Shown here: piece after piece, positions 1 through 64,000 of the stretch | How positions within the stretch are numbered: position 1 is the stretch's first letter | Layout of the letters: every line of letters starts with the position of its first letter | NCBI RefSeq assembly: GCF_030269365.1 | Contig: NZ_BSTF01000007.1 | Span: forward strand, 310,001 to 374,000 | Source: Lentzea sp. NBRC 102530 | Lineage (GTDB): Bacteria > Actinomycetota > Actinomycetes > Mycobacteriales > Pseudonocardiaceae | Direction of reading: 5' to 3' | DNA: 64,000 bases | Position numbers and translations under genes: made by a program | Notes under the pieces: generated by a model | The model's database searches: none | Told to the model about the DNA's origin: nothing | What the model saw: only the letters and a program-made list of their open reading frames with translations

Positions 1-372
1 GGGACCGGCGGGGCCGTCGACGTCGAACTTCATCGACCAGCTGCCCTGCTCGGGCAACGCGAAGATGTCGAGCCCCCACACCTCGCGCTTGCGGGGGTGC
101 CGGGCGAGCGGGCTGTCGTCGGCCTCGACGCCCTCCCGGAACAGGGTGAGCGTGCCCTTCTTGCCGTCGACGCCGTTCTCCGGGGCGAAGGTGAAGTCGA
201 GCGACTGCATGGCCTTCACCGGCCACGTGCTGAAGCCGATCGTCAGGTCGTACGGTCCGGCCTGCACCTTCTCCGTGTGCACGACGTTGACGGGTTCGAA
301 CGCCAGCGCGGGACTGGTGAGCCCGAACAGCAGCGCGGCCGTGCCCGCGAGTGCCAGCAGGGTCTTACGCAT
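1..372 (-). CDS. Secreted protein of unknown function (C-terminus beyond window)
   Basis: The first 124 residues are visible; the gene runs off the left edge. The start is the ATG at 372, whose first 8 bases overlap the stop of the upstream membrane-protein gene, so the two are probably translationally coupled. Residues 1-24 form a classic signal peptide (MRKT, then a hydrophobic stretch ending in PALA), so the product is exported. The mature part (FEPVNVVHTEKVQAGPYDLT...) looks like a small beta-sandwich of the YtkA/FixH type, as in two other proteins of this operon, but that resemblance is by eye. It is the last visible gene of the 3205-to-1 operon. Function is not recognisable. Confidence 0.8.
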   Translation of the reverse strand, partial: MRKTLLALAGTAALLFGLTSPALAFEPVNVVHTEKVQAGPYDLTIGFSTWPVKAMQSLDFTFAPENGVDGKKGTLTLFREGVEADDSPLARHPRKREVWGLDIFALPEQGSWSMKFDVDGPAGP

Positions 373-1471
373 GGCGGTCTTCCTTTGCTGGTGCGAGGTG
401 ACGGAGCATGTGACCGAACCGCCGGCCGAGCATCCCGGCCAGTGCGCCGAACACGGCACCCGCGACGACGGTGGCGACGTAGCGCTCGGCGTTCGGGAAG
501 CCCGCGCCGTAGGTGATCATCCGCTGGACCGGCGCGAGGGCCGTGATGATCACGCCGCCGGCCGCGCCCGTGGCCCACGCGGGCAGGCCGCGCAGCAGTT
601 CCACGACGACCGCGACGAGGACCAGGCTCATCGGGATCATGTTCGGCAGCCCGGGAACGCCGTCGACGTAGTCGCGCAACGGCAGGCCGGTGGCGTCGGC
701 GTAGACCTCGGTGGCCCACGGCGAGAACCACCAGAACACGGCCTGCAGCACGGCCACGACGACACCGACGGCGAGCGCGCCACCCCGGCGGTTGAGCACG
801 TGGGCGCCCATGAACAGGATCATCACCGAGAAGAACGCGCTGCCGGCGTTCACCGTGTTCACCGGGCCGCCCGGCAACGCGCGCAACCCGAGCACGGTGA
901 CCATGCTGAACGCGAGCAGCGTGCCCGCCGCGCCCGCGACGCCGTAGACGCCCCAGCCCCGGTCACGGGCGACCGCGAAGATCATGACCGCGCCGACCAT
1001 GGTGATCGAGATCGACAGCAGCAGGCCGATGTGCGGCGGTGAGTCGATCACCGCGTCGAACCCGTACAGGCCGTGCCACCACTGGTCCCACAGGCCGTAG
1101 ACCAGGAACAGCGCGGCGCCGGTACCGGAGACCAGGTAGCCGACGGGCGCGGCGAACGTGCGGCCGAGGACGGCGACCGCCCTGCCGCCGACCAGCGGGT
1201 CGACCTCCCTGTCCCGCTTGGCGTTCGCGGTCGTCAGCAGCACGACGGCGAGGCTCGCGAGGCCGGAGATCGCGCTGCCCGCGTACAGGAACAGGTGCGG
1301 CATCGTGAAGAACGTGTCCGGCCCGACGTCGCTGTGCCACTGGATGTCCCAGGTCAGGCCGATCAACGAGAGCAGGGTGCCGCCGAGCACGACGCTCGCC
1401 GGGACCAGGCCCCTCGGCACCGTCCTCGCCGACGACGCCGAGGTCGCCGCGGTGATGTCCGCTGTGGTCAA
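365..1471 (-). CDS. Polytopic membrane protein of unknown function
   Basis: A 368-residue integral membrane protein with about ten hydrophobic segments spread over its whole length, after a Ser/Thr/Ala-rich cytoplasmic N-terminus. I do not recognise the family. Several membrane-embedded histidines and tryptophans stand out (for example MPHLFLYAGS, YGLWDQWWHGLYG and DSPPHIGLL), which could suit a metal- or heme-handling protein, but this is speculative. It sits between a FixH/YtkA-like gene (16-base gap) and a secreted protein (8-base overlap), so all four proteins of this operon are probably made together and act at the cell envelope. Confidence 0.85.
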   Translation of the reverse strand: MTTADITAATSASSARTVPRGLVPASVVLGGTLLSLIGLTWDIQWHSDVGPDTFFTMPHLFLYAGSAISGLASLAVVLLTTANAKRDREVDPLVGGRAVAVLGRTFAAPVGYLVSGTGAALFLVYGLWDQWWHGLYGFDAVIDSPPHIGLLLSISITMVGAVMIFAVARDRGWGVYGVAGAAGTLLAFSMVTVLGLRALPGGPVNTVNAGSAFFSVMILFMGAHVLNRRGGALAVGVVVAVLQAVFWWFSPWATEVYADATGLPLRDYVDGVPGLPNMIPMSLVLVAVVVELLRGLPAWATGAAGGVIITALAPVQRMITYGAGFPNAERYVATVVAGAVFGALAGMLGRRFGHMLRHLAPAKEDRHA

Positions 1472-1487
1472 GGTTCTTCCTCCCCCT

Positions 1488-1874
1488 TCAGGTGAGCAGC
1501 AGCGGGATGACGACCCGCTCGCCGCGCAGTGACACGGTGATCTCCCATTGGCCGGGCATGGTCAGGTCGACGCCCGCGACCCGGTACCGGCCCGGTGCCT
1601 GCGCCGCCGCCGTGATCGGGGCGAGCGCGTGGCCCATCTGCGGCATCGCCGGTTCGACCGTGACGTCGCCGTCGGCGGCGTTGCCGGAACGATCGGTGAT
1701 GCGCAGGTCGAACGCGTTGCTGCCGGACTTGGTGCTGTCCGGCGTGAGCTCGAACCGCAGGTCGGCGCTCTCGGCCAGGTGCGGCTGGGCCTCGACCGTG
1801 CGCGGCCAGAGCACGACCGCGGCCGCGATGACGGCGAGAACGCCCGCGACGACCGCCACGACTGAGCGCTTCAC
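1488..1874 (-). CDS. FixH/YtkA-like membrane-anchored protein
   Basis: 128 residues: an N-terminal hydrophobic anchor or signal (residues about 5-25, VVAVVAGVLAVIAAAVVLW) followed by one extracytoplasmic beta-sandwich. The domain carries the features of YtkA-like/FixH-like proteins: a RFELTP...NAFDLRITD strand pair, an EPAMPQMGH motif and the ending PGRYRV...MPGQWEITVSL. Start chosen as the GTG at 1874, giving a 4-base GTGA overlap with the upstream gene. FixH-like proteins accompany copper-dependent oxidase assembly, and YtkA domains occur in metal-related secreted proteins; whether metal is involved here is inference from family and neighbours. Confidence 0.8.
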   Translation of the reverse strand: MKRSVVAVVAGVLAVIAAAVVLWPRTVEAQPHLAESADLRFELTPDSTKSGSNAFDLRITDRSGNAADGDVTVEPAMPQMGHALAPITAAAQAPGRYRVAGVDLTMPGQWEITVSLRGERVVIPLLLT

Positions 1875-3205
1875 TTCACGGCCGCCTTTCCCGCGGGCAC
1901 GTCGACGGTCCTGGGCACGGTCACGACGGAGTAGTCGCGTTCGACCTGGATCCACACGAGGTACCTGCCGGGCAACGGGAACGAGTAGGTGAACGGCACG
2001 TCCGGCCCGTACGCGGCGACGCTCTCGTCGGGCTGGTCCGGCTGCCCCGGCCGGGGCGGGAGCATCGAGTGCACGTGCGCCCAGATCGGTGCTCCCGCCG
2101 GTCCGTCGGTGATCGGGCCGACGACGATCATGTGGCCGAGCATGCCGAGCCACGGTTGCAGGTCGCGCTCACCGAAGTTCGCGGTGAGCGTGCTCGGCCG
2201 GCCGGCCTCGCGGATCTCCATCCCGGTGTCGGCTTTCCCGTCGTGCGCGGGAGCGGCCGCACCGCCCTCGACGTCCACAGTGGACCGCAGCAGCTGCACT
2301 CCCCCGCCGCGCCGGGCGATCTCCGCCGCCAGCGCGTGCGTGCCCTGTTCGGGGTCGCGCAGCTTCACCCGGTACTCGCCGGGCGCGGTGCGGACCGGGT
2401 GCAGGTGCCGCAGGTGCCCGGACGGCGACACCACGACGAGGTGGACGAACGCGCTGTCGTGCACCAGCAGGTCGTCCACCGGCCGTCCGGACGAGCCGTC
2501 GGTGAGGCTCAGCACCAGGTCCTGGCCGTCCACCCGCGGCACCATGTTCACCGGCGGCCGCGAGAAGTCCGCGATGGAGGTTCGTTCGTACGGGTTCATC
2601 ACGGTGTCGTAGGTCGGGTCCAGGTCGGAGCCCGGCGCGGGGACCGGTGGGATGCTCGGCGACAGCAGCGCCGCCGTCACCCCCACCGCGATCGCCGCGA
2701 CCATCCCCGCCGCGGGCACGAGCGCGAACCCGGGCCGGCCCAGCACGGCCAGGACCAGCGCCGCCAGCAGCAGCACGCCCGCGGCGATGAACCCGCCGTA
2801 GGTCGCGTTCTCCCACGGCGACGGCACGAGCGCGGGCACGACGAACGGGATCGTCGCCTCGTCGACCGCGAGCTCCCACGGGCCGGGCCGGTCCACGTGC
2901 AGCAGGCCGGAGTAGAAGCCCGGCGTGGCACCGAGAACCACCTTGGTGGCGCTGGACGGCGCGCCCGCCGAGCGCAGGGTCAGCGAGAGCTCACCGGCCG
3001 GTGTCCCGGCGTGCGTCACGACGTCCACGTGCACCGGCCCCGGCACCTCCGCGACCCGCCGGACGATCACCGTGAGGTCGCGGTCGCCGAGGCTCTGCGC
3101 GACGTGGACGTCCGCGCCGTTCTGGGCACCGTCGGCCAGCGCAGGGGCCGCGATCCCGAAGATCGCCCCCAGCGCGAGCAGCAAGGTCACAACACGTCGT
3201 TTCAT
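1871..3205 (-). CDS. Secreted/membrane protein with YtkA-like N-domain and duplicated His motifs
   Basis: 444 residues. Residues 1-24 are a signal peptide (ending PALA). A beta-rich domain (about 30-125) resembles YtkA-like domains. Two membrane helices follow (about 135-185). The extracytoplasmic C-terminal half carries two related His motifs: FVHLVVVSPSGHLRHLHPV and GHMIVVG...IWAHVHSM, a pattern I associate with secreted metal-related proteins of actinobacteria. It heads the four-gene minus-strand operon. The divergent two-component pair starting at 3341 is a natural candidate regulator. Substrate and role are unknown; copper or another metal is only a guess from the motifs and the FixH-like neighbour. 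Confidence 0.8.
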   Translation of the reverse strand: MKRRVVTLLLALGAIFGIAAPALADGAQNGADVHVAQSLGDRDLTVIVRRVAEVPGPVHVDVVTHAGTPAGELSLTLRSAGAPSSATKVVLGATPGFYSGLLHVDRPGPWELAVDEATIPFVVPALVPSPWENATYGGFIAAGVLLLAALVLAVLGRPGFALVPAAGMVAAIAVGVTAALLSPSIPPVPAPGSDLDPTYDTVMNPYERTSIADFSRPPVNMVPRVDGQDLVLSLTDGSSGRPVDDLLVHDSAFVHLVVVSPSGHLRHLHPVRTAPGEYRVKLRDPEQGTHALAAEIARRGGGVQLLRSTVDVEGGAAAPAHDGKADTGMEIREAGRPSTLTANFGERDLQPWLGMLGHMIVVGPITDGPAGAPIWAHVHSMLPPRPGQPDQPDESVAAYGPDVPFTYSFPLPGRYLVWIQVERDYSVVTVPRTVDVPAGKAAVK

Positions 3206-3262
3206 CGCGACCGAACGTAGCGATCACGCGGTGCCCGGCGCGTCACTGCGGAGTCGGAAACC

Positions 3263-3284
3263 GGGTCCCCCGCGCGGGGGACCC
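3263..3284. promoter_or_regulatory. 22-bp perfect palindrome between divergent genes
   Basis: The arms GGGTCCCCCG (3263-3272) and CGGGGGACCC (3275-3284) are exact reverse complements around a CG dinucleotide. It lies in the 135-bp divergent intergenic region between the secreted-protein operon (start 3205) and the kinase gene (start 3341). It could be an operator for the adjacent response regulator or a transcript hairpin. The symmetry is seen directly; any function is inferred. Confidence 0.6.
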
Positions 3285-3340
3285 CGGACCCCTGTGAGGC
3301 GGGAGGTCCTCAGGGACGCGATGGGGCAGGATCGAGCCCG

Positions 3341-4474
3341 ATGGATCTGATCAAGCTGCCCCTCAAGCACCAGTCGTGGCTGGTCGCCGCCGTGTGCATG
3401 GCCGTGGACGGCGGTCTCGTGCTGCTCGACGGCGAACCGCCGGCGCAGACCGCGGTCGTGCTGCTGATGACACTCGCCGTGGACGCGATGCTGGCCGGCC
3501 CCGCGCGGCTCTCCCTCTGGGTGGCCGTGGCACAGGCGGTGGTCCCGGTGGTCGTGCTGCTCTCCTGGTTCAACGGCGCCGACTCCAACGACGCCGGCCT
3601 GCTGATCGCCGGCTACCGCGCGGGGGCCTGGTTGCGCGGGGCGCCCGCGTGGGCGTCGCTCGGCGTGCTCTCCGCGAGTCTCATGGCCACCATGTTCCTC
3701 AACGGCTACGGCCCGCTGTTCGCCGTGCTCGTCGCGGCCAAGGGCGCGTTGCTGCCGTGGCTCGTCGGCCGGTACACCACGGCCCGGCGCGCGTACCTCG
3801 CCGAGTTGGAGAAGCAGTCGGCGATGGCGGAGAAGGACGCGAAGGCGGCGGTGGCCAAGGCGGTGACCGAGGAACGCGGCGCGATAGCCCGCGACCTGCA
3901 CGACGTGATCATCCACCACGTGAGCGCGATCAACCTGCACGCCGGTGCCGCCCGGCTCGGCACGCCCGAGGGCGACCCGAAGCTGATGACGTCGTTGCGC
4001 GCGGTCGAGACGTCCAGCCGCGCGGCCATGGTCGACCTGCGGCACCTCCTGGACCTGTTGCACGGCGACAAGTCCGAGGGCGCGCGGCAACCCGGTCTCG
4101 ACAACCTCGACGAGCTGCTCGACGGCGTCCGCGCGGCGGGCACCCCGGCCCGGCTGGAGGTGTGCGGGCAACGCCGCGACGTGCCGGAGTCGGTGGACGT
4201 CACCGTCTACCGGATCATCCAGGAGATGCTGACCAACGCGCTGCGGCACGGCGACTCGTCCGGTGTGACCGTGACGCTGCAGTACGCGCCGGACTCGCTG
4301 ACCGTCGCCGCGGTGAACGTCGCCGGGCGCGGCGACGACACCGGTGCGGTGCGGCGCGGGCTCGTCGGCATCCGCAACCGCGCGAGCATGTTCGCGGGCA
4401 CCACCCGGTCCGGGCTCGACCCGGACGGCCGCACCTGGCGCACCGTCGTCACGTTCCCCCTGGAGGCCTCATGA
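3341..4474 (+). CDS. NarL-type sensor histidine kinase
   Basis: 377 residues. Five or six membrane helices occupy residues about 13-140 with almost no external loop, so the sensing part is probably within the membrane. A short coiled-coil linker leads to a HisKA_3 dimerisation domain with the phospho-acceptor motif ERGAIARDLHDVIIHHVS (His near residue 188). The HATPase_c domain has an N box (EMLTNALRHG) and a G box (GLVGIRNRASMFAG). The stop overlaps the start of the response regulator gene by 4 bases (ATGA), so the two form a cognate pair. It is divergent from the YtkA-type operon and may regulate it. Confidence 0.93.
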   Translation: MDLIKLPLKHQSWLVAAVCMAVDGGLVLLDGEPPAQTAVVLLMTLAVDAMLAGPARLSLWVAVAQAVVPVVVLLSWFNGADSNDAGLLIAGYRAGAWLRGAPAWASLGVLSASLMATMFLNGYGPLFAVLVAAKGALLPWLVGRYTTARRAYLAELEKQSAMAEKDAKAAVAKAVTEERGAIARDLHDVIIHHVSAINLHAGAARLGTPEGDPKLMTSLRAVETSSRAAMVDLRHLLDLLHGDKSEGARQPGLDNLDELLDGVRAAGTPARLEVCGQRRDVPESVDVTVYRIIQEMLTNALRHGDSSGVTVTLQYAPDSLTVAAVNVAGRGDDTGAVRRGLVGIRNRASMFAGTTRSGLDPDGRTWRTVVTFPLEAS

Positions 4475-5127
4475 CGCTCTCGGTGCTGCTCGCCGACGAC
4501 CACGCGATGCTGCGTTCCGGCATGCGCGCGATCTTCGACACGCAGGACGACCTCCGGTGCGTCGCCGAGGTCGCGGACGGCCACGCGGCCGTCGCCGAGG
4601 TCGCGCGGCTGCGACCGGACGTGGCCGTGCTCGACATCCGCATGCCGAAGCTCGACGGACTCGGTGCCACGGAACGGATCCTGGCCGATCCCGGCAACCG
4701 CACGAAGGTCCTGCTGCTCACCACGTACGACACCGACGAGTACGTCTACCGGGCGTTGAAGGCGGGGGCCAGCGGGTTCCTGCTGAAGTCGTTGCCACCG
4801 GAGGAGCTGATCTCCGCCGTGCGGGTGGCGGCGCGCGGGGACGCGTTGATCGACCCGTCCGTCACGCAACGGCTGATCGCGCGGTTCGCCGTCAGCCTCG
4901 CCCCTCCCCCGACGCCGCCCGAGCTGGAACTGCTGACCGCGCGCGAACGCGAGGTGCTCCAGCTCGTCGCGGCGGCGTGCAGCAACGCCGAGATCGCCGC
5001 GCGGCTGCACGTCGGGGACGAGACGGTCAAGACGCACGTGTCCCGCGTGCTGGCGAAACTCGGGCTGCGGGACCGGGTGCACGCCGTGGCGTACGCGCAC
5101 ATGAACGGGCTGGTGCAGAGCCGCTGA
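4471..5127 (+). CDS. NarL/LuxR-type response regulator
   Basis: 218 residues. The receiver domain (1-120) contains the acidic pair ADDH, the phospho-acceptor Asp in VAVLDIRMPK, the Thr of LLLTTYD and the Lys of FLLKSLPPE. A LuxR-type helix-turn-helix lies at about 150-210 (LTAREREVLQLVA...VKTHVSRVLAKLGLRDR). The ATG at 4471 overlaps the kinase stop. The stop codon is inside a perfect inverted repeat that probably ends transcription. It is the partner of the upstream kinase. Confidence 0.94.
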   Translation: MTLSVLLADDHAMLRSGMRAIFDTQDDLRCVAEVADGHAAVAEVARLRPDVAVLDIRMPKLDGLGATERILADPGNRTKVLLLTTYDTDEYVYRALKAGASGFLLKSLPPEELISAVRVAARGDALIDPSVTQRLIARFAVSLAPPPTPPELELLTAREREVLQLVAAACSNAEIAARLHVGDETVKTHVSRVLAKLGLRDRVHAVAYAHMNGLVQSR

Positions 5128-5163
5128 GCCGCGGGGACCCCTCGTCGTACCCCGCGGCTCAGC
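5123..5163. terminator. Bidirectional hairpin terminator
   Basis: The 14-base arms GCTGAGCCGCGGGG (5123-5136) and its exact reverse complement (5150-5163) are separated by a 13-base loop. The repeat covers the stop of the response regulator gene on the plus strand and of the lipoprotein gene on the minus strand, so one hairpin can serve both converging transcripts. No T-run follows, as is common in high-GC actinomycetes. Confidence 0.8.
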
Positions 5164-5788
5164 TCTCCCAGACCACCGGTGACTTGGTGTAGCCGTCGCC
5201 GCGGTTGTACTCGCCCGCCACGACCGCGGAGCCGTCCGGAGCCGCGGTGAGCACGCAGGTCTCGTAGGTCTCGCCGGCCGTCTTGAACGTCTTCGGGGCG
5301 CTGGTGGAGTCGCACTTCGGGGTGTCGCCGCTGATGATCACGCCGGTGCCCTTGCCGTCGGTGCCGAGGCCGCGCAACGAGACCGAGGTGTAGCTCAGGT
5401 CCGTGCCGCTGAGGTTCTCGACCTTGACGCGCAGGTAGAACGGCGTGACGTTCTTGGCCTTGTCGCCGAACTTCGCCAGGTCCTCCTTGGCGCCCGCCTC
5501 GATGGCGGTGAGGGTGACGGCGATCGTGCCGGTCTTGTCCCCGGAGGACATCGGCAGGACGGCACGGGCACCGACCTTGAGCTTGGTGCCGGGGGCGGTG
5601 ACGTCGCCGCCCGCCGCGACCGGGGTGTCTTCCTTCTTCGACGTGCTGGTCGGGCTCTCGGACGTCGTCTCCGTCGTCGTTTCCGGTGCGGCGACGGGTG
5701 ATCCGGTGGTCTCCCCACCGCAGGCCGTCAGCAGCAGACCTGCTGTCGCGGCGACGGCGAGGAACAGGGGGCCACGGGCGTGCGTCAC
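5159..5788 (-). CDS. Putative lipoprotein
   Basis: 209 residues from a GTG start. The signal peptide ends in a lipobox (LLLTAC, cysteine at about residue 23), so the protein should be lipid-anchored outside the membrane. A Thr/Ser/Glu-rich linker (about 30-60) follows, then a beta-rich domain with a pattern like DUF4352-type immunoglobulin-fold lipoproteins (TIAVTLTAIEAG...FYLRVKVENLSGTDLSY...TYETCVLTAAPDGS). Two cysteines in the domain may pair. The gene stands alone, convergent with the two-component pair. Ligand and role are unknown. Confidence 0.85.
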   Translation of the reverse strand: MTHARGPLFLAVAATAGLLLTACGGETTGSPVAAPETTTETTSESPTSTSKKEDTPVAAGGDVTAPGTKLKVGARAVLPMSSGDKTGTIAVTLTAIEAGAKEDLAKFGDKAKNVTPFYLRVKVENLSGTDLSYTSVSLRGLGTDGKGTGVIISGDTPKCDSTSAPKTFKTAGETYETCVLTAAPDGSAVVAGEYNRGDGYTKSPVVWES

Positions 5789-5883
5789 TGGTGGAACTCC
5801 ATCCGGCTGCGGAACCTGGGGATGCCCAGCAGGCTAGGCCAGATGCCGCAACGCCGGTATCGGTCGATCACACCACAGGGCGC

Positions 5884-6528
5884 TCACAGGTCGTCGAGGC
5901 CGATCAGCCCGTCCTGGATCGCCCGCGCCACGAGCGCGGCCTTGGTCGGGGCCTGCCTGCCGATCGCCGCGTACTTGACCCTGATCCGCTCCAGGTGGGA
6001 GTTGACGGTGCTGAGCGTGATGTTGAGGCGTTGCGCCACGAACTCCTTCGACTCGGACTGGAACCACTCGACCAGCACCTCGGTCTCGCGTGGCGACAAC
6101 GCCGGCCGCGTCTCGCTCCGGTCTCCCGCCAGCGCGCCCGCCAGTGCCGGCGGCGTGTACGAGTGGCCTTCCGCCGCCGCCTTGACGGCCTGCACGAGGT
6201 GGTCGGCGCCCTCGGCCTTGGTCAGGTAGCTGAGCGCGCCGATCTCCAGGCACTGCAACGCGATCTCGTCGTCGGACCGCATCGAGTAGACGATGACCCT
6301 GCGGCCGTCCTCGACCAGCTTGCGCAGCTCCGCCGTCGCCGGGGTGACGCTGTTGAGGTGCAGGTCGAGCACGACGACGTCGGCCGTCGCGCCGGGCCCG
6401 TCCCACGCCACCGCGGGGTCCTCACCGGAGGCCACGAGCTCGACGTCCGCCGTGGACAGCCAGTGCGCGACCCCCGCCCGCACCACGGGATGGTCGTCGA
6501 CCAGGACCGCCGTCACGCCGTCCGCCAT
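5884..6528 (-). CDS. LuxR-type response regulator
   Basis: 214 residues: a receiver domain (DDHPVVRAG, phospho-acceptor Asp in VVVLDLHLN, Lys in YLTKAEG) and a C-terminal LuxR-like helix-turn-helix (LSPRETEVLVEWFQSESKEFVAQRL...VNSHLERIRVKY). The HTH is slightly unusual: VEWFQSESKEF replaces the typical LAxGxSNKEI. The ATG at 6528 overlaps the end of the upstream kinase-like gene by 16 bases, making this the last of three genes transcribed together (7561-8910, 6513-7568, 5884-6528). Confidence 0.9.
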   Translation of the reverse strand: MADGVTAVLVDDHPVVRAGVAHWLSTADVELVASGEDPAVAWDGPGATADVVVLDLHLNSVTPATAELRKLVEDGRRVIVYSMRSDDEIALQCLEIGALSYLTKAEGADHLVQAVKAAAEGHSYTPPALAGALAGDRSETRPALSPRETEVLVEWFQSESKEFVAQRLNITLSTVNSHLERIRVKYAAIGRQAPTKAALVARAIQDGLIGLDDL

Positions 6529-7568
6529 CGCGCCTCGCTCCTCACCAGTCCGCTGTGGACACTCGTCTCGACCGTGACCTCGTTCGGCTTCGCGGCTTCG
6601 GGCGGTTCGTGCTCCGCGTCCGCCACCACCGCCACCCGCACCTCGGTCGCGGTGCGCAACAGACTCACCTTCGCACGCCCGTGCGCCACGGCCAGGGCCT
6701 GGGCCATCGGCGCGACCAGCTCCCGCCGGACCTCCGTGGGCACCGGCGTGGCCGTGCCGCTGACCGCGAGCTGCACCACGACCCCGCGCCGTTCCGCGAC
6801 GTCCACGCACGCCGTCAGCTCGTGCAGCAACGGATCGGGCACGTCGTCGTTCTCCGCGAACAACCTCCGCAACTGCACGGCCGCCACCGAACACCTGAGC
6901 CTCGTCCCGGGGTCTTCGGTGCTGACCCGTTCGTCGGCGAGGTCCGCGAGCAGCGGCAGCAACGCCCCCAGCTGCCCCTCGAACCCGGCCCGCAGGTCCT
7001 GCTCCCGTTGACGGGCGAGCTCTTCCCGGGTTCTGGCGGCGTCGTGCGCGGCCGCCGCCTCGGCGGCGAGTTCCGCGTCGCGGTGCAGCACGCGCGTGAT
7101 CACCAGGACGCCCAGCTGGAAGCTCGTGCCGCTGAGGATCACGACCCCGGCCGTGCCGGCGTCGCCGTTCCCGTCGTGCGCGAACCAGCCGACGCTGAAG
7201 CAGATGTGCGCGGCGAGCGCGGCGATCAGCGCCGGTGGGCGGTCGACCAGCACGAGCAGCAGGTACCAGCCGACCAGTCCGAACCCCCAGTCGGCGGGGC
7301 CCAGCGACGCTCCATCGGGGAGCGCGGTGGTGGCCAGGACCGAGGCGCCCAGCGGGAGGGCGGCCAGGATCGGCGGCACGGTCGGGCTGCCGGCGGCGAC
7401 GAGGGTGGCGACGGCGGCCAGGACGGCGGTGAGCAGGGCGTAGGCGAGCCAGGCCGGCGGGGCGTGGGGGTGGTCGATGAGCTGGGGCAGCATGAGGACG
7501 AGCTGGACGGCGAGGACCACGACGAGCAGGACCCGCCGGGTGAGGGTGACGACGGCGACGTCAGGCAT
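6513..7568 (-). CDS. Degenerate histidine-kinase-like membrane protein
   Basis: 351 residues from the ATG at 7568, which overlaps the stop of the upstream kinase gene by 8 bases. Six hydrophobic helices (about 10-160) precede a coiled coil (AELAAEAAAAHDAARTREEL) and a C-terminal region of kinase-like layout. It lacks a recognisable His-box (no E-L-H-D), and the ATPase N and G boxes are not evident; only the general pattern ending VRVAVVADAEHE remains. It may be a non-catalytic partner of the kinase encoded just upstream. A longer reading frame continues upstream to 7880 inside the other gene, but the overlap start is favoured. Confidence 0.75.
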   Translation of the reverse strand: MPDVAVVTLTRRVLLVVVLAVQLVLMLPQLIDHPHAPPAWLAYALLTAVLAAVATLVAAGSPTVPPILAALPLGASVLATTALPDGASLGPADWGFGLVGWYLLLVLVDRPPALIAALAAHICFSVGWFAHDGNGDAGTAGVVILSGTSFQLGVLVITRVLHRDAELAAEAAAAHDAARTREELARQREQDLRAGFEGQLGALLPLLADLADERVSTEDPGTRLRCSVAAVQLRRLFAENDDVPDPLLHELTACVDVAERRGVVVQLAVSGTATPVPTEVRRELVAPMAQALAVAHGRAKVSLLRTATEVRVAVVADAEHEPPEAAKPNEVTVETSVHSGLVRSEARWRTA

Positions 7569-8910
7569 CGGCCGCTCCGCCATGGTGAGCGCTGCCGCCA
7601 CCGGCCGCGCTGCCTTGATCGGCACGACCGGTCGCACTGCCGCCACCGGCCGCGCTGCCACGATCGGCACCACCGCCGACGCCCCTGGCAGGCCCTCCAC
7701 CACCGGTCGCACTGCCACCAGCATCGCTGGAAGGCCCGCCGCCAACCGGCAAGCAGCCACCCGCCGCCTCGCCGCCGTCCACACCGCCGCCGGCCGGCAA
7801 GCAGCCACCCACCGCGCCGCCACCCCTGCCGCCGGCCGCACCGCCGCCAGCCGCCACACCACAGTCCGGCCGGTCGCCATCGGTCACCGTCCGCGCCGCC
7901 AGACCGCCCACCGGCCACTCCAGGCGCACCCGCGTGCCTCGTCCCGGCGCCGACTCGACGACGGCCGTCCCACCCGCGGCCACCATCCGCTCGACCACCG
8001 ACCCCCGCAGCCCTCGGCGGTGTTCCGGCACGTCAGCGACCTCGAACCCCCGCCCCTCGTCCCGCACGACCACCACCCCGGGCGACACGGACAGGTCCGC
8101 ACGCCCGGTCCCCGCGTGCCGCGCCACGTTGGTCAGCAGCTCCCGCACCGCGCGCACCAGCACCAGCGCCACCCCGGCCGGTACCGGCACGACGGCGGCC
8201 TCCACCCGCACCTCCACTCCGGAGTCCCGCGCCACCGCCGACAGCGCCGCTCCGAGGTCCACCGTGCCCGGCACGTCGCGTTCGGCCAGCACCACCAGGT
8301 CCCGCCGGGCCTGCGCCGCCACCTCGGCCGGATCGCCGCCGTGCGCGGCCATCAGGAACGTCGACGCGGCCGTGTCGTGCAGCAACGCCAGGTACTCGCG
8401 TTCCCGCCGTCCCTGGTCCAGGGCGACGGCCGCGGCCCGGCTCCGCGTGGCCGCGCGTTCGCGCAGCACGTCCACCCGCCGGCTGGACCTCCGCAGCAGT
8501 TCGTACGCCAGCCTGGCCAGCACCGACTCCAGCACTGCCCTGACCAGCACACCGGGCCCGGTCGTCACCACCTGGACGGCGAGCAGCGCGGCGGTCGCGG
8601 GCACGGTGACCCGGAGCGGCCACTGCCACTGCCAGGTGATCAACGTGGTCGTGAGGACGGTCAGCACCCACTGGTCGGCGTCGGCGCCCAGCAGCAGCGA
8701 GAGCAGCACGACCCGCAGGAACGCCACCGGCAGCGCCACGCGGGGCAGCCGGAAGTCGGCGAGGGTGCTCAGCCCGACCACCGCGAACAGGCCCCAGCCG
8801 AGCGGCGAGTTGAGCGAGAAGGCACCGAAGAGGCTGATCAGCGCGACGCCGGCGCCTCGGACGGGCCCCGCGAGACGCGAGACGGTCGCAAGCAGTCTCG
8901 CCTCCAGCAC
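7561..8910 (-). CDS. Sensor histidine kinase with Gly/Ala-rich C-terminal tail
   Basis: 449 residues if started at the GTG at 8910, which sits 6 bases after a possible -10 box (CAGAAT) and would give a leaderless transcript; starts up to 8997 remain possible. Membrane helices lie at about 20-130. The putative phospho-acceptor is in YLALLHDTAAST. The ATPase domain keeps N (RELLTNVARHAG) and G (VVRDEGRGF) boxes and ends at RVRLEWPV. About 110 further residues are almost only Gly, Ala, Ser and Asp with embedded CLP and VGGG motifs, absent from normal kinases. It is the first gene of a kinase/kinase-like/regulator operon. Confidence 0.82.
   Translation of the reverse strand: MLEARLLATVSRLAGPVRGAGVALISLFGAFSLNSPLGWGLFAVVGLSTLADFRLPRVALPVAFLRVVLLSLLLGADADQWVLTVLTTTLITWQWQWPLRVTVPATAALLAVQVVTTGPGVLVRAVLESVLARLAYELLRRSSRRVDVLRERAATRSRAAAVALDQGRREREYLALLHDTAASTFLMAAHGGDPAEVAAQARRDLVVLAERDVPGTVDLGAALSAVARDSGVEVRVEAAVVPVPAGVALVLVRAVRELLTNVARHAGTGRADLSVSPGVVVVRDEGRGFEVADVPEHRRGLRGSVVERMVAAGGTAVVESAPGRGTRVRLEWPVGGLAARTVTDGDRPDCGVAAGGGAAGGRGGGAVGGCLPAGGGVDGGEAAGGCLPVGGGPSSDAGGSATGGGGPARGVGGGADRGSAAGGGSATGRADQGSAAGGGSAHHGGAADA
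7592..7810. repeat. Imperfect repeats encoding the Gly/Ala-rich kinase tail
   Basis: A roughly 38-base unit starting CTGCCGCCACCGGCCGCGCTGCC occurs at 7592-7629 and again at 7637-7674 (45-base period). The 15-mer GGCAAGCAGCCACCC occurs at 7748-7762 and 7796-7810 (48-base period). All periods are multiples of three, so the repeats preserve the reading frame of the kinase tail and fit expansion by slippage or unequal recombination. Confidence 0.7.
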
Positions 8911-8922
8911 GCCAGCATTCTG

Positions 8923-8940
8923 CACATATCGCCCGCGTAT
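8923..8940 (-). promoter_or_regulatory. 18-bp element, copy 1 (upstream of kinase gene)
   Basis: Read on the minus strand this is ATACGCGGGCGATATGTG, identical over all 18 bases to the copy at 9564-9581 on the plus strand. It lies 12 bases before the proposed kinase start at 8910 and directly beside a possible -10 box. The two copies point away from each other around the VanZ-like gene, each toward the signalling gene downstream of it. It is probably an operator or promoter element shared by the two genes. Confidence 0.65.
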
Positions 8941-9008
8941 GCAAAAACGCGTACGCCCTGGCAACGCGCGTGCGGCTGGAGTGGGCACCTTCGTCACCGG
9001 AAGCTGGA

Positions 9009-9563
9009 GTGAACGTGCTCAACACCTGGCAGGAGTGGGTCGGAACGGAGACCGGGGTCGTGCTCGGGTCCGTGCTGGGACTGCCGCTGGCCGTCCTGGC
9101 AGTGCCGCTCCTGGCGCTGTGCCGCAGGACCGGCGCGCGCAAGGCGCTGGCCGACGTGGGGATGGTCTACGGGACCCTGCCGTGGGTCTGGATCATCATG
9201 CTGCCGGGCGCGGAGCCGGGAACGCCCGGCGAGCTGAGCCTCGTGCCGTTCGCGGACGTCGCGGACCTGCTCTCGCACAACGACTGGGGGCAGATCGTCG
9301 GCAACATGCTGGTGTTCGCGGCACTGGGGTGCTTCGCGCCGCTGCGGTTCGCGAAACTCCGATCGCCAGGAAGGGTGTTCGTGTTCGCGGCGGCCTGCTC
9401 GGCGTTCTTGGAGGTGCTCCAATTCGTGCTGCTGCTGGACCGGGTGTCCTCTGTGGACGACGTGTTGCTCAACGCCGCGGGCGCGGCCGTCGCCAGCCTG
9501 CTGTCCTGGTACTGGTGGCGTCCCCGCCACGAAGCAGAGGACCGGCACCTGGTCGCGGTCTGA
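9009..9563 (+). CDS. VanZ-like membrane protein
   Basis: 184 residues from the GTG at 9009, with GGAAG about 5 bases upstream. Four membrane helices and the VanZ family signature near the C-terminus: a Glu-Leu-Gln-containing helix followed by DRVSSVDDVLLNAAGAAVASLL, matching the family pattern of acidic residues and N-x-x-GA. VanZ-family proteins are small envelope proteins; the founding member gives low-level teicoplanin resistance, but most members have no known role. It lies between two copies of the 18-bp element and next to two signalling units. Confidence 0.85.
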   Translation: MNVLNTWQEWVGTETGVVLGSVLGLPLAVLAVPLLALCRRTGARKALADVGMVYGTLPWVWIIMLPGAEPGTPGELSLVPFADVADLLSHNDWGQIVGNMLVFAALGCFAPLRFAKLRSPGRVFVFAAACSAFLEVLQFVLLLDRVSSVDDVLLNAAGAAVASLLSWYWWRPRHEAEDRHLVAV

Positions 9564-9581
9564 ATACGCGGGCGATATGTG
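9564..9581 (+). promoter_or_regulatory. 18-bp element, copy 2 (upstream of OmpR-type regulator)
   Basis: ATACGCGGGCGATATGTG, an exact copy of the minus-strand element at 8923-8940. It starts directly after the VanZ-like stop codon and ends 8 bases before the TAGGCT box of the regulator gene, so it covers the region where a -35 box or an activator site would lie. Confidence 0.65.
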
Positions 9582-9589
9582 GTGCTCCC

Positions 9590-9595
9590 TAGGCT
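9590..9595 (+). promoter_or_regulatory. -10 box TAGGCT for a leaderless transcript
   Basis: TAGGCT is followed after 7 bases by the ATG at 9603, the spacing expected when transcription starts at the A of the start codon. There is no Shine-Dalgarno sequence before this ATG, which supports a leaderless mRNA. The same arrangement precedes the dehydrogenase at 59711. Confidence 0.5.
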
Positions 9596-9602
9596 GGGCC
9601 GC

Positions 9603-10262
9603 ATGCGCGTGCTGATCGTGGAGGACGAGCCGTTCCTGGCCGAGGCCGTCCGGGACGGGCTGCGGCTGGAGGCGATCGCCGCCGACATCGCGGGGGACGG
9701 CGACACGGCGCTCGAACTGCTGAGCGTCAACTCCTACGACCTCGCCGTGCTCGACCGCGACATCCCAGGGCCGTCCGGGGACGAGGTGGCGCGCCGGATC
9801 GTGGCGTCCGGCAGCGGCATGCCGATCCTCATGCTCACCGCGGCCGACCGGATCGACGACAAGGCGTCGGGGTTCGGGCTCGGCGCCGACGACTACCTCA
9901 CCAAGCCGTTCGAACTGCGCGAGCTGGTGCTGCGGTTGCGTGCGCTGGCCCGCAGGAGGGCCTACGCGCGGCCACCGATCAGCGAGATCGGCGGGCTGCG
10001 GCTCGACCCGTTCCGGCGCGAGGTGTTCCGCGACGGCCAGTACGTGGCGCTGACCCGCAAGCAGTTCGCGGTGCTGGAGGTGCTCGTCGGCGCGCAGGGC
10101 GGGGTCGTGAGCGCCGAGGAGCTGCTGGAACGGGCCTGGGACGAGAACGCCGACCCGTTCACCAACGCCGTGCGCATCACGGTGTCGGCGCTGCGCAAGC
10201 GGCTCGGCGAGCCGTGGCTGATCGCGACGGTACCGGGGGTCGGGTACCGCATCGACGCGTAG
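9603..10262 (+). CDS. OmpR/PhoB-type response regulator
   Basis: 219 residues. Receiver domain 1-118 with acidic VEDEP, phospho-acceptor Asp in DLAVLDRDIPG, Thr in LMLTAAD and Lys in YLTKPFEL; winged-helix domain about 125-219 (LTRKQFAVLEVLV...VRITVSALRKRLGEPWLIATVPGVGYRI). The start is the ATG at 9603 behind a leaderless-type -10 box. The kinase gene that should follow is broken (10285-10656), so this regulator has probably lost its cognate kinase and may be driven by another kinase or act unphosphorylated. Confidence 0.93.
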   Translation: MRVLIVEDEPFLAEAVRDGLRLEAIAADIAGDGDTALELLSVNSYDLAVLDRDIPGPSGDEVARRIVASGSGMPILMLTAADRIDDKASGFGLGADDYLTKPFELRELVLRLRALARRRAYARPPISEIGGLRLDPFRREVFRDGQYVALTRKQFAVLEVLVGAQGGVVSAEELLERAWDENADPFTNAVRITVSALRKRLGEPWLIATVPGVGYRIDA

Positions 10263-10284
10263 GCCGCCCGGCCCCAGCGCCCGG

Positions 10285-10656
10285 ATGAAGCTCGCGCTGC
10301 GCTACGCGGGCGTCGTGATCGTGTCCGGCACGGTCCTGCTGGTGCTGGTTCTTCCTGTTGCGGTACCTGCCGACAAGCCTCAGGGGACTCATCGGCATCA
10401 GCCCCAGCCGCGACCTGCTCACCATGATCTTCGGCCGGGTCACCGCGATCGCCGTGGTCGGGCTCACCGCGGTCGGGCTCGTCGGCGGCTGGCCGCGCGG
10501 AGTTCGCTCGCGCACCGGATCCGGTTGCCGGGCAAGGCCGACGAGTTCCGCGAGCTCTCGGACGTCTTCGACACGCGCGCCCACGGCGAGGCGCTGGACC
10601 TGGCGCCGCGTCCGGAAGGCGGCCTGCGCGTCACGATCCGGCTGCCCAGCGCGTGA
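10285..10656 (+). pseudogene. Remnant of a sensor histidine kinase gene
   Basis: Pieces of a kinase are visible in two frames. Frame 1 begins MKLALRYAGVVIVSGTVLLVLVL (first membrane helix). The sequence then continues in a second frame as LRYLPTSLRGLIGISPSRDL and a second helix (VTAIAVVGLTAVGLVGGW). It returns to frame 1 for a HAMP-like LAARSSLAHRIRLPGK...LSDVFDT, and jumps directly to the typical kinase C-terminus RPEGGLRVTIRLPS. The phospho-acceptor domain and nearly all of the ATPase domain are deleted and two compensating frameshifts are present. It follows its former response regulator gene and overlaps the convergent GrpB gene end by 26 bases. Confidence 0.8.
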
Positions 10657-11212
10657 GCTCCGGCCCGATCTCGGTGAAGAACGCCGTCTTGGCACGGGTG
10701 TAGTCGTCGTAGTCGGCCGCACCCGCGTGCACGCCGGCGAGGTCGCGCTTGATCCGCTCGTAGCGCACGGCCTGGCCGGGGTGGGCGCGCAGCCAGTCGC
10801 GGAAGTCGACGACGAACCGCGCGAACGGTGAGTCGGCGCGCCGGACGTGCAGGATCGCCGAGTCCGGGATGTGGAACAGCCGCTTCTCGTACACGGCGTC
10901 GGCGTGCTCACCCGGCCGGCGCGCGTCGCGGTGCACGCCGGGCGAGTCCGGCCGCGACCCGAGCGCCGGCACGAACGGCGTCGAGGCGAGCAACGCTGCC
11001 GACTCGTCCCGCGTGGGCAGGTCCGGCAGGCACACCTGGAGGTCGACGACCGGCTTCGCACCGAGCCCGGGAACGGACGTGGATCCGATGTGCTCGTAGG
11101 CGAACCCGTCCGCCCCGGGCAGCACCGAGAACGCCGCGCGCACCTCCTCCAGCAGGTGGTGCGCGCGAACCGGCCAGGACGGGTCGTACTCGACGATCAC
11201 AGCGGAGGGCAC
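10631..11212 (-). CDS. GrpB family protein (UPF0157)
   Basis: About 193 residues. It matches the GrpB/UPF0157 family, a nucleotidyltransferase-like fold of unknown biochemical role, through YDPSWPVRAHHLLEEV, the IGSTSVPGLGAKPVVDLQV block and the LFHI...FRDWLRAHP...Y...K region. The start is uncertain: the GTG at 11212 gives the normal family N-terminus (VPSAVIVEYDPSW) with GGAGG upstream, but GTGs at 11221 and 11230 and a TTG at 11242 are in frame. It converges on the kinase remnant and overlaps its end. Confidence 0.88.
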   Translation of the reverse strand: MPSAVIVEYDPSWPVRAHHLLEEVRAAFSVLPGADGFAYEHIGSTSVPGLGAKPVVDLQVCLPDLPTRDESAALLASTPFVPALGSRPDSPGVHRDARRPGEHADAVYEKRLFHIPDSAILHVRRADSPFARFVVDFRDWLRAHPGQAVRYERIKRDLAGVHAGAADYDDYTRAKTAFFTEIGPELTRWAAGS

Positions 11213-11249
11213 GCCCTCCACCCTAGGCACGCCCTCCCCCAAACCGCCC

Positions 11250-12611
11250 CTAGACGCGGCCGAGCAGGTGGCGGGCGGCCTCGAAGTCCCGCTCCCCCAC
11301 CAGGAACTGCCGCAACACCTGCTCCAGCTCGTCCCCGTGCACGGTCCCGTCGCCGTCGTGGTCGAGCTCCCGCAACGCCGCGATCAGCTCGTGCCGGCGC
11401 GGGCTGTGGTCGAGCAGCCGGGTGTACTCGTCCTGCCGCACCTCGCCGTTGCCGTCGCGGTCGATCAGCCCGCGCACCACCGCCGCCACCGCGCCGTACC
11501 CCCGTTCGCGATCGGCCTCGCCGGGGTACGCGCGATCGGCCAGCGCCACGGCGTACGCGGCCTCGGTGACGCTGCCGTCCACCGGCGTGCCGGTGGCCGT
11601 GGCCAGCTGCTCCCACCACGACCGGAAGGCGTCGTGCAGCGCGTCCTCGTCCTTCTCGTCGAGGTCCAGGTGGGTGCTGATCTCGCGGGCCATCGCCAGC
11701 AGGTCGCTCCACCGCAGCACGCCGTCGCCGCTCTGGTCCAGCACCGTGCCGAAGAACGACTCCGGCACCACCACCTCCGCGGGTGTTTCGGCCGCCCTGA
11801 TCGAGGCCGCCGCCAGCGGCATGTACCGCCACGGCTTCGGCAGCAGGTCGGTGATCATCCGGACGGCCAGGTGCAGGCCGCCGACCACGAACTCGGAGCC
11901 GGGCACCGGGGCCAGCCGCAGCCGTTCGCGGTAGGCGGGAGGCAGCGTCGCGGTCGTGGCCTGGACCGCGGCCGTGACGACGGCGAACCGCAGCGGCGCC
12001 CACACCAGGCCGGGAACCGGCACGCCGGACGGCGGCGGGATGCGGTAGATGCTGCCCGACAACAGGTCCCTGACCGTCGCGTTGTCCTCCAGCACCTCGG
12101 CCACCACGTGGTCGAAGTACGCGCGGAACTCCTCGGGCGTCGCGGGCAGGTCGTCCTCGGCCAGGCCGAACTGGCGCCCGACGCGTCGCCACTCGTCGTA
12201 GAACCGGCCGGTCTCCTCCGACGACAACGGTTCTCCGCCAAGCCGTTGCATGGTCAGCACGGCCTCGAACAACGTCAGGTGCACCCACGCCCTCGACGAG
12301 GAGTCGCCCGCGTCGAACGCGCGGCCGTAGCCGTCGGTGCCCTGCATGCGGCGGTGGAGCCGTTCGAGGCGGGCGAGCTCACGGCGCTGTTCGGCCGGGC
12401 TGCCGTAGACGTACGTGTGCAGGCTTTCGATGGTGCGGAACAACCTTCGCCACGGCCGTGCGTTGTAGACCGAGTACTCGGCCACTGCGGCGCCCACGGC
12501 GGGATGGGCCGCCTGCAACACCAACGCCCGGTGCATCACCATCAGGAAACGCCACTGGCCCAGGCGTTCCCACGTGCTCGATCCCGGCCCCAACGCCACG
12601 TCCACGGTCAT
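11250..12611 (-). CDS. DUF2236 (MpaB-like) protein fused to EF-hand calcium-binding domain
   Basis: 453 residues. Residues about 10-270 fit the DUF2236/MpaB-like oxygenase family (QWRFLMVMHRALVLQAAHPAVGAA, HRRMQGTDGYGRAFD, RAWVHLTLFEAVL), relatives of heme-dependent latex-clearing proteins; the family histidines are present. The C-terminal third carries canonical EF-hand loops at 292-303 (DQSGDG), 384-395 (DRDGNG) and 417-428 (DHDGDG), plus a degenerate one near 340, similar in layout to actinobacterial calerythrin. Ordinary DUF2236 proteins lack this extension, so calcium may control this one. A TAATTT box 6 bases before the ATG suggests a leaderless transcript. Substrate unknown. Confidence 0.85.
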   Translation of the reverse strand: MTVDVALGPGSSTWERLGQWRFLMVMHRALVLQAAHPAVGAAVAEYSVYNARPWRRLFRTIESLHTYVYGSPAEQRRELARLERLHRRMQGTDGYGRAFDAGDSSSRAWVHLTLFEAVLTMQRLGGEPLSSEETGRFYDEWRRVGRQFGLAEDDLPATPEEFRAYFDHVVAEVLEDNATVRDLLSGSIYRIPPPSGVPVPGLVWAPLRFAVVTAAVQATTATLPPAYRERLRLAPVPGSEFVVGGLHLAVRMITDLLPKPWRYMPLAAASIRAAETPAEVVVPESFFGTVLDQSGDGVLRWSDLLAMAREISTHLDLDEKDEDALHDAFRSWWEQLATATGTPVDGSVTEAAYAVALADRAYPGEADRERGYGAVAAVVRGLIDRDGNGEVRQDEYTRLLDHSPRRHELIAALRELDHDGDGTVHGDELEQVLRQFLVGERDFEAARHLLGRV

Positions 12612-12692
12612 GATCCGAAATTAGTCATGACGTCGGGGCCGAAGAACGACATTCACCTCATGCGGTCACGGAATCCACCCGGTCGCCGCAAC

Positions 12693-14813
12693 TCACCGCC
12701 GGTACACGCCCAACTCGTACAGCGAGTAGCCCCAGCCGGTACCGCGTTGCGTGGCGTGCAGCCGGACGTACCGGCCGGTCGCGGTGACGTCGATGGAGTC
12801 GACGCCGCCGTTGCCGGTGGTGGTGCCGTGGACCGAGCGCCAGTTGTTGCCGTCGTCGGACACCTGGATCTCGTAGGCACGTCCGTAAGCGCCTTCCCAC
12901 ACCAGTTGCACGTGCTGGAAGGTGGTCACCGCGCCGAGGTCGACCCGGAGCCACTGCGGGTCGGCCCAGTCGGTGGCCCACCGCGAGCCGGCGTTGCCGT
13001 CGACCGCGTTGGACGGCGGGAACGGTGCCCCGTCGCCGACCTGCTGGTACGAGGAGGCCGTCACGGGCTTGCCCAGTGCGACGTTCGTCCCGGCGGGCTG
13101 GGGTGCGACGACCCGGACCGACCTGGTCTCGATGCCGATGTTGCCGCGCCCGTCCTCCGCCATCACGTACACCTTCCAGACACCGAGGCGGTCCGGGGCG
13201 GTGACGGTGAGGCGGTTGCCGTTGACCTGCACGGGCGCGTTGGCCAGGCCGCCGCTGTTGTCGATGTACTTGCTGTTGAACGCCGCCGACCAGGTGATCG
13301 CGTCCCCGTTGGGGTCGGAGGCCGCGACGTCGATGTTCAGCGGTGCCCCGGCCGCGATGGTCTGTGGCAGGTTCATCGCGGAGATCACCGGCGGCGTGTT
13401 GGACGGCGTCGCGCCACCGAACGCCCGCTGCACCGAGTAGAACGACAGCCGCTTCTTGCCCGCCGGGGTCAGGTTGAACCACACCGCGCCGAAGTCGTAC
13501 TCCGTGCCGTAGTGGAACAACGTGCCGCCGAACGAAACGCCGGTGTGCCCGGTGATGCAGTTCCAGGCCTGCGTGTAGCCGTCCCGCTTCTGGACGTCGG
13601 TCGGCTCGGCCGGGACACCGTTGGCGTCGTTGGACACCTCCCACTCACCGGCGGGGCCGGCCTCGGTGAGGATGTACGGCTTGGTGTAGCCGCCGTCGAT
13701 CCAGTCCTGCCGGACCTTGCACACGTTGCCGTAGGAGTTCACCGAGTAGAGGTCGAGGTCGGGCGTGTGCGCCTTCAGGTACGCCCACGCGCCGGTCCAC
13801 GCGTCGGTGTTCGTCACGGGGTGGTTGGTGTCGATCGCGTGGATCGCCCGGGACGCCTCGTTGACGTACTTGGCGTACTCGACGCGCTGCGTCTCCAGCT
13901 CGGCGCCGGAGTAGCAGTTCTGCAGGCCCAGGATGGACTCGTTGCCCACGTTCCACATGAGAACGCCGGGGTGGTCCTTGTACGTGGTGACCCACTGCCG
14001 GATCTGGCCGAGCATGTCCGCTTTGTACTGGGTGTCGGTCACGTAGTTCACGCAGCCACCGGAACCGGGACCGCCGCCGGGCTGCAACCAGAACCCGTTG
14101 ATCACCCGCAGACCGTTGGCGGCGGCGGCGTCCAGCAGCGGCCTGGTGGAGGCGTCCGTGCCCCAGGTGCGCAAGGTGTTGACGCCCATGGACTTCAGCT
14201 CCGGCATGTACCGCGCGGCGTCCGCGGCGGGCGGACCCCAGGTCAGGCCCTTGACCGTCCACGGCGCACCGTCGACGGTGAGCTGCCAGTTGCCCTGCGA
14301 CCCGGTCACCCGCACACCGGAACCGGGTTGCGGGTTCGAGCCGCCTTGCTCACCGAAGACGCGGAACTCCCACAGCGAGACGCCGTAGCCGTTGGCGCGC
14401 TGGGTGGCGTTCATGCGGACGTACCGGCCGGTGCCGGTGACGTCGAAGCCCTGGTTGCCGCCGGTGCCACCGGTGACCGACCGGATCGTCTGCCACGAGT
14501 CGCCGTTGTCGGACACCTGGAGGTCGAACGCCGTGGCGTAGGCGCCCTCCCAGTCGAGCTCGATCCTGGACACGCGCGACGTGGCGCCGAGGTCCACGCG
14601 CAACCACTGCGGGTCGCTCCACGTGCTCGACCAGCGCGTGCCCGAGTTCCCGTCGACCGCGGCGGCCGCGGGGGTGCCGCCGCCCTCGATCGACGACGCG
14701 GTGGTGGGTTTGCCTTGGGACAGCAGTGAAGGCGCGGCACTGACCGTGCCCGGCACGACTGCTAGTCCCACCAGCACGGCGATCACCGTGCCGGCAGAGC
14801 GGAGGCGGTACAT
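12693..14813 (-). CDS. Secreted glycoside hydrolase (GH2-like TIM barrel) with two F5/8C domains
   Basis: 706 residues from the ATG at 14813 (GGAG upstream). Order: signal peptide (1-26, TVSA-AP), F5/8C/CBM32-like domain (about 28-155), TIM barrel of GH2 type (about 175-470), an Ig-like domain (about 480-580) and a second F5/8C domain (to the end). Probable acid/base E292 (NVGNES) and nucleophile E384 (ILTEAGP) fit clan GH-A. The two terminal domains should bind polysaccharide. Exact substrate cannot be read. A 16-bp palindrome 37 bases upstream is the likely LacI-type operator, shared in sequence with three other sites nearby. Confidence 0.85.
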   Translation of the reverse strand: MYRLRSAGTVIAVLVGLAVVPGTVSAAPSLLSQGKPTTASSIEGGGTPAAAAVDGNSGTRWSSTWSDPQWLRVDLGATSRVSRIELDWEGAYATAFDLQVSDNGDSWQTIRSVTGGTGGNQGFDVTGTGRYVRMNATQRANGYGVSLWEFRVFGEQGGSNPQPGSGVRVTGSQGNWQLTVDGAPWTVKGLTWGPPAADAARYMPELKSMGVNTLRTWGTDASTRPLLDAAAANGLRVINGFWLQPGGGPGSGGCVNYVTDTQYKADMLGQIRQWVTTYKDHPGVLMWNVGNESILGLQNCYSGAELETQRVEYAKYVNEASRAIHAIDTNHPVTNTDAWTGAWAYLKAHTPDLDLYSVNSYGNVCKVRQDWIDGGYTKPYILTEAGPAGEWEVSNDANGVPAEPTDVQKRDGYTQAWNCITGHTGVSFGGTLFHYGTEYDFGAVWFNLTPAGKKRLSFYSVQRAFGGATPSNTPPVISAMNLPQTIAAGAPLNIDVAASDPNGDAITWSAAFNSKYIDNSGGLANAPVQVNGNRLTVTAPDRLGVWKVYVMAEDGRGNIGIETRSVRVVAPQPAGTNVALGKPVTASSYQQVGDGAPFPPSNAVDGNAGSRWATDWADPQWLRVDLGAVTTFQHVQLVWEGAYGRAYEIQVSDDGNNWRSVHGTTTGNGGVDSIDVTATGRYVRLHATQRGTGWGYSLYELGVYRR

Positions 14814-14849
14814 GGCGTCTCCTGCAGGGGAATCGATGGGTTGAAGTGC

Positions 14850-14865
14850 GGGAGAGCGCTCTCCC
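14850..14865. promoter_or_regulatory. LacI-type operator upstream of the GH2-like gene
   Basis: GGGAGAGCGCTCTCCC, a perfect palindrome with the central CG typical of LacI-family operators. It lies 37 bases upstream of the glycosidase start on the minus strand. The identical 16-mer recurs at 14950 and 18905, and the core at 22408. Confidence 0.85.
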
Positions 14866-14949
14866 AACCCTGCTGGCGAATGTTACGAACGGACTTCAAC
14901 GGTGTCAACTGGCCCCTTGACACCTCGGGCGGCGAGCGGGACTCTTCCT

Positions 14950-14965
14950 GGGAGAGCGCTCTCCC
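14950..14965. promoter_or_regulatory. LacI-type operator upstream of the DUF1996 gene
   Basis: GGGAGAGCGCTCTCCC again, exactly 100 bp from the copy at 14850. It lies 33 bases before the TTG start at 14998 on the plus strand, so the two divergent genes have one operator each. Confidence 0.85.
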
Positions 14966-14997
14966 AGCCGGTTCCCACATCGGCAGGAGGACACGAC

Positions 14998-15906
14998 TTG
15001 TCCCGAAAACTCAGCGCGCCGGCCGTCGCGGCCGGCCTCGTCGCCGCGGTGCTCGCGGTGGCGACCCAGTCGGCCCAGGCCGACGACTACGTGAGCCACC
15101 ACGAGTTCCAGGCGAACTGCTCCTTCGCCACGGACCGCCCGGACGACCCGATCGTCTTCCCCGGCCTGCCGGGCGCGTCGCACCTGCACACCTTCCTCGG
15201 CAACAACTCCATCGACGCCAACAGCACCAACGACTCGCTGCGGCAGGGCAGCACCAACTGCATCACCCCCGACGACAGGTCGGCGTACTGGTTCCCGTCG
15301 GTGCTCAACGGCGACCAGGTCGTGCGCCCGACCGGCAACCAGGTCGTCTACTACAAGTCGGGAATTCTGAAGTACCAGGAGGTTCAGCCGTTCCCGCCGG
15401 GCATGCGGTTCGTGGTCGGCAGCCCCACCTCGACGCTCGAGCAGTTCCGCGACCACCCCGGCGCGGTCGAGGGCTTCGAGTGCGGCGACAGCTTCCACAA
15501 CTGGGACATCCCGTCCTGGTGCGCCCCCGGCAGCCAGCTCAACGTCCGCTTCCAGGCGCCGAGCTGCTGGAACGGCCGTGACCTCGACTCGGCGGACCAC
15601 AGGTCCCACATGGCCTACCCGGACCGCGCGACGCTCGTCTGCCCGCCGTCGCACCCCGTGGCGGTGCCGATGATCGAGTTCAAGATGGCGTTCCCGGTCT
15701 CCGGGGACATGTCACGGGTGAGGTTGTCGAGCGGCCGCGGCTACACCTGGCACTACGACTTCATGAACGCCTGGGACGCACCCACCCAGGCCGCGCTCGT
15801 CCGGCACTGCATCAACGGTGGACTGCAGTGCGATCCCCGTGGTTACGACCAGTACAAGCCCCACCGGGGCGCGGCGCTCGGACCGGACTACCGCCTGCCG
15901 CGGTGA
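14998..15906 (+). CDS. Secreted DUF1996 protein
   Basis: 302 residues. The start is a TTG at 14998, chosen because a perfect AGGAGG lies 7 bases upstream (14985-14990) and the signal peptide then begins at LSRKLSAPAV and ends near TQSAQA-DD. The mature protein matches DUF1996: HHEFQANCSF at its N-terminus, PGASHLHTFLGN, the FECGDS...NWDIPS block, SCWNGRDLDSADHRSHMAYP and the final tract with conserved Cys. DUF1996 proteins are secreted and often occur with polysaccharide-degrading enzymes in actinomycetes and fungi; the reaction is not established. Operator control places it in the sugar regulon. Confidence 0.88.
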   Translation: MSRKLSAPAVAAGLVAAVLAVATQSAQADDYVSHHEFQANCSFATDRPDDPIVFPGLPGASHLHTFLGNNSIDANSTNDSLRQGSTNCITPDDRSAYWFPSVLNGDQVVRPTGNQVVYYKSGILKYQEVQPFPPGMRFVVGSPTSTLEQFRDHPGAVEGFECGDSFHNWDIPSWCAPGSQLNVRFQAPSCWNGRDLDSADHRSHMAYPDRATLVCPPSHPVAVPMIEFKMAFPVSGDMSRVRLSSGRGYTWHYDFMNAWDAPTQAALVRHCINGGLQCDPRGYDQYKPHRGAALGPDYRLPR

Positions 15907-16649
15907 TCCTCCGGCGCTGACAACGTGGTTCCCCGCACGAACTCGCACGCGATGAGCTCGTGAGGACGCTTCTGAGGCAGGCGGGCCAGCAGGTACACGG
16001 CCCGCCTGCCCGTTTCCCACCTCGGCACGCGCAGTCCGGTGAGGCCCAGCAGGTCGGTCTCCGGCACGTCGAGCGCCAGCACCGAGAGTTCTCCGGGAAC
16101 CGACATGCCCCGGCTGCGCGCCGCACGGACGAGTGCGGAGGCGTCGTCGGGGTGTTCCGCTATCACGGCCGTCACGCCGATGCGCACGAGCTGGTCCAGC
16201 CAGACGGCCGGCGCGTGCATCCCCCTGACGTTCATGGCTTCCGCCGCCGCACGGAAACCGTGCAGGCGTTCGGCGGAGGCGGTGCCGCCGGGCAGTCCGA
16301 TGTAGACGATCTGCCGATGGCCGAGAGCCGCGGTGCGCGCGACGAGATCGCGCACGCCCGCGGCGTAGTCGACGTCCACGTAAGGAATCTGTCTGGACGT
16401 GCTGTCCCGTCTGCCGATCGACACGAACGGGATCGCGTGGTCGGCGAGGCAGGCCAGGTCGTGCTCGTCGGCGGTGCGGTCGAGCAGGACGCAGCCGCTC
16501 AGGGCCACTCCCCTCGTGTCCACGAAGTCGAGATCGGCGCACAGGAGCAGGCCGCTGCCCGCCCGGTGCGCCGCGTGCCCGATGCCCGCCAGAGCGGGCG
16601 TGCTCTCACCGGGAAGGGAGTCCCGGGAGAGCACGCCGATCAGGCTCAC
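15888..16649 (-). CDS. LacI-type ligand-binding domain protein lacking the DNA-binding domain
   Basis: 253 residues. The whole length corresponds to the periplasmic-binding-protein-like core of LacI-family repressors (SLIGVLSRDSLPG start, YVDVDYAAGVRDLVARTAALGH, RLHGFRAAAE, SVLALDVPETDLLGLTGLRVPRWETGRRAV). The N-terminal helix-turn-helix (about 60 residues) is absent. The GTG start overlaps the upstream gene stop by 4 bases (GTGA), so there is no room for an HTH segment and no sign of recent breakage. It may be a sugar-sensing partner that modulates the full LacI protein encoded at 18952, or a remnant. The 3' end overlaps the DUF1996 gene by 19 bases. Confidence 0.82.
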   Translation of the reverse strand: MSLIGVLSRDSLPGESTPALAGIGHAAHRAGSGLLLCADLDFVDTRGVALSGCVLLDRTADEHDLACLADHAIPFVSIGRRDSTSRQIPYVDVDYAAGVRDLVARTAALGHRQIVYIGLPGGTASAERLHGFRAAAEAMNVRGMHAPAVWLDQLVRIGVTAVIAEHPDDASALVRAARSRGMSVPGELSVLALDVPETDLLGLTGLRVPRWETGRRAVYLLARLPQKRPHELIACEFVRGTTLSAPEDHRGRR

Positions 16650-18841
16650 GGATAGGTCACCAGGTAACGGACCTGGGTGGCGAGGTTCGCTTCACCGCCG
16701 ATGCCGTTGATGACGTTGGCGATCGTGCCCACGCCGCCGAGCGACACGGTGACCAGGTGCGTGAAGCGCACACCGGGCCGGTTCGGTGCCTCGAAGCCGT
16801 TGTCCGTGACGATGCTCGGGTCGGCCTGGTTGAAGGCGTACACGCCGACGCCGAACGCCTCGTGCGTGGTCACGGTGTCGGCCACCTTGTAGCCGGCCCA
16901 GCCGCGCTTGGAGCCGTTCATCCACGCGGCCTGGTTCGGCGGGTCGTACGGCAGTTCGTTCTGGTACAGGTAGACCTTGCCACCGTTGGCGTTCCACACC
17001 AGGTTGTGCTGCTGGTAGTGCTCCACGAACAAACCGTACGCGATCACGTTGTCGCCGTTGACGACGACTCCGTTCTGGCCCGGGTTCGCGGTCCAGCTGA
17101 CGCCTTCACCGTGGTCGGCGCGCCACACCCAGGTGTGGTCGATGATCGTGTTGCGGCTGTTGACGCGGAGGCTCGTCGTCGCCTTGCCGGCCTGCGACCC
17201 GCCGACGCGCAGGTACACGTCGTGCATCGACGTCGGGTTCGCCGCGTGGTCGGTGGTGGTCGAGTCGCCGATCTCCAGCAGCACCGGGGAGTTCTGCACG
17301 CCCGCGTCGACGAGGAAGCCCGCGAGCTTCACACCGTCCACATCGGACGTCGTGAGCGCCGCCTTGCCGGTGGTCGGCGTCAGGGTCGCGAGGCCGAGGC
17401 CCAGCACGACGGTGTTCGGGCGGGTGACCCGGATCGTGTCGTCGAGCTGGTGGATGCCCGGCGTGAGCAGGAGGTGCTTGCCCTGCTGGAGAGCCGCGTT
17501 GATGGTCGCGGCCGGGGTGCCGGGCTTGACGATGAAGAAGTCCGCGAGCGACAGGGAGCTGCCGGGGTTGCCGTTCTCCCAGCTGGTGCCGCGCGAGTTC
17601 TGCCGCAGTGCCGGGACGAACACCCGGTACTCACCGTCGTTGGTGAAGTAGAGGTAGGGCTTCTCGCGGGTGACCGGCGAGGTGTCGACGGTGGTGTGCG
17701 ACGGGTTCGGGAAGTTGTCGGGCGGCGCGCCCTGCGTGCCCGCGAACACCATGTTCCAGACCGAACCCGACCAGCCACCGGCGAGGTTGCTGTTGCGGGT
17801 GAGGAACTGCTGCTGCGAACCCGAGATGACGGTGCCGTCGATCTTGCTGTCCACGATCAGGCCGCCGCTGGCCCAGCCGTCGTACCCGTTCCACAGGTGC
17901 TGCTGGCCGCGCAGGTGCATCCGGCGGTAGGCCGTCGCCTGCGAGACCGCCCAGCGCTCGATCTGGTTCGCCGGCAGCGTGACGGACAGGTTCTCCGCTC
18001 CGCGCCAGAAGTTCTGGGTGGCGTTGCCGAGGTTGTTGGGGTCGTTGCCCTGCTGGAGCCAGTCGGCCTCGACGCGGATGTGGCCGTTGATGTTCACGTC
18101 GTCCGGCATCAGGCCCAGGCCGGCGATCTGCGTGTAGAAGCGCAGGTTGACGTCGGCGTTGTAGGTGCCGGGCTTGAACAGCACGGCGTGTCGCTGCGGG
18201 CCGAACTGGTTCGTCTTCATCTGCGCGGAGATCGCGTCGAGGCGGGCCTGCATGTCCGACTGCGACGAGCCCGGGCCGTAGACGTACACGTTCGGACCGA
18301 AGTCCGGGTTGCGCGGGTCGGTCGGCGTGACGCCGGGGACGTCCGGGGTCGTGGCGAAGACTCCCAGCTCCCACAACGAGTAGCCGTAGCCGGTACCGCG
18401 CTGCGTGCCGAACACCCTCAGGTACCGGCCGGAGCCGGTGACGTCGAGCGACTGGTTGCCGCCCGTGCTCGTGGTCGTGGAGTAGACGTCGCGCCACGAG
18501 TTCGCGGCGGCCGTGTCGGACACCTGGACCTGGAACGCCTTGCCGTGCGCCGTTTCCCAGTTCAGGGAGACGCGGCAGACCTGCTGGGTGGAGCCGAGGT
18601 CGACCTGGAGCCACTGCGGGTCGGCGAACTGCGAGGACCAGCGCGTTCCGGCGTTGCCGTCGACCGCGGCCGACGCCGGGGTGCCACCGTTCTCGGTCGA
18701 GGACGCGGTGGCGGTCTTGTTGAGGGCTATGTTGGTGGTGCCGCACGCGGCGGCGCCGGCCGGGAAACTGATGCTTGCCGTGGTCACGAGACACAAGGCG
18801 GCGGCCGCGAGACCGGCCACCCTGGACAGGGGAGAGCTCAT
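16646..18841 (-). CDS. Secreted right-handed beta-helix protein with F5/8C domain
   Basis: 731 residues from the ATG at 18841. Signal peptide (about 1-30, ending GAAA), F5/8C domain (about 35-165), then a long region with the repetitive turns of a pectate-lyase-like beta-helix (for example VLFKPGTYNADVNLRFYTQIAGLGLMP, VLGLGLATLTPTTGKAALTTSDVDGVKLAGFLVD, RNTIIDHTWVWRADHGEGV). Homologues in streptomycetes are usually named only F5/8C-domain protein. It is likely to be a polysaccharide-acting enzyme, but I cannot assign a family or catalytic residues. A LacI-type operator lies 64 bases upstream. It is coupled to the truncated LacI-like gene downstream. Confidence 0.82.
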   Translation of the reverse strand: MSSPLSRVAGLAAAALCLVTTASISFPAGAAACGTTNIALNKTATASSTENGGTPASAAVDGNAGTRWSSQFADPQWLQVDLGSTQQVCRVSLNWETAHGKAFQVQVSDTAAANSWRDVYSTTTSTGGNQSLDVTGSGRYLRVFGTQRGTGYGYSLWELGVFATTPDVPGVTPTDPRNPDFGPNVYVYGPGSSQSDMQARLDAISAQMKTNQFGPQRHAVLFKPGTYNADVNLRFYTQIAGLGLMPDDVNINGHIRVEADWLQQGNDPNNLGNATQNFWRGAENLSVTLPANQIERWAVSQATAYRRMHLRGQQHLWNGYDGWASGGLIVDSKIDGTVISGSQQQFLTRNSNLAGGWSGSVWNMVFAGTQGAPPDNFPNPSHTTVDTSPVTREKPYLYFTNDGEYRVFVPALRQNSRGTSWENGNPGSSLSLADFFIVKPGTPAATINAALQQGKHLLLTPGIHQLDDTIRVTRPNTVVLGLGLATLTPTTGKAALTTSDVDGVKLAGFLVDAGVQNSPVLLEIGDSTTTDHAANPTSMHDVYLRVGGSQAGKATTSLRVNSRNTIIDHTWVWRADHGEGVSWTANPGQNGVVVNGDNVIAYGLFVEHYQQHNLVWNANGGKVYLYQNELPYDPPNQAAWMNGSKRGWAGYKVADTVTTHEAFGVGVYAFNQADPSIVTDNGFEAPNRPGVRFTHLVTVSLGGVGTIANVINGIGGEANLATQVRYLVTYP

Positions 18842-18904
18842 GAGCCTGCCTGACACCTTTGGGGCGAGTGAGCCCGAACGGTGACGCCCGTGGCACCGGG
18901 CGTC

Positions 18905-18920
18905 GGGAGAGCGCTCTCCC
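18905..18920. promoter_or_regulatory. LacI-type operator upstream of the beta-helix gene
   Basis: GGGAGAGCGCTCTCCC, identical to the copies at 14850 and 14950. It lies between the LacI gene stop (18952) and the beta-helix gene start (18841), so it can separate control of the downstream secreted enzyme from the LacI gene itself. Confidence 0.85.
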
Positions 18921-18951
18921 GCAGATTAACGCGCGATGACGGACAGGTCAA

Positions 18952-19965
18952 TCACGCGGACCCCCTCAGTACGAGTTCCGGTTCAAAAATGATGGACCGG
19001 GGGCGCGCCTCCGGGTCGTCCAGGGTCGTGAGCAGCACTTCCGCCATCTTGGCCGCCATCTGCTCGACGGGCTGGCGGATCGTGGTGAGCGGCGGGCGGC
19101 AGGACGTGGCGGGCGCGCTGTCGTCGAAACCGACCACGGCGACGTCCCCGGGAACGTGCTTTCCCGCAGCTTGGAGCACCTCCACGGCTCCCTGGGCCAT
19201 CAGGTCGTTGGCCGCGAACACACCGTCGACGTCCGGGTGCTCGACGAGCAGCCGCGCCATCGCCCGCGCGCCGCTGCCCGCCGTGAACCCGCCCTCGACC
19301 GCCGGGACGTACGGAAAACCGTTGCGCGCCATGGCATCCCGGAACCCGGTGAGCCGGTCCTGACTGGCGGGCACGTCGAGCGGCCCGGAGATCGCGGCGA
19401 CCCTGGTGCGTCCGATCGCGACCAGCCTCGTCGCTGCCAGCCGTCCGCCCGCCTGGTGGTCGAGGTCGACGAAGCTGACCGGCAACGGCCTGCCGGGCCG
19501 CGCGTAGAGCACCGCGGGCACGCCGGCCTCCAGCAACCGATCGGGCAACGGCTCGGCGGCGTGGGTGGTGACCAGCAACGCCCCGTCCGTGCTGCCCTGC
19601 TTGAGAAACTCGACGACCTCGGTGCGCGCCTTGTCGGTGTCCGCGAGCATCAGCACCGGGTGCACGCTGTGGCCGCGCAGGAAGTCGACCACCCCGGCCG
19701 TCACCCGCCCGAAGAACGGGTCCACGAACACGTCCGACCCGCCACCGGCTCCGGAGATGATCAGCGCCACCGTCCCGGTCCGGCGCGTGACGAGCGACCT
19801 CGCCGCGTGGTTGGGCGTGTACCCGGTCTGCTCGATGGCGTCGCGCACCGTCTCCTGCAACGACGGGTCGACGTTGCGCGTGCCGTTGACGACGCGGCTG
19901 ACCGTCGCCCGGGACACCCCGGCGACCCGCGCGACGTCCTCCAGCGTCGGGATCCCCCTGATCAT
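18952..19965 (-). CDS. LacI-family transcriptional repressor
   Basis: 337 residues, full length for the family. Residues 5-55 form the LacI helix-turn-helix (PTLEDVARVAGVSRATVSRVVNG...) with the hinge helix SLVTRRTGTVALI. The core carries the sugar-binding fold (FVDLDHQAGGRLAATRLVAIG, DGVFAANDLMAQGAVEVL, VVGFDDSAPATSCRPPLTTIRQP). It starts 4 bases after the beta-glucosidase stop, in the same operon, so it is likely controlled by the operator at 22406. It is the best candidate to bind all four GAGAGCGCTCTC palindromes in the window. Confidence 0.93.
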   Translation of the reverse strand: MIRGIPTLEDVARVAGVSRATVSRVVNGTRNVDPSLQETVRDAIEQTGYTPNHAARSLVTRRTGTVALIISGAGGGSDVFVDPFFGRVTAGVVDFLRGHSVHPVLMLADTDKARTEVVEFLKQGSTDGALLVTTHAAEPLPDRLLEAGVPAVLYARPGRPLPVSFVDLDHQAGGRLAATRLVAIGRTRVAAISGPLDVPASQDRLTGFRDAMARNGFPYVPAVEGGFTAGSGARAMARLLVEHPDVDGVFAANDLMAQGAVEVLQAAGKHVPGDVAVVGFDDSAPATSCRPPLTTIRQPVEQMAAKMAEVLLTTLDDPEARPRSIIFEPELVLRGSA

Positions 19966-19969
19966 CCGC

Positions 19970-22396
19970 TTACCGCGGCCTCAAGACGTGCCTGGCCGCG
20001 AGGCGAACACGGGTGGTCCCGGCGTCGGGTCCGATGTGGACGGTGAACCCGCCCGACTCGGTGCACCACCCGTTCTCCCAGTGCCGCGTGGCCTGCGGCG
20101 AGACCTCCACCAGCACCTCGACCGCCTCCCCCGGCTCGGCGACGACCGCGGCGAAGCCTCCCAGCCACCGCGGCGGTCTCGGCACCGCGCTGTCCTCGCG
20201 GGACAGGTAGACCTGCACGACCTCCCGCCCGCGCCGCCTGCCGGTGTTGCGCAGCCGCACCCGCACCGCACCCCGCTCGGCGTGCGCCCCCAGGTAGTCC
20301 CAGGTGGTGTAGCCGAGCCCGTGCCCGAACCAGTACGCGGGCTCCACGTCGTGCGCCGTCCACGCCCGGTACCCGATGTCCAGGCCCTCGCCGTACACGA
20401 GCTCCTGGTTCCGCGGCAGGAAGTCCGCGACCGGCACGTCCTCCTCCCGCACGGGCCACGTGGTGGGCAGTCGCCCGCCGGGTTCGCGCTCACCGAACAG
20501 CACGTCCGCGAGCCCGTTCCCACCCTCCTGCCCCGGGAACCAGGTGAGCAGCACAGCGGCGGTGTCGCCGCGCCACGGCAACAGCACCGGGCCTCCCGAG
20601 TTCACCACGACGATCGTGTTCGGATTCGCCAGGCACACGGCCGTGACCAGCGCGTCCTGCTCCCCCGGCAGCTCCAGGGTGGTCCGGTCGCGGCCCTCGC
20701 CCTCGATCGCGTCCGTGGTGCTGACGACGACGATCGCGACGTCGCTCCTGCTCGCCGCTCCTACCGCCGCCCCGAACTCCCGGTCGGCGTCGGGCCTCGG
20801 CGGGTCGGCGGCGAGCAACGAGGCCATCCCGCTGTCCTCGCCCAGCTCGCGCCTCGCCACCAGCTCGACCTCGGTGTTGTCCGTGAGCTGGACCTCGACC
20901 TCGCGGTGGGGCGGGCGGAGGTGCTTCACGGCGGGGTCGTCGGTGTCCACCGGCTGCACCTCGTCGAGCACCCTGGTGCCGTCCACGTCCAGGGTCAGCC
21001 GGCCGTAGCCCGCGACCGCCAGCCGCCACGGACCGGTCCCGGTGACGTGCAGGGTGGTGCTGATCTCCAGGACCCGCGCTCCCGGTACCTCCTCGGTTTC
21101 GAGGATGCGGCCGGTGAGGCGGTGCTCGCGGAAGAGCTCCTCGTCGTTCTCGCCGAGCACGCGCACGAGGACGGGTGCGCGGACCGGGGTCGGCTGGTCG
21201 TCGATGCGGACGCCGGGGGCGTGCACCACTTCGGCTCGGGGGAGGAGGGCGTCGAGCAGGGAGTTCTCGGCGGAGGGGTAGAGGCCGGAGCTGCCGCCGC
21301 CCTGGACGCGCGGGACGGCGGCGCCGGGACCGATCAGGGCGATGGTGCGGCCGGGGTGCAGGGGCAGGATTCCGTTGTTGCGCAGGAGGACCGTGCTCGC
21401 GGCCACCGCTTCACGCAGCAGCTCCACGTCGGACGCCTCAGGTGACACGTCACCAGCAAAGACGACCTCCCCGGCCTGGCCCGCCTCCGACGCGCTCTCG
21501 CCTTCCAGCGCCACTTCACCTTCCAGCGCCACTTCACCTTCCAGCGCCCCGACCCGTGCGGCCAGGCGCAACAGCCGGAGCACCTTGTCGTCGACCGCGC
21601 TCTCCGCCACCTCCCCCGCCTCGACCGCGGCCACCAGCAGGTCCCCCCACGGCCCCCAGGGTCCCGGCATCGACAGGTCCTGCCCGGAGGCCGCCGACTC
21701 CACCGTCGTCCGCACCGCACCCCAGTCCGACACCACGACCCCGTCGAACCCCCACTCGTCCTTCAGCACCTCCGTGAGCAGCGGGTTCTCCGACATCGGA
21801 TGGCCGTTGACACCGTTGTAGGCCGACATCACCGCCCACGCGCCCGCCTCCACCACCGCCTCGAACGGCGCGAGGTACAGCTCCCGCAAGGTCCGGGCGT
21901 CCACCCGGACGTCGTGGGTGAGGCGGTCGGTCTCGGTCTCGTTGGCCACGAAGTGCTTCGGTGCCGCCGCCACGCCGCGCGACTGGACGCCCTCCACGTA
22001 CGCGACGCCCAGGCGGGCGGTGAGCAGCGGGTCCTCGGAGAAGCACTCGAAGTGGCGGCCGCCGTAGGGGGTGCGGTGCAGGTTCAGGACCGGGGCGAGC
22101 AGGACGTCGACGCCCTTGCGGCGCGACTCCTCGGCCAGCAGGGCGCCCAGGCGGTGCACCAGGCCCTCGTCCCAGGTGGCGCCCAGGGCCGTCGGGGACG
22201 GCAACGCGAGCGAGGTGCGGCGTTCGTCCCAGCCGGGGCCCCGGACTCCCGCCGGGCCGTCGGAGAACGTCAGGGCGCGCAGGCCGATCGACGGTTCGGC
22301 GCAGGTGCGCCAGACGGAGCCGCCGGCCAGCAGGCGCACCTTGGCGCGCAGGTCGAGCTTGCCGACCAGCCGGACCAGCTCGTGGTCGTCGTGCAC
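19970..22396 (-). CDS. Glycoside hydrolase family 3 beta-glucosidase with PA14 insertion
   Basis: 808 residues from the GTG at 22396 (GGAGG 4 bases upstream); no signal peptide, so cytoplasmic. The GH3 N-domain shows TFSDGPAGVRG, KHFVANETETDR and the nucleophile D224 in VVVSDWGAV. The C-domain has STVLLRNNGILPL and later PGQEGGNGLADVLFGE. A PA14 domain (about residues 400-490) is inserted, as in many actinobacterial beta-glucosidases, followed by a fibronectin-like C-terminus. Just before the C-domain, residues encoded at 21503-21548 form an Ala-Leu-Glu-Gly-Glu-Val repeat. It probably hydrolyses imported beta-linked oligosaccharides to glucose. Confidence 0.92.
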   Translation of the reverse strand: MHDDHELVRLVGKLDLRAKVRLLAGGSVWRTCAEPSIGLRALTFSDGPAGVRGPGWDERRTSLALPSPTALGATWDEGLVHRLGALLAEESRRKGVDVLLAPVLNLHRTPYGGRHFECFSEDPLLTARLGVAYVEGVQSRGVAAAPKHFVANETETDRLTHDVRVDARTLRELYLAPFEAVVEAGAWAVMSAYNGVNGHPMSENPLLTEVLKDEWGFDGVVVSDWGAVRTTVESAASGQDLSMPGPWGPWGDLLVAAVEAGEVAESAVDDKVLRLLRLAARVGALEGEVALEGEVALEGESASEAGQAGEVVFAGDVSPEASDVELLREAVAASTVLLRNNGILPLHPGRTIALIGPGAAVPRVQGGGSSGLYPSAENSLLDALLPRAEVVHAPGVRIDDQPTPVRAPVLVRVLGENDEELFREHRLTGRILETEEVPGARVLEISTTLHVTGTGPWRLAVAGYGRLTLDVDGTRVLDEVQPVDTDDPAVKHLRPPHREVEVQLTDNTEVELVARRELGEDSGMASLLAADPPRPDADREFGAAVGAASRSDVAIVVVSTTDAIEGEGRDRTTLELPGEQDALVTAVCLANPNTIVVVNSGGPVLLPWRGDTAAVLLTWFPGQEGGNGLADVLFGEREPGGRLPTTWPVREEDVPVADFLPRNQELVYGEGLDIGYRAWTAHDVEPAYWFGHGLGYTTWDYLGAHAERGAVRVRLRNTGRRRGREVVQVYLSREDSAVPRPPRWLGGFAAVVAEPGEAVEVLVEVSPQATRHWENGWCTESGGFTVHIGPDAGTTRVRLAARHVLRPR
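21503..21548. repeat. 18-bp in-frame tandem repeat inside the beta-glucosidase gene
   Basis: The unit TTCCAGCGCCACTTCACC occurs at 21503-21520 and 21521-21538, with a partial third copy to 21548. Being six codons long, it keeps frame and encodes repeated ALEGEV in the linker before the GH3 C-terminal domain. Confidence 0.85.
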
Positions 22397-22405
22397 GGAA
22401 CCTCC

Positions 22406-22423
22406 TTGGAGAGCGCTCTCCAA
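22406..22423. promoter_or_regulatory. LacI-type operator upstream of the beta-glucosidase/LacI operon
   Basis: TTGGAGAGCGCTCTCCAA, an 18-bp perfect palindrome sharing the 14-bp core GGAGAGCGCTCTCC with the other three sites but with different flanks. It ends 10 bases upstream of the GTG start, right before the ribosome-binding site, so repressor binding here would block early transcription. Confidence 0.85.
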
Positions 22424-22480
22424 AGGGTCGGGGTGCCGGGCGCCGCTGTCAATGCGTCGGAAGGTCGCTTCTCGCCGGGG

Positions 22481-23662
22481 TCACCCCGGCGCACCGGTCT
22501 CCAGGAGGACGGCCAGCGGGAGGGTCGCGGCACCCACGGCGACGGCGTCCGGGCCGGTCAGAGCCAGTTCGATGCGGACCTGGCCGAACGGGTGGCGCAA
22601 CGCGTGCGAGGACGTCGCGGCGACGATCTCGTCCAGCTTCACAGCACCGAACGCGAGGCCCGCCCATCCGCCGAGGACCACGCGTTCCGGGTTGAACAGG
22701 TTCACCAGGTTCGCGATGCCCGCGCCCAGATAGCCCACCGACTCGTCCACCACCCGGCGGGCCACGGCCGAGCGCGAGGTGAGCAGTTCCTCCAAAGCGG
22801 ACTGCTCGTCCAACGACGAGTCGTCTCGTCGCACTGCCTCCCGGTAGCGGGCGAGCACGGCCGAGGCGCCGGCGTAGGCCTCCAGGCAGCCGCGGGCTCC
22901 GCACCGGCAGCGCCTGCCGCCGTACGCGATCGTCATGTGGCCCCACTCCCCCGCGTTGCTGGTCGCACCCCGGTGCACCACGCCGCCGGCCACCACCGCG
23001 ATGCCGACGCCCGACCCGACCAGCGCGATCACCGCGTGCCGGGCACCCCGGCCGGCGCCGAACCACATCTCGGCCTGCCCCTGGGTCTTCGCACCGTTCT
23101 CCACCAGCAACGGCAGCGTGACGCCCGCCGCGCGGATCATCTTCTCCAGCGGCACCGCGTCCCAGCCGATGGTCTGCGCGTGCACGACCGCCGACTCGCC
23201 CTGCTCGACCGTGCCGGGCACCCCGACGCCGACCCCGAGGACCGACGACGCCTCGACGCCCGCCAGCACCTCGTCGACCCCCGAGGCGATCAGGTCGGCG
23301 ACCAGCGCGGGCTCCAGCGCGGTCAGCAGACGGTCCACAGTGGACAGACGGGTCATGGCGAGGTCGAACAGCTCGACCTTGATCCCCGTCTCACCCACGT
23401 CAACGCCGATGACGTACCCGAACGCCGGGTTGACCCGCAGCAGCACGCGCGGTCTGCCGCCGTCGGAGTCGACCGAGCCGGCCTCCACCAGCAGGCCCTC
23501 ATCGAGCAGTTCGCCGGTGATCGTGGACGCCGTCGCCGGACTCAGCCCGGTGGCCAGGCTCAGCTGCTGACGGCTCAGCGGGCCGTCCAGGAAGAGGGCC
23601 GTCAAGAGCACCGATCGGTTCTGCCGGCGGAGGTCTCGCACGGTCGCCCGAGTACGCACCAT
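22481..23662 (-). CDS. ROK-family transcriptional regulator
   Basis: 393 residues. N-terminal winged HTH (about 10-75, RQNRSVLLTALFLDGPLSRQQLSLATGLSPATASTITGELL) followed by the ROK sugar-kinase-like domain with the ROK zinc motif CRCGARGCLE, GVDVGETGIKVELFDL and AGEWGHM. The combination is that of NagC/XylR-type repressors, which release DNA on binding a sugar or sugar phosphate. It is divergent from the ABC transporter operon at 23860, and an inverted repeat in the shared intergenic region is a likely operator. Confidence 0.92.
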   Translation of the reverse strand: MVRTRATVRDLRRQNRSVLLTALFLDGPLSRQQLSLATGLSPATASTITGELLDEGLLVEAGSVDSDGGRPRVLLRVNPAFGYVIGVDVGETGIKVELFDLAMTRLSTVDRLLTALEPALVADLIASGVDEVLAGVEASSVLGVGVGVPGTVEQGESAVVHAQTIGWDAVPLEKMIRAAGVTLPLLVENGAKTQGQAEMWFGAGRGARHAVIALVGSGVGIAVVAGGVVHRGATSNAGEWGHMTIAYGGRRCRCGARGCLEAYAGASAVLARYREAVRRDDSSLDEQSALEELLTSRSAVARRVVDESVGYLGAGIANLVNLFNPERVVLGGWAGLAFGAVKLDEIVAATSSHALRHPFGQVRIELALTGPDAVAVGAATLPLAVLLETGAPG

Positions 23663-23706
23663 GAGCGCCGAGGTTAGTTCGCGCCTAAAAATAAGCCTCG
23701 GGTCGT

Positions 23707-23738
23707 GACCTCTTCGTTATTGACTTGCCCAAGAGGTC
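23707..23738. promoter_or_regulatory. Inverted repeat, probable operator for the transporter operon
   Basis: GACCTCTT (23707-23714) and its exact complement AAGAGGTC (23731-23738) are spaced by 16 bases. The repeat straddles the TTGACT -35 box of the transporter promoter, so a bound protein would block RNA polymerase. The divergent ROK regulator is the natural candidate. Confidence 0.6.
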
Positions 23739-23749
23739 AGGCGTCTACT
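23720..23749 (+). promoter_or_regulatory. Promoter of the ABC transporter operon
   Basis: TTGACT at 23720-23725 and TCTACT at 23744-23749, 18 bases apart, fit a vegetative-sigma-type promoter. A leader of about 100 bases follows before the ATG at 23860. It overlaps the inverted repeat at 23707-23738. Confidence 0.5.
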
Positions 23750-23859
23750 CTACGGCGACCAGAGGGCCACCACGGCCTCACCCGCGATGGCACGCGCGGT
23801 CACCTTCTCCCAGCGCTCACTTGATTCTTCTCGCTTTCGTTGGAGAACAAGGAGTTTCC

Positions 23860-25518
23860 ATGAGAATGAGGCGTGTTTGCGCTGCCGTCACCGCGACCGC
23901 CCTGGCGTTCACCGGTGCCTGTTCGGCGACAAACCCGGGCAGCGGGGGCAACTCCGCCGGCGTGCTCAACGTGGGCATGCCGAACGGACCCCAAACGGAG
24001 AACAACAACCCGTTCCTCAACTCGTCGGCGTCCTCGTCGCTCGGCTACCGGCGGTTGCTCTTCGAACCGCTCGCCATGGTCAACGAGGTCAAGGTGACAG
24101 ACCAGCCGAAGCCTTGGCTGGCAACGAAGTTCACCTGGTCGGACAACTACCACAAGCTGTCGCTCACCATCCGCGACGGCGTCTCGTGGTCCGACGGCAA
24201 GCCGCTGACGGCCGAGGACGTGGCGTACACCTTCGAGCTCCTCAAGAAGAACCCCGGGCTCAACATCGAAGGCGTGCCCTACCAGGACATCTCGTTCTCC
24301 GGCAGCGAGGTCACCGTCGGCTTCCCGAAGTCGCAGTTCGTCAACCAGAAGAAGATCCTCGAGCAGTTCGTGGTGCCCAAGCACCAGTGGTCGACGTTCG
24401 CCAACCCGTCGACCGAGACGCTGAAGGACCCGATCGGCAGCGGCCCGTACACACTGAAGTCGTTCACCCCGCAGACGGTGACGCTGTCGGTCCGGGACAA
24501 GTACTGGCAGGAGCTCCCGAAGGTCAAGGAGCTGCGCTACACCTCCTACAGCGACAACAACGCGCAGACCAACGCGCTCGCCACGGGCGCCGCGGAGTGG
24601 AGTTTCGTCTTCATCCCCAACTACGAGGCCGCCTACACCAGCAAGGACCCGAAGAACCACAAGCTGTGGTTCCCGCCGGTCCTCGGCGTGCACGGACTCT
24701 GGTTCAACACCAAGGCCAAGCCGTGGGACGACCCGGCCCTGCGCCGTGCCGCGAACATGGTCGTCAACCGCGACGACATCTTCACGCAGGGCGAGGCCGG
24801 CTACTTCTACCCGAAGGTCGACAACATCACCGGCATCCCGACGCCCGCCGGTGAGTCGTTCATCGCCCCGCAGTTCAAGGACAAGAAGGTGACCGTCGAC
24901 GTCGAGGGCGCGAAGAAGGCGCTGACCGAGGCGGGCTACACGTTCGACGGGAACACGTTGAAGGGCAAGGACGGCGCGCCCGTCACGATCACGCTCACCG
25001 TCCCGTCCGGGTGGTCCGACTACGTCACCGACCTGGAGATCATCAAGGACAACTTCTCCAAGATCGGCATCAACGCCACGGTGAACCTGCAGAACGCCGA
25101 CGCGTGGACCAAGGCGCTCGACGTGGGCGACTTCGGCGCCGCGATGCACTGGACCAACAACGGTCAGACGCTCTACGACATCTACCAGTCCATCATGGAC
25201 GGTGCGCTGTACAAGCCGATCGGCACGCCCGGCGTCAACGGCAACTACGGCCGCTACGAGAACCCGGCCGCCACCAAGGCGCTCGACGACTTCGCGAACG
25301 CGGCCGACGAGTCGGTGCGCAACGCGGCGTTGCAGGAGCTGCAGAAGATCTTCGTGCAGGACATGCCGGTGATCATCACGTCGGCCGCGAACGGCGGCGG
25401 CCAGTACAGCACGAAGAACTGGGTGGGCTGGCCGAGCGACTCCGACCAGTACGCCCCCGTTCAGCCGACCCTCGAAAACGCCCTCGACATCGTGCTGAAG
25501 CTGAGGCCTGCCTCGTGA
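23860..25518 (+). CDS. ABC transporter substrate-binding lipoprotein (Dpp/Opp type)
   Basis: 552 residues from the ATG at 23860 (AAGGAG upstream). Signal peptide with lipobox (LAFTGAC). The SBP_bac_5 fold is evident: [84 protein letters not shown]. The family binds oligopeptides but also beta-gluco-oligosaccharides and other ligands. Given the adjacent ROK regulator and beta-glucosidase locus, an oligosaccharide ligand is inferred here. It is the first gene of a five-gene operon with overlapping ends. Confidence 0.92.
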
Positions 25519-26576
25519 CGGCCGAGGCAGCGCCGGCGGTCTCCGGGACGGTCTCTTCGGAGATCGTCCTGGAGGCCGACGGCCTCACCAAGCACTTCCC
25601 CGTCAGCAAGCCGTTCGCGCGCACGAAGAAGGCTGTGCGCGCGGTCGAGGGAGTGTCGTTCCAGCTGCGCAAGGCGAGCGTGACCGCGCTCGTCGGCGAG
25701 TCCGGCTCGGGCAAGTCGACGGTCGCCCGCCTGCTCGCCCAGCTCTACCCGCTGACGTCCGGCGAGATCCGGCTGCACGGCGCGAACGTCGCGGTACGAG
25801 GAGGCCTGACGCGCGGCAGGAAGTTCCGCGCGTACTGCCGCCGGGTCCAGATGATCTTCCAGGACCCGTTCGCCTCGCTGAACCCCGTGCACACCATCCG
25901 CTACCACCTGACCAGGGCGCTCACCATCCACGGCAACCGCGGCGACGACCTGGAGTCCTCGCTCGCGGACCTGCTGACCCGGGTGCACCTGACGCCCGCC
26001 GAGCGGTACCTCGACCGGTACCCGCACGAGCTCTCCGGCGGGCAACGGCAGCGCGTGGCGATCGCACGGGCGCTGGCGGCGAGCCCGGAGGTGCTGCTGG
26101 CCGACGAACCGGTGTCCATGTTGGACGTCTCGATCCGGCTCGGCGTGCTGAACCTGTTGCGGGACCTGAAGGAACGCCTGCACCTCTCGATCCTCTACAT
26201 CACGCACGACATCGCGTCCGCCCGGTACTTCGCGGACGAGACGATCGTGATGTACGCGGGCCAGATCGTCGAGGGCGGCGACAGCGAGACCGTCACGCAA
26301 CGACCCGCGCACCCGTACACGCAGTTGCTGATCGAGTCGGCACCCGACCCCGACAGGCCGGCGGTGGAGGACAAGGACGGCGGGTTCGGCGAGCCGCCGT
26401 CCTTGATCGAACCGCCGCCGGGCTGTCGGTTCCACCCGCGTTGCCCGCACGCGTTGGACGTCTGCCGCACGGACGTTCCCCCGCGCTTCGAGCTGGGTGA
26501 CGGCCACTTCGCCGCCTGCTGGCTCTACGGCGACCACGGTGACCACGGCAACCACGGCGAGCGGGAGGCGTCGTGA
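25515..26576 (+). CDS. Oligopeptide-type ABC transporter ATP-binding protein (DppF/OppF-like)
   Basis: 353 residues; the GTG at 25515 overlaps the preceding stop by 4 bases. Walker [11 protein letters not shown]-loop [10 protein letters not shown], signature LSGGQRQR, Walker B VLLADEP and the oligopeptide-transporter C-terminal extension with [15 protein letters not shown]. It pairs with the second ATPase encoded at 28431 to power import. The C-terminus is an odd [10 protein letters not shown] repeat, an imperfect tandem at the DNA level near 26530-26565. Confidence 0.92.
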
Positions 26577-27553
26577 GCTACCTGCTGAAACGCCTCGGCT
26601 TCTACCTGCTCACCGTCTGGGCCGCGGTCACGATCAACTTCTTCGTGCCGCGGATGATCCCCGGCGACCCGGTGCAGGCACTGATCACCAAGCAGCGCGG
26701 GCAGATGACCAGCGAGGCCGTCCGGTCGTTGTACGTCCTCTTCGGACTGGACAAGGACGAGAGCCTGGCCAGCCAGTACTTCTCGTACCTAGGCCAACTG
26801 CTGCGCGGTGACCTCGGGATGTCGTTCACGTTCTTCCCGAGCCCGGTGGCGGACGTGATCGGCGACGGCCTGCCGTGGACCGTCGGGCTGGTCGGCATCA
26901 CGACCGTGATCGGCTTCTTCCTCGGCACCGCCGCGGGCGCCGTGGTGGGCTGGCGGCGCGGCACGTGGGCGGACTCGCTGATCCCGGTGACCACGTTCGT
27001 CTCGTCGATCCCGTACTTCTGGCTCGGCCTGGTGGCGATCGCGCTGCTCACCGGGCCGGGGAGCTTCTTCCCGGCGTCCGGCGCGTACGAGATCGGCCTC
27101 GTGCCCAACTGGGACTGGCAGTTCATCGGCAGCACCGTCCAGCACGGTCTGCTGCCGGCGTTCACGATCCTGGTGTCGTCGGTCAGCGGCTGGATCCTCA
27201 GCATGCGCAACATGATGGTGACGGTGTCGTCGGACGACTACGTCACCGTCGCGCACGCCAAGGGCCTGCCCGAACGCCGGGTGATGCTCGCCTACGCCGC
27301 CCGCAACGCGTTGCTGCCCAACGTGTCCGGCTTCGCGCTGGCGCTCGGGTTCATCGTCGGCGGCACCCTGCTGGTGGAGATCGTGTTCTCCTACCCCGGC
27401 CTCGGCCTCCAGCTGTTCCAGGCGGTCGGCGCCAAGGACTACCCGTTGCTGCAGGGCATCTTCCTCATCATCACGCTGTCCGTGCTGCTGGCGAACCTCC
27501 TCGCGGACGTCGCCTACCTGGCGCTGGACCCGCGCACCCGCAGGGAGGCCTGA
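26573..27553 (+). CDS. ABC transporter permease (DppB/OppB-like)
   Basis: 326 residues with the topology of the DppB class: an N-terminal helix ([27 protein letters not shown]) with the conserved GDP motif, a large external loop, then five helices. The BPD_transp_1 signature lies around [28 protein letters not shown]. The GTG start overlaps the preceding ATPase stop (GTGA). It forms the channel together with the next permease. Confidence 0.93.
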
Positions 27554-28434
27554 TGCGCCACAACCGCAAGGCGTTCATCGGACTCGTCGCCCTCGGTGTG
27601 TTCGCCGTGCTGGCGGTCGTCGGGCCGTGGCTCGCGCCGTTCGAACCGTCGATGCGCAGCAACGCCCTGCTGCAGCCGCCGTCGTCGGAGCACTGGTTCG
27701 GCACGACGCACCTCGGCCAGGACATCTTCAGCCAGGTCCTGGCCGGCACCCGCAGCGTCGTGTTCGTCGGGGCCGTCGCGGGCATCGTCGCGACCGTGCT
27801 GTCGGTGCTCGTCGGCGTCACGGCCGGGTACCTCAGCGGCTCGGCGGGCGAGGGGCTGTCCGCGCTGTCCAACGTGTTCCTGGTGATCCCGGCGCTGCCG
27901 CTGATCGTCATCATCACCTCGTCGCTGCCCGAGACGAGCAACCTCACGATCGCGCTGGTGATCGGCCTGACGTCGTGGGCCTGGAACGCCCGCGTGCTGC
28001 GTGCGCAGACGTTGTCGCTGCGGCGCAGGGACTACGTCGAGGCGGCGCGCGCGAACGGCGAGTCGACGTGGCGGATCGTCCTGTTCGAGATCCTGCCGAA
28101 CCTGTACGCGGTGATCGCGTCCGGGTTCGTCGGCACGGTCCTGTTCGCGGTGATCTCCGAGATCACGCTGGCGTTCATCGGCGTGTCCGACGCGGGCGGC
28201 TGGAACTGGGGCACGGTGCTCTACTGGGCCCAGTCGCAGCAGGCGCTGGCGCAGGGCGCCTGGTGGTGGTTCGTGCCGGCCGGTCTCGCGATCGCGTTGC
28301 TCGGCACGGCGTTGTCGCTGGTCAACTTCGGCATCGACGAGTACGTCAACCCGCGCCTGCGCACCCGGTCGTCCCTGCGGGGCGTGCACATGCGCGTCGG
28401 CTTCACCCCCGTGCTGATCAAGGAGTCGTCATGA
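27553..28434 (+). CDS. ABC transporter permease (DppC/OppC-like)
   Basis: 293 residues, DppC class: N-terminal helix followed by LAPFEPSMRSNALLQPPSSEHWFGTTHLGQDIFSQVLAGTR, the typical D-x-x-GRD/LGQD-like block, then five helices with DYVEAARANGESTWRIVLFEILPN. The start at 27553 overlaps the previous stop by one base (TGATG). Partner of the 26573 permease. Confidence 0.93.
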   Translation: MRHNRKAFIGLVALGVFAVLAVVGPWLAPFEPSMRSNALLQPPSSEHWFGTTHLGQDIFSQVLAGTRSVVFVGAVAGIVATVLSVLVGVTAGYLSGSAGEGLSALSNVFLVIPALPLIVIITSSLPETSNLTIALVIGLTSWAWNARVLRAQTLSLRRRDYVEAARANGESTWRIVLFEILPNLYAVIASGFVGTVLFAVISEITLAFIGVSDAGGWNWGTVLYWAQSQQALAQGAWWWFVPAGLAIALLGTALSLVNFGIDEYVNPRLRTRSSLRGVHMRVGFTPVLIKESS

Positions 28435-29420
28435 AGGAGCGCATCCTCGACGTGCGCGGGCTGAACGTCGGCTACGGCCTCGGTGACGACGCGGTGCGCG
28501 CGGTCCGCGACGTCGACCTGACCCTGCACAAGGGCGAAGTGCTGGGCCTGGCGGGAGAATCCGGCAGCGGGAAGTCCACTCTGGCCTACGGCATGACCAG
28601 GTTGTTGCCACCGCCGGGCGTCGTGACCGGCGGCGAGGTGCTGTACCACCTGGAGGACGGCTCGTCGGTCGACCTGCTGCGGTTGCCCGACGCCGACCTC
28701 CGCAGGCTGCGGTGGTCCGAGATCGCGATCGTCTTCCAGGGCGCGATCAACTCGCTCAACCCCGTGCAACGCATCTCCACCCAGCTGGTGGACGTCCTCA
28801 AGGCGCACTCCCCGCGCACGCCGCACCGCCTCCGCCAGGACCGGGCGCGGGAACTGCTGACGCTGGTCGGCATCGCGACGGACCGGCTGCACAGCTACCC
28901 GCACCAGCTCTCCGGCGGCATGCGGCAGCGCGTGATGATCGCGATGGCGCTCGCCCTGCAACCGCGCGTCGTGATCATGGACGAGCCGACCACCGCGCTG
29001 GACGTGGTGGTGCAGCGGCAGATCCTGCGCACACTGGTCGACCTGCGCGAACGGCTCGGGTTCTCGGTCGTGTTCATCACCCACGACCTGTCGCTGCTGG
29101 TGGAGTTCTCGGACCGGATCGCGATCATGTACGCGGGCCGGGTGGTCGAGGAGGCGCAGTCGGCGGACCTCTACCGCACTCCCCTGCACCCCTACAGCGA
29201 CGGGCTGCTGCGGTCGTTCCCCGCGTTGAAGGGGCCGCGCCGCGACCTCGCGGGCATCCCCGGTTCGCCACCGGACCTGAGGACGATGCCGACCGGGTGC
29301 GCGTTCCACCCGAGGTGCCCGCGCGCGTTGGACGTCTGCGACAGCCAGACCCCGGCGTTGGGGCAGAGCAGGCAGAACCGGTCAGTGGCCTGCTGGCTGC
29401 ACCCGGTGGCGGTGCCCTGA
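28431..29420 (+). CDS. Oligopeptide-type ABC transporter ATP-binding protein (DppD/OppD-like)
   Basis: 329 residues. Walker [12 protein letters not shown]-loop FQGAINSLNP, signature LSGGMRQR, Walker B VVIMDEPTTALD, H-loop THD, and the C-terminal cysteine motif GCAFHPRCPRALDVC. The SMVFQ-type Q-loop with an Ala-Ile-Asn in place of Asp-Pro is typical of the DppD class. ATGA overlap with the permease gene. Its 3' end overlaps the convergent heme oxygenase gene by 39 bases. Confidence 0.93.
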   Translation: MKERILDVRGLNVGYGLGDDAVRAVRDVDLTLHKGEVLGLAGESGSGKSTLAYGMTRLLPPPGVVTGGEVLYHLEDGSSVDLLRLPDADLRRLRWSEIAIVFQGAINSLNPVQRISTQLVDVLKAHSPRTPHRLRQDRARELLTLVGIATDRLHSYPHQLSGGMRQRVMIAMALALQPRVVIMDEPTTALDVVVQRQILRTLVDLRERLGFSVVFITHDLSLLVEFSDRIAIMYAGRVVEEAQSADLYRTPLHPYSDGLLRSFPALKGPRRDLAGIPGSPPDLRTMPTGCAFHPRCPRALDVCDSQTPALGQSRQNRSVACWLHPVAVP

Positions 29421-29957
29421 CCAGGTGCGGAACGCCGAGAAGCAGGCGTTCGCCGCGTCGCTCGCCGCCGGGAACCCGGCGGCGGGCAGGGCGGCCTCCG
29501 CCATCGCTCCGAACCCGCGGAACCTCCGGCGCGCGTCCCCGTTCCCGCCGAAGAACGCGACCGGCACCGGCCCGAGGGCGTCCGCGACCCAGCGCGTGAT
29601 CACCTGGCCGCCGAGCCGCGCGCCCTCGACGACGTACAGCGCGCCGATCAACCTCGGGAGCGTGCTCACGTCCGGTGGCACACATCGCCGCAACTCGTCG
29701 ATCCGTTCCGCGCTCCAGTCGAGTCCGCTCAGGTCCGAACGGAGATGTGCCGCGCCGGGCAAAAGTTCCCAGTGCAGGTCGTGTGCCGCGATGGACGCGG
29801 CCAACGCCCGTTCGAGCGGTTCGTGGAACCCGAGGAAGGTCGCCAGCAGATCCTCGTACCGCGCGCGCGAGATCGTGTCCGGACCGATCCCGAGGTCGTC
29901 CTCCAGCGCGAGATGAGCCGCACGGGTCTCGGTGCGCAGGCGCGCGAGCAGGGTCAT
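29382..29957 (-). CDS. Biliverdin-producing heme oxygenase
   Basis: 191 residues, all-helical. The proximal heme ligand is probably H15 in RAAHLALEDDLG, matching the family pattern R-x-x-H-x-x-L-E. LIGALYVVEGARLGGQVITRW matches the distal-helix glycine-rich segment of bacterial BphO/HemO enzymes. It would open heme to biliverdin, the chromophore required by the phytochrome encoded at 32353. The ATG overlaps the stop of the response regulator gene (ATGA), so both are made from the phosphatase operon. Confidence 0.85.
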   Translation of the reverse strand: MTLLARLRTETRAAHLALEDDLGIGPDTISRARYEDLLATFLGFHEPLERALAASIAAHDLHWELLPGAAHLRSDLSGLDWSAERIDELRRCVPPDVSTLPRLIGALYVVEGARLGGQVITRWVADALGPVPVAFFGGNGDARRRFRGFGAMAEAALPAAGFPAASDAANACFSAFRTWSGHRHRVQPAGH

Positions 29958-30394
29958 GAGTCCGCGCTGGGACGCACGAAGTCGTTGGTGTGCCAGTAGT
30001 CCACCGCACCCTGGAGCACCGTGCGGAACAGCGTGAAGTTCACCGGCTTGTAGACGTAGCTGTCCGCGCCGGCCTCGTAGCAGCGGTCGATGTCCGCCGA
30101 GGTCGTCGACGAGGTGAAGACGACGACGATCACGTCCTTCAGCCGGGGGTCGGGATCGGCGCGCAGGTCCGCGAGCACGCGGTAGCCGTCCACGCCCGGC
30201 ATGTTCAGGTCGAGCAGCACCAGGGCCGGGAACGACCGGGTGCCGTCGCGCAGCCGGTCCGCGACCCGGTCTCCGTCGGGCAGGAACTCCAGCACGAGTT
30301 CGGGGTGCGAGCGGGACAGGGCGCGCTGGATGGCCTCCCGGTCCTCGTCGCTGTCCTCCACGACCAGCACGAGCTGTTCCTCGCCGGCCGTCAC
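29954..30394 (-). CDS. Single-domain response regulator (Rcp1-like)
   Basis: 146 residues, receiver domain only. Acidic VEDSDEDRE, phospho-acceptor Asp in ALVLLDLNMPGVDG, Thr/Ser in VFTSS and Lys in YVYKPVNF. The LNMPGxDG and KPVNF motifs are typical of the Rcp1-like regulators that pair with bacteriophytochromes. Start is the GTG at 30394, which overlaps the phosphatase stop by 4 bases. It is the likely phosphate acceptor from the phytochrome kinase across the divergent promoter. Confidence 0.9.
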   Translation of the reverse strand: MTAGEEQLVLVVEDSDEDREAIQRALSRSHPELVLEFLPDGDRVADRLRDGTRSFPALVLLDLNMPGVDGYRVLADLRADPDPRLKDVIVVVFTSSTTSADIDRCYEAGADSYVYKPVNFTLFRTVLQGAVDYWHTNDFVRPSADS

Positions 30395-32304
30395 AGAACC
30401 TCCCACCACGTCTCTTCTCCCCGGTGGAACTCCACCCGCGCCCACTCGGCGTCGCCGTCCACGGTGACCCGCACGTCACCCGGTTCGAGCGAGGTGGTGA
30501 GGCGGTCCACCGGTCTGCCCAGCGACCGGACGGCCGCGAGTGCGGCGTCGAGCGCCTGTTCCGCCGGCAGTGTCGTGTCGAGGACCCGGTCGCCCCGGTA
30601 CCGGATCAGCAGCACAGCCGCGTCGTCGTCCACGGCGTACCGGCCGTCGCCCGCGACCAGCGTGCTCGCCATCTGCGGCAACGGCAGTCGGTGCAACGCC
30701 GCCAGCGTGGGTTCCAGGTCGGTGTCGCCGAAGAACGCCCCGGCGGCGTCGCGGGCCTCGACCAGCCCGTCGGTGAAGAGGATCACCGCGTCGCCGGGCC
30801 GCAGCACGTCGTCGGCCGGGGTGAACCTCAGCTCGTCGAGCACGCCGACGAGCGGGCCCCGGCAGGTGCTCTCCTCGATCCCGCCGTCGCGGCGGATGAT
30901 CACCGGTGGTGGATGGCCGGCGGTGAGCGCGCGCATCGGCAGACCGTCGGGGCCGGGCGTGCCGAACGTGATCGTGGCCAGCGTCAGGAACTTGGTGACC
31001 TCGTTGCGCAGCATCTTGGCGTTGAGCAGGCGCACCGCGTCCTCCGCGCGCCCGCCCTCCTCCAGGATCGTCTCGACGGTGTGCCGCGCCAGTCCGGTGA
31101 GGGCCGCGGCGGCGGCGCCTCGGCCGCACACGTCGCCGATGAGCGCGGTGAACCCGGTCGGCTGCCGGACGACGCCGTAGAAGTCGCCGCCGACCTCCAG
31201 CAGGTGGCCCGCGACGTTGTAACCGGTGGCGATCTCGACGCCGGGCAGGTCCGGCAGCACCGAGGGCAGCAGGTGCAGCTGGAGTTCCTCCACCTCCGCG
31301 CGCCGCTGGCTGTAGAGGGTGGCGTTGTCGATGGCGAGCGCCGCCCGTGCCGCGATGTCGCGGACGAACTCCCTGGTGGGCACGCGGCGCGCACCGGCCC
31401 GGTGAAAGAACGTCAGCACGCCGAGGACCCGGCTGCGGGCCTGCAGGACGGCGCTGGTCATCAACTCCAGCCCCACGTCGGCGGGCAGCAGCGACGGCAT
31501 CGGGTCGATCTCGTCACCGGACGCCTGCACCCCGGCCCACCGACCCTGCCGAAGGTGCTCGTTGAGCAGGCGTTCCCGACGCACGTCCACGTGGGCCGCG
31601 GCGATCTGCACCAGCTTGTCGTCGCGCTGGACGTGCACGGCGGCGCCGTCGGCAAGGCCGGGCACCGCCATCCGCACGACCGCGCGGAGGGTCTCGTCGA
31701 CGTCGAGCGACCGCGCGAGCCGCAGCGAGATCTCGGCCAGCACCGCGTCCGCCGCGAGCCTGGTGTCGAGCAACGCCTGGTCGGCGATCCGGTCGTCGGC
31801 CGCGATCACCACGTCGGCGACCTGCCCGAGCGCGGTCGCGACCGTCTCGGCCCCCGCCGCGGCGTCCAGGGTGACGAGCAGCAGGCCCCGGTCCCCCTCG
31901 GCGGCGCGGAACGCCGCGGCCACCACGACGGTGCCGCCGGCCTCGCGCATCCGTTCGGCCAGGTGCGGGGCGAACGCGGCCACCTCGGCCACGGTGAGGT
32001 TCGCGATCTTCGCCTGACCCTCGTCACGCGTCACGAGTTCGGGTGAAGTGGCCACCCACGGCAGCACGTCGGCGGCGAGCCCGGGCGGACCGCTGCGCAC
32101 CCCGCCGTCGTGGTCGGCCCACCGGACGACCGGCACTTCCCCGGACGGGTGGATGCGGGCCCCGAGCACACCGCGGACGTGCGGCAGCTCCAGGAGCCCC
32201 AAGTAGAGTTCCTTCGCGAAGACCTTGGTGCTGCCCGCCGCGAACGCGGCCCGCCACAGGGCGTGCAGGAGGTCCGGCCAGGTCGGCACTCGTCTCTCGG
32301 TCAC
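30391..32304 (-). CDS. GAF-domain SpoIIE-type protein phosphatase
   Basis: 637 residues from the GTG at 32304 (AAAGGAGGT about 10 bases upstream). The N-terminal ~170 residues are an unassigned sensory-like region, followed by a GAF domain (about 185-330) and a PP2C/SpoIIE phosphatase domain (about 355-560; GGDFYGVV, IGDVCGRGAAAAALTG, LTAGHPPPVII, ILFTDGLVEARD, DDDAAVLLIRY), with a short C-terminal extension. Such proteins dephosphorylate anti-anti-sigma factors. Encoded with a response regulator and heme oxygenase, and divergent from the phytochrome, it suggests light-linked stress signalling. The reading frame stays open far upstream, antisense to the phytochrome gene; this is not coding. 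Confidence 0.9.
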   Translation of the reverse strand: MTERRVPTWPDLLHALWRAAFAAGSTKVFAKELYLGLLELPHVRGVLGARIHPSGEVPVVRWADHDGGVRSGPPGLAADVLPWVATSPELVTRDEGQAKIANLTVAEVAAFAPHLAERMREAGGTVVVAAAFRAAEGDRGLLLVTLDAAAGAETVATALGQVADVVIAADDRIADQALLDTRLAADAVLAEISLRLARSLDVDETLRAVVRMAVPGLADGAAVHVQRDDKLVQIAAAHVDVRRERLLNEHLRQGRWAGVQASGDEIDPMPSLLPADVGLELMTSAVLQARSRVLGVLTFFHRAGARRVPTREFVRDIAARAALAIDNATLYSQRRAEVEELQLHLLPSVLPDLPGVEIATGYNVAGHLLEVGGDFYGVVRQPTGFTALIGDVCGRGAAAAALTGLARHTVETILEEGGRAEDAVRLLNAKMLRNEVTKFLTLATITFGTPGPDGLPMRALTAGHPPPVIIRRDGGIEESTCRGPLVGVLDELRFTPADDVLRPGDAVILFTDGLVEARDAAGAFFGDTDLEPTLAALHRLPLPQMASTLVAGDGRYAVDDDAAVLLIRYRGDRVLDTTLPAEQALDAALAAVRSLGRPVDRLTTSLEPGDVRVTVDGDAEWARVEFHRGEETWWEVL

Positions 32305-32352
32305 GCGGCCCGGCACCTCCTTTCCGCACGTCCACCGGGAGCTGGAACGAGT

Positions 32353-34644
32353 ATGCACGACGATCAAGAGCGTTCCGGTACCGACGAGAGCGGACTCGGC
32401 GCCGAGTGGGCTCGTGTCGCGCAGGCGGAGGCCGAGGCGGGCGCGACGTCGTTCGACCTCACGGTGTGCCTGACCGAGCCGATCCACCTGCTGGGCGGCA
32501 TCCAGTCCCACGGCGCGTTGCTCGCGGTGGACGGCTCCGGTGTGGTCGAGGTCGCCAGCGCCAACACGACGTCCGTGCTCGGCGTGGCGCCGGAAGCACT
32601 GCTCGGCACGCCGGTCGAGGCGTTGGTCGGCGCCGAGGGGCTGGCGGCGGTGCGGGCCACGCTGGAGGCGCCGACCGGGGACCGCGGGCTGACCGGGCTG
32701 GTGCTGCCCGCCTCCGGTGGTCACTTCGACGTCACGGTCTACCGCGCGGACGGCCGGACCGTGCTGGAGTTCGAGCCACGCCCGGCGCAGGAGGCGTTCC
32801 GCTTCTCCCAGTTCTTCCCCCGGCTGCGGGCCTCGCTGACCAAGCTCCAGCGCGAACGGACCGTCGTCGACGTGTGCGCCTCGGCGGTGGCCGAGATCCG
32901 GGCCCTGACCGGCTACGACCGGGTGGTCGCGTACCGCTTCGAGGGCCAGGCCGGTCCGGGCGAGGTGATCGCCGAGTCGGTGGCGGACGGGCTGGAGCCG
33001 TGGCTCGGCCTGTGGTTCCCGGCGACCGACATCCCGCCGCAGGCCAGGCGGCTCTACGAGCGCAACTGGATCCGGGTGATCCACGACGTGGACGACGCCA
33101 CGGCCACGCTGCTCCCCCGGGTGCTGCCCGGCACGTCGGCGCCGCTCGACCTGTCCGACTCGTCGTTGCGCACGGTCTCGTCGTTCCACCTGGAGTACCT
33201 GCGCAACATCGGGGTGGCGTCCTCGATGTCGGTGTCGCTGCTGCACTCCGGTTCGTTGTGGGGGCTCATCGCCTGCCACGGCGTCGCGCCGCGGCGGCTC
33301 GACCCCGAGGTGCGCTCGGCCTGCGAGTTCTTCGGCGTGACGCTGTCGCTGCAGCTGGCCGCGCTGGAGGAGGCGCAGACGTCCCGTGCCCGCCACGACA
33401 CCCGCACGGCGCTGTCGCGGCTGGTCACCGAGCTGAGCACGGACATCACCCAGTCCGTCTCGACCAGCGTCGACCTGCTGCACGAGCTGATCGACGCCTC
33501 GGCCGTCGTGCTGCGGCTGGAGGGTGTGACGACGATCGTGAGCGGCGATCCGGAGCTGCTGCTGCCGGGCCTTCACGCGTTGTGGGAGGTCGTGCCCGCG
33601 CTGGACGCCGGCGAGGTCTGGAGTGCCGACACGTTGTCCGCGCACTCCGACTCGCTGGCACCCCATGCCGAGCACCTCAGCGGGGCGCTGGTGCTGTCGT
33701 TGGCCAGCGGCACCGGCGACCTCATCGCCTGGGTGCGCCCGGAACGCCGCGCGAGCCGCACCTGGGCGACCGACCCGGACAAGCCCGTGCAGCTCGGCGA
33801 ACGGGGCGAGCGCCTCACCCCGCGCGGCTCGTCGGCGGTCTACCGGGCCGTGACGCGCGGCCACTGCGTGCCGTGGACCGCCACGGACGAGGCGGTCGCG
33901 AGCGAGTTCGGCCGTGCCGTCAGCACGATGGTGCTGCGCCACCACGCGCGGCTGGCCTCGCTGAACGACGAACTCAGCCGCGCGAACCGCGACCTCGACA
34001 CCTACGCGCACGTGGCCGCACACGAACTGAAGGAACCCCTGCGCGGCATCTTCAACTCGACGGCGTTCATCCGCGAGGACGCCACCGACCTCGACCCCAC
34101 CACCGTCCGCCGCCTCGACACCGTGCAACGGCTGGCGCAGCGGATGGACGAGCTGATCAACTCGCTGCTGCACTTCGCCCAGTTGGGGCACGGGTCGTTG
34201 CGGCGTTCGGAGATCGACCTGCGCGACGCCGTGCTGGCGGCGCTGGAGGTCGCCGGTCCCCGGCTGACCGAGCGGGAGGTCTCCGTCGTGCTGCCCGAGC
34301 CCGGTCGGTACGTGTGGGCCGACGCCGACCGGCTGTCGGAGGTGCTGGTGAACCTGCTGGTCAACGCCGCCAAGTACGCGCGTGCCGACGGACCTCGGGT
34401 GGTGGAGGTGCTGGCCGTCGGCGACGCGGTGCACGTGCGGGACAACGGCATCGGCATCGCGCCCGAGCACCGGACCGAGGCGCTGCGGTTGTTCCGCCGG
34501 CTGCACAAGCGGGACGCGCACGGCGGCGGGCACGGCGCCGGCCTGGCGATCGTGCACCGGATCGTCGAGCGCCACGGCGGGGAGCTGTCGTTGCTCGACA
34601 CCCCCGGTGGTGGCACGACCGTCGTGTTCACGCTGCCGCGCTGA
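32353..34644 (+). CDS. Bacteriophytochrome histidine kinase
   Basis: 763 residues: PAS (about 30-140), GAF (150-325), PHY (335-510), HisKA (H557 in YAHVAAHELKEPLRG) and HATPase (to the end, NLLVNAAKYAR, DNGIGI, GGGHGAGLAIVHRIVERHGG). The biliverdin-attachment cysteine is C39 in VCLTEPIHLLGGIQSHGALL. The chromophore pocket is kept: PATDIPPQAR (Asp of the PASDIP motif), FHLEYLRNIG (His and Tyr) and ACHG, where the usual second His of CHH is Gly. The PHY tongue reads PRGSS rather than PRxSF. It should sense red/far-red light. The 48-bp gap to the phosphatase gene must hold both promoters. Confidence 0.94.
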   Translation: MHDDQERSGTDESGLGAEWARVAQAEAEAGATSFDLTVCLTEPIHLLGGIQSHGALLAVDGSGVVEVASANTTSVLGVAPEALLGTPVEALVGAEGLAAVRATLEAPTGDRGLTGLVLPASGGHFDVTVYRADGRTVLEFEPRPAQEAFRFSQFFPRLRASLTKLQRERTVVDVCASAVAEIRALTGYDRVVAYRFEGQAGPGEVIAESVADGLEPWLGLWFPATDIPPQARRLYERNWIRVIHDVDDATATLLPRVLPGTSAPLDLSDSSLRTVSSFHLEYLRNIGVASSMSVSLLHSGSLWGLIACHGVAPRRLDPEVRSACEFFGVTLSLQLAALEEAQTSRARHDTRTALSRLVTELSTDITQSVSTSVDLLHELIDASAVVLRLEGVTTIVSGDPELLLPGLHALWEVVPALDAGEVWSADTLSAHSDSLAPHAEHLSGALVLSLASGTGDLIAWVRPERRASRTWATDPDKPVQLGERGERLTPRGSSAVYRAVTRGHCVPWTATDEAVASEFGRAVSTMVLRHHARLASLNDELSRANRDLDTYAHVAAHELKEPLRGIFNSTAFIREDATDLDPTTVRRLDTVQRLAQRMDELINSLLHFAQLGHGSLRRSEIDLRDAVLAALEVAGPRLTEREVSVVLPEPGRYVWADADRLSEVLVNLLVNAAKYARADGPRVVEVLAVGDAVHVRDNGIGIAPEHRTEALRLFRRLHKRDAHGGGHGAGLAIVHRIVERHGGELSLLDTPGGGTTVVFTLPR

Positions 34645-34697
34645 GAGTTTCCCTTCGTCCAAGACAGGCCGGGCCGGTCGTTGCGACGATGGTGCGC

Positions 34698-35039
34698 ATG
34701 GCTACCTGGGACGACGTGGTGACGATGGGCCTGCGGCTGCCGGAGGTCGCGGAGTCGACCTGGTACCGGACGCCCTCGCTGAAGGTGTCCGGCAAGGGGT
34801 TCGCCCGGTTGCGCAGCGAGGCCGAGGGCGGGCTCGTGCTGATGTGCGGCCTCGACGAGAAGGCGGCGCTCCTGGCGTCCGGCGATCCGGCGTTCTGCAC
34901 AACGGCGCACTACGACGGGTACGGGGCGATCCTCGTCGACCTGGCCCGCGTCGATCCGGGCCGGCTCGCCGAACTCGTCGAGCAGGCATGGCGGATCAAG
35001 GCCCCGGCTCGCGTGCGCGGGGCGTTCGATCGCGGGTGA
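34698..35039 (+). CDS. MmcQ/YjbR-family protein
   Basis: 113 residues. Matches the MmcQ/YjbR family (double-wing CyaY-like fold): WDDVVTMGLRLPEVAESTWYRTPSLKVSGKGFARL and the C-terminal LAELVEQAWRIKAPARV. Biochemical role unknown for the family. The second ATG (34698) is chosen because GATGGT just upstream fits a -10 box of a leaderless transcript; the ATG at 34689 is also possible. It ends one base before the convergent DUF3040 gene. Confidence 0.85.
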   Translation: MATWDDVVTMGLRLPEVAESTWYRTPSLKVSGKGFARLRSEAEGGLVLMCGLDEKAALLASGDPAFCTTAHYDGYGAILVDLARVDPGRLAELVEQAWRIKAPARVRGAFDRG

Positions 35040-35040
35040 C

Positions 35041-35322
35041 CTACTTCTGGTCGGCGCGCCAGGCCCGGACGGCGAACCACGCGAACACCGCGAGGAGCAT
35101 GGCGGCGCCCAGCGCGGTGATCACCGGCAAGGCCAGGCTCACCCCGGTCATCACCACCACCAGGCCTGCCACGTAGAACGCCAGCACCCCGGCCAGGACC
35201 AGGGTTCGGTGCGGGATTCTCGGGGCCGGGCGGTTGAGCCTGGCCGCGAACTTCGGGTCGTCCTCGGCCAGTCTTCGCTCGATCTCTTCCAGTTCGCGCT
35301 GCTCGTGGTCCGGCAGTTTCAC
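35041..35322 (-). CDS. DUF3040 small membrane protein
   Basis: 93 residues from a GTG start with GGGAGG 7 bases upstream. LPDHEQRELEEIERRLAEDDPKFAARL is the hallmark N-terminus of the actinobacterial DUF3040 family; two membrane helices follow (about 38-57 and 60-82). Function unknown. Tail-to-tail with the MmcQ-like gene (one base between the stops). Confidence 0.9.
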   Translation of the reverse strand: MKLPDHEQRELEEIERRLAEDDPKFAARLNRPAPRIPHRTLVLAGVLAFYVAGLVVVMTGVSLALPVITALGAAMLLAVFAWFAVRAWRADQK

Positions 35323-35395
35323 GTCCGGTCCTCCCGGTGGATCGCTCGGCGTTCACCTTCACCAACGCACGGGACCGGCTGAGGTTCCCCGTTCT

Positions 35396-35644
35396 CTACC
35401 GGTCCAGCCACAAACCAGCGCACACAGCCACCGCTGCCAGGACCACCACCACCCACGTCACGCGCAGCTTGAAGGCGAGCGACCTGGCGGTCCTCAGACT
35501 CGCCGGCTCATCCCTGACCAGTACGAACGCCACCAAAAAGGCCGCCGACCCCACCAGCAGGGACGCGCCTGCGAGCACCGACGCGCCGCCCACTCCCTGC
35601 ATCGCAACCACCAACTCGTCGCCAGGCCCGGTGCGCGTGGCCAC
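35396..35644 (-). CDS. Small membrane protein of unknown function
   Basis: Up to 82 residues with two hydrophobic helices (SVLAGASLLVGSAAFLVAFVLV and VTWVVVVLAAVAVCAGLWL) joined by a basic cytoplasmic loop (RDEPASLRTARSLAFKLR). The GTG at 35644 is the longest start, but a GAGGA lies directly against it; the ATG at 35602 (68 residues) may be the true start. A near-perfect palindrome lies 34 bases upstream of the longer start. Not recognised; moderately confident that it is a gene because its hydrophobicity pattern is coherent. Confidence 0.5.
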   Translation of the reverse strand: MATRTGPGDELVVAMQGVGGASVLAGASLLVGSAAFLVAFVLVRDEPASLRTARSLAFKLRVTWVVVVLAAVAVCAGLWLDR

Positions 35645-35677
35645 TCCTCAACGCACTCGATCACCTGCGAGCATATT

Positions 35678-35702
35678 GCTATTGCCAGATACTGGCGATA
35701 GC
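35678..35702. promoter_or_regulatory. Operator-like palindrome
   Basis: GCTATTGCCAG (35678-35688) and CTGGCGATAGC (35692-35702) are complementary in 10 of 11 positions around a 3-base spacer. It lies upstream of the small membrane-protein gene (minus strand) in one of the least GC-rich spots of the window. The form is that of an operator bound by a dimeric repressor; no nearby regulator gene is an obvious match. Confidence 0.5.
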
Positions 35703-35743
35703 AGGTCGCAGCAGTGGATGCTCCGACACATCACCGGTTGCCG

Positions 35744-35774
35744 GAGCGTGTCCCCAGCGACGGGGACACCGCTC
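35744..35774 (-). terminator. Probable terminator of the peptide-modification operon
   Basis: GTGTCCCC (35748-35755) pairs perfectly with GGGGACAC (35762-35769) over a 6-base loop, and the stem extends with GAGC/GCTC around one bulged C. It lies 40-70 bases downstream of the stop of the last gene (35814) of the minus-strand operon. Confidence 0.65.
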
Positions 35775-35813
35775 ACCGGTTCCAGGCCCTGTGGGATGAC
35801 CTGACCCCTGGCG

Positions 35814-37118
35814 TCACACGGACGACACGGGCTGATCGGACGCCCTCGAAAGCACCTCGGCCGAGAGAAGCAGGAAGTCCCGTCCGAAGGACAGCAGCTC
35901 GTCTGCGTCAAGCGCCTGGCGAATGCCGTACAGCACCTCTTCACGCTTGTTGTTCATGGTCGAGAGCAACGACGCCGCACTCGGTGCGTCCGCTCCCGGC
36001 CACGCATCCGCGCACCTCACCTGCCAGGCGGCCCGGTAGAACTCGGTGACCAAGGTGAACGCCGCGATTCCCTGGACCAGACCGCTGATGGGCCGCGGAT
36101 CACGACGCCACGGTGCTTCGTAGCGCAGGTTGTCCGCCCTGTGCATCGGCCGGTCCCACAGAAGCGCTCGGAGCCGGGTGTGCGCGTGTTCGTGAACGAG
36201 CGATTCAGCGATCTGCAGCGGATCTTCCTCGCCGAGGCTGATGCCGAACGCCCCGACGGTGCGTTCGGCCGTGGAGCTGATCATTTCGAGTCGGCGCATG
36301 CCGTAGACGCGACCGTCGAGTTGTTCGTGCGGCACCAGCACCCGCAGCGCGCGCCGGACCTGGCGAGCGGCCGGCGGTTCGACGGACTCCAGCAGGGCTG
36401 TGCCGGCGTCCACCAGGTCGACCCAGTGCTGGGCTCTCGCCTCCCCTGCGCGGAGCGGTTCGACGGGCAGCGGCGTTTCACGCAGGCGCGGGTCGAGACC
36501 GTCCAGCACGAGCTCACCGAGCCGGGTCCGCGGCAACACGGTCGCGACCGCCGTACCCGTGCAGGTCACGCCGGTGTCGTCGTGTGCAAGAGCGGTGGGA
36601 TCGATCTCGACCACGCCGGTGTCACCGGTGACCCGGAGACTGCCGTCGTCCAACGAGTCGACGACGCCGGCGCCGAGCCCGGTGACGACGACCCGGCCGA
36701 GGTGCAATGGCGCCACCCCGGCCGACCACCGCAGCGTGACATCGGGGTGCGCGAGCTGCGCCGCCGCCAGGAAGCCGCCCAGCGCGGAGACCGAGTCCGC
36801 GGTCGGCGGCCCGCAGAGCCAGCCTTCGAGAGCAGGAGACTCGAGCAGATGCTCCACCAACACCGACGGCGCCTCGGAAAGCACCTGCAGCAGGAGCGCG
36901 CACGCCCGGCGGCTGCGGTCGTCTGCCGCTGCCAGATGCGCGGGAACCCTGGCACGGAGGAAGGCCAGCCTCCTGCGGCGCAGCGAGTCGCGCAGCAGCG
37001 CATCGATCTCGGTGTCCTCCGCGTATCCGACGAACGAACGTAGGCAGTCGTCCGGCCAAGGAGCGGGATCGAGGTCCAATCGCGCGTGCAGCTGATCGCA
37101 GACGTGTTCGACGTTCAC
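35814..37118 (-). CDS. HExxH-motif putative peptide-modifying hydroxylase
   Basis: 434 residues from the GTG at 37118 (GTGA overlap with the radical SAM gene). The metal motif HEHAH is at residues 309-313 within LQIAESLVHEHAHTRLRALLWDR. The flanking pattern, with the downstream helix ISGLVQGIAAFTLVTEFYRAAW and an N-terminal all-helical region, matches the HExxH-motif peptide modification proteins known beside or fused to FxsB-type radical SAM enzymes. Members of that class have been reported as alpha-ketoglutarate-dependent iron enzymes that hydroxylate peptide side chains. It is the last gene of the peptide operon and is followed by a hairpin. The residue it modifies is unknown. Confidence 0.82.
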   Translation of the reverse strand: MNVEHVCDQLHARLDLDPAPWPDDCLRSFVGYAEDTEIDALLRDSLRRRRLAFLRARVPAHLAAADDRSRRACALLLQVLSEAPSVLVEHLLESPALEGWLCGPPTADSVSALGGFLAAAQLAHPDVTLRWSAGVAPLHLGRVVVTGLGAGVVDSLDDGSLRVTGDTGVVEIDPTALAHDDTGVTCTGTAVATVLPRTRLGELVLDGLDPRLRETPLPVEPLRAGEARAQHWVDLVDAGTALLESVEPPAARQVRRALRVLVPHEQLDGRVYGMRRLEMISSTAERTVGAFGISLGEEDPLQIAESLVHEHAHTRLRALLWDRPMHRADNLRYEAPWRRDPRPISGLVQGIAAFTLVTEFYRAAWQVRCADAWPGADAPSAASLLSTMNNKREEVLYGIRQALDADELLSFGRDFLLLSAEVLSRASDQPVSSV

Positions 37119-38578
37119 CTGGACTCGCTTTCGATGAGATGGTCCGGCCGCACCGAACACCTCTTGACGCGCCCGTTGACCAGACCGTCGGCACCGAGGG
37201 CAGCGGGTGCGATCACCTGACGCAGCAACACCTCGTGCATCACTTGGTAGGCGGTGCATTGCGGATCTGGCAGCGGAACGGTCCCGCGCGTGCCGTCGTG
37301 CCCCGACAAGGTGCAGCCGCCACCGCAGCTGCGCAGCCACGGACACCCCGCACAACTCTCCGGCACGGCGCGCAGGGAGTCGGCGAGCAGGAGCGGCAGG
37401 CTGAGCCGCCCAGGCGGCCGGAAACCGGTGCCGCCGGTGACGAACCGCGGACACGCGAACACCTCCCCGTCGCTCGCGACGACGTGCAGGCTCCTCCCAG
37501 AGCCGCACTGCCGTGAGGTGCACCCGTCCGCCCAGCCGCGTCGTTCGCCGAGGAGACGCTGGGCGAACTTGGCCGCGGACTGGTCGAGCGCTCCACCGGA
37601 CTCGACCGCCGCGCGGATCGCCCGTTCCATGAACGACGCGTACTCGTCCGAGGTGACTCCCTCCCGGTCCCACGCGGTGGCCGCCTCGCCGTGCGCGAGC
37701 ACCGGTTTGAGGAGGTAGGAGCCAGGTCGATGGGACAGCAGCTCCCCGACCACGAGTTCGGGCACCGCCACGTTGTGCCGGGCCACGGTCGCGATCAGGT
37801 GCGTACTCACGCCCGTCTTCGCGCACCGTTCGAGCGCTCGCACGGCGAGTTCGTGCGACCCCGCCCCGGTGCGGAACATCCGCGCCCGGTCGTGGTGGCG
37901 GGCCGGCCCGTCGAGGCTGAGGCCGACGGTGACTTCGTGCTGCGCCAGGAAGTCCACTGAGGACTGATCGAGGGTGGTGCCGTTGGTCTGGACGGTGAGC
38001 CGGACCTCGCCGGGACTGCTCGCCGCGACTTCACGCGTGTACGTCGCGAGGTGACGCCAGTGCGGGTTGCTGACCGCGATCTCACCGAGATCGACGATGA
38101 TCTGTTCTTCCGGCCGTTGGAGCGCCGACCGGATGGCTTCCTCCGCGAGGGAGAGGTCGATCATCCGCTTCTTGGACGGTGTTTCGTGGCCCAGGTAGCA
38201 GTACGTGCACACCAGGTTGCATCCGCCGTTGAGCAGGAGCACGAGACCGTAGGTGTCACGACAGGCAGCGGCCTCGCCGGCGAGGTCGGCGTCGCCCAGG
38301 ACGTGGCGGTCACCGTCCCGGAGCAGACCGCGCCGCCAGGCCTGCGTGGTCCACGCCGACCCGATGGCGTTGCTGAAACGACGTCCCTCGGTCAGCAGGC
38401 CCGCCTCGACGTCGTCGGTGACGCACCAACCACCGGTGTCGCTGTCGACGAGTGCGACCTGCCCGCCGGGCAACGGGAACCGGCTCAGCGGCGGCACCCG
38501 CAGCTCCCGGTCCGGTGCGACCGCCGTGGTGGCCCGCTGCCAGGCGGGTAGCGCGTTCGGGGGCTCAAGCCACCACAT
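37115..38578 (-). CDS. Radical SAM/SPASM peptide maturase (third radical SAM of the locus)
   Basis: 487 residues. The [4Fe-4S]-SAM motif is C120-x3-C124-x2-C127 (CNLVCTYCYLG). About 110 residues precede it and may hold a peptide-recognition element; this is a guess from length. The C-terminal SPASM region has many cysteines (GCTSRQCGSG, FACPRF, CAGCPWLRSCGGGC, DPQC) for auxiliary clusters. Such enzymes form carbon-carbon or carbon-sulfur crosslinks on ribosomal peptides. The start overlaps the preceding radical SAM gene by 14 bases and its end overlaps the HExxH gene by 4, so all are co-translated. Confidence 0.88.
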   Translation of the reverse strand: MWWLEPPNALPAWQRATTAVAPDRELRVPPLSRFPLPGGQVALVDSDTGGWCVTDDVEAGLLTEGRRFSNAIGSAWTTQAWRRGLLRDGDRHVLGDADLAGEAAACRDTYGLVLLLNGGCNLVCTYCYLGHETPSKKRMIDLSLAEEAIRSALQRPEEQIIVDLGEIAVSNPHWRHLATYTREVAASSPGEVRLTVQTNGTTLDQSSVDFLAQHEVTVGLSLDGPARHHDRARMFRTGAGSHELAVRALERCAKTGVSTHLIATVARHNVAVPELVVGELLSHRPGSYLLKPVLAHGEAATAWDREGVTSDEYASFMERAIRAAVESGGALDQSAAKFAQRLLGERRGWADGCTSRQCGSGRSLHVVASDGEVFACPRFVTGGTGFRPPGRLSLPLLLADSLRAVPESCAGCPWLRSCGGGCTLSGHDGTRGTVPLPDPQCTAYQVMHEVLLRQVIAPAALGADGLVNGRVKRCSVRPDHLIESESR

Positions 38579-39569
38579 GAGGATCCCGGAAGACTTGACC
38601 GGCCGCGCGATCGCGCCACGGCTGGGCGCGGTTCACCCCGGTGCACAGCAGCTGGAACTTGCAGGTCCCGCACACCTCGTGGGTGAGCAGGCCGCCGCGG
38701 GCGGCGACGGCGTCGAAGCTGTCGGCGCCCGAGAGCAGATCGCCGACGGCGCCCAGCGACCGCGGGCGCAGCGGCGGGCAGGTGAAGGCCTCGCCGTCCG
38801 GGCCGACGCACATGTTCATGCTCGTCGGTGTCGCCGGGTTGGGTACGACGGACGCCGAGTCCGGCCACTCGTCGATCAGCACGGGACCCATGAGGACGAT
38901 GCTGAGCCCGGTGGCCGCCTCGAGTGCCGCGGTCCGGCGGTACACCTCGCTCCAGCCGTCCGGTGTGAGACCGTGCGGAGTGCGCCGCGCACGTCCGATC
39001 GCGGCGTGGGGGAACACGACCACGACGCGAGACCCGAGCTCGCGCGCCTGGTGCGCGAGCTGCTCGAGCTCGTCGGCGTTGCCTTCGTGCAGAACGACCT
39101 GCACACCGTCGACCCGCCCGCCTGCAGCACGGAGCCGCTCCAGATTTCGCCACGTGCGTGCCCACGCGCCCTGGCCACGCATCCAGTCGTGGGTCCGCGC
39201 GCTCGCGCCGTCCAGACTGACGTGGTAGCCGAAGGCGTGGCTCTGCCGCTGCAGGCGGGCGACCGCGACGCGATCGGGTTCGCGCATGACCAGACCGTTG
39301 CTCACCAGGCACACCTGGTCGAAACGCAGGGCACACGCGTGCTCGGTGAGGTCCATCACGCCGTGGCGCAGCAGCGCCTCACCGCCGGAGATGGTGAGCG
39401 AGCGGACACCCGCACCGTCGAGCAGCGTGGTGAACGCCTTCCAGTCGTCGATCGTCAACTCCGTCCCGGCCGGCGAGTCCTCCTCCGGCACCGCGCAGTG
39501 GCGGCAGGCCAGGTTGCACCGCTCGGTGACGATCAGCTGCACGTTGTGCGGGTAGGCGCCGTTCTTCAT
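38565..39569 (-). CDS. Radical SAM protein (second radical SAM of the locus)
   Basis: 334 residues, compact. C18-x3-C22-x2-C25 (CNLACRHCAV), the glycine motif TISGGEALLRHG and YHVSLDGASARTHDWMRG. The C-terminus has a short SPASM/twitch-like set of cysteines (MCVGPDGEAFTCPP, CGTCKFQLLC), enough for one auxiliary cluster. It resembles PqqE/AnSME-type enzymes in layout. Start overlaps the oxidoreductase-amidohydrolase gene (ATGA). Its role in peptide modification is inferred from the operon. Confidence 0.88.
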   Translation of the reverse strand: MKNGAYPHNVQLIVTERCNLACRHCAVPEEDSPAGTELTIDDWKAFTTLLDGAGVRSLTISGGEALLRHGVMDLTEHACALRFDQVCLVSNGLVMREPDRVAVARLQRQSHAFGYHVSLDGASARTHDWMRGQGAWARTWRNLERLRAAGGRVDGVQVVLHEGNADELEQLAHQARELGSRVVVVFPHAAIGRARRTPHGLTPDGWSEVYRRTAALEAATGLSIVLMGPVLIDEWPDSASVVPNPATPTSMNMCVGPDGEAFTCPPLRPRSLGAVGDLLSGADSFDAVAARGGLLTHEVCGTCKFQLLCTGVNRAQPWRDRAAGQVFRDPHVVA

Positions 39570-41755
39570 GTCGTGACCGGGGAGTCGATGCCGGGCCTGC
39601 CGTCCGGCAGCAGGCCGGTGAGGTCCGCGATCGCGGCATCGACCGACCAGGCGCCACCGAGGTGACCGGCCAGTTCGGCCAGATCGATGCCGAAGAACGC
39701 CGCGGGGCCGTGCACCAGCATCCCGAGTTTCTGCCGGTCGTCCAGGTCGGTGCGATCACGCACGATGATGATCGGGTCGGGCCACGACCCGTCCTGGTGG
39801 GGCCAGTCGCTCGCGAACAGGAACCTGTCGGCACCGATGAGGTCCAACGTCGGCGCGAGTCCGGCGTCACCGGGTTCGCCGGAGATGACGCACTGGTCGA
39901 GGAACTGCCGCACTGGCGACCGGCTGGGCACGCGGGAGACCAGGGCCATCTTGCGGTACGTGGCGTCCAGTCTGCCGAGCCAGTGCGGGAGCCAGCCGCA
40001 GTCGGCCTCGAAGAGCCCGACCCGGAGCGCGGGATGGCGGTCGAGCACGCCGCCGTCGATGAGCTGGAGCAGTGACAGCTGGTGCTGCAACGGGTAGCCC
40101 ATCTGCCACTGGGTCCGGTTCGCCCACAGCCGCCCCACCCGCAAGCAGTTGTTCGCGGGGTTCACCGCGTGCAACACCACCGGAACGCCGAGCTCGCCGA
40201 ACGCCTCCCACAGCGGGTCGAACTCGGGGTCGCTGAGCCGTACGTCGGGTGCCGTCGTCGGAGGCAGCATCCCCGTGCACGCACCCTGGTCCACCGCCTT
40301 GCGCAGTGCCGAGACCGCGCCGTCGACTTCACGGGTGGGGAGCAACGCGCCCCACCGCAGGCGAATCGGGTCGACCGAGCAGAACTCGGCCATCCAGGCG
40401 TTGTAGACCTCGGCATAGCAAGCCTGCAGCTCCGCACTGTCCACATCGCACAGGCCGAGCATCATCGACGGGAAGAGCACGCTGACCGCGATGCCCTGCT
40501 CGTCCATCACCTCGAGTCGCCGGTGCGGCTCCCACACGCCGCTGTCGACCTCGTGGTCGAAGTCGACGTCGAGCCTGCCTCCCTCGGCGGCGGCGCCCGG
40601 CGTGCTGAGCGTTCCCGTGGTCCACTCGGCCTTGATCCGCCTGCCTTCGAACCAGAGGACCTCACCGTCCTCTTCAGACACTTCGCGGCGCCACACCCGG
40701 TCCCGGAACTTCTCCGGAATCCGTTGCCACAGCTCGAACGGCTCCACGACGTGGCAGTCGGCGTCGATGATCGGCAGCCGCGTCGGGGCGGCCTCCCGAG
40801 GCGTGTGGCGCGTCGGCGAGAACTCGTCCTGCACCGCGCGGAGGTGGGGAGCGACGGTGGCGAGCCACGCCGCCCAGTCCCGCGGCCGGCTCGCGCTCAG
40901 CATCACGAACTTCGTGAGGCCGCCGGCGACGTGAGCGGCGATGAGTTCCCGGAGCGCGTCGAAGCTGTCCGCGACGAGCGACTCGACCGGGAGGTCCGGT
41001 CGATGCCGCCGCAGCACCTGGGCGAGTTCGTCGGGTACGCCGTCCGTAGCCAGGAAGACCATCGTGCCGAAGTGTCCCTGGTCGATCACCCTGCCGTGGC
41101 GGTGCGCCTCCGCGTTGATCGTCTGACGGGCCCGCGCGGTCTCCGCGGGACTCAGGAAGCTGCCCAGCCAGCCGTCGCCCAGCCGTCCGGCGCGGCGCAG
41201 CTCGGTGGTGCTCATTCCGCCCAGCCACAGGTCCAGGCACCGCGTGGGCTGCGGCCCGACGGAGATCCCGTCGTAGCGGTGGAACTCTCCTTCGTGCGTC
41301 ACGGTCTCGCCGGACAGGAGACGCCGCACCAGCGGGAGCGCCTCGTCCATGCGGCGGGCGCGCTCGTCCGCGCGAACGCCGAACGCCTGGTGTTCCTCGT
41401 CCTCCCGGGTACCGAGGCCGAACACCGGCAGCATCCTGCCTCCGCTCAACTGGTCCAGGGTGCCGAGGTCCTGGGCGAGCAACGCGGGCTCGCGGCCCGG
41501 CACGACGGCGACGCTGGTGCCGAGCTTGATCCTGCGGGTGCGGCCGGCGGCGACAGCCAGCCCGACCAGCGGGGAGAACACGTCCGTCGTCGCGTGCTCG
41601 CTCAGCCACAGCGAGTCGATTCCGAGCTCCTCGCAGGCGTCGACGACGCAGCCGAACTCCGCGGCGTCGCGGACCATCCGGTGCAGACCCAGCCCCAGCC
41701 CGATCCGAACGGCGTCCACCGCGACGACCGGGGTCTTGCTGTCGAGAGCGGTCAT
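39566..41755 (-). CDS. Fusion of luciferase-like monooxygenase and amidohydrolase-2 domain
   Basis: 729 residues with two complete enzymes. Residues about 15-320 are a bacterial luciferase-like, probably F420- or flavin-dependent oxidoreductase (LGIDSLWLSEHATTD, RIKLGTSVAVVPGREPALLAQDLGTLDQLSGGRM, PTRCLDLWLGGMS, GDGWLG). Residues about 345-700 are an amidohydrolase-2 (ACMSD-like) barrel with DADCHVVEP, VVLHAVNPANN, GWLPHWLGRLD and FASDWPHQDGSWPD, i.e. the metal-binding Asp/His set. Both ends overlap radical SAM genes by 4 bases. Acting on the peptide itself or on a cofactor or tailoring group is equally possible. I know of no such fusion in a described peptide pathway. Confidence 0.85.
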   Translation of the reverse strand: MTALDSKTPVVAVDAVRIGLGLGLHRMVRDAAEFGCVVDACEELGIDSLWLSEHATTDVFSPLVGLAVAAGRTRRIKLGTSVAVVPGREPALLAQDLGTLDQLSGGRMLPVFGLGTREDEEHQAFGVRADERARRMDEALPLVRRLLSGETVTHEGEFHRYDGISVGPQPTRCLDLWLGGMSTTELRRAGRLGDGWLGSFLSPAETARARQTINAEAHRHGRVIDQGHFGTMVFLATDGVPDELAQVLRRHRPDLPVESLVADSFDALRELIAAHVAGGLTKFVMLSASRPRDWAAWLATVAPHLRAVQDEFSPTRHTPREAAPTRLPIIDADCHVVEPFELWQRIPEKFRDRVWRREVSEEDGEVLWFEGRRIKAEWTTGTLSTPGAAAEGGRLDVDFDHEVDSGVWEPHRRLEVMDEQGIAVSVLFPSMMLGLCDVDSAELQACYAEVYNAWMAEFCSVDPIRLRWGALLPTREVDGAVSALRKAVDQGACTGMLPPTTAPDVRLSDPEFDPLWEAFGELGVPVVLHAVNPANNCLRVGRLWANRTQWQMGYPLQHQLSLLQLIDGGVLDRHPALRVGLFEADCGWLPHWLGRLDATYRKMALVSRVPSRSPVRQFLDQCVISGEPGDAGLAPTLDLIGADRFLFASDWPHQDGSWPDPIIIVRDRTDLDDRQKLGMLVHGPAAFFGIDLAELAGHLGGAWSVDAAIADLTGLLPDGRPGIDSPVTT

Positions 41756-43005
41756 CGGTTGCTCTTCTCCGGCTCGAAGGCGGTGCGGACGACGTCGAGG
41801 TCGAGCCCGCGCTGGACCAGTTGGGCCGTGACCCGTCGTTCGACGTGGGAGATCAACGCGTACAGGTCGGCGCAGTACACGGAGGGGTTGAGGAACCCGG
41901 TGCCCGGCCGGTACCGATGCGAGTAGAGGCCACCGCCGCAGACCTCGGCGAACTTGCAACGACGGCAGGTGTCGCTCAGCGCGTCGGCACCGATCTGGCG
42001 CGCCGTGACGCCGGGCAAGGCGAGCACGTCGTCCAGCGGGTGGTCGAACGCGTTGAGCCCGGTGGCCGCGGCACCCTCGTAAGCCGCCTTGAGACTGTCG
42101 ACCTGTTCGTAACTCCCGTCCGTCTCCACCACCAGCAACCCGACCGGGCGGAGTCCGAACGACTCGTAGCTGATACGGCCGCCGAGCAGGAGGTTGATCA
42201 CGTCCTCGAAGATCCGCACCCCGGCCTGTTTCACCGGCGCGTCGAACCACTCGTCGAAGATCGGCAGGAGCCAGTCGGCGTAAGGCGTGGCACCGTCGCC
42301 GGGAGTCAGACCCGGAGGCGGGTTCGTCCAGGTGCCGTGCGGCAGCAGGAAGTCGACCTGGGGAGTGCCGAGCTCCAGCATGCTGTGCCAGACCCGCAGA
42401 GGGTCCGACGGGAGCTGGATGGTGCACAGCACGCCACCGAAGGCGGCGCGGTGCTCCGGGCGCAGCATCGTCCGCACCCCCGCGGACGCGGCTCGGTAGC
42501 TCGACCTGCCGTTGCGGAATCGGCGGTGCAGGTCGTTCGCCGCCTCGTCACCGTCGAGGCTCACCCCGACGCAAACCCCTTCGCGCACGAGGAACGCGGC
42601 CGTCTCCTCGTCGAGGAGCACGCCGTTCGTCTGAAGGGAGAACCTGACGCGCACATCGCCGAGTTGCTCGCGCACAATGGAGATGAACCGCTCCAGGTAG
42701 TCGCGCCCGCACAGGAGTGGTTCTCCACCGTGCATGCTGATGCTGACCTGCTCGAGCCCGTGCAGGGCGGAGTGCTCGCCGATCCGCGCCGCCGCCGCGC
42801 GCACGGTCCGTTCGGACATCCTGTTCGGCTGCTGCCGCCAGCTGGAGTCGGCGAGGTGGTAGACGTAGCAGTAGTCGCAGTTGAGGTTGCACCGCGACTG
42901 GACCTTGAGGATGAACTCGCTGAGCGGCCGCGGCTGCCAACCGTGCCGTATCAGCTCTGCGGCATCGACCGCGCCGTTGTCCGGCCACTCACCGATCGGC
43001 TTCAT
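41752..43005 (-). CDS. FxsB-like radical SAM/SPASM peptide maturase (first radical SAM of the locus)
   Basis: 417 residues from the ATG at 43005. C39-x3-C43-x2-C46 within SRCNLNCDYCYVYHLADSSW, then MHGGEPLL, SLQTNGVLLDEETAAFL and GVSLDGDEAANDLHRRF are close to the FxsB family, whose usual substrates end in FxSxx-COOH. SPASM cysteines at the C-terminus (CRRCKFAEVCGGGLYSHRY, YCADLYALI). It is the maturase nearest to the precursors (7 bases after the second precursor gene), so it is the best candidate to act first on them. It lacks the C-terminal HExxH extension of some FxsB proteins, supplied here by a separate gene. Confidence 0.9.
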   Translation of the reverse strand: MKPIGEWPDNGAVDAAELIRHGWQPRPLSEFILKVQSRCNLNCDYCYVYHLADSSWRQQPNRMSERTVRAAAARIGEHSALHGLEQVSISMHGGEPLLCGRDYLERFISIVREQLGDVRVRFSLQTNGVLLDEETAAFLVREGVCVGVSLDGDEAANDLHRRFRNGRSSYRAASAGVRTMLRPEHRAAFGGVLCTIQLPSDPLRVWHSMLELGTPQVDFLLPHGTWTNPPPGLTPGDGATPYADWLLPIFDEWFDAPVKQAGVRIFEDVINLLLGGRISYESFGLRPVGLLVVETDGSYEQVDSLKAAYEGAAATGLNAFDHPLDDVLALPGVTARQIGADALSDTCRRCKFAEVCGGGLYSHRYRPGTGFLNPSVYCADLYALISHVERRVTAQLVQRGLDLDVVRTAFEPEKSNR

Positions 43006-43012
43006 CCCCGGC

Positions 43013-43186
43013 TCACCACGGGTTCGACGAGTGCGTGTTCGTGTGGTCGGTGTGGGCGTTGATCTCGTCGGCGCCGCCGTCCCGCTCACGGCCCAACCGC
43101 ACGAGCGCCCGCTCGATCGCGCTTTGCCCGGCCTGCTCACCGCTGAGGACGGTGCCGGCAGCAGCCGTACTCCCCTGTGACGTCAT
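43013..43186 (-). CDS. RiPP precursor peptide 1 (C-terminus AHTDHTNTHSSNPW)
   Basis: 57 codons from the ATG at 43186. The leader includes GQSAIERALVRLGRERDG; the last 14 residues are AHTDHTNTHSSNPW. The 48-residue product of the preceding gene ends AHTDHTAFSSNPW, and the leaders share G-[QR]-S-A-[IL] and RER. Conservation concentrated at the extreme C-terminus of two small tandem ORFs right before radical SAM genes is the mark of ribosomally made, modified peptides. No cysteine is present, so modifications would have to target His, Asp, Asn, Thr, Ser, Phe or Trp. The FxsB-like gene starts 7 bases downstream. Confidence 0.85.
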   Translation of the reverse strand: MTSQGSTAAAGTVLSGEQAGQSAIERALVRLGRERDGGADEINAHTDHTNTHSSNPW

Positions 43187-43211
43187 GGTGGCCCCCGCAA
43201 GTCGTGGTTCA

Positions 43212-43358
43212 CTACCAAGGATTCGACGAGAACGCGGTGTGATCGGTGTGCGCGGTGGCCTCGACCTCCGGTTGGCTGTTTTCTCGCTCACGGCGTTCGA
43301 CAGCGATGGTCAATGCACTTCGGCCGGTCTCGGTCGATTCGTCTTCCTCACCCGTCAT
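43212..43358 (-). CDS. RiPP precursor peptide 2 (C-terminus AHTDHTAFSSNPW)
   Basis: 48 codons from the ATG at 43358, with a strong ribosome-binding site (AGGGAGGAG 4 bases upstream). The leader is acidic at first (MTGEEDESTETGRSALTIA) and then mixed in charge (RRERENSQPEVEA), followed by the shared C-terminal block AHTDHTAFSSNPW. It is the first gene of the peptide operon, 25 bases upstream of precursor 1. Compared with precursor 1 the variable part is one residue shorter (AF against NTH), while AHTDHT and SSNPW are unchanged. Confidence 0.87.
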   Translation of the reverse strand: MTGEEDESTETGRSALTIAVERRERENSQPEVEATAHTDHTAFSSNPW

Positions 43359-43646
43359 CGGCTCCTCCCTTCGAGCGAAGGGGAGCTTCCCACGGCCCCG
43401 AACGAGGGGACCACACCTCGTGGGAGACTGACATCTTTCTGTCCAGAACGGTGTCAACTTCCTGCCACGGCAAGGACAACCCGTCTTTCAGTGGACAAAC
43501 ACCGGACACGCGCGCCCCTGCCCGTAACGATTGACAGGCGATCGGCGACCAAGAAATTCCAGGCGCCGAGCGATGTTCCCGCGATTCGCTTCACCGATGT
43601 GTTGTACGGCAACCGACCGTCTTCGTGACCACCGCGAAAGGCACCC
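43359..43646. other. Divergent intergenic region controlling the peptide operon
   Basis: 288 bases without a convincing gene, less GC-rich than its surroundings. It must contain the promoters of the peptide operon (minus) and of the unknown gene at 43647 (plus). On the minus strand a perfect -35 box TTGACA lies at 43457-43452, with only a weak -10 candidate (ATGTCA) 17 bases on. No regulator gene is nearby, and no repeat or strong hairpin was seen. Confidence 0.5.
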
Positions 43647-44108
43647 GTGGACCCCACTGACGAGGCTCTGATCCGACTCAACCGCGCGTACATCAACAGT
43701 CTGACGGAAGAGTTCGTGCGGATCGTCATGGTTGCGCACCGGCCTTCGTTCGACCAGGGCGTGGCCCACGCCCGTCACGTTCAACGACCGGTCAGCGTTC
43801 CCATCCCAGAACTGGACAACTCCTTCGAGATCCAATACCGGCCTGACGGACTGATCTGGCAGTTCCTCGTCACTCCGGAACACGACCACCTCTTCGAGTT
43901 GTCCCACATGGACAGGTGGTTCCTGTACCGGCTCGAAGGCACCACGTGGCGCGCAGTCTCCGCCGACGGCGGACCGCTTCCTGACATGTCGCTGCACGAC
44001 CTGAAGCTGGCTGCCATCGACGTACGGCGGCTGCTCGGCGACTACCTGCGAGTTCACCACCTGCCACTGCCGCACGATTCCGGCTTTCTCACACAACAAC
44101 AGGCATGA
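43647..44108 (+). CDS. Protein of unknown function, divergent from the peptide operon
   Basis: 153 residues from a GTG start with GAAAGG upstream. Soluble, no signal peptide or membrane segment. It is rich in aromatic and histidine residues in the centre (IWQFLVTPEHDHLFELSHMDRWFLYRL) with a helical C-terminus (MSLHDLKLAAIDVRRLLGDYL). I do not recognise a family. It is transcribed away from the peptide precursors, sharing their intergenic region, and converges on kdpE. A role in the peptide pathway is possible from position only. Confidence 0.65.
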   Translation: MDPTDEALIRLNRAYINSLTEEFVRIVMVAHRPSFDQGVAHARHVQRPVSVPIPELDNSFEIQYRPDGLIWQFLVTPEHDHLFELSHMDRWFLYRLEGTTWRAVSADGGPLPDMSLHDLKLAAIDVRRLLGDYLRVHHLPLPHDSGFLTQQQA

Positions 44109-44160
44109 TGCTCTCCAGCCTGGGCGCCAACTCATGAACTGAAGCTGTTGTCACCCCGCC

Positions 44161-44844
44161 TCAAGCCTGGAAGCGGTAGCCCATCCCCGGCTCGGTGATC
44201 AGGTGCTGCGGGTGCGAGGGGTTGTTCTCCAGCTTGCGGCGCAGCTGCGCCATGTACACCCGCAGGTACTGGGTCTCGTTGAGGTGCTTGGGACCCCACA
44301 CCTCCTGCAGCAGCTGCTTCTGCGTCACCAGGCGGTCCGGGTTGCGGGCGAGGATCTCGAGGATGCCCCACTCCGTCGGGGTGAGGTGCACCTCGCGGTC
44401 GCCCCGGTGCACGCGCTTGACGGTGAAGTCGACCGTGAAGGTGGCGGTGTGGACGAGTGGTTCGTCCGGGATGCGGGTGGTGGTGGACTTCCTGCGCACC
44501 GCGGCGCGCAGTCTGGCGAGGAGTTCGTCCATGCCGAACGGCTTGGTCACGTAGTCGTCGGCGCCCGCGTCCAGGGCCTCCACCTTGGCGGCTGAGTCCG
44601 TGCGGGCCGAGAGGACGATGATCGGGGCGGTGGACCAACCTCGCAGGCCCGCGATCACGTCGACGCCGTCCAGGTCCGGCAGGCCGAGGTCCAGGACGAC
44701 CACGTCCGGTTTGGTCTCCACGGCCACGGTCAGTGCGGTCTTGCCGTCGTAGGCCGTCATGACGTCGTAGCCGCGGGCGCTCAGGTTGATTCTCAGGGCT
44801 CGGACGATCTGCGGTTCGTCGTCTACCACCAGCACTGAGGTCAT
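44161..44844 (-). CDS. kdpE: KdpE, potassium-response regulator
   Basis: 227 residues, usual KdpE length. OmpR-type: receiver (VVDDEPQIVRAL, Asp in VVVLDLGLPDLDG, Lys in YVTKPFGMDELLARLRAA) and winged helix (LTPTEWGILEILARNPDRLVTQKQLLQEVWGP...YLRVYMAQLRRKLE...EPGMGYRF). The HLNETQYLRVYM segment is characteristic of KdpE. The ATG overlaps the kdpD stop by 4 bases. It is expected to activate the kdp operon at low potassium; CTTGAC repeats upstream of the operon are candidate sites. Confidence 0.95.
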   Translation of the reverse strand: MTSVLVVDDEPQIVRALRINLSARGYDVMTAYDGKTALTVAVETKPDVVVLDLGLPDLDGVDVIAGLRGWSTAPIIVLSARTDSAAKVEALDAGADDYVTKPFGMDELLARLRAAVRRKSTTTRIPDEPLVHTATFTVDFTVKRVHRGDREVHLTPTEWGILEILARNPDRLVTQKQLLQEVWGPKHLNETQYLRVYMAQLRRKLENNPSHPQHLITEPGMGYRFQA

Positions 44845-47411
44845 GTGTGGTTCTCCTTGTGCACCGGCAACGAGATGACGACGGTCAGGCCCCCGCCGGG
44901 GGTGTCTTCGGCGGTGATCTCGCCGCCCATCGCGTTGGTGAACCCCTTGGCCACGCTCAGGCCCAGGCCCACTCCCGGGGTGGCGTCCCGGTCGCCCAGG
45001 CGCTGGAACGGGGTGAAGACGCCTGCGAGGGCCTTCTTGTGCAGGCCTGGGCCGTGGTCGACCACGCGCAGTTCCACGAAGGAGCCGTGGGTGCTGGCGC
45101 GGACCGCGACCTCTGGTTCGTCCTGGGTGATCCGGCCGTCGCCGTCCACGTCCACGGTGCGGCGCGGGGTCATGCGGCCGTGGCGGAGCGCGTTGTCGAT
45201 CACGTTGGCCACCACGCGTTCGAGCAGGCCCAGGTCCGCGTCCACGGCCGGCAGGTCCTCGTCCACGTCGACCGTGACGGCGCGGCGTTCGTCCACTGCG
45301 GACAGTGCGCGCGCCACCACCTCGTAGTAGCCGACCGGACGCATCAGCGGAGTCACGGAGCCGGTGGCGAGGCGGGAGGAGTCCAGGAGGTTGTCGACCA
45401 GGGCGTTGAGGCGGTCGGCGGACTCCTCCACGGTCTCCATGAGGTCGTTCACGTCCTCGAAGGACAGGGCCAGGTCGTGGTCGCGGAGGCTGCCTATCGC
45501 GGCCTTGATGGACGTCAGGGGCGTGCGGAGGTCGTGGCCCACACCGGAGAGCAGTGCGGTGCGCAGTTCGGTGGTCTCGACCTTGCGCTGGGCGTCGCGG
45601 GTCTCGTCGGCCATTCGTTGTTGCCGCAACGCCATCAGGGCCTGGCCGGCGGCGGCTTCGAGGACGCGCTGGTCGCTCGCGGGCAGGGTTCTGCCCTTCA
45701 GGGCCAGGTGGATGTCGGCGGTCACGGCGATGTCGGCGTCGGCGTCGTCCGGCTCGTCGCACGGGCGGGCGCCCACGCAGGCCACGCGTTCCCAGCCGGG
45801 GCCTCGTTTCTCCAGCAGGGCCACGGAGTCCAGGCCGAAGTTCTCGCGGATCTTCTCCAGCAGGCGGGCCAGCGGGTACGGGGAGGTGAGGACGGTGCGG
45901 GAGTAGGAGGCCAGCAGCGCGGCCTCGGTGCGGGCCCGGGCGCCCTGCTCGGCCAGGCGGGCCGCCCGGTCCACGACCAGGGCGACGATCACCGCCACGA
46001 TCACCATGGCCGCCAGCGTGATCACGTTCTCCGGCGAGTTCACCGCCAGGCTGTAGTAGGGCTCGGTGAAGAAGTAGTTGAGGAGCCCGGCGCCGAGGAA
46101 CGCGCTCACCAGCGCGGGGCCGAGTCCGCCGATCAGCGCGACCACGCAGGTGGCCAGCAGGAAGCCCACGAGGTCGGTCGAGTAGGTGACGTCGTCGCGC
46201 CAGGACATACCCAGCACCGTCGTCAGCGCGGGCAGCAGCAGCGAGGCCGCCCAGCCCGCCAGTTGCCGGGACGGGCTCAACGCGTTGCGGCCGATCTTCC
46301 AGCGCAGCACGCGGTGCGACTCGTCGTGCGTGACCATGTGCACGTCGATCGCGCCGGACTCCTGCACGACCGACGCGCCGATGCCCTCGTCGAACGCGCG
46401 CGCGAGCCGGGAGCGGCGGGAGGTGCCGAGCACGAGCTGGGTCGCGTTGACGCCGCGGGCGAACTCCAGCAGCGCCGTCGGCACGTCGTCGCCGACGACC
46501 TGGTGGAACGTCGCGCCGACGTCTTCGGAGATCCTGCGGCACTTCGCGATCAGCTCGGGGGTCGCGCCGGTGAGGCCGTCACCGCGCAGCACGTGCACCA
46601 CCAGCAGTTCTGCCCCGGCGCGCAACGCGATCCGGCGCGCGCGGCGGATCAGGGTCTCGCTCTCCGGGCCGCCGGTGACCGACACGACGACCCGCTCGCG
46701 CGTCTCCCACGTGTCGGTGATCCGTTGTTCGGTGCGGTAGCGCTGCAGGGCCACGTCGACCTGGTCGGCCACCCACAGCAGGGCCAGTTCGCGCAACGCC
46801 GTCAGGTTGCCGACCCGGAAGTAGTTGCCCAGCGCGGCGTCGATCTTGTGCGCGGCGTAGACGTTGCCGTGCGCGAGCCGGCGCCGCAACGCCTCCGGGG
46901 TGATGTCGACCAGTTCCAGCTGGTCGGCTCCGCGCACCACCTCGTCCGGCACGGTTTCCCGTTGCGGCACACCGGTGATGCGCTCGACGACGTCGTTGAG
47001 GGACTCCAGGTGCTGGACGTTGACCGTGGACAGGACGTCGATGCCGGCGTCGAGCAGTTCCCCGACGTCCTGCCAGCGCTTCTCGTTGCGCGAGCCGGGC
47101 ACGTTGGTGTGCGCCAGTTCGTCCACGACGGCGACCTCGGGGGCGCGGGCCAGCAGGGCGTCGACGTCCATCTCGGAGAAGTCGACGCCCCGGTGCCGGA
47201 ACTCCCGGCGCGGCAGGACCTCCAGGCCCTCCACGAGGTTCTGGGTCTTCTCCCGCCCGTGCGTCTCGACGAGGCCGACGACCACGTCGGTGCCGCGCTC
47301 CCGGCGCCGGTGGGCCTCGCCGAGCACGGCGAAGGTCTTGCCGACACCGGGAGCCGCGCCGAGGTAGATCCTCAGCTCGCCGCGGCGACGCTCAGGCCGC
47401 GTCGAGGGCAC
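44841..47411 (-). CDS. kdpD: KdpD, potassium/turgor sensor histidine kinase
   Basis: 856 residues. N-terminal KdpD domain with Walker A at about 18-26 (GAAPGVGKT) and the DELAHTNVPGSRNEKRWQDV block, a USP domain (about 235-360), four closely spaced membrane helices (about 390-480), a GAF-like region, HisKA (GVGHDLRTPLTSI) and HATPase (NVIDNALRHG, DHGPGL, GVGLGLSVAKGF). Start is a GTG at 47411, overlapping kdpC by 20 bases. It senses low external potassium and phosphorylates KdpE. Confidence 0.95.
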   Translation of the reverse strand: MPSTRPERRRGELRIYLGAAPGVGKTFAVLGEAHRRRERGTDVVVGLVETHGREKTQNLVEGLEVLPRREFRHRGVDFSEMDVDALLARAPEVAVVDELAHTNVPGSRNEKRWQDVGELLDAGIDVLSTVNVQHLESLNDVVERITGVPQRETVPDEVVRGADQLELVDITPEALRRRLAHGNVYAAHKIDAALGNYFRVGNLTALRELALLWVADQVDVALQRYRTEQRITDTWETRERVVVSVTGGPESETLIRRARRIALRAGAELLVVHVLRGDGLTGATPELIAKCRRISEDVGATFHQVVGDDVPTALLEFARGVNATQLVLGTSRRSRLARAFDEGIGASVVQESGAIDVHMVTHDESHRVLRWKIGRNALSPSRQLAGWAASLLLPALTTVLGMSWRDDVTYSTDLVGFLLATCVVALIGGLGPALVSAFLGAGLLNYFFTEPYYSLAVNSPENVITLAAMVIVAVIVALVVDRAARLAEQGARARTEAALLASYSRTVLTSPYPLARLLEKIRENFGLDSVALLEKRGPGWERVACVGARPCDEPDDADADIAVTADIHLALKGRTLPASDQRVLEAAAGQALMALRQQRMADETRDAQRKVETTELRTALLSGVGHDLRTPLTSIKAAIGSLRDHDLALSFEDVNDLMETVEESADRLNALVDNLLDSSRLATGSVTPLMRPVGYYEVVARALSAVDERRAVTVDVDEDLPAVDADLGLLERVVANVIDNALRHGRMTPRRTVDVDGDGRITQDEPEVAVRASTHGSFVELRVVDHGPGLHKKALAGVFTPFQRLGDRDATPGVGLGLSVAKGFTNAMGGEITAEDTPGGGLTVVISLPVHKENHT

Positions 47412-47916
47412 GGTTGAGCGCCGTCACGTTGACGGTGGTGGTGAACGTGCCCTCGGTGGCGGCCGCCACCAGTTCCCGCACCTTCTCCACGGGCAGGCCG
47501 GACACCCTGGCCACGCGGGGAACCTGGATCTCGGCGTAGGCCGGGCTGATGTGCGGGTCGAGGCCCGAGGCCGACGCCGTGACGGCGTCCTGCGGCACCT
47601 GGTCCTCCGCGACACCCTCGCGCCGCGCGATCTCCGTCCGGCGTTCGGCGATCACCTTGGTGTAGTCCTCGTTGATCTCGCTCTTGTTGGTACCACCGGA
47701 CGCGGGCAGCGTCGCGGCGGACGGGCGCGGCACGAAGTACTCGTCACCCTCCCGCACGACGGCCACCAGCGAGGTGCCGGACGCCTCGGCGTTGGCGTGC
47801 AGGCCGGGGACGCGCGAGACGCCCCACACCACGGCCGGGTAGGCCACGCCGAGGATCACGGTGAGCGCCAGCAGGACCCGCAGTCCCGCCCACGCCTGCT
47901 TGAAGAAGTTGTCCAT
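47392..47916 (-). CDS. kdpC: KdpC, potassium-transporting ATPase subunit C
   Basis: 174 residues, one N-terminal membrane helix (about 12-32, GLRVLLALTVILGVAYPAVVWGV) and an external domain with the family blocks YFVPRPSA, VTASASGLDPHISPAYAEIQVPRVA and ALNRALD. KdpC is the single-span subunit that promotes ATP binding by KdpB. It begins 4 bases after kdpB ends. Confidence 0.95.
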   Translation of the reverse strand: MDNFFKQAWAGLRVLLALTVILGVAYPAVVWGVSRVPGLHANAEASGTSLVAVVREGDEYFVPRPSAATLPASGGTNKSEINEDYTKVIAERRTEIARREGVAEDQVPQDAVTASASGLDPHISPAYAEIQVPRVARVSGLPVEKVRELVAAATEGTFTTTVNVTALNRALDAA

Positions 47917-47919
47917 GGT

Positions 47920-49961
<2,042 letters not shown>

Positions 49962-49965
<4 letters not shown>

Positions 49966-51599
49966 AGCAAAGCCTCCGCGATGGGACCAAGAGCGAGAGC
50001 GGGAACGAACGTGAGCGCGGCGACGAGCACGACGCTGGCGCCGAGCAGGGTGGCGAAGAGCGGCCCGGTGGTGGGCAGCGTGCCCGACGTGACCGGCACC
50101 TTCTTCTGCGCCGCCAGGGAACCCGCGAGCGCGAGCACCGCGATGATCGGCACGAACCGGCCGAACAGCATGCACAGGCCGAGTGACGACTGGAACCAGT
50201 CGCTGGTCACCGTGATGCCGCCGAACGCGCTGCCGTTGTTGTTGGAGGCCGACGCGTAGGCGTAGAGGATCTCCGACAGGCCGTGCTCGCCCGGGTTGTT
50301 CAACGCTCCCTGCGTGCTCGGCAGCACGGCGGCGATGCCGGCGCCGATCAGCAGCACGGTCGGCATCGCGAGGATCGACACCGCGGCGGCGGTGACCTCG
50401 CGGCGGCCGAGCTTCTTGCCGAGGTACTCGGGCGTGCGGCCGACCATGAGGCCCGCCAGGAACATCGCGATGATCGCCATCACCAGGATGCTGTAGAGGC
50501 CGGTGCCGACACCGCCGGGCGTCATCTCGCCGAACAGCATGTTCAGCAACGTGCCGCCACCGCCGAGACCGGTGTAGCTGTCGTGCCACGAGTTGACCGC
50601 GCCGGTCGACGTGCCCGTGGTGGAGTTCGCGAAGAGTGCGCTGGCGGCGACGTCGAAGCGGAGTTCCTTGCCTTCCAACGGCCTGATGCCGTTCGCCTCG
50701 GCGGCCCAGATGACCGCGAGCATCGCGGACCAGATGGTGCCCATGACGCCCAGCAGCACGTAGCCCTGCTTCGGCTGGCCGACCATCCGCCCGAACGTGC
50801 GGGTCAGCGCGACCGGGACGACCAGCAGCAGGAAGATCTCGACGAGGTTGCTCCACTCGTTCGGGTTCTCGAACGGGTGCGCGGAGTTCGCGTTGAGGAC
50901 GCCGCCACCGTTGGTGCCGAGCTCCTTGATGGCCTCCTGCGAGGCGACGGGCGCGTTCGCGACGGTCTGGCCGTCGACGTCCACACCGGACTTGAGCGAC
51001 ATCGTGACGCCCAGCGCGATCAGCACGATCGCGAAGACGAACGCCATCGGCAGCAGGATCCGCAGCGTGCCGCGGACGAGGTCGACCCAGAAGTTGCCGA
51101 GCCGGTCCGTCTGGTGCCGCACGAAACCGCGGATCAACGCGACCGCGACGGCGAGACCGACGGCGGCCGACACGAAGTTCTGCACGGTGAGGCCGATCAT
51201 CTGGACCGTGTGGCCCAGGACGGCCTCCGGCACGTACGACTGCCAGTTCGTGTTGGTGACGAAGCTGATCGCCGTGTTGAACGCCATGCCCTCCGAGACG
51301 GTGCCGCGGTCGAAGGCGAACGGTAAGACGGACTGGATCCGCTGGATCACGTAGAGGAACACGATGCCGACGAACGAGAAGCCCAGCACGCCGAACGCGT
51401 AGGTGCTCCACTTCTGCTCGGCGTTCGGATCGATGCGGGCGAAGCGGTAGATCGCCAGCTCGACCTTCGAATGCTTCTGGTCTTCGGTTTCCTGGACGCG
51501 GAAGACGCGGGCCATGTGGTCGCCGAGCGGGCGGTACGCGACCGCCAGCGCCGCGACGAGGATGCCGACCTGCACGAGGCCTGCCACGAGGGGTGACAT
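49962..51599 (-). CDS. kdpA: KdpA, potassium-channel-like subunit
   Basis: 545 residues with about ten membrane helices arranged as four SKT-type channel repeats; filter-like segments include [51 protein letters not shown] and [12 protein letters not shown]. It binds potassium and passes it through the tunnel to KdpB. The ATG overlaps the last base of the kdpF stop (TGATG). Confidence 0.96.
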
Positions 51600-51700
51600 C
51601 AGAACTTCTCCGGCCGGACGAGTGCGACGAACAGGTAGACGATCAACGCGAGGGCGAGCACGCCCGCGACGGCGTTCGCGATCAGACCGGTGCCGCTCAC
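51599..51700 (-). CDS. kdpF: KdpF, small stabilising subunit
   Basis: 33 codons from the GTG at 51700. The sequence [20 protein letters not shown] continues to [12 protein letters not shown], a single membrane helix with the typical KdpF ending (L-x-x-P-E-x-F). It is directly coupled to kdpA (one-base overlap) and its start overlaps the stop of the small ORF upstream by 4 bases. KdpF stabilises the KdpABC complex in lipid. Confidence 0.92.
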
Positions 51701-51780
51701 AGCTTCTCCAGTCCGCGCACGGTGAGTCCCAGCACGAGGAAACTCACGATCAGCAGCAACGCGTAGGCCAGGTCGGCCAT
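51697..51780 (-). CDS. 27-residue membrane peptide upstream of kdpF
   Basis: MADLAYALLLIVSFLVLGLT followed by VRGLEKL: one hydrophobic helix and a basic/acidic tail, 27 residues. Its ATG at 51780 has GGAAGGGAG upstream, and its stop overlaps the kdpF start (GTGA), so it is translationally coupled to the pump genes. It resembles KdpF in size and layout but is a separate ORF. It may be an additional subunit or a leader peptide; small ORFs at this place are easily missed by gene callers. Confidence 0.7.
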   Translation of the reverse strand: MADLAYALLLIVSFLVLGLTVRGLEKL

Positions 51781-51806
51781 GGCGCGCTCCCTTCCGACTT
51801 CAACGA

Positions 51807-51844
51807 GGTTTTCCTGACGCCGGGAAGCGTGCATCAGGAAAACC
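51807..51844 (-). promoter_or_regulatory. Strong hairpin in the kdp leader
   Basis: GGTTTTCCTGA (51807-51817) and TCAGGAAAACC (51834-51844) are exact reverse complements around a 16-base loop, 27 bases upstream of the first start codon. In RNA this 11-bp stem would sit near the ribosome-binding site of the first ORF; in DNA it could be an operator. It does not resemble a riboswitch class I can name. Confidence 0.65.
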
Positions 51845-51870
51845 CGCAGGTCAGCGCCGCCTGACAACAC

Positions 51871-51908
51871 CTTGACACCGGCGGTGCCTTCCTTGACGGG
51901 ATCTTGAC
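51871..51908. promoter_or_regulatory. CTTGAC direct repeats upstream of kdp
   Basis: CTTGAC occurs at 51871, 51892 and 51903, so the steps are 21 and 11 bases, about two turns and one turn of the helix. OmpR-family regulators bind direct repeats with about 11-bp spacing, which makes this a candidate KdpE site in the leader or promoter of the kdp operon. A TTGAC-containing box can also be a plus-strand -35, but no gene starts downstream on that strand. Confidence 0.5.
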
Positions 51909-52021
51909 GCGGAGCGATCTGCGTCTCACCCGAACGGCACGGAGAGGGGTTACCCGATGTGACCTGGACACCCGCGCAGGCGTCGATCGGGTCGGGCGTC
52001 CTCACCCGATCCGGGCGCCAC

Positions 52022-52066
52022 CTTGACGGGCGCGGTCTTGACGGGCGCCGTCTTGACGGGCGTCAG
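52022..52066. repeat. Three 15-bp tandem repeats (CTTGACGGGCGC...)
   Basis: Units at 52022-52036, 52037-52051 and 52052-52066 start with CTTGACGGGCG and differ only in their last four bases. The third unit covers the stop codon of the permease gene ending at 52063. The same CTTGAC word occurs three more times 110-150 bases away in the kdp leader. Confidence 0.75.
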
Positions 52067-54045
52067 CCTCCGACGTGGATGCCGGGCCTGCGGTCGGGGT
52101 CCGGCTCGCTCGCCCGGATGATCTCCCGCACCACCGGCGCGGTGTCGCCGCGGCCGAGCAGCAGGTACCGGAACAGGTGCCCCAGCGGGTTGCCCTCGCT
52201 CCAGGCGAAGTGGCAGTGCGGCCGCACGCCGGTGCAGTCGCGCAGGGCCAGCAGGATCGCGGCGATGGCGTTGGGCGCGGCCGGGCTGTCCGCCCGCAGG
52301 ATCCGGTGCCCGTCGACCTCCACGCCGCGCACCTGGAGCACCTCGCTGAAGTCCGACGGGTCGACCACGTCGATCTCCAGGAACAGCACGTCCGCCGTGC
52401 CGGGCACCGGGTTCGTGCCGCGTTGCTCGGCCTCCTTCTCGGCGTACTCGGCGGCGTCACCGGCCTGCCTGCGGTTGGCGATGAGCGTCACGGCGCCGTC
52501 GTGGGCGAGCGTGGCGGAGACGAACCGGCGGGCGGTCTCGTCGAACTCGATGTGCTCGACCCGCAGTTCGGTGGTGCGGGTGACGCGGGAGACCAGCGAG
52601 ATCGCGATGATGCCGAGGATGAAGAACAACGAGATGGTGAGACCGTCGGGCTTCTCGATGACGTTCTCCACGAGCGCGTACACCAGGATGAGCGTCAGGA
52701 CGGTGAACGCGGCCGCGGCTTTGCGCTGCCTCCTGCGCACCGCGGAGATGGCGACGGCGACCGACGCGGACACCATCATCGCCAGGATGCCGGTGGCGTA
52801 GGCGCCCGCCTGCGCGTTGACGTCGGCGTTGAAGACGATCGTGACCAGCACGCAGATCACCGTGTAGACGATCACCACCGGCCGCACCGCGCGCGACCAG
52901 TCCGGCGCCATGCCGTACGACGGCAGGTAGCGCGGCACGATGTTGATCAGGCCGGCCATCGCGGACGCGCCCGCGAACCAGAGGATCAGGATGCTGCTGA
53001 TGTCGTAGGCCGTGCCGACGCCCTCCCCCAGCAGTTCGTGCGCGAGGTAGGCGAGCGCGCGGCCGTTGGCCTCCCCGCCGGGCCGGAACTCCTCGGCCGG
53101 GATCAGCACGGTCGTGACGAAGCTCGTGGCGATCAGGTAGACCGACATGATCAGCGCGGCCGTCGTGAGCAGCTTGCGGGTGTTGCGCACCCGGTCCGCG
53201 AGCCGCTCCTGCTCCGTCCTTCCCTTGGAGGCCACCAGCGGCATCATGCTCACGCCGGTCTCGAAACCCGACAACCCCAGCACCAGCAACGGGAACGCGA
53301 GCACCGCCGGGCCGACCGCGCCGGTGAACCCGCCGCTGGCCGTCAGCGCGTCCACCCACCGGTCGAGCACGACCGGTTCGGACAGCACCTGCACGACGCC
53401 CGCGGCCACCACCACGGCGTTGAGCAGCAGGAACACCGCGACCAGCGGAATCGCCACGCCGACGGCCTCGCTGAACCCGAGCAGGAACACCCCGCCGAGC
53501 ACGAGCAACAGCACCACGGTCACCGCGACCTCGTGGCCGTGCAGGAACCCCGGCGCCAGCGGGTTCTCCAGCAGGTGCACGGTCGCGTCCGCGGACGAGA
53601 GGGTGATCGTGATGATCCACGACGTGGCCACGAACCCCAGCAGCACCAACACGAACAGCTTGCCCCGCCAGAACGGCAGCAGGTTCTCGAGCATCGCCAC
53701 CGAGCCCTGCCCGTGCGGGCTCTCCTTCGCCACCCGCCGGTACATCGGCAGCATGCCGAGCAACGTCAGCGCCACGATCAACAGCGTGGCCAGCGGCGAC
53801 ACGGCCCCGGCCGCCAGCGCCGCGATGGCCGGCAGGTAGGACAGCGTGGAGAAGTAGTCCACGCCGGTCAGGCACATGACCTTCCACCACGACTGCGGCA
53901 CGGCGTGGGTCTCGCCGCTCTCCGGGCCGACGACCGGCTGCACCCGGTGCTTCAGCAACCACCGTCCCAGCCCCGTCGCGGGGGCGGCCGGGCGCACCGG
54001 GCTCTCCACGCGGTCAGGTATCGCGTACTGCGACGTTTCGGTCAT
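52063..54045 (-). CDS. APC-superfamily permease, possible potassium transporter
   Basis: 660 residues: about 12 membrane helices (residues 60-500) and a 160-residue soluble C-terminal part. The N-terminal [23 protein letters not shown] with [15 protein letters not shown] is of the amino acid-polyamine-organocation type. The soluble tail, and its position just before kdp, recall KimA-type potassium permeases, but the sequence is not close enough to call it by eye; an amino acid permease remains possible. Start taken as the ATG at 54045; the ATG at 54075 is in frame. Confidence 0.75.
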
Positions 54046-54183
54046 GCCCGTGCCCCCGAAGTGCTGTCCAGTCATTGGGGAACGAGTCAACTTCGCGTGA
54101 AGTCCGGCCCTCGTAAAGGCAGGAGGGGTCAGGCATCAAGATCGCGTAAAAACGGTCCGTGCGTTCGGCGATGTCCCGACACC

Positions 54184-54212
54184 TAGTCAGACAGGTACCG
54201 GACAGGTATGGT
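54184..54212 (+). promoter_or_regulatory. Promoter of the GntR operon (leaderless type)
   Basis: TAGTCA (54184-54189) and TATGGT (54207-54212) are spaced by 17 bases, and the ATG follows 6 bases later, so the transcript probably begins at the start codon. The region contains three copies of AGGTA (ACAGGTACC, ACAGGTATG, CCAGGTATG), which may form the operator of the GntR protein itself. Confidence 0.5.
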
Positions 54213-54218
54213 CCAGGT

Positions 54219-54944
54219 ATGGACAACCAGGGTCGCGGACGATCGTCGCTCAAACGCCAGGAGGTCGCGGAACGGCTGCGCGAGGCGATCCGCTCCGGCG
54301 AGCACCCGACCGGCTCGTTGCTGCCGGGCGAGAACGAGCTGGCCCGCCGGTTCGCCGTCAGCCGCAGCACCGTCCGGGGCGCGCTCGAAGGCCTGGCCCG
54401 CGACAACCTGATCGAGACGCAGACGGGCGTCGGCTCGTTCGTCACGTTCGACGGCCGGTCGCTCGACGAGTCGCCGAGCTGGGGTCTCGCGCTCGCGATG
54501 ACCGGCGTCCACACCAGGGCCGAGGTCGTGCGCGCGGAACGGGTGGTCGATCCCGACCTGGCGGCCACGGTCGGAGCGGGCGCGATGGAGTTCCTGGCGC
54601 TCGACCGGATCCGCCGGCTCGTGGGTGACGGGACCGCCGTGTCGCTGGAACGCAGCCGCGTGCCGGCGGTCGGTGCGGTGCGGCAGGTCCCCGAGTTGGG
54701 GCTCACCGACGACTCGTTGTCGGAGACCATGACGGCTTCCGGCCTGGTGCCGGCGCGGGGAGATCAGTGGATCGCGGTCGCGGCGCTGGGCGAGGCCGAC
54801 GCGCGGCTGCTCGGGCGGGAGCCGGGCGAGATGTTCCTGCACACCACCCGGATCGCGCGCGACGCCGACGGGAACTTCGTCGAGAAGGTCGTGAGCTGGC
54901 TCGACCCGAAGCGGTTCCGGCTGCACGTGAGCTTCGGGGGCTGA
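54219..54944 (+). CDS. GntR-family regulator, HutC type
   Basis: 241 residues from the ATG at 54219. N-terminal winged HTH of the GntR family (QEVAERLREAIRSGEHPTGSLLPGENELARRFAVSRSTVRGALEGLARDNLIETQTGVGSFV) and a C-terminal UTRA ligand-binding domain (about 85-241; FLALDRIRRLVGDGTAVSLERSRVPA, PGEMFLHTTRIARDADGNFVEKVVSWLDPKRF). It heads the operon with the ADP-ribosylglycohydrolase, permease and kinase and presumably senses their substrate. Confidence 0.92.
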   Translation: MDNQGRGRSSLKRQEVAERLREAIRSGEHPTGSLLPGENELARRFAVSRSTVRGALEGLARDNLIETQTGVGSFVTFDGRSLDESPSWGLALAMTGVHTRAEVVRAERVVDPDLAATVGAGAMEFLALDRIRRLVGDGTAVSLERSRVPAVGAVRQVPELGLTDDSLSETMTASGLVPARGDQWIAVAALGEADARLLGREPGEMFLHTTRIARDADGNFVEKVVSWLDPKRFRLHVSFGG

Positions 54945-54945
54945 G

Positions 54946-55947
54946 GTGAAGAGCAACGCGCTCGGCGCGTTCTGGGGACTGGCGCTCGGCGACGCGCTGG
55001 GGATGCCCACGCAGTCGATGTCCCGCGCGGAGATCCTCGCCGACCACGGGCCGATCACCGGACTGGTCGCCGCCGGGCCCCGGCAGCGGATCGCGCACGG
55101 CATGGCGGCGGGGTCGATCACCGACGACACCGAGCAGGCCGTGCTCCTCGCGCAGTTGCTGGTCGAGAACGACGGCGTCGTCGACCCGGTCGAACTGGCG
55201 CGGCGGCTGCTCGCGTGGGAGGACCGGATGCGCGCACGCGGGTCGCTCGACCTGCTGGGGCCGTCCACCAAGGCGGCGCTGGCGCGGCTGGAGGACGGGG
55301 TTCCCGCGGACGAGGCCGGTCGGAACGGGGCCACCAACGGAGCGGCCATGCGCATCACACCGGTCGGGATCGCCTGTGACGCCTCGGATTTGAAGTCCTT
55401 TGTGGACGTCGTCGCGCACACCAGCGCTCCCACGCACAACACGGGTCTGGGCATCGGTGCCGCGGCCGCCGTCGGCGCCGCGGTGAGCGCGGGCGTGGGT
55501 GGAGCGAGCCTGCCCGAGGCCGTCGAGGTCGCCGTCGCCGCGGCCGAGGAGGGCGGCCGGCGTGGGCACTGGGTGGCGGGCGGCACGATCGCGGCCCGGC
55601 TGCGCTGGGCACTCCCCTACTTGAAGTCGCTTTCCGTGCGTGCCCGCGAAGAGGCGTTGATCGAGGTAGTCGGCACGTCCGTGGCCGCGCAGGAGTCCGT
55701 GGTCGCGGCGCTGGCGCTCGCGGCACTGGCCGACGACCCGTGGGCCGCGCTCTGCCAGGCCGCGGGTCTCGGCGGCGACACCGACACGATCGCCGCTATG
55801 ACGGGAGCCGTTCTCGGTGCGGTGCACGGGATCGAGGTCTGGCCCGCCGCCGCCGTGACGACCGTCGCGAGCGTCAACGACCTCGCACTCGACCCGCTCG
55901 TGAGCACCCTGCTCGCTCTGCGCGAAAGGCCGCGGCGCCGCCCCTGA
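54946..55947 (+). CDS. ADP-ribosylglycohydrolase family protein
   Basis: 333 residues from a GTG one base after the GntR stop. The family's metal-binding motifs are intact: GLALGDALGMP, SITDDTEQAVLLA, and GLGGDTDTIAAMTGAVLGA. Members remove ADP-ribose from proteins or hydrolyse other N-glycosidic bonds of nucleosides and ADP-ribose derivatives. With a nucleobase-type permease and a PfkB kinase next to it, cleavage of a nucleoside-like substrate is plausible and is inference only. Confidence 0.9.
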   Translation: MKSNALGAFWGLALGDALGMPTQSMSRAEILADHGPITGLVAAGPRQRIAHGMAAGSITDDTEQAVLLAQLLVENDGVVDPVELARRLLAWEDRMRARGSLDLLGPSTKAALARLEDGVPADEAGRNGATNGAAMRITPVGIACDASDLKSFVDVVAHTSAPTHNTGLGIGAAAAVGAAVSAGVGGASLPEAVEVAVAAAEEGGRRGHWVAGGTIAARLRWALPYLKSLSVRAREEALIEVVGTSVAAQESVVAALALAALADDPWAALCQAAGLGGDTDTIAAMTGAVLGAVHGIEVWPAAAVTTVASVNDLALDPLVSTLLALRERPRRRP

Positions 55948-55979
55948 AGCGTTTCCACCACCGTCGTCTGGAGACAGCC

Positions 55980-57356
55980 ATGTCCACCACCACCCGCGGT
56001 GCCCTGAGCGCCGTCGAGCAGCGCGGCATCGAGCCCGTGCCGAACGCCGACCGCAACGGCAACCCCCTGCAGCTGTTCTGGGTGTGGTTCGCCGCCAACA
56101 TCTCCATCCTCGGGCTGCCGCTGGGCGCCACGCTGGTCGCGTTCCAGTTCCTCAACGTCTGGCAGGCGCTGATCGTCGCGGCGGTCGGCGCGGCGGGATC
56201 GTTCGCGGTGGTCGGCGTCGTCTCGGTGGCCGGACGGCGGGGTGGCGCGCCGAGCATGACGTTGTCCCGCGCCGTGTTCGGCACGCGCGGCAACGCGGGT
56301 CCGACCCTGGTCGCCCTGGCGTCCCGCCTCGGCTGGGAGACGGTGAACACCACGACCGGGGCGTTCGTGCTGCTGTCGTTGTTCACGATCGCGTTCGGCA
56401 CCGCCACCGACGCCAAGTCCGTGCCGGTGCTGACGATCGTCGCGATCGCGATCTTCGAACTGTGCACGCTGCTGGTCTCCGGCCTCGGCCACGCCGCGAT
56501 CCTGGTGATCCAGAAGTGGGCGACGTGGATCTTCGGCGCGCTCAACGTCGTCGTGGGCGTCGTGCTGGTGGCCACGGTCGACTGGAACGCCGTCGCCGCG
56601 ATGCCGGCGGGACCGATCACCGCGGTGCTGGCCGGGATCGGCGTGATCGCGGGCGGCACGGGCATCGGCTGGGCCAACGCGGGCGCCGACATGGCCCGCT
56701 ACCAGAAGACGAGCGTGCGCGCGGGCAGGCTGATCAGCGCGAGCGCCGCCGGTGCAGGCATCCCGCTGGTGCTGCTGATCGGCCTCGGCGCCCTGCTCAC
56801 CGCGGGCGACGACTCGCTGGCATCCGCGTCCGACCCGGTCGCCGCGATCCGCGAGCTGCTGCCGTCCTGGATGGCCGTGCCGTACCTGATCGCGGCGTTC
56901 GGCGGGTTGCTGCTGTCGAACCACCTGTCGGTCTACTCGGCCGGGCTGACCACGCTCACCCTCGGTGTCCGGGTGCCACGGGTGTACGCGGTGGCGCTGG
57001 ACGTGACCGTCACGTTCCTCGGCGCGATCTACTTCATGCTGCTGGCCGACAACTTCTACGGCCCCTTCATCGGTTTCATCTCGCTGCTGGCCATCCCGAT
57101 CACGGCCTGGCTCGGCGTGTTCCTCGTCGACATGGTCAAGCGCCGCCACTACGACCCGGACGCGCTGCTCGACATGACCCGCGCGAGCGCCTACTGGTAC
57201 CAGGGCGGCGTCGAATGGCGTGCGACCGCGGCCTGGGCCGTCGCCATCGTCGCCGGGTACCTGTTGCTGGCGGGCGGTTTCAGCTCCATCGGCTGGATCG
57301 TCACGTTCGCCGTGGCGGCGGCGGGCTACTTCGCCCTGGGTGGTGCCCGTGACTGA
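55980..57356 (+). CDS. NCS1-family permease (cytosine/purine/allantoin type)
   Basis: 458 residues, about 12 membrane helices. NCS1 features: the N-terminal EQRGIEPVPNADRNGNPLQLFWVWFAANIS, then LGATLVAFQF, GAPSMTLSRAVFGTRGN and WANAGADMARYQ, and YWYQGGVEWRA near the C-terminus. Transports nucleobases, nucleosides or related compounds by cation symport. It is the third gene of the GntR operon, 32 bases after the glycohydrolase. Confidence 0.92.
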   Translation: MSTTTRGALSAVEQRGIEPVPNADRNGNPLQLFWVWFAANISILGLPLGATLVAFQFLNVWQALIVAAVGAAGSFAVVGVVSVAGRRGGAPSMTLSRAVFGTRGNAGPTLVALASRLGWETVNTTTGAFVLLSLFTIAFGTATDAKSVPVLTIVAIAIFELCTLLVSGLGHAAILVIQKWATWIFGALNVVVGVVLVATVDWNAVAAMPAGPITAVLAGIGVIAGGTGIGWANAGADMARYQKTSVRAGRLISASAAGAGIPLVLLIGLGALLTAGDDSLASASDPVAAIRELLPSWMAVPYLIAAFGGLLLSNHLSVYSAGLTTLTLGVRVPRVYAVALDVTVTFLGAIYFMLLADNFYGPFIGFISLLAIPITAWLGVFLVDMVKRRHYDPDALLDMTRASAYWYQGGVEWRATAAWAVAIVAGYLLLAGGFSSIGWIVTFAVAAAGYFALGGARD

Positions 57357-58305
57357 GGCCAGGCTGATCTCGACCGGCAACGTGATCGTCGACATCGTGA
57401 TGACCGTCGCCCACCTGCCGGAACCGGGCGGCGACGTCATCGCCGCGGACTCCCGGATGACCGCGGGCGGCGGCCTCAACACCCTCGTCGCCGCCCGGCG
57501 CGCCGGCCTGCCGGTGGTGTTCGCGGGCCAGTACGGCACCGGCCCGATGGCCGACATCGTCCGGGCCGCACTGCAGGAGAGCGGCGCCTCGGTCGTCCAA
57601 ACAGGACTCGACGACGTGGACAGCGGCTACTGCGTCGTCCTGGTGGATCCTTCCGCCGAGCGGACGTTCGTCACCGCCGTCGGCGCGGAGGGCAGGCTGA
57701 CCCGTGCCGACCTCGACCGCGTGGACGTCACCGAACGCGACCTCGTGCACGTCTCCGGCTACAGCCTCGCCCACCCGGTCAACGCGGCCGCGCTCACCGG
57801 CTGGCTGCCCGGCCTGCCCACCGGCACGCGGCTGATCACCGACCCGTCCCCGCTGGTCGGCGACCTCGACCCCGCCGTGCTCGGCCCGGTGCTGCGGCGC
57901 ACCGACGTGCTGAGCGCCAACGCCCGCGAGGCGGCCGTCGCGACCGGTCTCACCGACCTCGCGGCCGCCGCCTCCGCCCTGACCGGACGCATCCGCCCCG
58001 GAGGGCTGGTCGTCGTGCGGGACGGTGCGGCGGGCTGCTGGCTGGCCGGGTCGCAGGTGCGGGAACCGGTGCTGGTCCCCGGTTTCCCGGTGCACGCCGT
58101 CGACAGCAACGGCGCCGGTGACGCCCACGCCGGGGTGCTGGCGGCCGGGCTCGCCGCCGGGCTCCCACCTCAGCAGGCCGCGCGCCGGGCCAACGCGGCC
58201 GCCGCGCTCGCCGTCACCCGGTCCGGTCCGGCCACGAGTCCTGACGCGGCCGAGGTCGACGCGTTCCTGGGCGGTGGTGGCGCGATCCTGCGGGAGAGCC
58301 GGTAG
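57349..58305 (+). CDS. PfkB-family sugar/nucleoside kinase
   Basis: 318 residues; the GTG at 57349 overlaps the permease stop by 8 bases. Ribokinase fold with the N-terminal GGGLNTLVAARRAGLPVVFAGQYGTG and the catalytic motif SNGAGDAHAGVLAAGL (Asp of NGAGD). It may phosphorylate ribose, a nucleoside or pseudouridine released or imported by the neighbouring proteins. It ends the operon. Confidence 0.92.
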   Translation: MTEARLISTGNVIVDIVMTVAHLPEPGGDVIAADSRMTAGGGLNTLVAARRAGLPVVFAGQYGTGPMADIVRAALQESGASVVQTGLDDVDSGYCVVLVDPSAERTFVTAVGAEGRLTRADLDRVDVTERDLVHVSGYSLAHPVNAAALTGWLPGLPTGTRLITDPSPLVGDLDPAVLGPVLRRTDVLSANAREAAVATGLTDLAAAASALTGRIRPGGLVVVRDGAAGCWLAGSQVREPVLVPGFPVHAVDSNGAGDAHAGVLAAGLAAGLPPQQAARRANAAAALAVTRSGPATSPDAAEVDAFLGGGGAILRESR

Positions 58306-58354
58306 CGGCACGTCCAGCGTTGTCCCAGAACGGTTCGGGAAAGGGGCAGCACGG

Positions 58355-58471
58355 GTGGACGGCTGGAACGCCCTGACCACGTACCGGCGGTTGCAGCGGC
58401 TGATGAACGAGCTCGGGGCGTCGTCGCGGTTCCAGGCGGGGTCGCTGGCGGAGCGCCGCGGCTGGCTGTGA
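58355..58471 (+). CDS. Possible small protein (38 residues)
   Basis: VDGWNALTTYRRLQRLMNEL continues for 18 further residues to ERRGWL and the TGA at 58471. GAAAGGGG lies about 9 bases upstream of the GTG. Amphipathic and basic, no membrane helix. The amino acid composition looks coding, but there is no other support; it could be the C-terminal remnant of a longer gene. Confidence 0.35.
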   Translation: MDGWNALTTYRRLQRLMNELGASSRFQAGSLAERRGWL

Positions 58472-58480
58472 CGCGCCGCC

Positions 58481-58813
58481 TCACCCGGCCGTTCGATCAC
58501 CGAGTTCGGTGTTCGCGAACCAGCACCCGGCCCCCTGCGGAGCCCAGCCGAACTCCTGCGCCTGCTCGATGACGCGGGCGATGAGCTCGCCGGGCTCTCC
58601 GCCCCACCTCTCGAAGCCGCTGTCGCCGAGTTCCCCGGGCACCACGAGGCCGCCTCGGACCAGGGTGTCGAGGAGGTCGCGGAACTCGTCGCCGAAATCC
58701 GCGCTGCTCGACTCCGAGACCTGCCGCGCGGCCCAGATGATCCGGTCCAGCGACACCCAGTCGTCCACGCCGTCCAGCAGGAGTTCGCGGACCGCCTCCT
58801 GACTACTCGGCAC
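58481..58813 (-). CDS. Hypothetical acidic protein
   Basis: 110 residues from a GTG at 58813 that overlaps the dehydrogenase stop by 11 bases. Soluble and acidic, mixed helix/strand pattern ([30 protein letters not shown]...[20 protein letters not shown]...[19 protein letters not shown]). Family not recognised. Coupled to the short-chain dehydrogenase gene, so co-expressed. Confidence 0.75.
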
Positions 58814-59711
58814 GGTCCTTCTGCTCCGCCAGCGGGAAGCTCACCCCGGTGAGCCGTTCCGACGTCTCCCACAGCCGCCCCGCCAGCACCGGGTCGCTGG
58901 CCGCCGCCGACCGCCCCACCAGCGCGGGGTGGCCGTGCAGCTCGAACCGGCCGTCCGGCCCGACGTAGCTCGCGCCCGGCAGGTCCTGGGTCGCCGCGTA
59001 CAGCGACGGCAGCGCGCCCTGCAGTTCGGTCTGGGCCAGGTGGCGCCCGGCGAAGTGGACGATCTTGACCAGGTAGGGGTTGCGGCCCTTGGTGCCCAGG
59101 TTGCTCGCCGTGTAGCCGGGGTGCGACGACAACGCGAGCACCGGCGACCCGGCAGAGCGCAGGCGGCGGTCCAGCTCGAGGGTGAACAGCAGGTTCGCGA
59201 GCTTCGAGCGGCCGTAGGCCTTCGCCGCCGTGTAGCCGGCGCGGGCCATGTCCAGGTCGTCGAGGTCGAGCACGCCCACCTTGTGCGCGCCGGAGGCCAC
59301 CGTCACCACGCGGCCGGTGATCGACGGCAGCAGCAGGTTGGTCAGCGCGAAGTGGCCCAGGTGGTTGGTGCCGAACTGGAGCTCGAACCCGTCGGCCGTG
59401 CGGCCGAACGGCGTCATCGCCACCCCGGCGTTGTTGACCAGGACGTCGAGGTCGCCCTGCCAGCCCTCGGCGAACGCCCGCACGGACGCGAGGTTCGCCA
59501 GGTCCAGCGCTCGGACCTCGGTGGTGCCGGACATGGCGGCCGCCGCCCGTTCACCGGCGGCGACGTCACGGACCGCCAGCACGGTGCGGGCCCCTGCGGC
59601 GGCGAAGGCGGTGGCGGTGCCCCGGCCCACCCCGCTGGCGGCACCCGTCACGACGACGGTGCGCCCGGTCAGGTCGGGAAGGTCCTCGGCGGCCCACCGG
59701 TGCTTCGTCAT
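58803..59711 (-). CDS. Short-chain dehydrogenase/reductase
   Basis: 302 residues. Rossmann motif [17 protein letters not shown], catalytic Ser region [12 protein letters not shown] and YGRSK (Tyr-x-x-x-Lys), as in retinol-dehydrogenase/WW-domain-oxidoreductase-like SDRs. NADP is likely from the arginine in the second strand (LAVRD). Substrate unknown. Confidence 0.93.
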
Positions 59712-59718
59712 GATCGCC

Positions 59719-59724
59719 AGCCTA
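59719..59724 (-). promoter_or_regulatory. -10 box TAGGCT of the dehydrogenase gene
   Basis: On the minus strand TAGGCT is followed by GGCGATC and then the ATG at 59711, the same 7-base spacing as at 9590-9603, which suggests a leaderless transcript. Confidence 0.5.
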
Positions 59725-59783
59725 GGGCCTGTGTCGAAGCCCGGTCCGATGGGAGTCCCGCCCGAGATGGGCCGTCCGGGTCG

Positions 59784-60167
59784 TCAGCTGACGCAGGCCA
59801 CCACGGCGAAGACCGTCTTGCCGGTCACCACGCCCGGCCGCCAGCCCCATTCGCGGGAGATGTTGTCCACGACGACGATTCCCCTGCCCCGGTTCTCCCC
59901 CAGGCGGGACCGGCCGTACACGGGCTGGGCGGGCGAGCCGTCGTCCACCTCCACCGTCACCTCGCACGGGTCGTGACCCAGCAGGAGGCGCAGGCGGCCG
60001 GTGCTCGGCGTGTGGTCGAGGACGTTCGTCACGAGCTCGGTCACCACGAGCTGGACGTCGTAGAGGTGGTCCTCGCCGAGCATCCGCAGGACCGTCGTGA
60101 GCTGCCTGCGCAGCGACGACATCGACATGCCGGGTTCCACGGGCAGGTCCGCCACCAGGGCCGTCAT
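59784..60167 (-). CDS. RsbW-like anti-sigma ATPase/serine kinase domain protein
   Basis: 127 residues, one HATPase_c_2 domain: LVVTELVTNVLDHTP (N box), VEVDDGSPAQP (D/G box) and GRGIVVVDNIS...TGKTVFAVVAC (G2 box). This is the typical actinobacterial single-domain anti-sigma regulatory kinase. The ATG overlaps the phosphatase stop (ATGA). It probably binds a sigma factor or anti-anti-sigma factor encoded elsewhere. It is the last gene of the operon. Confidence 0.9.
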   Translation of the reverse strand: MTALVADLPVEPGMSMSSLRRQLTTVLRMLGEDHLYDVQLVVTELVTNVLDHTPSTGRLRLLLGHDPCEVTVEVDDGSPAQPVYGRSRLGENRGRGIVVVDNISREWGWRPGVVTGKTVFAVVACVS

Positions 60168-61723
60168 CCGAGCCGTCGCAGCAACAGCAGCGCGATGTCG
60201 TCCTGCTTGCCCTGGCCCAGTTCGGTGAGCAGGCGGTCGGCCAGGTCGTCCATGTCCTCGGTGTTCGACACGGTGCCGCGCAGCTTCTCCATGCCCTCGT
60301 CCAGGTCGACGCCCGGCCGTTCGACCAGGCCATCGGTGATCAGCAGGACGGTGGTGCCGGGCGGCAACGGCAGTTCGGTGGCTTCCGGGCGGGCCAGCCC
60401 GATGCCCAGCAACGGGCCGTGGACGCCGGCGTAGCGCGCGCCCTGGTCGTCGACGACGAGAGGCGGGACGTGGCCCGCGTTCGCGACGGCCATCGTGCCC
60501 GTCGCCAGGTCCACGCGCAGCAGGCACATCGTGGTCAGCCCGCCGATCGGGTGGAAGCGCTGGAGCAGGGCGTCGACCCGGCGCAGGATCTCCGCCGGCC
60601 GGTGCCCGTCGACGGCGTACGCGCGCAACGTGTGCCGCACCTCCGCCATGACGGTGGCGGCTTCGATCGAGTGGCCGCACACGTCCCCGATGGCGATCAG
60701 CACGTGGTCGTCGAGCTCGATGACGTCGTAGAAGTCGCCGCCGATCTCGGCGTTGCTCGACGCCGGCACGTACCTCGCCGTCATCGGCAGCGCCGGGTTC
60801 CTCGGCAACGTGCGGGGCAGCAGGCTGCGTTGCAACGTCAGCGCGAGCGAGTGCTCCTCCGCGAACGTGTGCAGGCCCTCCGCCGCGAGCGCCGTCGCCT
60901 GACCGAGCTGGCGCAGCAGGTTGCGGTCCTCGTCGCTCGTCACCGCCGTCCACGCGACCGCGATGCCGATGGGCGGCCTGCGCGGCTTGGTGCGCACCAG
61001 CACCACCGCGGCGGGCTGCACCGGGTGCCACGGCGCGGGACCGTCCTCGACGAGCGCGACGCCGACGCCGGACAGCCGGGCCGACATCCACTGCTCGACC
61101 TCGGCGATGTCCGGCCGGTCAGGAGGACCGACGCCCGCCGCCGCGACGCGCAGGGAGTTCGACGGGGTGGTGAGGACCGCGGTCGCCGCCGTGCCGAGCA
61201 CGTCCGCGGCCCCGATCGCGGCCGCCTCGGCGAGCGCGTCGAACGTCGTCGCGGCGTTGATGGCGAACGTGGCGGTGGTCAGCCGGGTCAGCCGGGCGGC
61301 CAGGTGCTCGGCGAGGGCGCGGGCGCGGTGGTAACGCAGCGCCGCCTCGACGTTGGCGAGCAGCTCCCCCGGATCGACCGGCTCGGTCAGGTAGGCGTCC
61401 GCGCCGCGGGTGAGGCCGGTGACCTTGTCCTCGGGCTCGATGTAGGTCGCCGACAGCATCACGACGGGGATCGAGCTCGTGCGGGGATCCGACTTGATCC
61501 GCTCCGTGACGTCGTAGCCGCTCATGTCGGGCAGGTGCACGTCGAGCAGGATCAGGTCGAACGAGTCCGCTTCCAGCGCGACGAGCGCCTCGGCCGCCGT
61601 GGTCGCCTCGACGACCGTGTGACCGTTGCGGCGCAACCAGGTGCACGCGATGAAGCGGCTCGCTTCGAGGTCGTCGACCACGAGGACCCTGGCCGGTCCG
61701 CCGCCCATGGCTGTCGGGTTCAT
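60164..61723 (-). CDS. Receiver-GAF-SpoIIE phosphatase
   Basis: 519 residues. A receiver domain (about 12-130; VVDDLEASRF, Asp in LILLDVHLPDMSGYD, Lys replaced by Glu in YLTEPVDPGEL), a GAF-like linker (about 150-285) and a SpoIIE/PP2C domain (about 310-519; IGGDFYDVIEL, IGDVCGHSIEAATVM, VANAGHVPPLVV, LLITDGLVERPG, DDIALLLLR). The Lys-to-Glu change at the receiver's conserved lysine (KP motif) is unusual and may alter signalling. The ATG overlaps the kinase gene stop. Confidence 0.9.
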   Translation of the reverse strand: MNPTAMGGGPARVLVVDDLEASRFIACTWLRRNGHTVVEATTAAEALVALEADSFDLILLDVHLPDMSGYDVTERIKSDPRTSSIPVVMLSATYIEPEDKVTGLTRGADAYLTEPVDPGELLANVEAALRYHRARALAEHLAARLTRLTTATFAINAATTFDALAEAAAIGAADVLGTAATAVLTTPSNSLRVAAAGVGPPDRPDIAEVEQWMSARLSGVGVALVEDGPAPWHPVQPAAVVLVRTKPRRPPIGIAVAWTAVTSDEDRNLLRQLGQATALAAEGLHTFAEEHSLALTLQRSLLPRTLPRNPALPMTARYVPASSNAEIGGDFYDVIELDDHVLIAIGDVCGHSIEAATVMAEVRHTLRAYAVDGHRPAEILRRVDALLQRFHPIGGLTTMCLLRVDLATGTMAVANAGHVPPLVVDDQGARYAGVHGPLLGIGLARPEATELPLPPGTTVLLITDGLVERPGVDLDEGMEKLRGTVSNTEDMDDLADRLLTELGQGKQDDIALLLLRRLG

Positions 61724-63444
61724 CGGCTGTCCGTTCTGCGTGCGGTGAGCTGGGCGTCCCTGATCGCCCGGGACACCGTTTCCGGCGAGATCCGGGCCTC
61801 GTGCAGCATCGCCGCGCCGAGACCGTGCACGCTGCGCGCCAGACCACCGGGATCGTCGCCGCACACGATGACCACTGGTACCCCGGCGAGTTCTGGATCA
61901 AGCCTCAGCACCGACAGCACCGCACTGCCGCTCATCACCGGCGCGCCCGCGTGCACCACGACCAGGTCGGGCCGCCGCTGCTTCGCGAGGTTCAGGGCGC
62001 TGCGGCCGTCGCCGGTCTCGACGACCTCGGCGGCGATGCCCGTCAACGCGTCGCGGAGCCGGGCGCGGCCCGCCTCGTCGCCGTCCGCGATCACCGCGCA
62101 CGCGACCGGCGCGGCCTGGACGAGCTCGTCCTTCGCGGTGGGCAGGGTCAGCACGACCTCGGTGCCGACGCCCGGTGTGCTGCTCAGCGTCAGGGTCCCG
62201 CCGAGGATCTCGGCGAGCTTGCGCGCGTAGGACAGGCCGAGGCCCGTGCCGCCGGCACCGACCTGCAGCGCGTTCGGCACCTGGTAGAACTCCTCGAACA
62301 CCCTGGTCTGCTCGCCGGCCGGGATGCCGATTCCGGTGTCCACGACGACGAAGCGGACCTCGTCGGGTCCGGGGCCCGCCTCGGCGGTGAAGCGGATCTC
62401 GCCGCGCTTGGTGAACTTGACGGCGTTGGACAGCACGTTGCGCAGGATCCGCACGAGCATCGTCTCGTCGGTGACCAGCGGCGGCAGCGCGGGCGTCTCG
62501 TCGACGACCAGCTTCACGTCACCGGAGCGCAGCAACGGCCGCACCGCCGACCGCAGCTGGGAGATCACGTAGTCGAGCGCGACCGGCGCCGGTCGCGGCT
62601 GGAGGCTGCCGGACTCGGCCTTGGCGGTGTCGAGCAGTTCGTTCACCAGGGCGAGCAACGTCGCCGCGGACTCGTTGATCAGGTCCACGTGGTGGCGCTG
62701 GTCGTCGGTCATGGGGTCGCCGCCCGGCCCGCCGAGCAGCCGGGTCAGGCCGACCACCGAGTTGATCGGGCCGCGCAGCTCGTGGCTGATGTTGGACCAG
62801 AACCGGATCCGGGCGGCGGCCGCCTCGCGCAGTTCGGCGGACTTGGCGTCGAGTTCGGCGTAGAGGGCGACCACGCCCTGGTTGGTCTGCTCCAGCTCGT
62901 CGGACAGCTCCTGGTAGAGCGCGACGACACCGCGGTTGGTCTCCTCGAGCTCGGCGTTGAGCCGTTCCAGCTCCTTGCTCTTGGCCTCCAGGTGCTCGAG
63001 CGTCTCCAGCAGTTCCTGGTTCTGGGTGCGGAGTTCGTCGAGCGCGGTGGTGCCGGTGCTGTCGCGCAGGTCGTCCAGCAACGCGCCGTCGGGGACGACG
63101 GCGCGCGGGACGTGCTTCACGAGCGTCACGCCGGTCGAGGTCGTGAGCATCTCGTTCATCAGCCTGCGCGCGGTGTCCCAGCCGGGTCCTGCCGCGGTGA
63201 CCGGCGCGTGCCAGGTCAGTTCGACGAGCAGGGCCGCGACCGGGGCGCGCCGCAACCGGAAGACCGCGGTCGTGCTGACCTCCTGGCGCACGAGTTCCCG
63301 GCCGAGGTCGCTCAACGCCGTCGCCACGCGGATCTGGTCCTGGCCGTCGAGCCCCACCGACGCCGCGACCTGCCGGCCCCGCTGCCGGAGCAGGAACACG
63401 TCGGGCTCCTCGCCGACCACGAGGCGCAGCAGGTCGGTGGTCAT
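61720..63444 (-). CDS. Soluble hybrid histidine kinase with C-terminal receiver-like domain
   Basis: 574 residues, no membrane helices. An N-terminal ATPase-like/sensory region (1-130) is followed by a coiled coil with a duplicated phrase (ETNRGVVALYQELSDEL, QTNQGVVALYAELD), HisKA (FWSNISHELRGPINSVVGL), HATPase (NVLSNAVKFTKRG, DTGIGI, GTGLGLSYARKLAE) and a receiver-like end (DGDEAGRARLRDAL...PDLVVVHAGAPVMSG). In this last domain the usual phospho-acceptor Asp position reads VVVHAG, so the receiver is probably inactive. Coupled on both sides by ATGA overlaps to SpoIIE-type phosphatase genes. Confidence 0.88.
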   Translation of the reverse strand: MTTDLLRLVVGEEPDVFLLRQRGRQVAASVGLDGQDQIRVATALSDLGRELVRQEVSTTAVFRLRRAPVAALLVELTWHAPVTAAGPGWDTARRLMNEMLTTSTGVTLVKHVPRAVVPDGALLDDLRDSTGTTALDELRTQNQELLETLEHLEAKSKELERLNAELEETNRGVVALYQELSDELEQTNQGVVALYAELDAKSAELREAAAARIRFWSNISHELRGPINSVVGLTRLLGGPGGDPMTDDQRHHVDLINESAATLLALVNELLDTAKAESGSLQPRPAPVALDYVISQLRSAVRPLLRSGDVKLVVDETPALPPLVTDETMLVRILRNVLSNAVKFTKRGEIRFTAEAGPGPDEVRFVVVDTGIGIPAGEQTRVFEEFYQVPNALQVGAGGTGLGLSYARKLAEILGGTLTLSSTPGVGTEVVLTLPTAKDELVQAAPVACAVIADGDEAGRARLRDALTGIAAEVVETGDGRSALNLAKQRRPDLVVVHAGAPVMSGSAVLSVLRLDPELAGVPVVIVCGDDPGGLARSVHGLGAAMLHEARISPETVSRAIRDAQLTARRTDSR

Positions 63445-64000
63445 GCCGGTCTGGCCACGAGCACGCAGGCGTCGTCCCTGCGCACCCCCGCCTCGCGCAG
63501 CAACGTCGCCGCGATCAGCAGGGGCGGGTCGGCGCGCAGGTCGCTGCACTGCTCGGGGCCCCAGCGCTCGGTGAGGCCGTCGGAGTGCAGCACCACCACG
63601 GCGCGTTCCGGGAGCTGGTAGTCGAACGCGCGGATCGTGCGCGCCTGGTGACCCGCCACGCCGGGCACCGAGATCATGCCGTGCTTGCGGTCGTCGCCGA
63701 GCACGGCCGCGGCGATGTTGCCGAGCCCGCAGAAGCGCACGGTCCTGGCGCGGAGGTCGAGGTCGGCGACCGCCACCGCTCCCCCGCGCGTGCCCCGCAA
63801 CGCGGTGTGCAGGCGTGCGACCGCCTGCTCCGGCGGCAGGAAGGGCTGTTCGCGGAACAGGCGCACCGCGATGTCCGAGGCCGCCGCCGCGAGCGGTCCG
63901 TGCCCGGAGCCGTCGCACATCATCAACGTCATGCGGTCGGCGGTGCGGCAGGCCGCGTAGGCGTCACCGCACATCTCCTCACCGCTGATCGGCCTGGTCA
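63441..64000 (-). CDS. SpoIIE-type phosphatase domain protein (N-terminus beyond window)
   Basis: The last ~185 residues are visible, reading from the right edge with PISGEEMCGDAYAACRTADRMTLMMCDGSGHGPLAAAAS, GLGNIAAAVLGDD, VVVLHSDGLTERWG and DDACVLVARPA, the metal-binding motifs of SpoIIE/PP2C phosphatases. The frame stays open across the window edge, so the start is outside. Many relatives carry an RsbT-like ATPase domain before this region. It is the first visible gene of the partner-switching operon. Confidence 0.88.
   Translation of the reverse strand, partial: TRPISGEEMCGDAYAACRTADRMTLMMCDGSGHGPLAAAASDIAVRLFREQPFLPPEQAVARLHTALRGTRGGAVAVADLDLRARTVRFCGLGNIAAAVLGDDRKHGMISVPGVAGHQARTIRAFDYQLPERAVVVLHSDGLTERWGPEQCSDLRADPPLLIAATLLREAGVRRDDACVLVARPA

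Follow-up and report, generated by a model that had tools for sequence, protein, structure and literature searches.

A predicted FxsB-type RiPP operon of Lentzea sp. NBRC 102530 with two tandem precursors and a putative histidine anchor

The analysed stretch of Lentzea sp. NBRC 102530 DNA (the window, 64,000 nucleotides) contains seven genes on the minus strand, which extend from the start of a small ORF, A2, at position 43358 down to 35814. A2 and a second small ORF, A1, come first. The intergenic gaps amount to 25 nt between A2 and A1 and 7 nt between A1 and the gene for an FxsB-like protein, and with the start codons chosen here the subsequent genes overlap by 4, 4, 14 and 4 nt up to the last one, which encodes an HExxH protein. 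Judged from this arrangement, the overlapping and closely spaced genes form one operon. A search for a sigma-70-type promoter upstream of the operon gave no match. A kdp operon lies to one side of it. On the opposite side there is a gene for a histidine kinase of the phytochrome type (32110-34644, plus strand), which overlaps a long minus-strand ORF (30391-34662) that codes, close to its end, for a SpoIIE phosphatase domain. A divergent ORF of 153 aa (43647-44108, plus strand) faces the operon; it has no assigned family and a G+C content of 0.62, compared with 0.71 for the window.

A2 (43212-43358, minus strand) encodes 48 aa with the leader GRSALTIAVERRERE and the C-terminus AHTDHTAFSSNPW; A1 (43013-43186, minus strand) encodes 57 aa with the leader GQSAIERALVRLGRERD and the C-terminus AHTDHTNTHSSNPW. 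The shared C-terminal core, for which the two ORFs had been singled out in the original prediction, is present: 11 core residues (AHTDHT and SSNPW) are identical, and the score of a local alignment of both peptides (81) was reached by none of 5000 shuffles, the best of which scored 54. Five of the 11 shared codons differ, every change being synonymous, and only 8 of the 24 residues preceding the first core His are common to both leaders. Because the core residues are kept via synonymous codons and the leaders have diverged, A1 and A2 show the pattern expected of RiPP precursors. A chance origin of the core likeness was also considered and is ruled out by the shuffle test together with the synonymous codon differences. 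A degenerate pattern for HTDHT matched nowhere in the 9.5-Mb genome except at the sites in A1 and A2, compared with one match for the reversed control. The ATG of A2 is preceded at a short distance by the stretch GGGAGGAG, and upstream of the A1 start there is just a GGGGG run. The third-position GC content is 0.69 for A2, compared with 0.86 for A1 and 0.83-0.91 for the enzymes of the operon. The coding bias of A2 is thus weaker than that of A1 and the enzymes, which is a weaker point for A2 as a gene. Read as triplets of the type aromatic-x-small, the cores are HTD-HTN-T-HSS in A1 and HTD-HTA-FSS in A2, in both cases followed by NPW.

The original prediction had placed both ORFs directly ahead of FxsB-like and other radical SAM genes, and this is confirmed by the domain searches. 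The first enzyme gene (41752-43005, minus strand) encodes a radical SAM/SPASM protein of 417 aa, a presumed cyclophane synthase, which matches the FxsB family TIGR04269 with 454.1 bits (cut-off 370); we take this family to be the same as IPR026335. The protein also matches the radical SAM domain of ChlB in the PDB with 272 bits. The next gene (39566-41755, minus strand) encodes a fusion protein of 729 aa, in which an LLM/F420-type oxidoreductase is joined to an Amidohydro_2 domain (Pfam PF00296 and PF04909), and its best NCBIfam match is TIGR03854 with 270.1 bits, under the cut-off of 295.6. It is followed by genes for two further proteins with a Radical_SAM domain, one of 334 aa (38565-39569, minus strand), with TIGR04053 as best family, far below the cut-off, and one of 487 aa (37115-38578, minus strand), with about 110 unassigned N-terminal residues. 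Neither protein passed an NCBIfam cut-off among the 25 matches listed for each. The first 111 residues of the 487-aa protein hit no Pfam family at E 10, and AlphaFold2 run on the single sequence gave a mean pLDDT of 38.5 for this protein; that its N-terminal part could be a recognition domain is a guess. The last gene (35814-37118, minus strand) encodes a predicted aKG-HExxH-type peptide beta-hydroxylase of 434 aa from a GTG at 37118. Tested as 35814-37115, it matches TIGR04267 with 81.8 bits (cut-off 40), and it matches ChlH in the PDB with 34.9 bits around HEHAH and PWR.D.RP..GL; a fused homologue in the PDB matches as well. The fusion gene and the aKG-HExxH gene had not been mentioned in the original prediction. 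Its view that A1 and A2 are precursors of an FxsB-type RiPP operon is well in line with the conserved core, the diverged leaders and the FxsB gene next door.

This gene content also bears on two other readings of the product. The C-terminal NPW is conserved in A1 and A2, and one operon unites a hydrolase domain with several oxidative enzymes, as might be expected if a small redox cofactor or a modified C-terminal amino acid were made, similar to mycofactocin or PQQ; the Trp would then be kept, and the LLM protein, the amidohydrolase and the two radical SAM proteins would trim the rest. However, the 334-aa protein scored only 63.8 bits with mycofact_rSAM (cut-off 265) and 58.8 bits with pqqE (381), and the 487-aa protein 47.8 bits with mycofact_rSAM (265), all below the cut-offs, and conservation extends into the core upstream of NPW; we consider such a product improbable. 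A peptide that chelates a metal through its His/Asp-rich core, with or without cross-links, would suit the 14-residue end of A1 with three His and one Asp and that of A2 with two His and one Asp. But no metal transporter or metal regulator was found among the operon genes, and metal binding alone leaves the enzyme set unexplained, although it could be the activity of the product. As the purpose of the operon, metal binding seems very improbable.

The precursors of FxsB enzymes are sought by the FxSxx rule, and this rule fails for A1 and A2. A C-terminal Phe-x-Ser-x-x is absent, A2 having FSS followed by three residues and A1 having HSS, and the precursor model for FxSxx-COOH peptides, TIGR04268 (cut-off 28 bits), matched neither of them even at E 10. 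The same model matched all three ordinary precursors given (L051, L050 and L004) and the precursor of a sibling cluster described below with 39.8-51.9 bits. The leader was used as a guide to the target residue. FxsB genes are common: in a sample of 394 genomes from the class, matches at E up to 1e-60 occurred in 79, counting the window's own. Among 77 loci around FxsB matches, 23 contained ORFs ending in F.[SN].., 26 ORFs in total. Most of these ORFs carry a leader motif, xx[VA]L..[SA]L.R, at a constant distance ahead of the Phe, with Leu at -21 in 18 and Arg at -15 in 19 of the 26. A leader profile covering positions -24 to -9 before the Phe was built from the FxSxx-type ORFs without any window sequence, using 18 ORFs (8 of the 26 were dropped by eye as implausible) or 13 after removal of near-copies.

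With the 13-row profile both peptides had their best anchor at the first His of HTD, which scored 2.0 in A1 (next anchor -11.5; 15 of 1000 shuffles as good) and 5.5 in A2 (next -10.7; 0 of 1000). These anchors were unchanged with 26, 18 or 13 training rows and two pseudocounts, and the second-best ones, position 49 in A1 and 42 in A2, were 11 to 16 bits lower. Over all shuffle tests the result is strong for A2 (0/2000 and 0/1000) and moderate for A1 (4/2000 and 12-15/1000). The spacing from the leader motif to the first His of HTD in A1 and A2 thus equals that from the leader motif to the Phe in FxSxx precursors. Judged from the leader, the residue equivalent to the cross-linked Phe would be this His, not the C-terminal FSS/HSS. 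The original prediction had stated that the end of the core resembles the FxSxx-COOH rule without matching it: the mismatch holds, as the TIGR04268 result indicates, but the likeness appears to have been sought in the wrong place. When the 18-row profile was run over the 77 loci, 42 of their 1593 ORFs scored above 3, anchored on Phe in 30 cases (training ORFs included), on His in two, one of them the sibling precursor, and on another residue in 10. With this profile A1 scores -0.8 and A2 3.7, so that absolute scores vary with the training set and a cut-off of 3 would miss A1. Two further ORFs upstream of FxsB genes were noticed. One (L103) has an FxsA-like leader followed by a C-terminal HMVKL, that is, a His anchor without such triplets; the other (L048) is FxSxx-like and carries the segment NKGNFNSFI/NRGNFNSFI twice at its C-terminus.

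The closest relatives of the window's FxsB are six proteins from one other family (L037-L042), which are 57-62% identical to it and group with it at 100/100 in a tree of 78 rows. Upstream of all six genes lies an ORF with the leader SAL[DE]HAL[AV]RR and the core AY[VA]HNSGP followed by a CAM-like residue; the longer of these ORFs carry a variable tail after AY[VA]HNSGP. The one HNS precursor given to NCBIfam (L037) was not found by the FxSxx model. Five of the six, all except L039, were given to the leader profile, and with the cleaned profile the His of HNS was the best anchor in each of them, although four of the five scores were often reached by shuffles (83-372 of 1000) and one precursor, L040, had a higher-scoring non-His anchor in the uncleaned run with all 26 ORFs. 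A His, with HNS in place of FxS, therefore seems to occupy the anchor position in the sister clade too. This clade shares with the window the SAL[DE]HAL leader and the His-x-Ser core, but in stretches of 8.5-18 kb around its FxsB genes there is no relative of the HExxH protein, the fusion or the extra radical SAM proteins apart from one weak LLM match of 29% (L070), and its core continues into a variable tail, unlike that of A1 and A2.

The HNS precursors at the same time provide an argument for a different register. The pattern [HF]-x-S-[GN]-P is common to them and to A1 and A2, and by eye HNSGP aligns with HSSNP/FSSNP, A1 having H-x-S at this place as in the clade, so that such a register is conceivable. 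FxsB would in that case cross-link the C-terminal FSS/HSS, and HTDHT would be a recognition sequence or the target of another enzyme. A2 even contains F-x-S to the letter, and it is in this motif that MscB installs its cross-link (PMC11002830). Neither F43 of A2 nor H52 of A1, however, is among the best two anchors of the leader profile, and we regard cross-linking confined to the C-terminal triplet as unlikely.

A second cluster with a His-containing precursor was found in a genome of the same other family as the HNS clade (G893; L096/L126). Located at L126:804-13041 and L128:8829-9698, this sibling cluster consists of a 66-aa precursor ending in HTSTTHNSSFSQGTW (HTS...W), FxsB, a stand-alone HExxH protein, an ORF of no family, a B12-type radical SAM protein below the family cut-offs, a carbamoyltransferase, a further ORF, an FxSxx_TPR protein and a TIGR03854 LLM protein, in this order. 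A gene for a BTAD-type regulator lies upstream of it (L126:14549-18427). The sibling precursor matches TIGR04268 with 43.1 bits, residues 13-55 aligning with profile positions 1-43 of 44, and from the ends of this match its HTS would be placed at the FxS position. The leader profile also selected the His of HTS as anchor (15.2; 0 of 1000 shuffles). The FxsB of this cluster is 46% identical to that of the window; it sits on a long branch and joins L043 at 82/84, a tree place that is not firmly supported. The HExxH proteins of both clusters show 29% identity over 439 aligned columns. Like the window, the sibling cluster combines a precursor, FxsB, a stand-alone HExxH protein and a TIGR03854-type LLM protein. 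Unlike the window, it contains the B12-type radical SAM, carbamoyltransferase and FxSxx_TPR genes and an unfused LLM gene, and, apart from FxsB itself, it lacks relatives of the window's other two radical SAM proteins. As actinobacteria frequently carry LLM genes, their presence in both clusters is only suggestive of a link.

The FxSxx_TPR gene of the sibling cluster, which includes an NB-ARC domain (NF040586, 474 bits), brings in a role in conflict systems, in which the peptide would act as signal or toxin together with TPR/NB-ARC/TIR proteins. Such a role has been proposed for FxSxx systems (PMC7159879). Among those window neighbour products that were given to Pfam, a subset of the window ORFs, no FxSxx_TPR, NB-ARC or TIR domain was present, and the annotated neighbours are kdp, phytochrome-kinase and other genes. 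For the operon of the window we therefore consider this role highly unlikely.

The distribution of the individual parts was analysed in further genomes. The pattern HTDHT...NPW gave six matches in genome contigs, in a search which may omit the window's own or very near genomes; all six were in MAGs outside Actinobacteria and none was a valid core. Four were out of frame, one had a stop in between (L026), and one, although in frame, was immediately preceded by a stop and had none following it (L022). At E 1e-30 no orthologue of the 487-aa radical SAM protein turned up in the order, for which 396 other genomes were searched; at E 1e-20 there was a match of 27% identity in one of 219 other genomes of the family, and at E 1e-15 matches of 25-34% identity in 9 of 395 other genomes of the phylum. 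Around the family match there was no precursor, fusion or HExxH gene, and the only FxsB match was a weak one at the same gene. The 334-aa radical SAM protein had no match in 295 other genomes at E 1e-25, and the LLM-Amidohydro_2 fusion had one in 196 at E 1e-70, with the LLM part only. These genome samples overlap and are not additive, and as the best 3-7 first-look candidates were scored per genome, misses are possible, above all with the LLM query. In plasmid records the best 25 of 86 matches to the 487-aa protein were all below 30% identity, and the best 12 of 19 FxsB matches showed 36-52%. The HTDHT...NPW core was thus present in no other searched genome, and in the sampled genomes the further enzymes of the operon neither occurred together nor had relatives close enough to count as orthologues.

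The expectation that the ending would define a family across genera accordingly holds in a looser form only: the exact HTDHT...NPW occurs in no other species genome, but the HNS clade and the one HTS...W sibling are more distant relatives. The original prediction had also been made dependent on conservation of the ORFs in relatives that keep the radical SAM genes, and here the outcome is half against it. At all five FxsB loci taken from the genus (L004, L006-L009) the ORFs end in FQN.., and the FxsB proteins of these loci are 46-52% identical to that of the window, so they are not orthologues. A literature search by enzyme and family terms, with most subscription journals outside its range, brought up no recognisable description of this precursor type, and a search by the core letters retrieved unrelated papers only.

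Taken together, we favour, at a probability of about two in three, an FxsB-type operon for a RiPP with three-residue cyclophanes (a 'triceptide') from what looks like a rare, His-anchored branch, in which FxsB would install one or more His-based cyclophanes before the HExxH enzyme hydroxylates the peptide; the chemistry is inferred. A1 and A2 are probably cross-linked and hydroxylated by the adjacent enzymes. MscB, a member of the FxsB family (IPR026335), forms a bond from Phe C4 to the Cbeta of a Ser two residues further on; C2 of His is bonded to the Cbeta of Ala by HaaB and to that of Arg by YhhB, and YxdB bonds Tyr C3 to Asp Cbeta (PMC11002830). A ChlB/ChlH-type protein is reported to hydroxylate His and Asp in dependence on a preinstalled cyclophane (PMC12636437). 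From these links, the matches to ChlB and ChlH and the core triplets we propose a His-Asp cyclophane at HTD followed by beta-hydroxylation. FxsB would recognise the leader motif, take a hydrogen from the Cbeta of Asp and join this carbon to the His imidazole within HTD; it might then proceed to HTN/HTA and HSS/FSS. Once the peptide is cyclised, beta-hydroxylation of His and/or Asp by the HExxH enzyme would follow. Later steps, perhaps at the conserved C-terminal NPW, may fall to the F420/amidohydrolase fusion and the remaining two radical SAM proteins, but these roles are guesses. None of the operon genes was recognised as coding for a protease, so leader removal probably depends on one whose gene lies outside the operon.

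A more far-reaching version is tentative: one core could carry three cyclophanes in a row, mostly on His (His-Asp; His-Asn or His-Ala; His-Ser or Phe-Ser), could be beta-hydroxylated by the stand-alone HExxH enzyme and could have its C-terminal Trp finished by the F420/amidohydrolase fusion and the two radical SAM enzymes that lack a family assignment. Its His-Asp cyclophane would add to the cross-links named in the literature surveyed, among which there is none of this type. The operon offers a place to test for the formation of His-Asp cyclophanes by FxsB enzymes, for their action along several triplets and for the role of an F420-type oxidoreductase in such a pathway. The leader register, which still points to a target, with His replacing Phe, where the rule fails, could reveal FxsB precursors overlooked by motif searches.

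Compared with the FxsB/FxSxx-COOH triceptides, of which MscB has been characterized, the operon has the FxsB-family enzyme, the same leader register and the position of the precursor beside fxsB in common. In contrast to these systems it has a putative His at the anchor instead of Phe, a core of 12-13 residues that runs to a Trp instead of ending in xx-COOH, two tandem precursors, additional enzymes and no match to TIGR04268. Both activities of the fused radical SAM/aKG-HExxH protein ChlB/ChlH are predicted in the window by likeness to the solved domains. They are fused in one chain in ChlB/ChlH, whereas in the window they are encoded by two genes accompanied by those for the extra enzymes. 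His and Asp, both present in the core of A1 and A2, are reported targets of ChlH (PMC12636437). The parts of the operon are of known kinds, and its novelty would lie in the putative His anchor, in the arrangement of two precursors in tandem and in the fusion enzyme.
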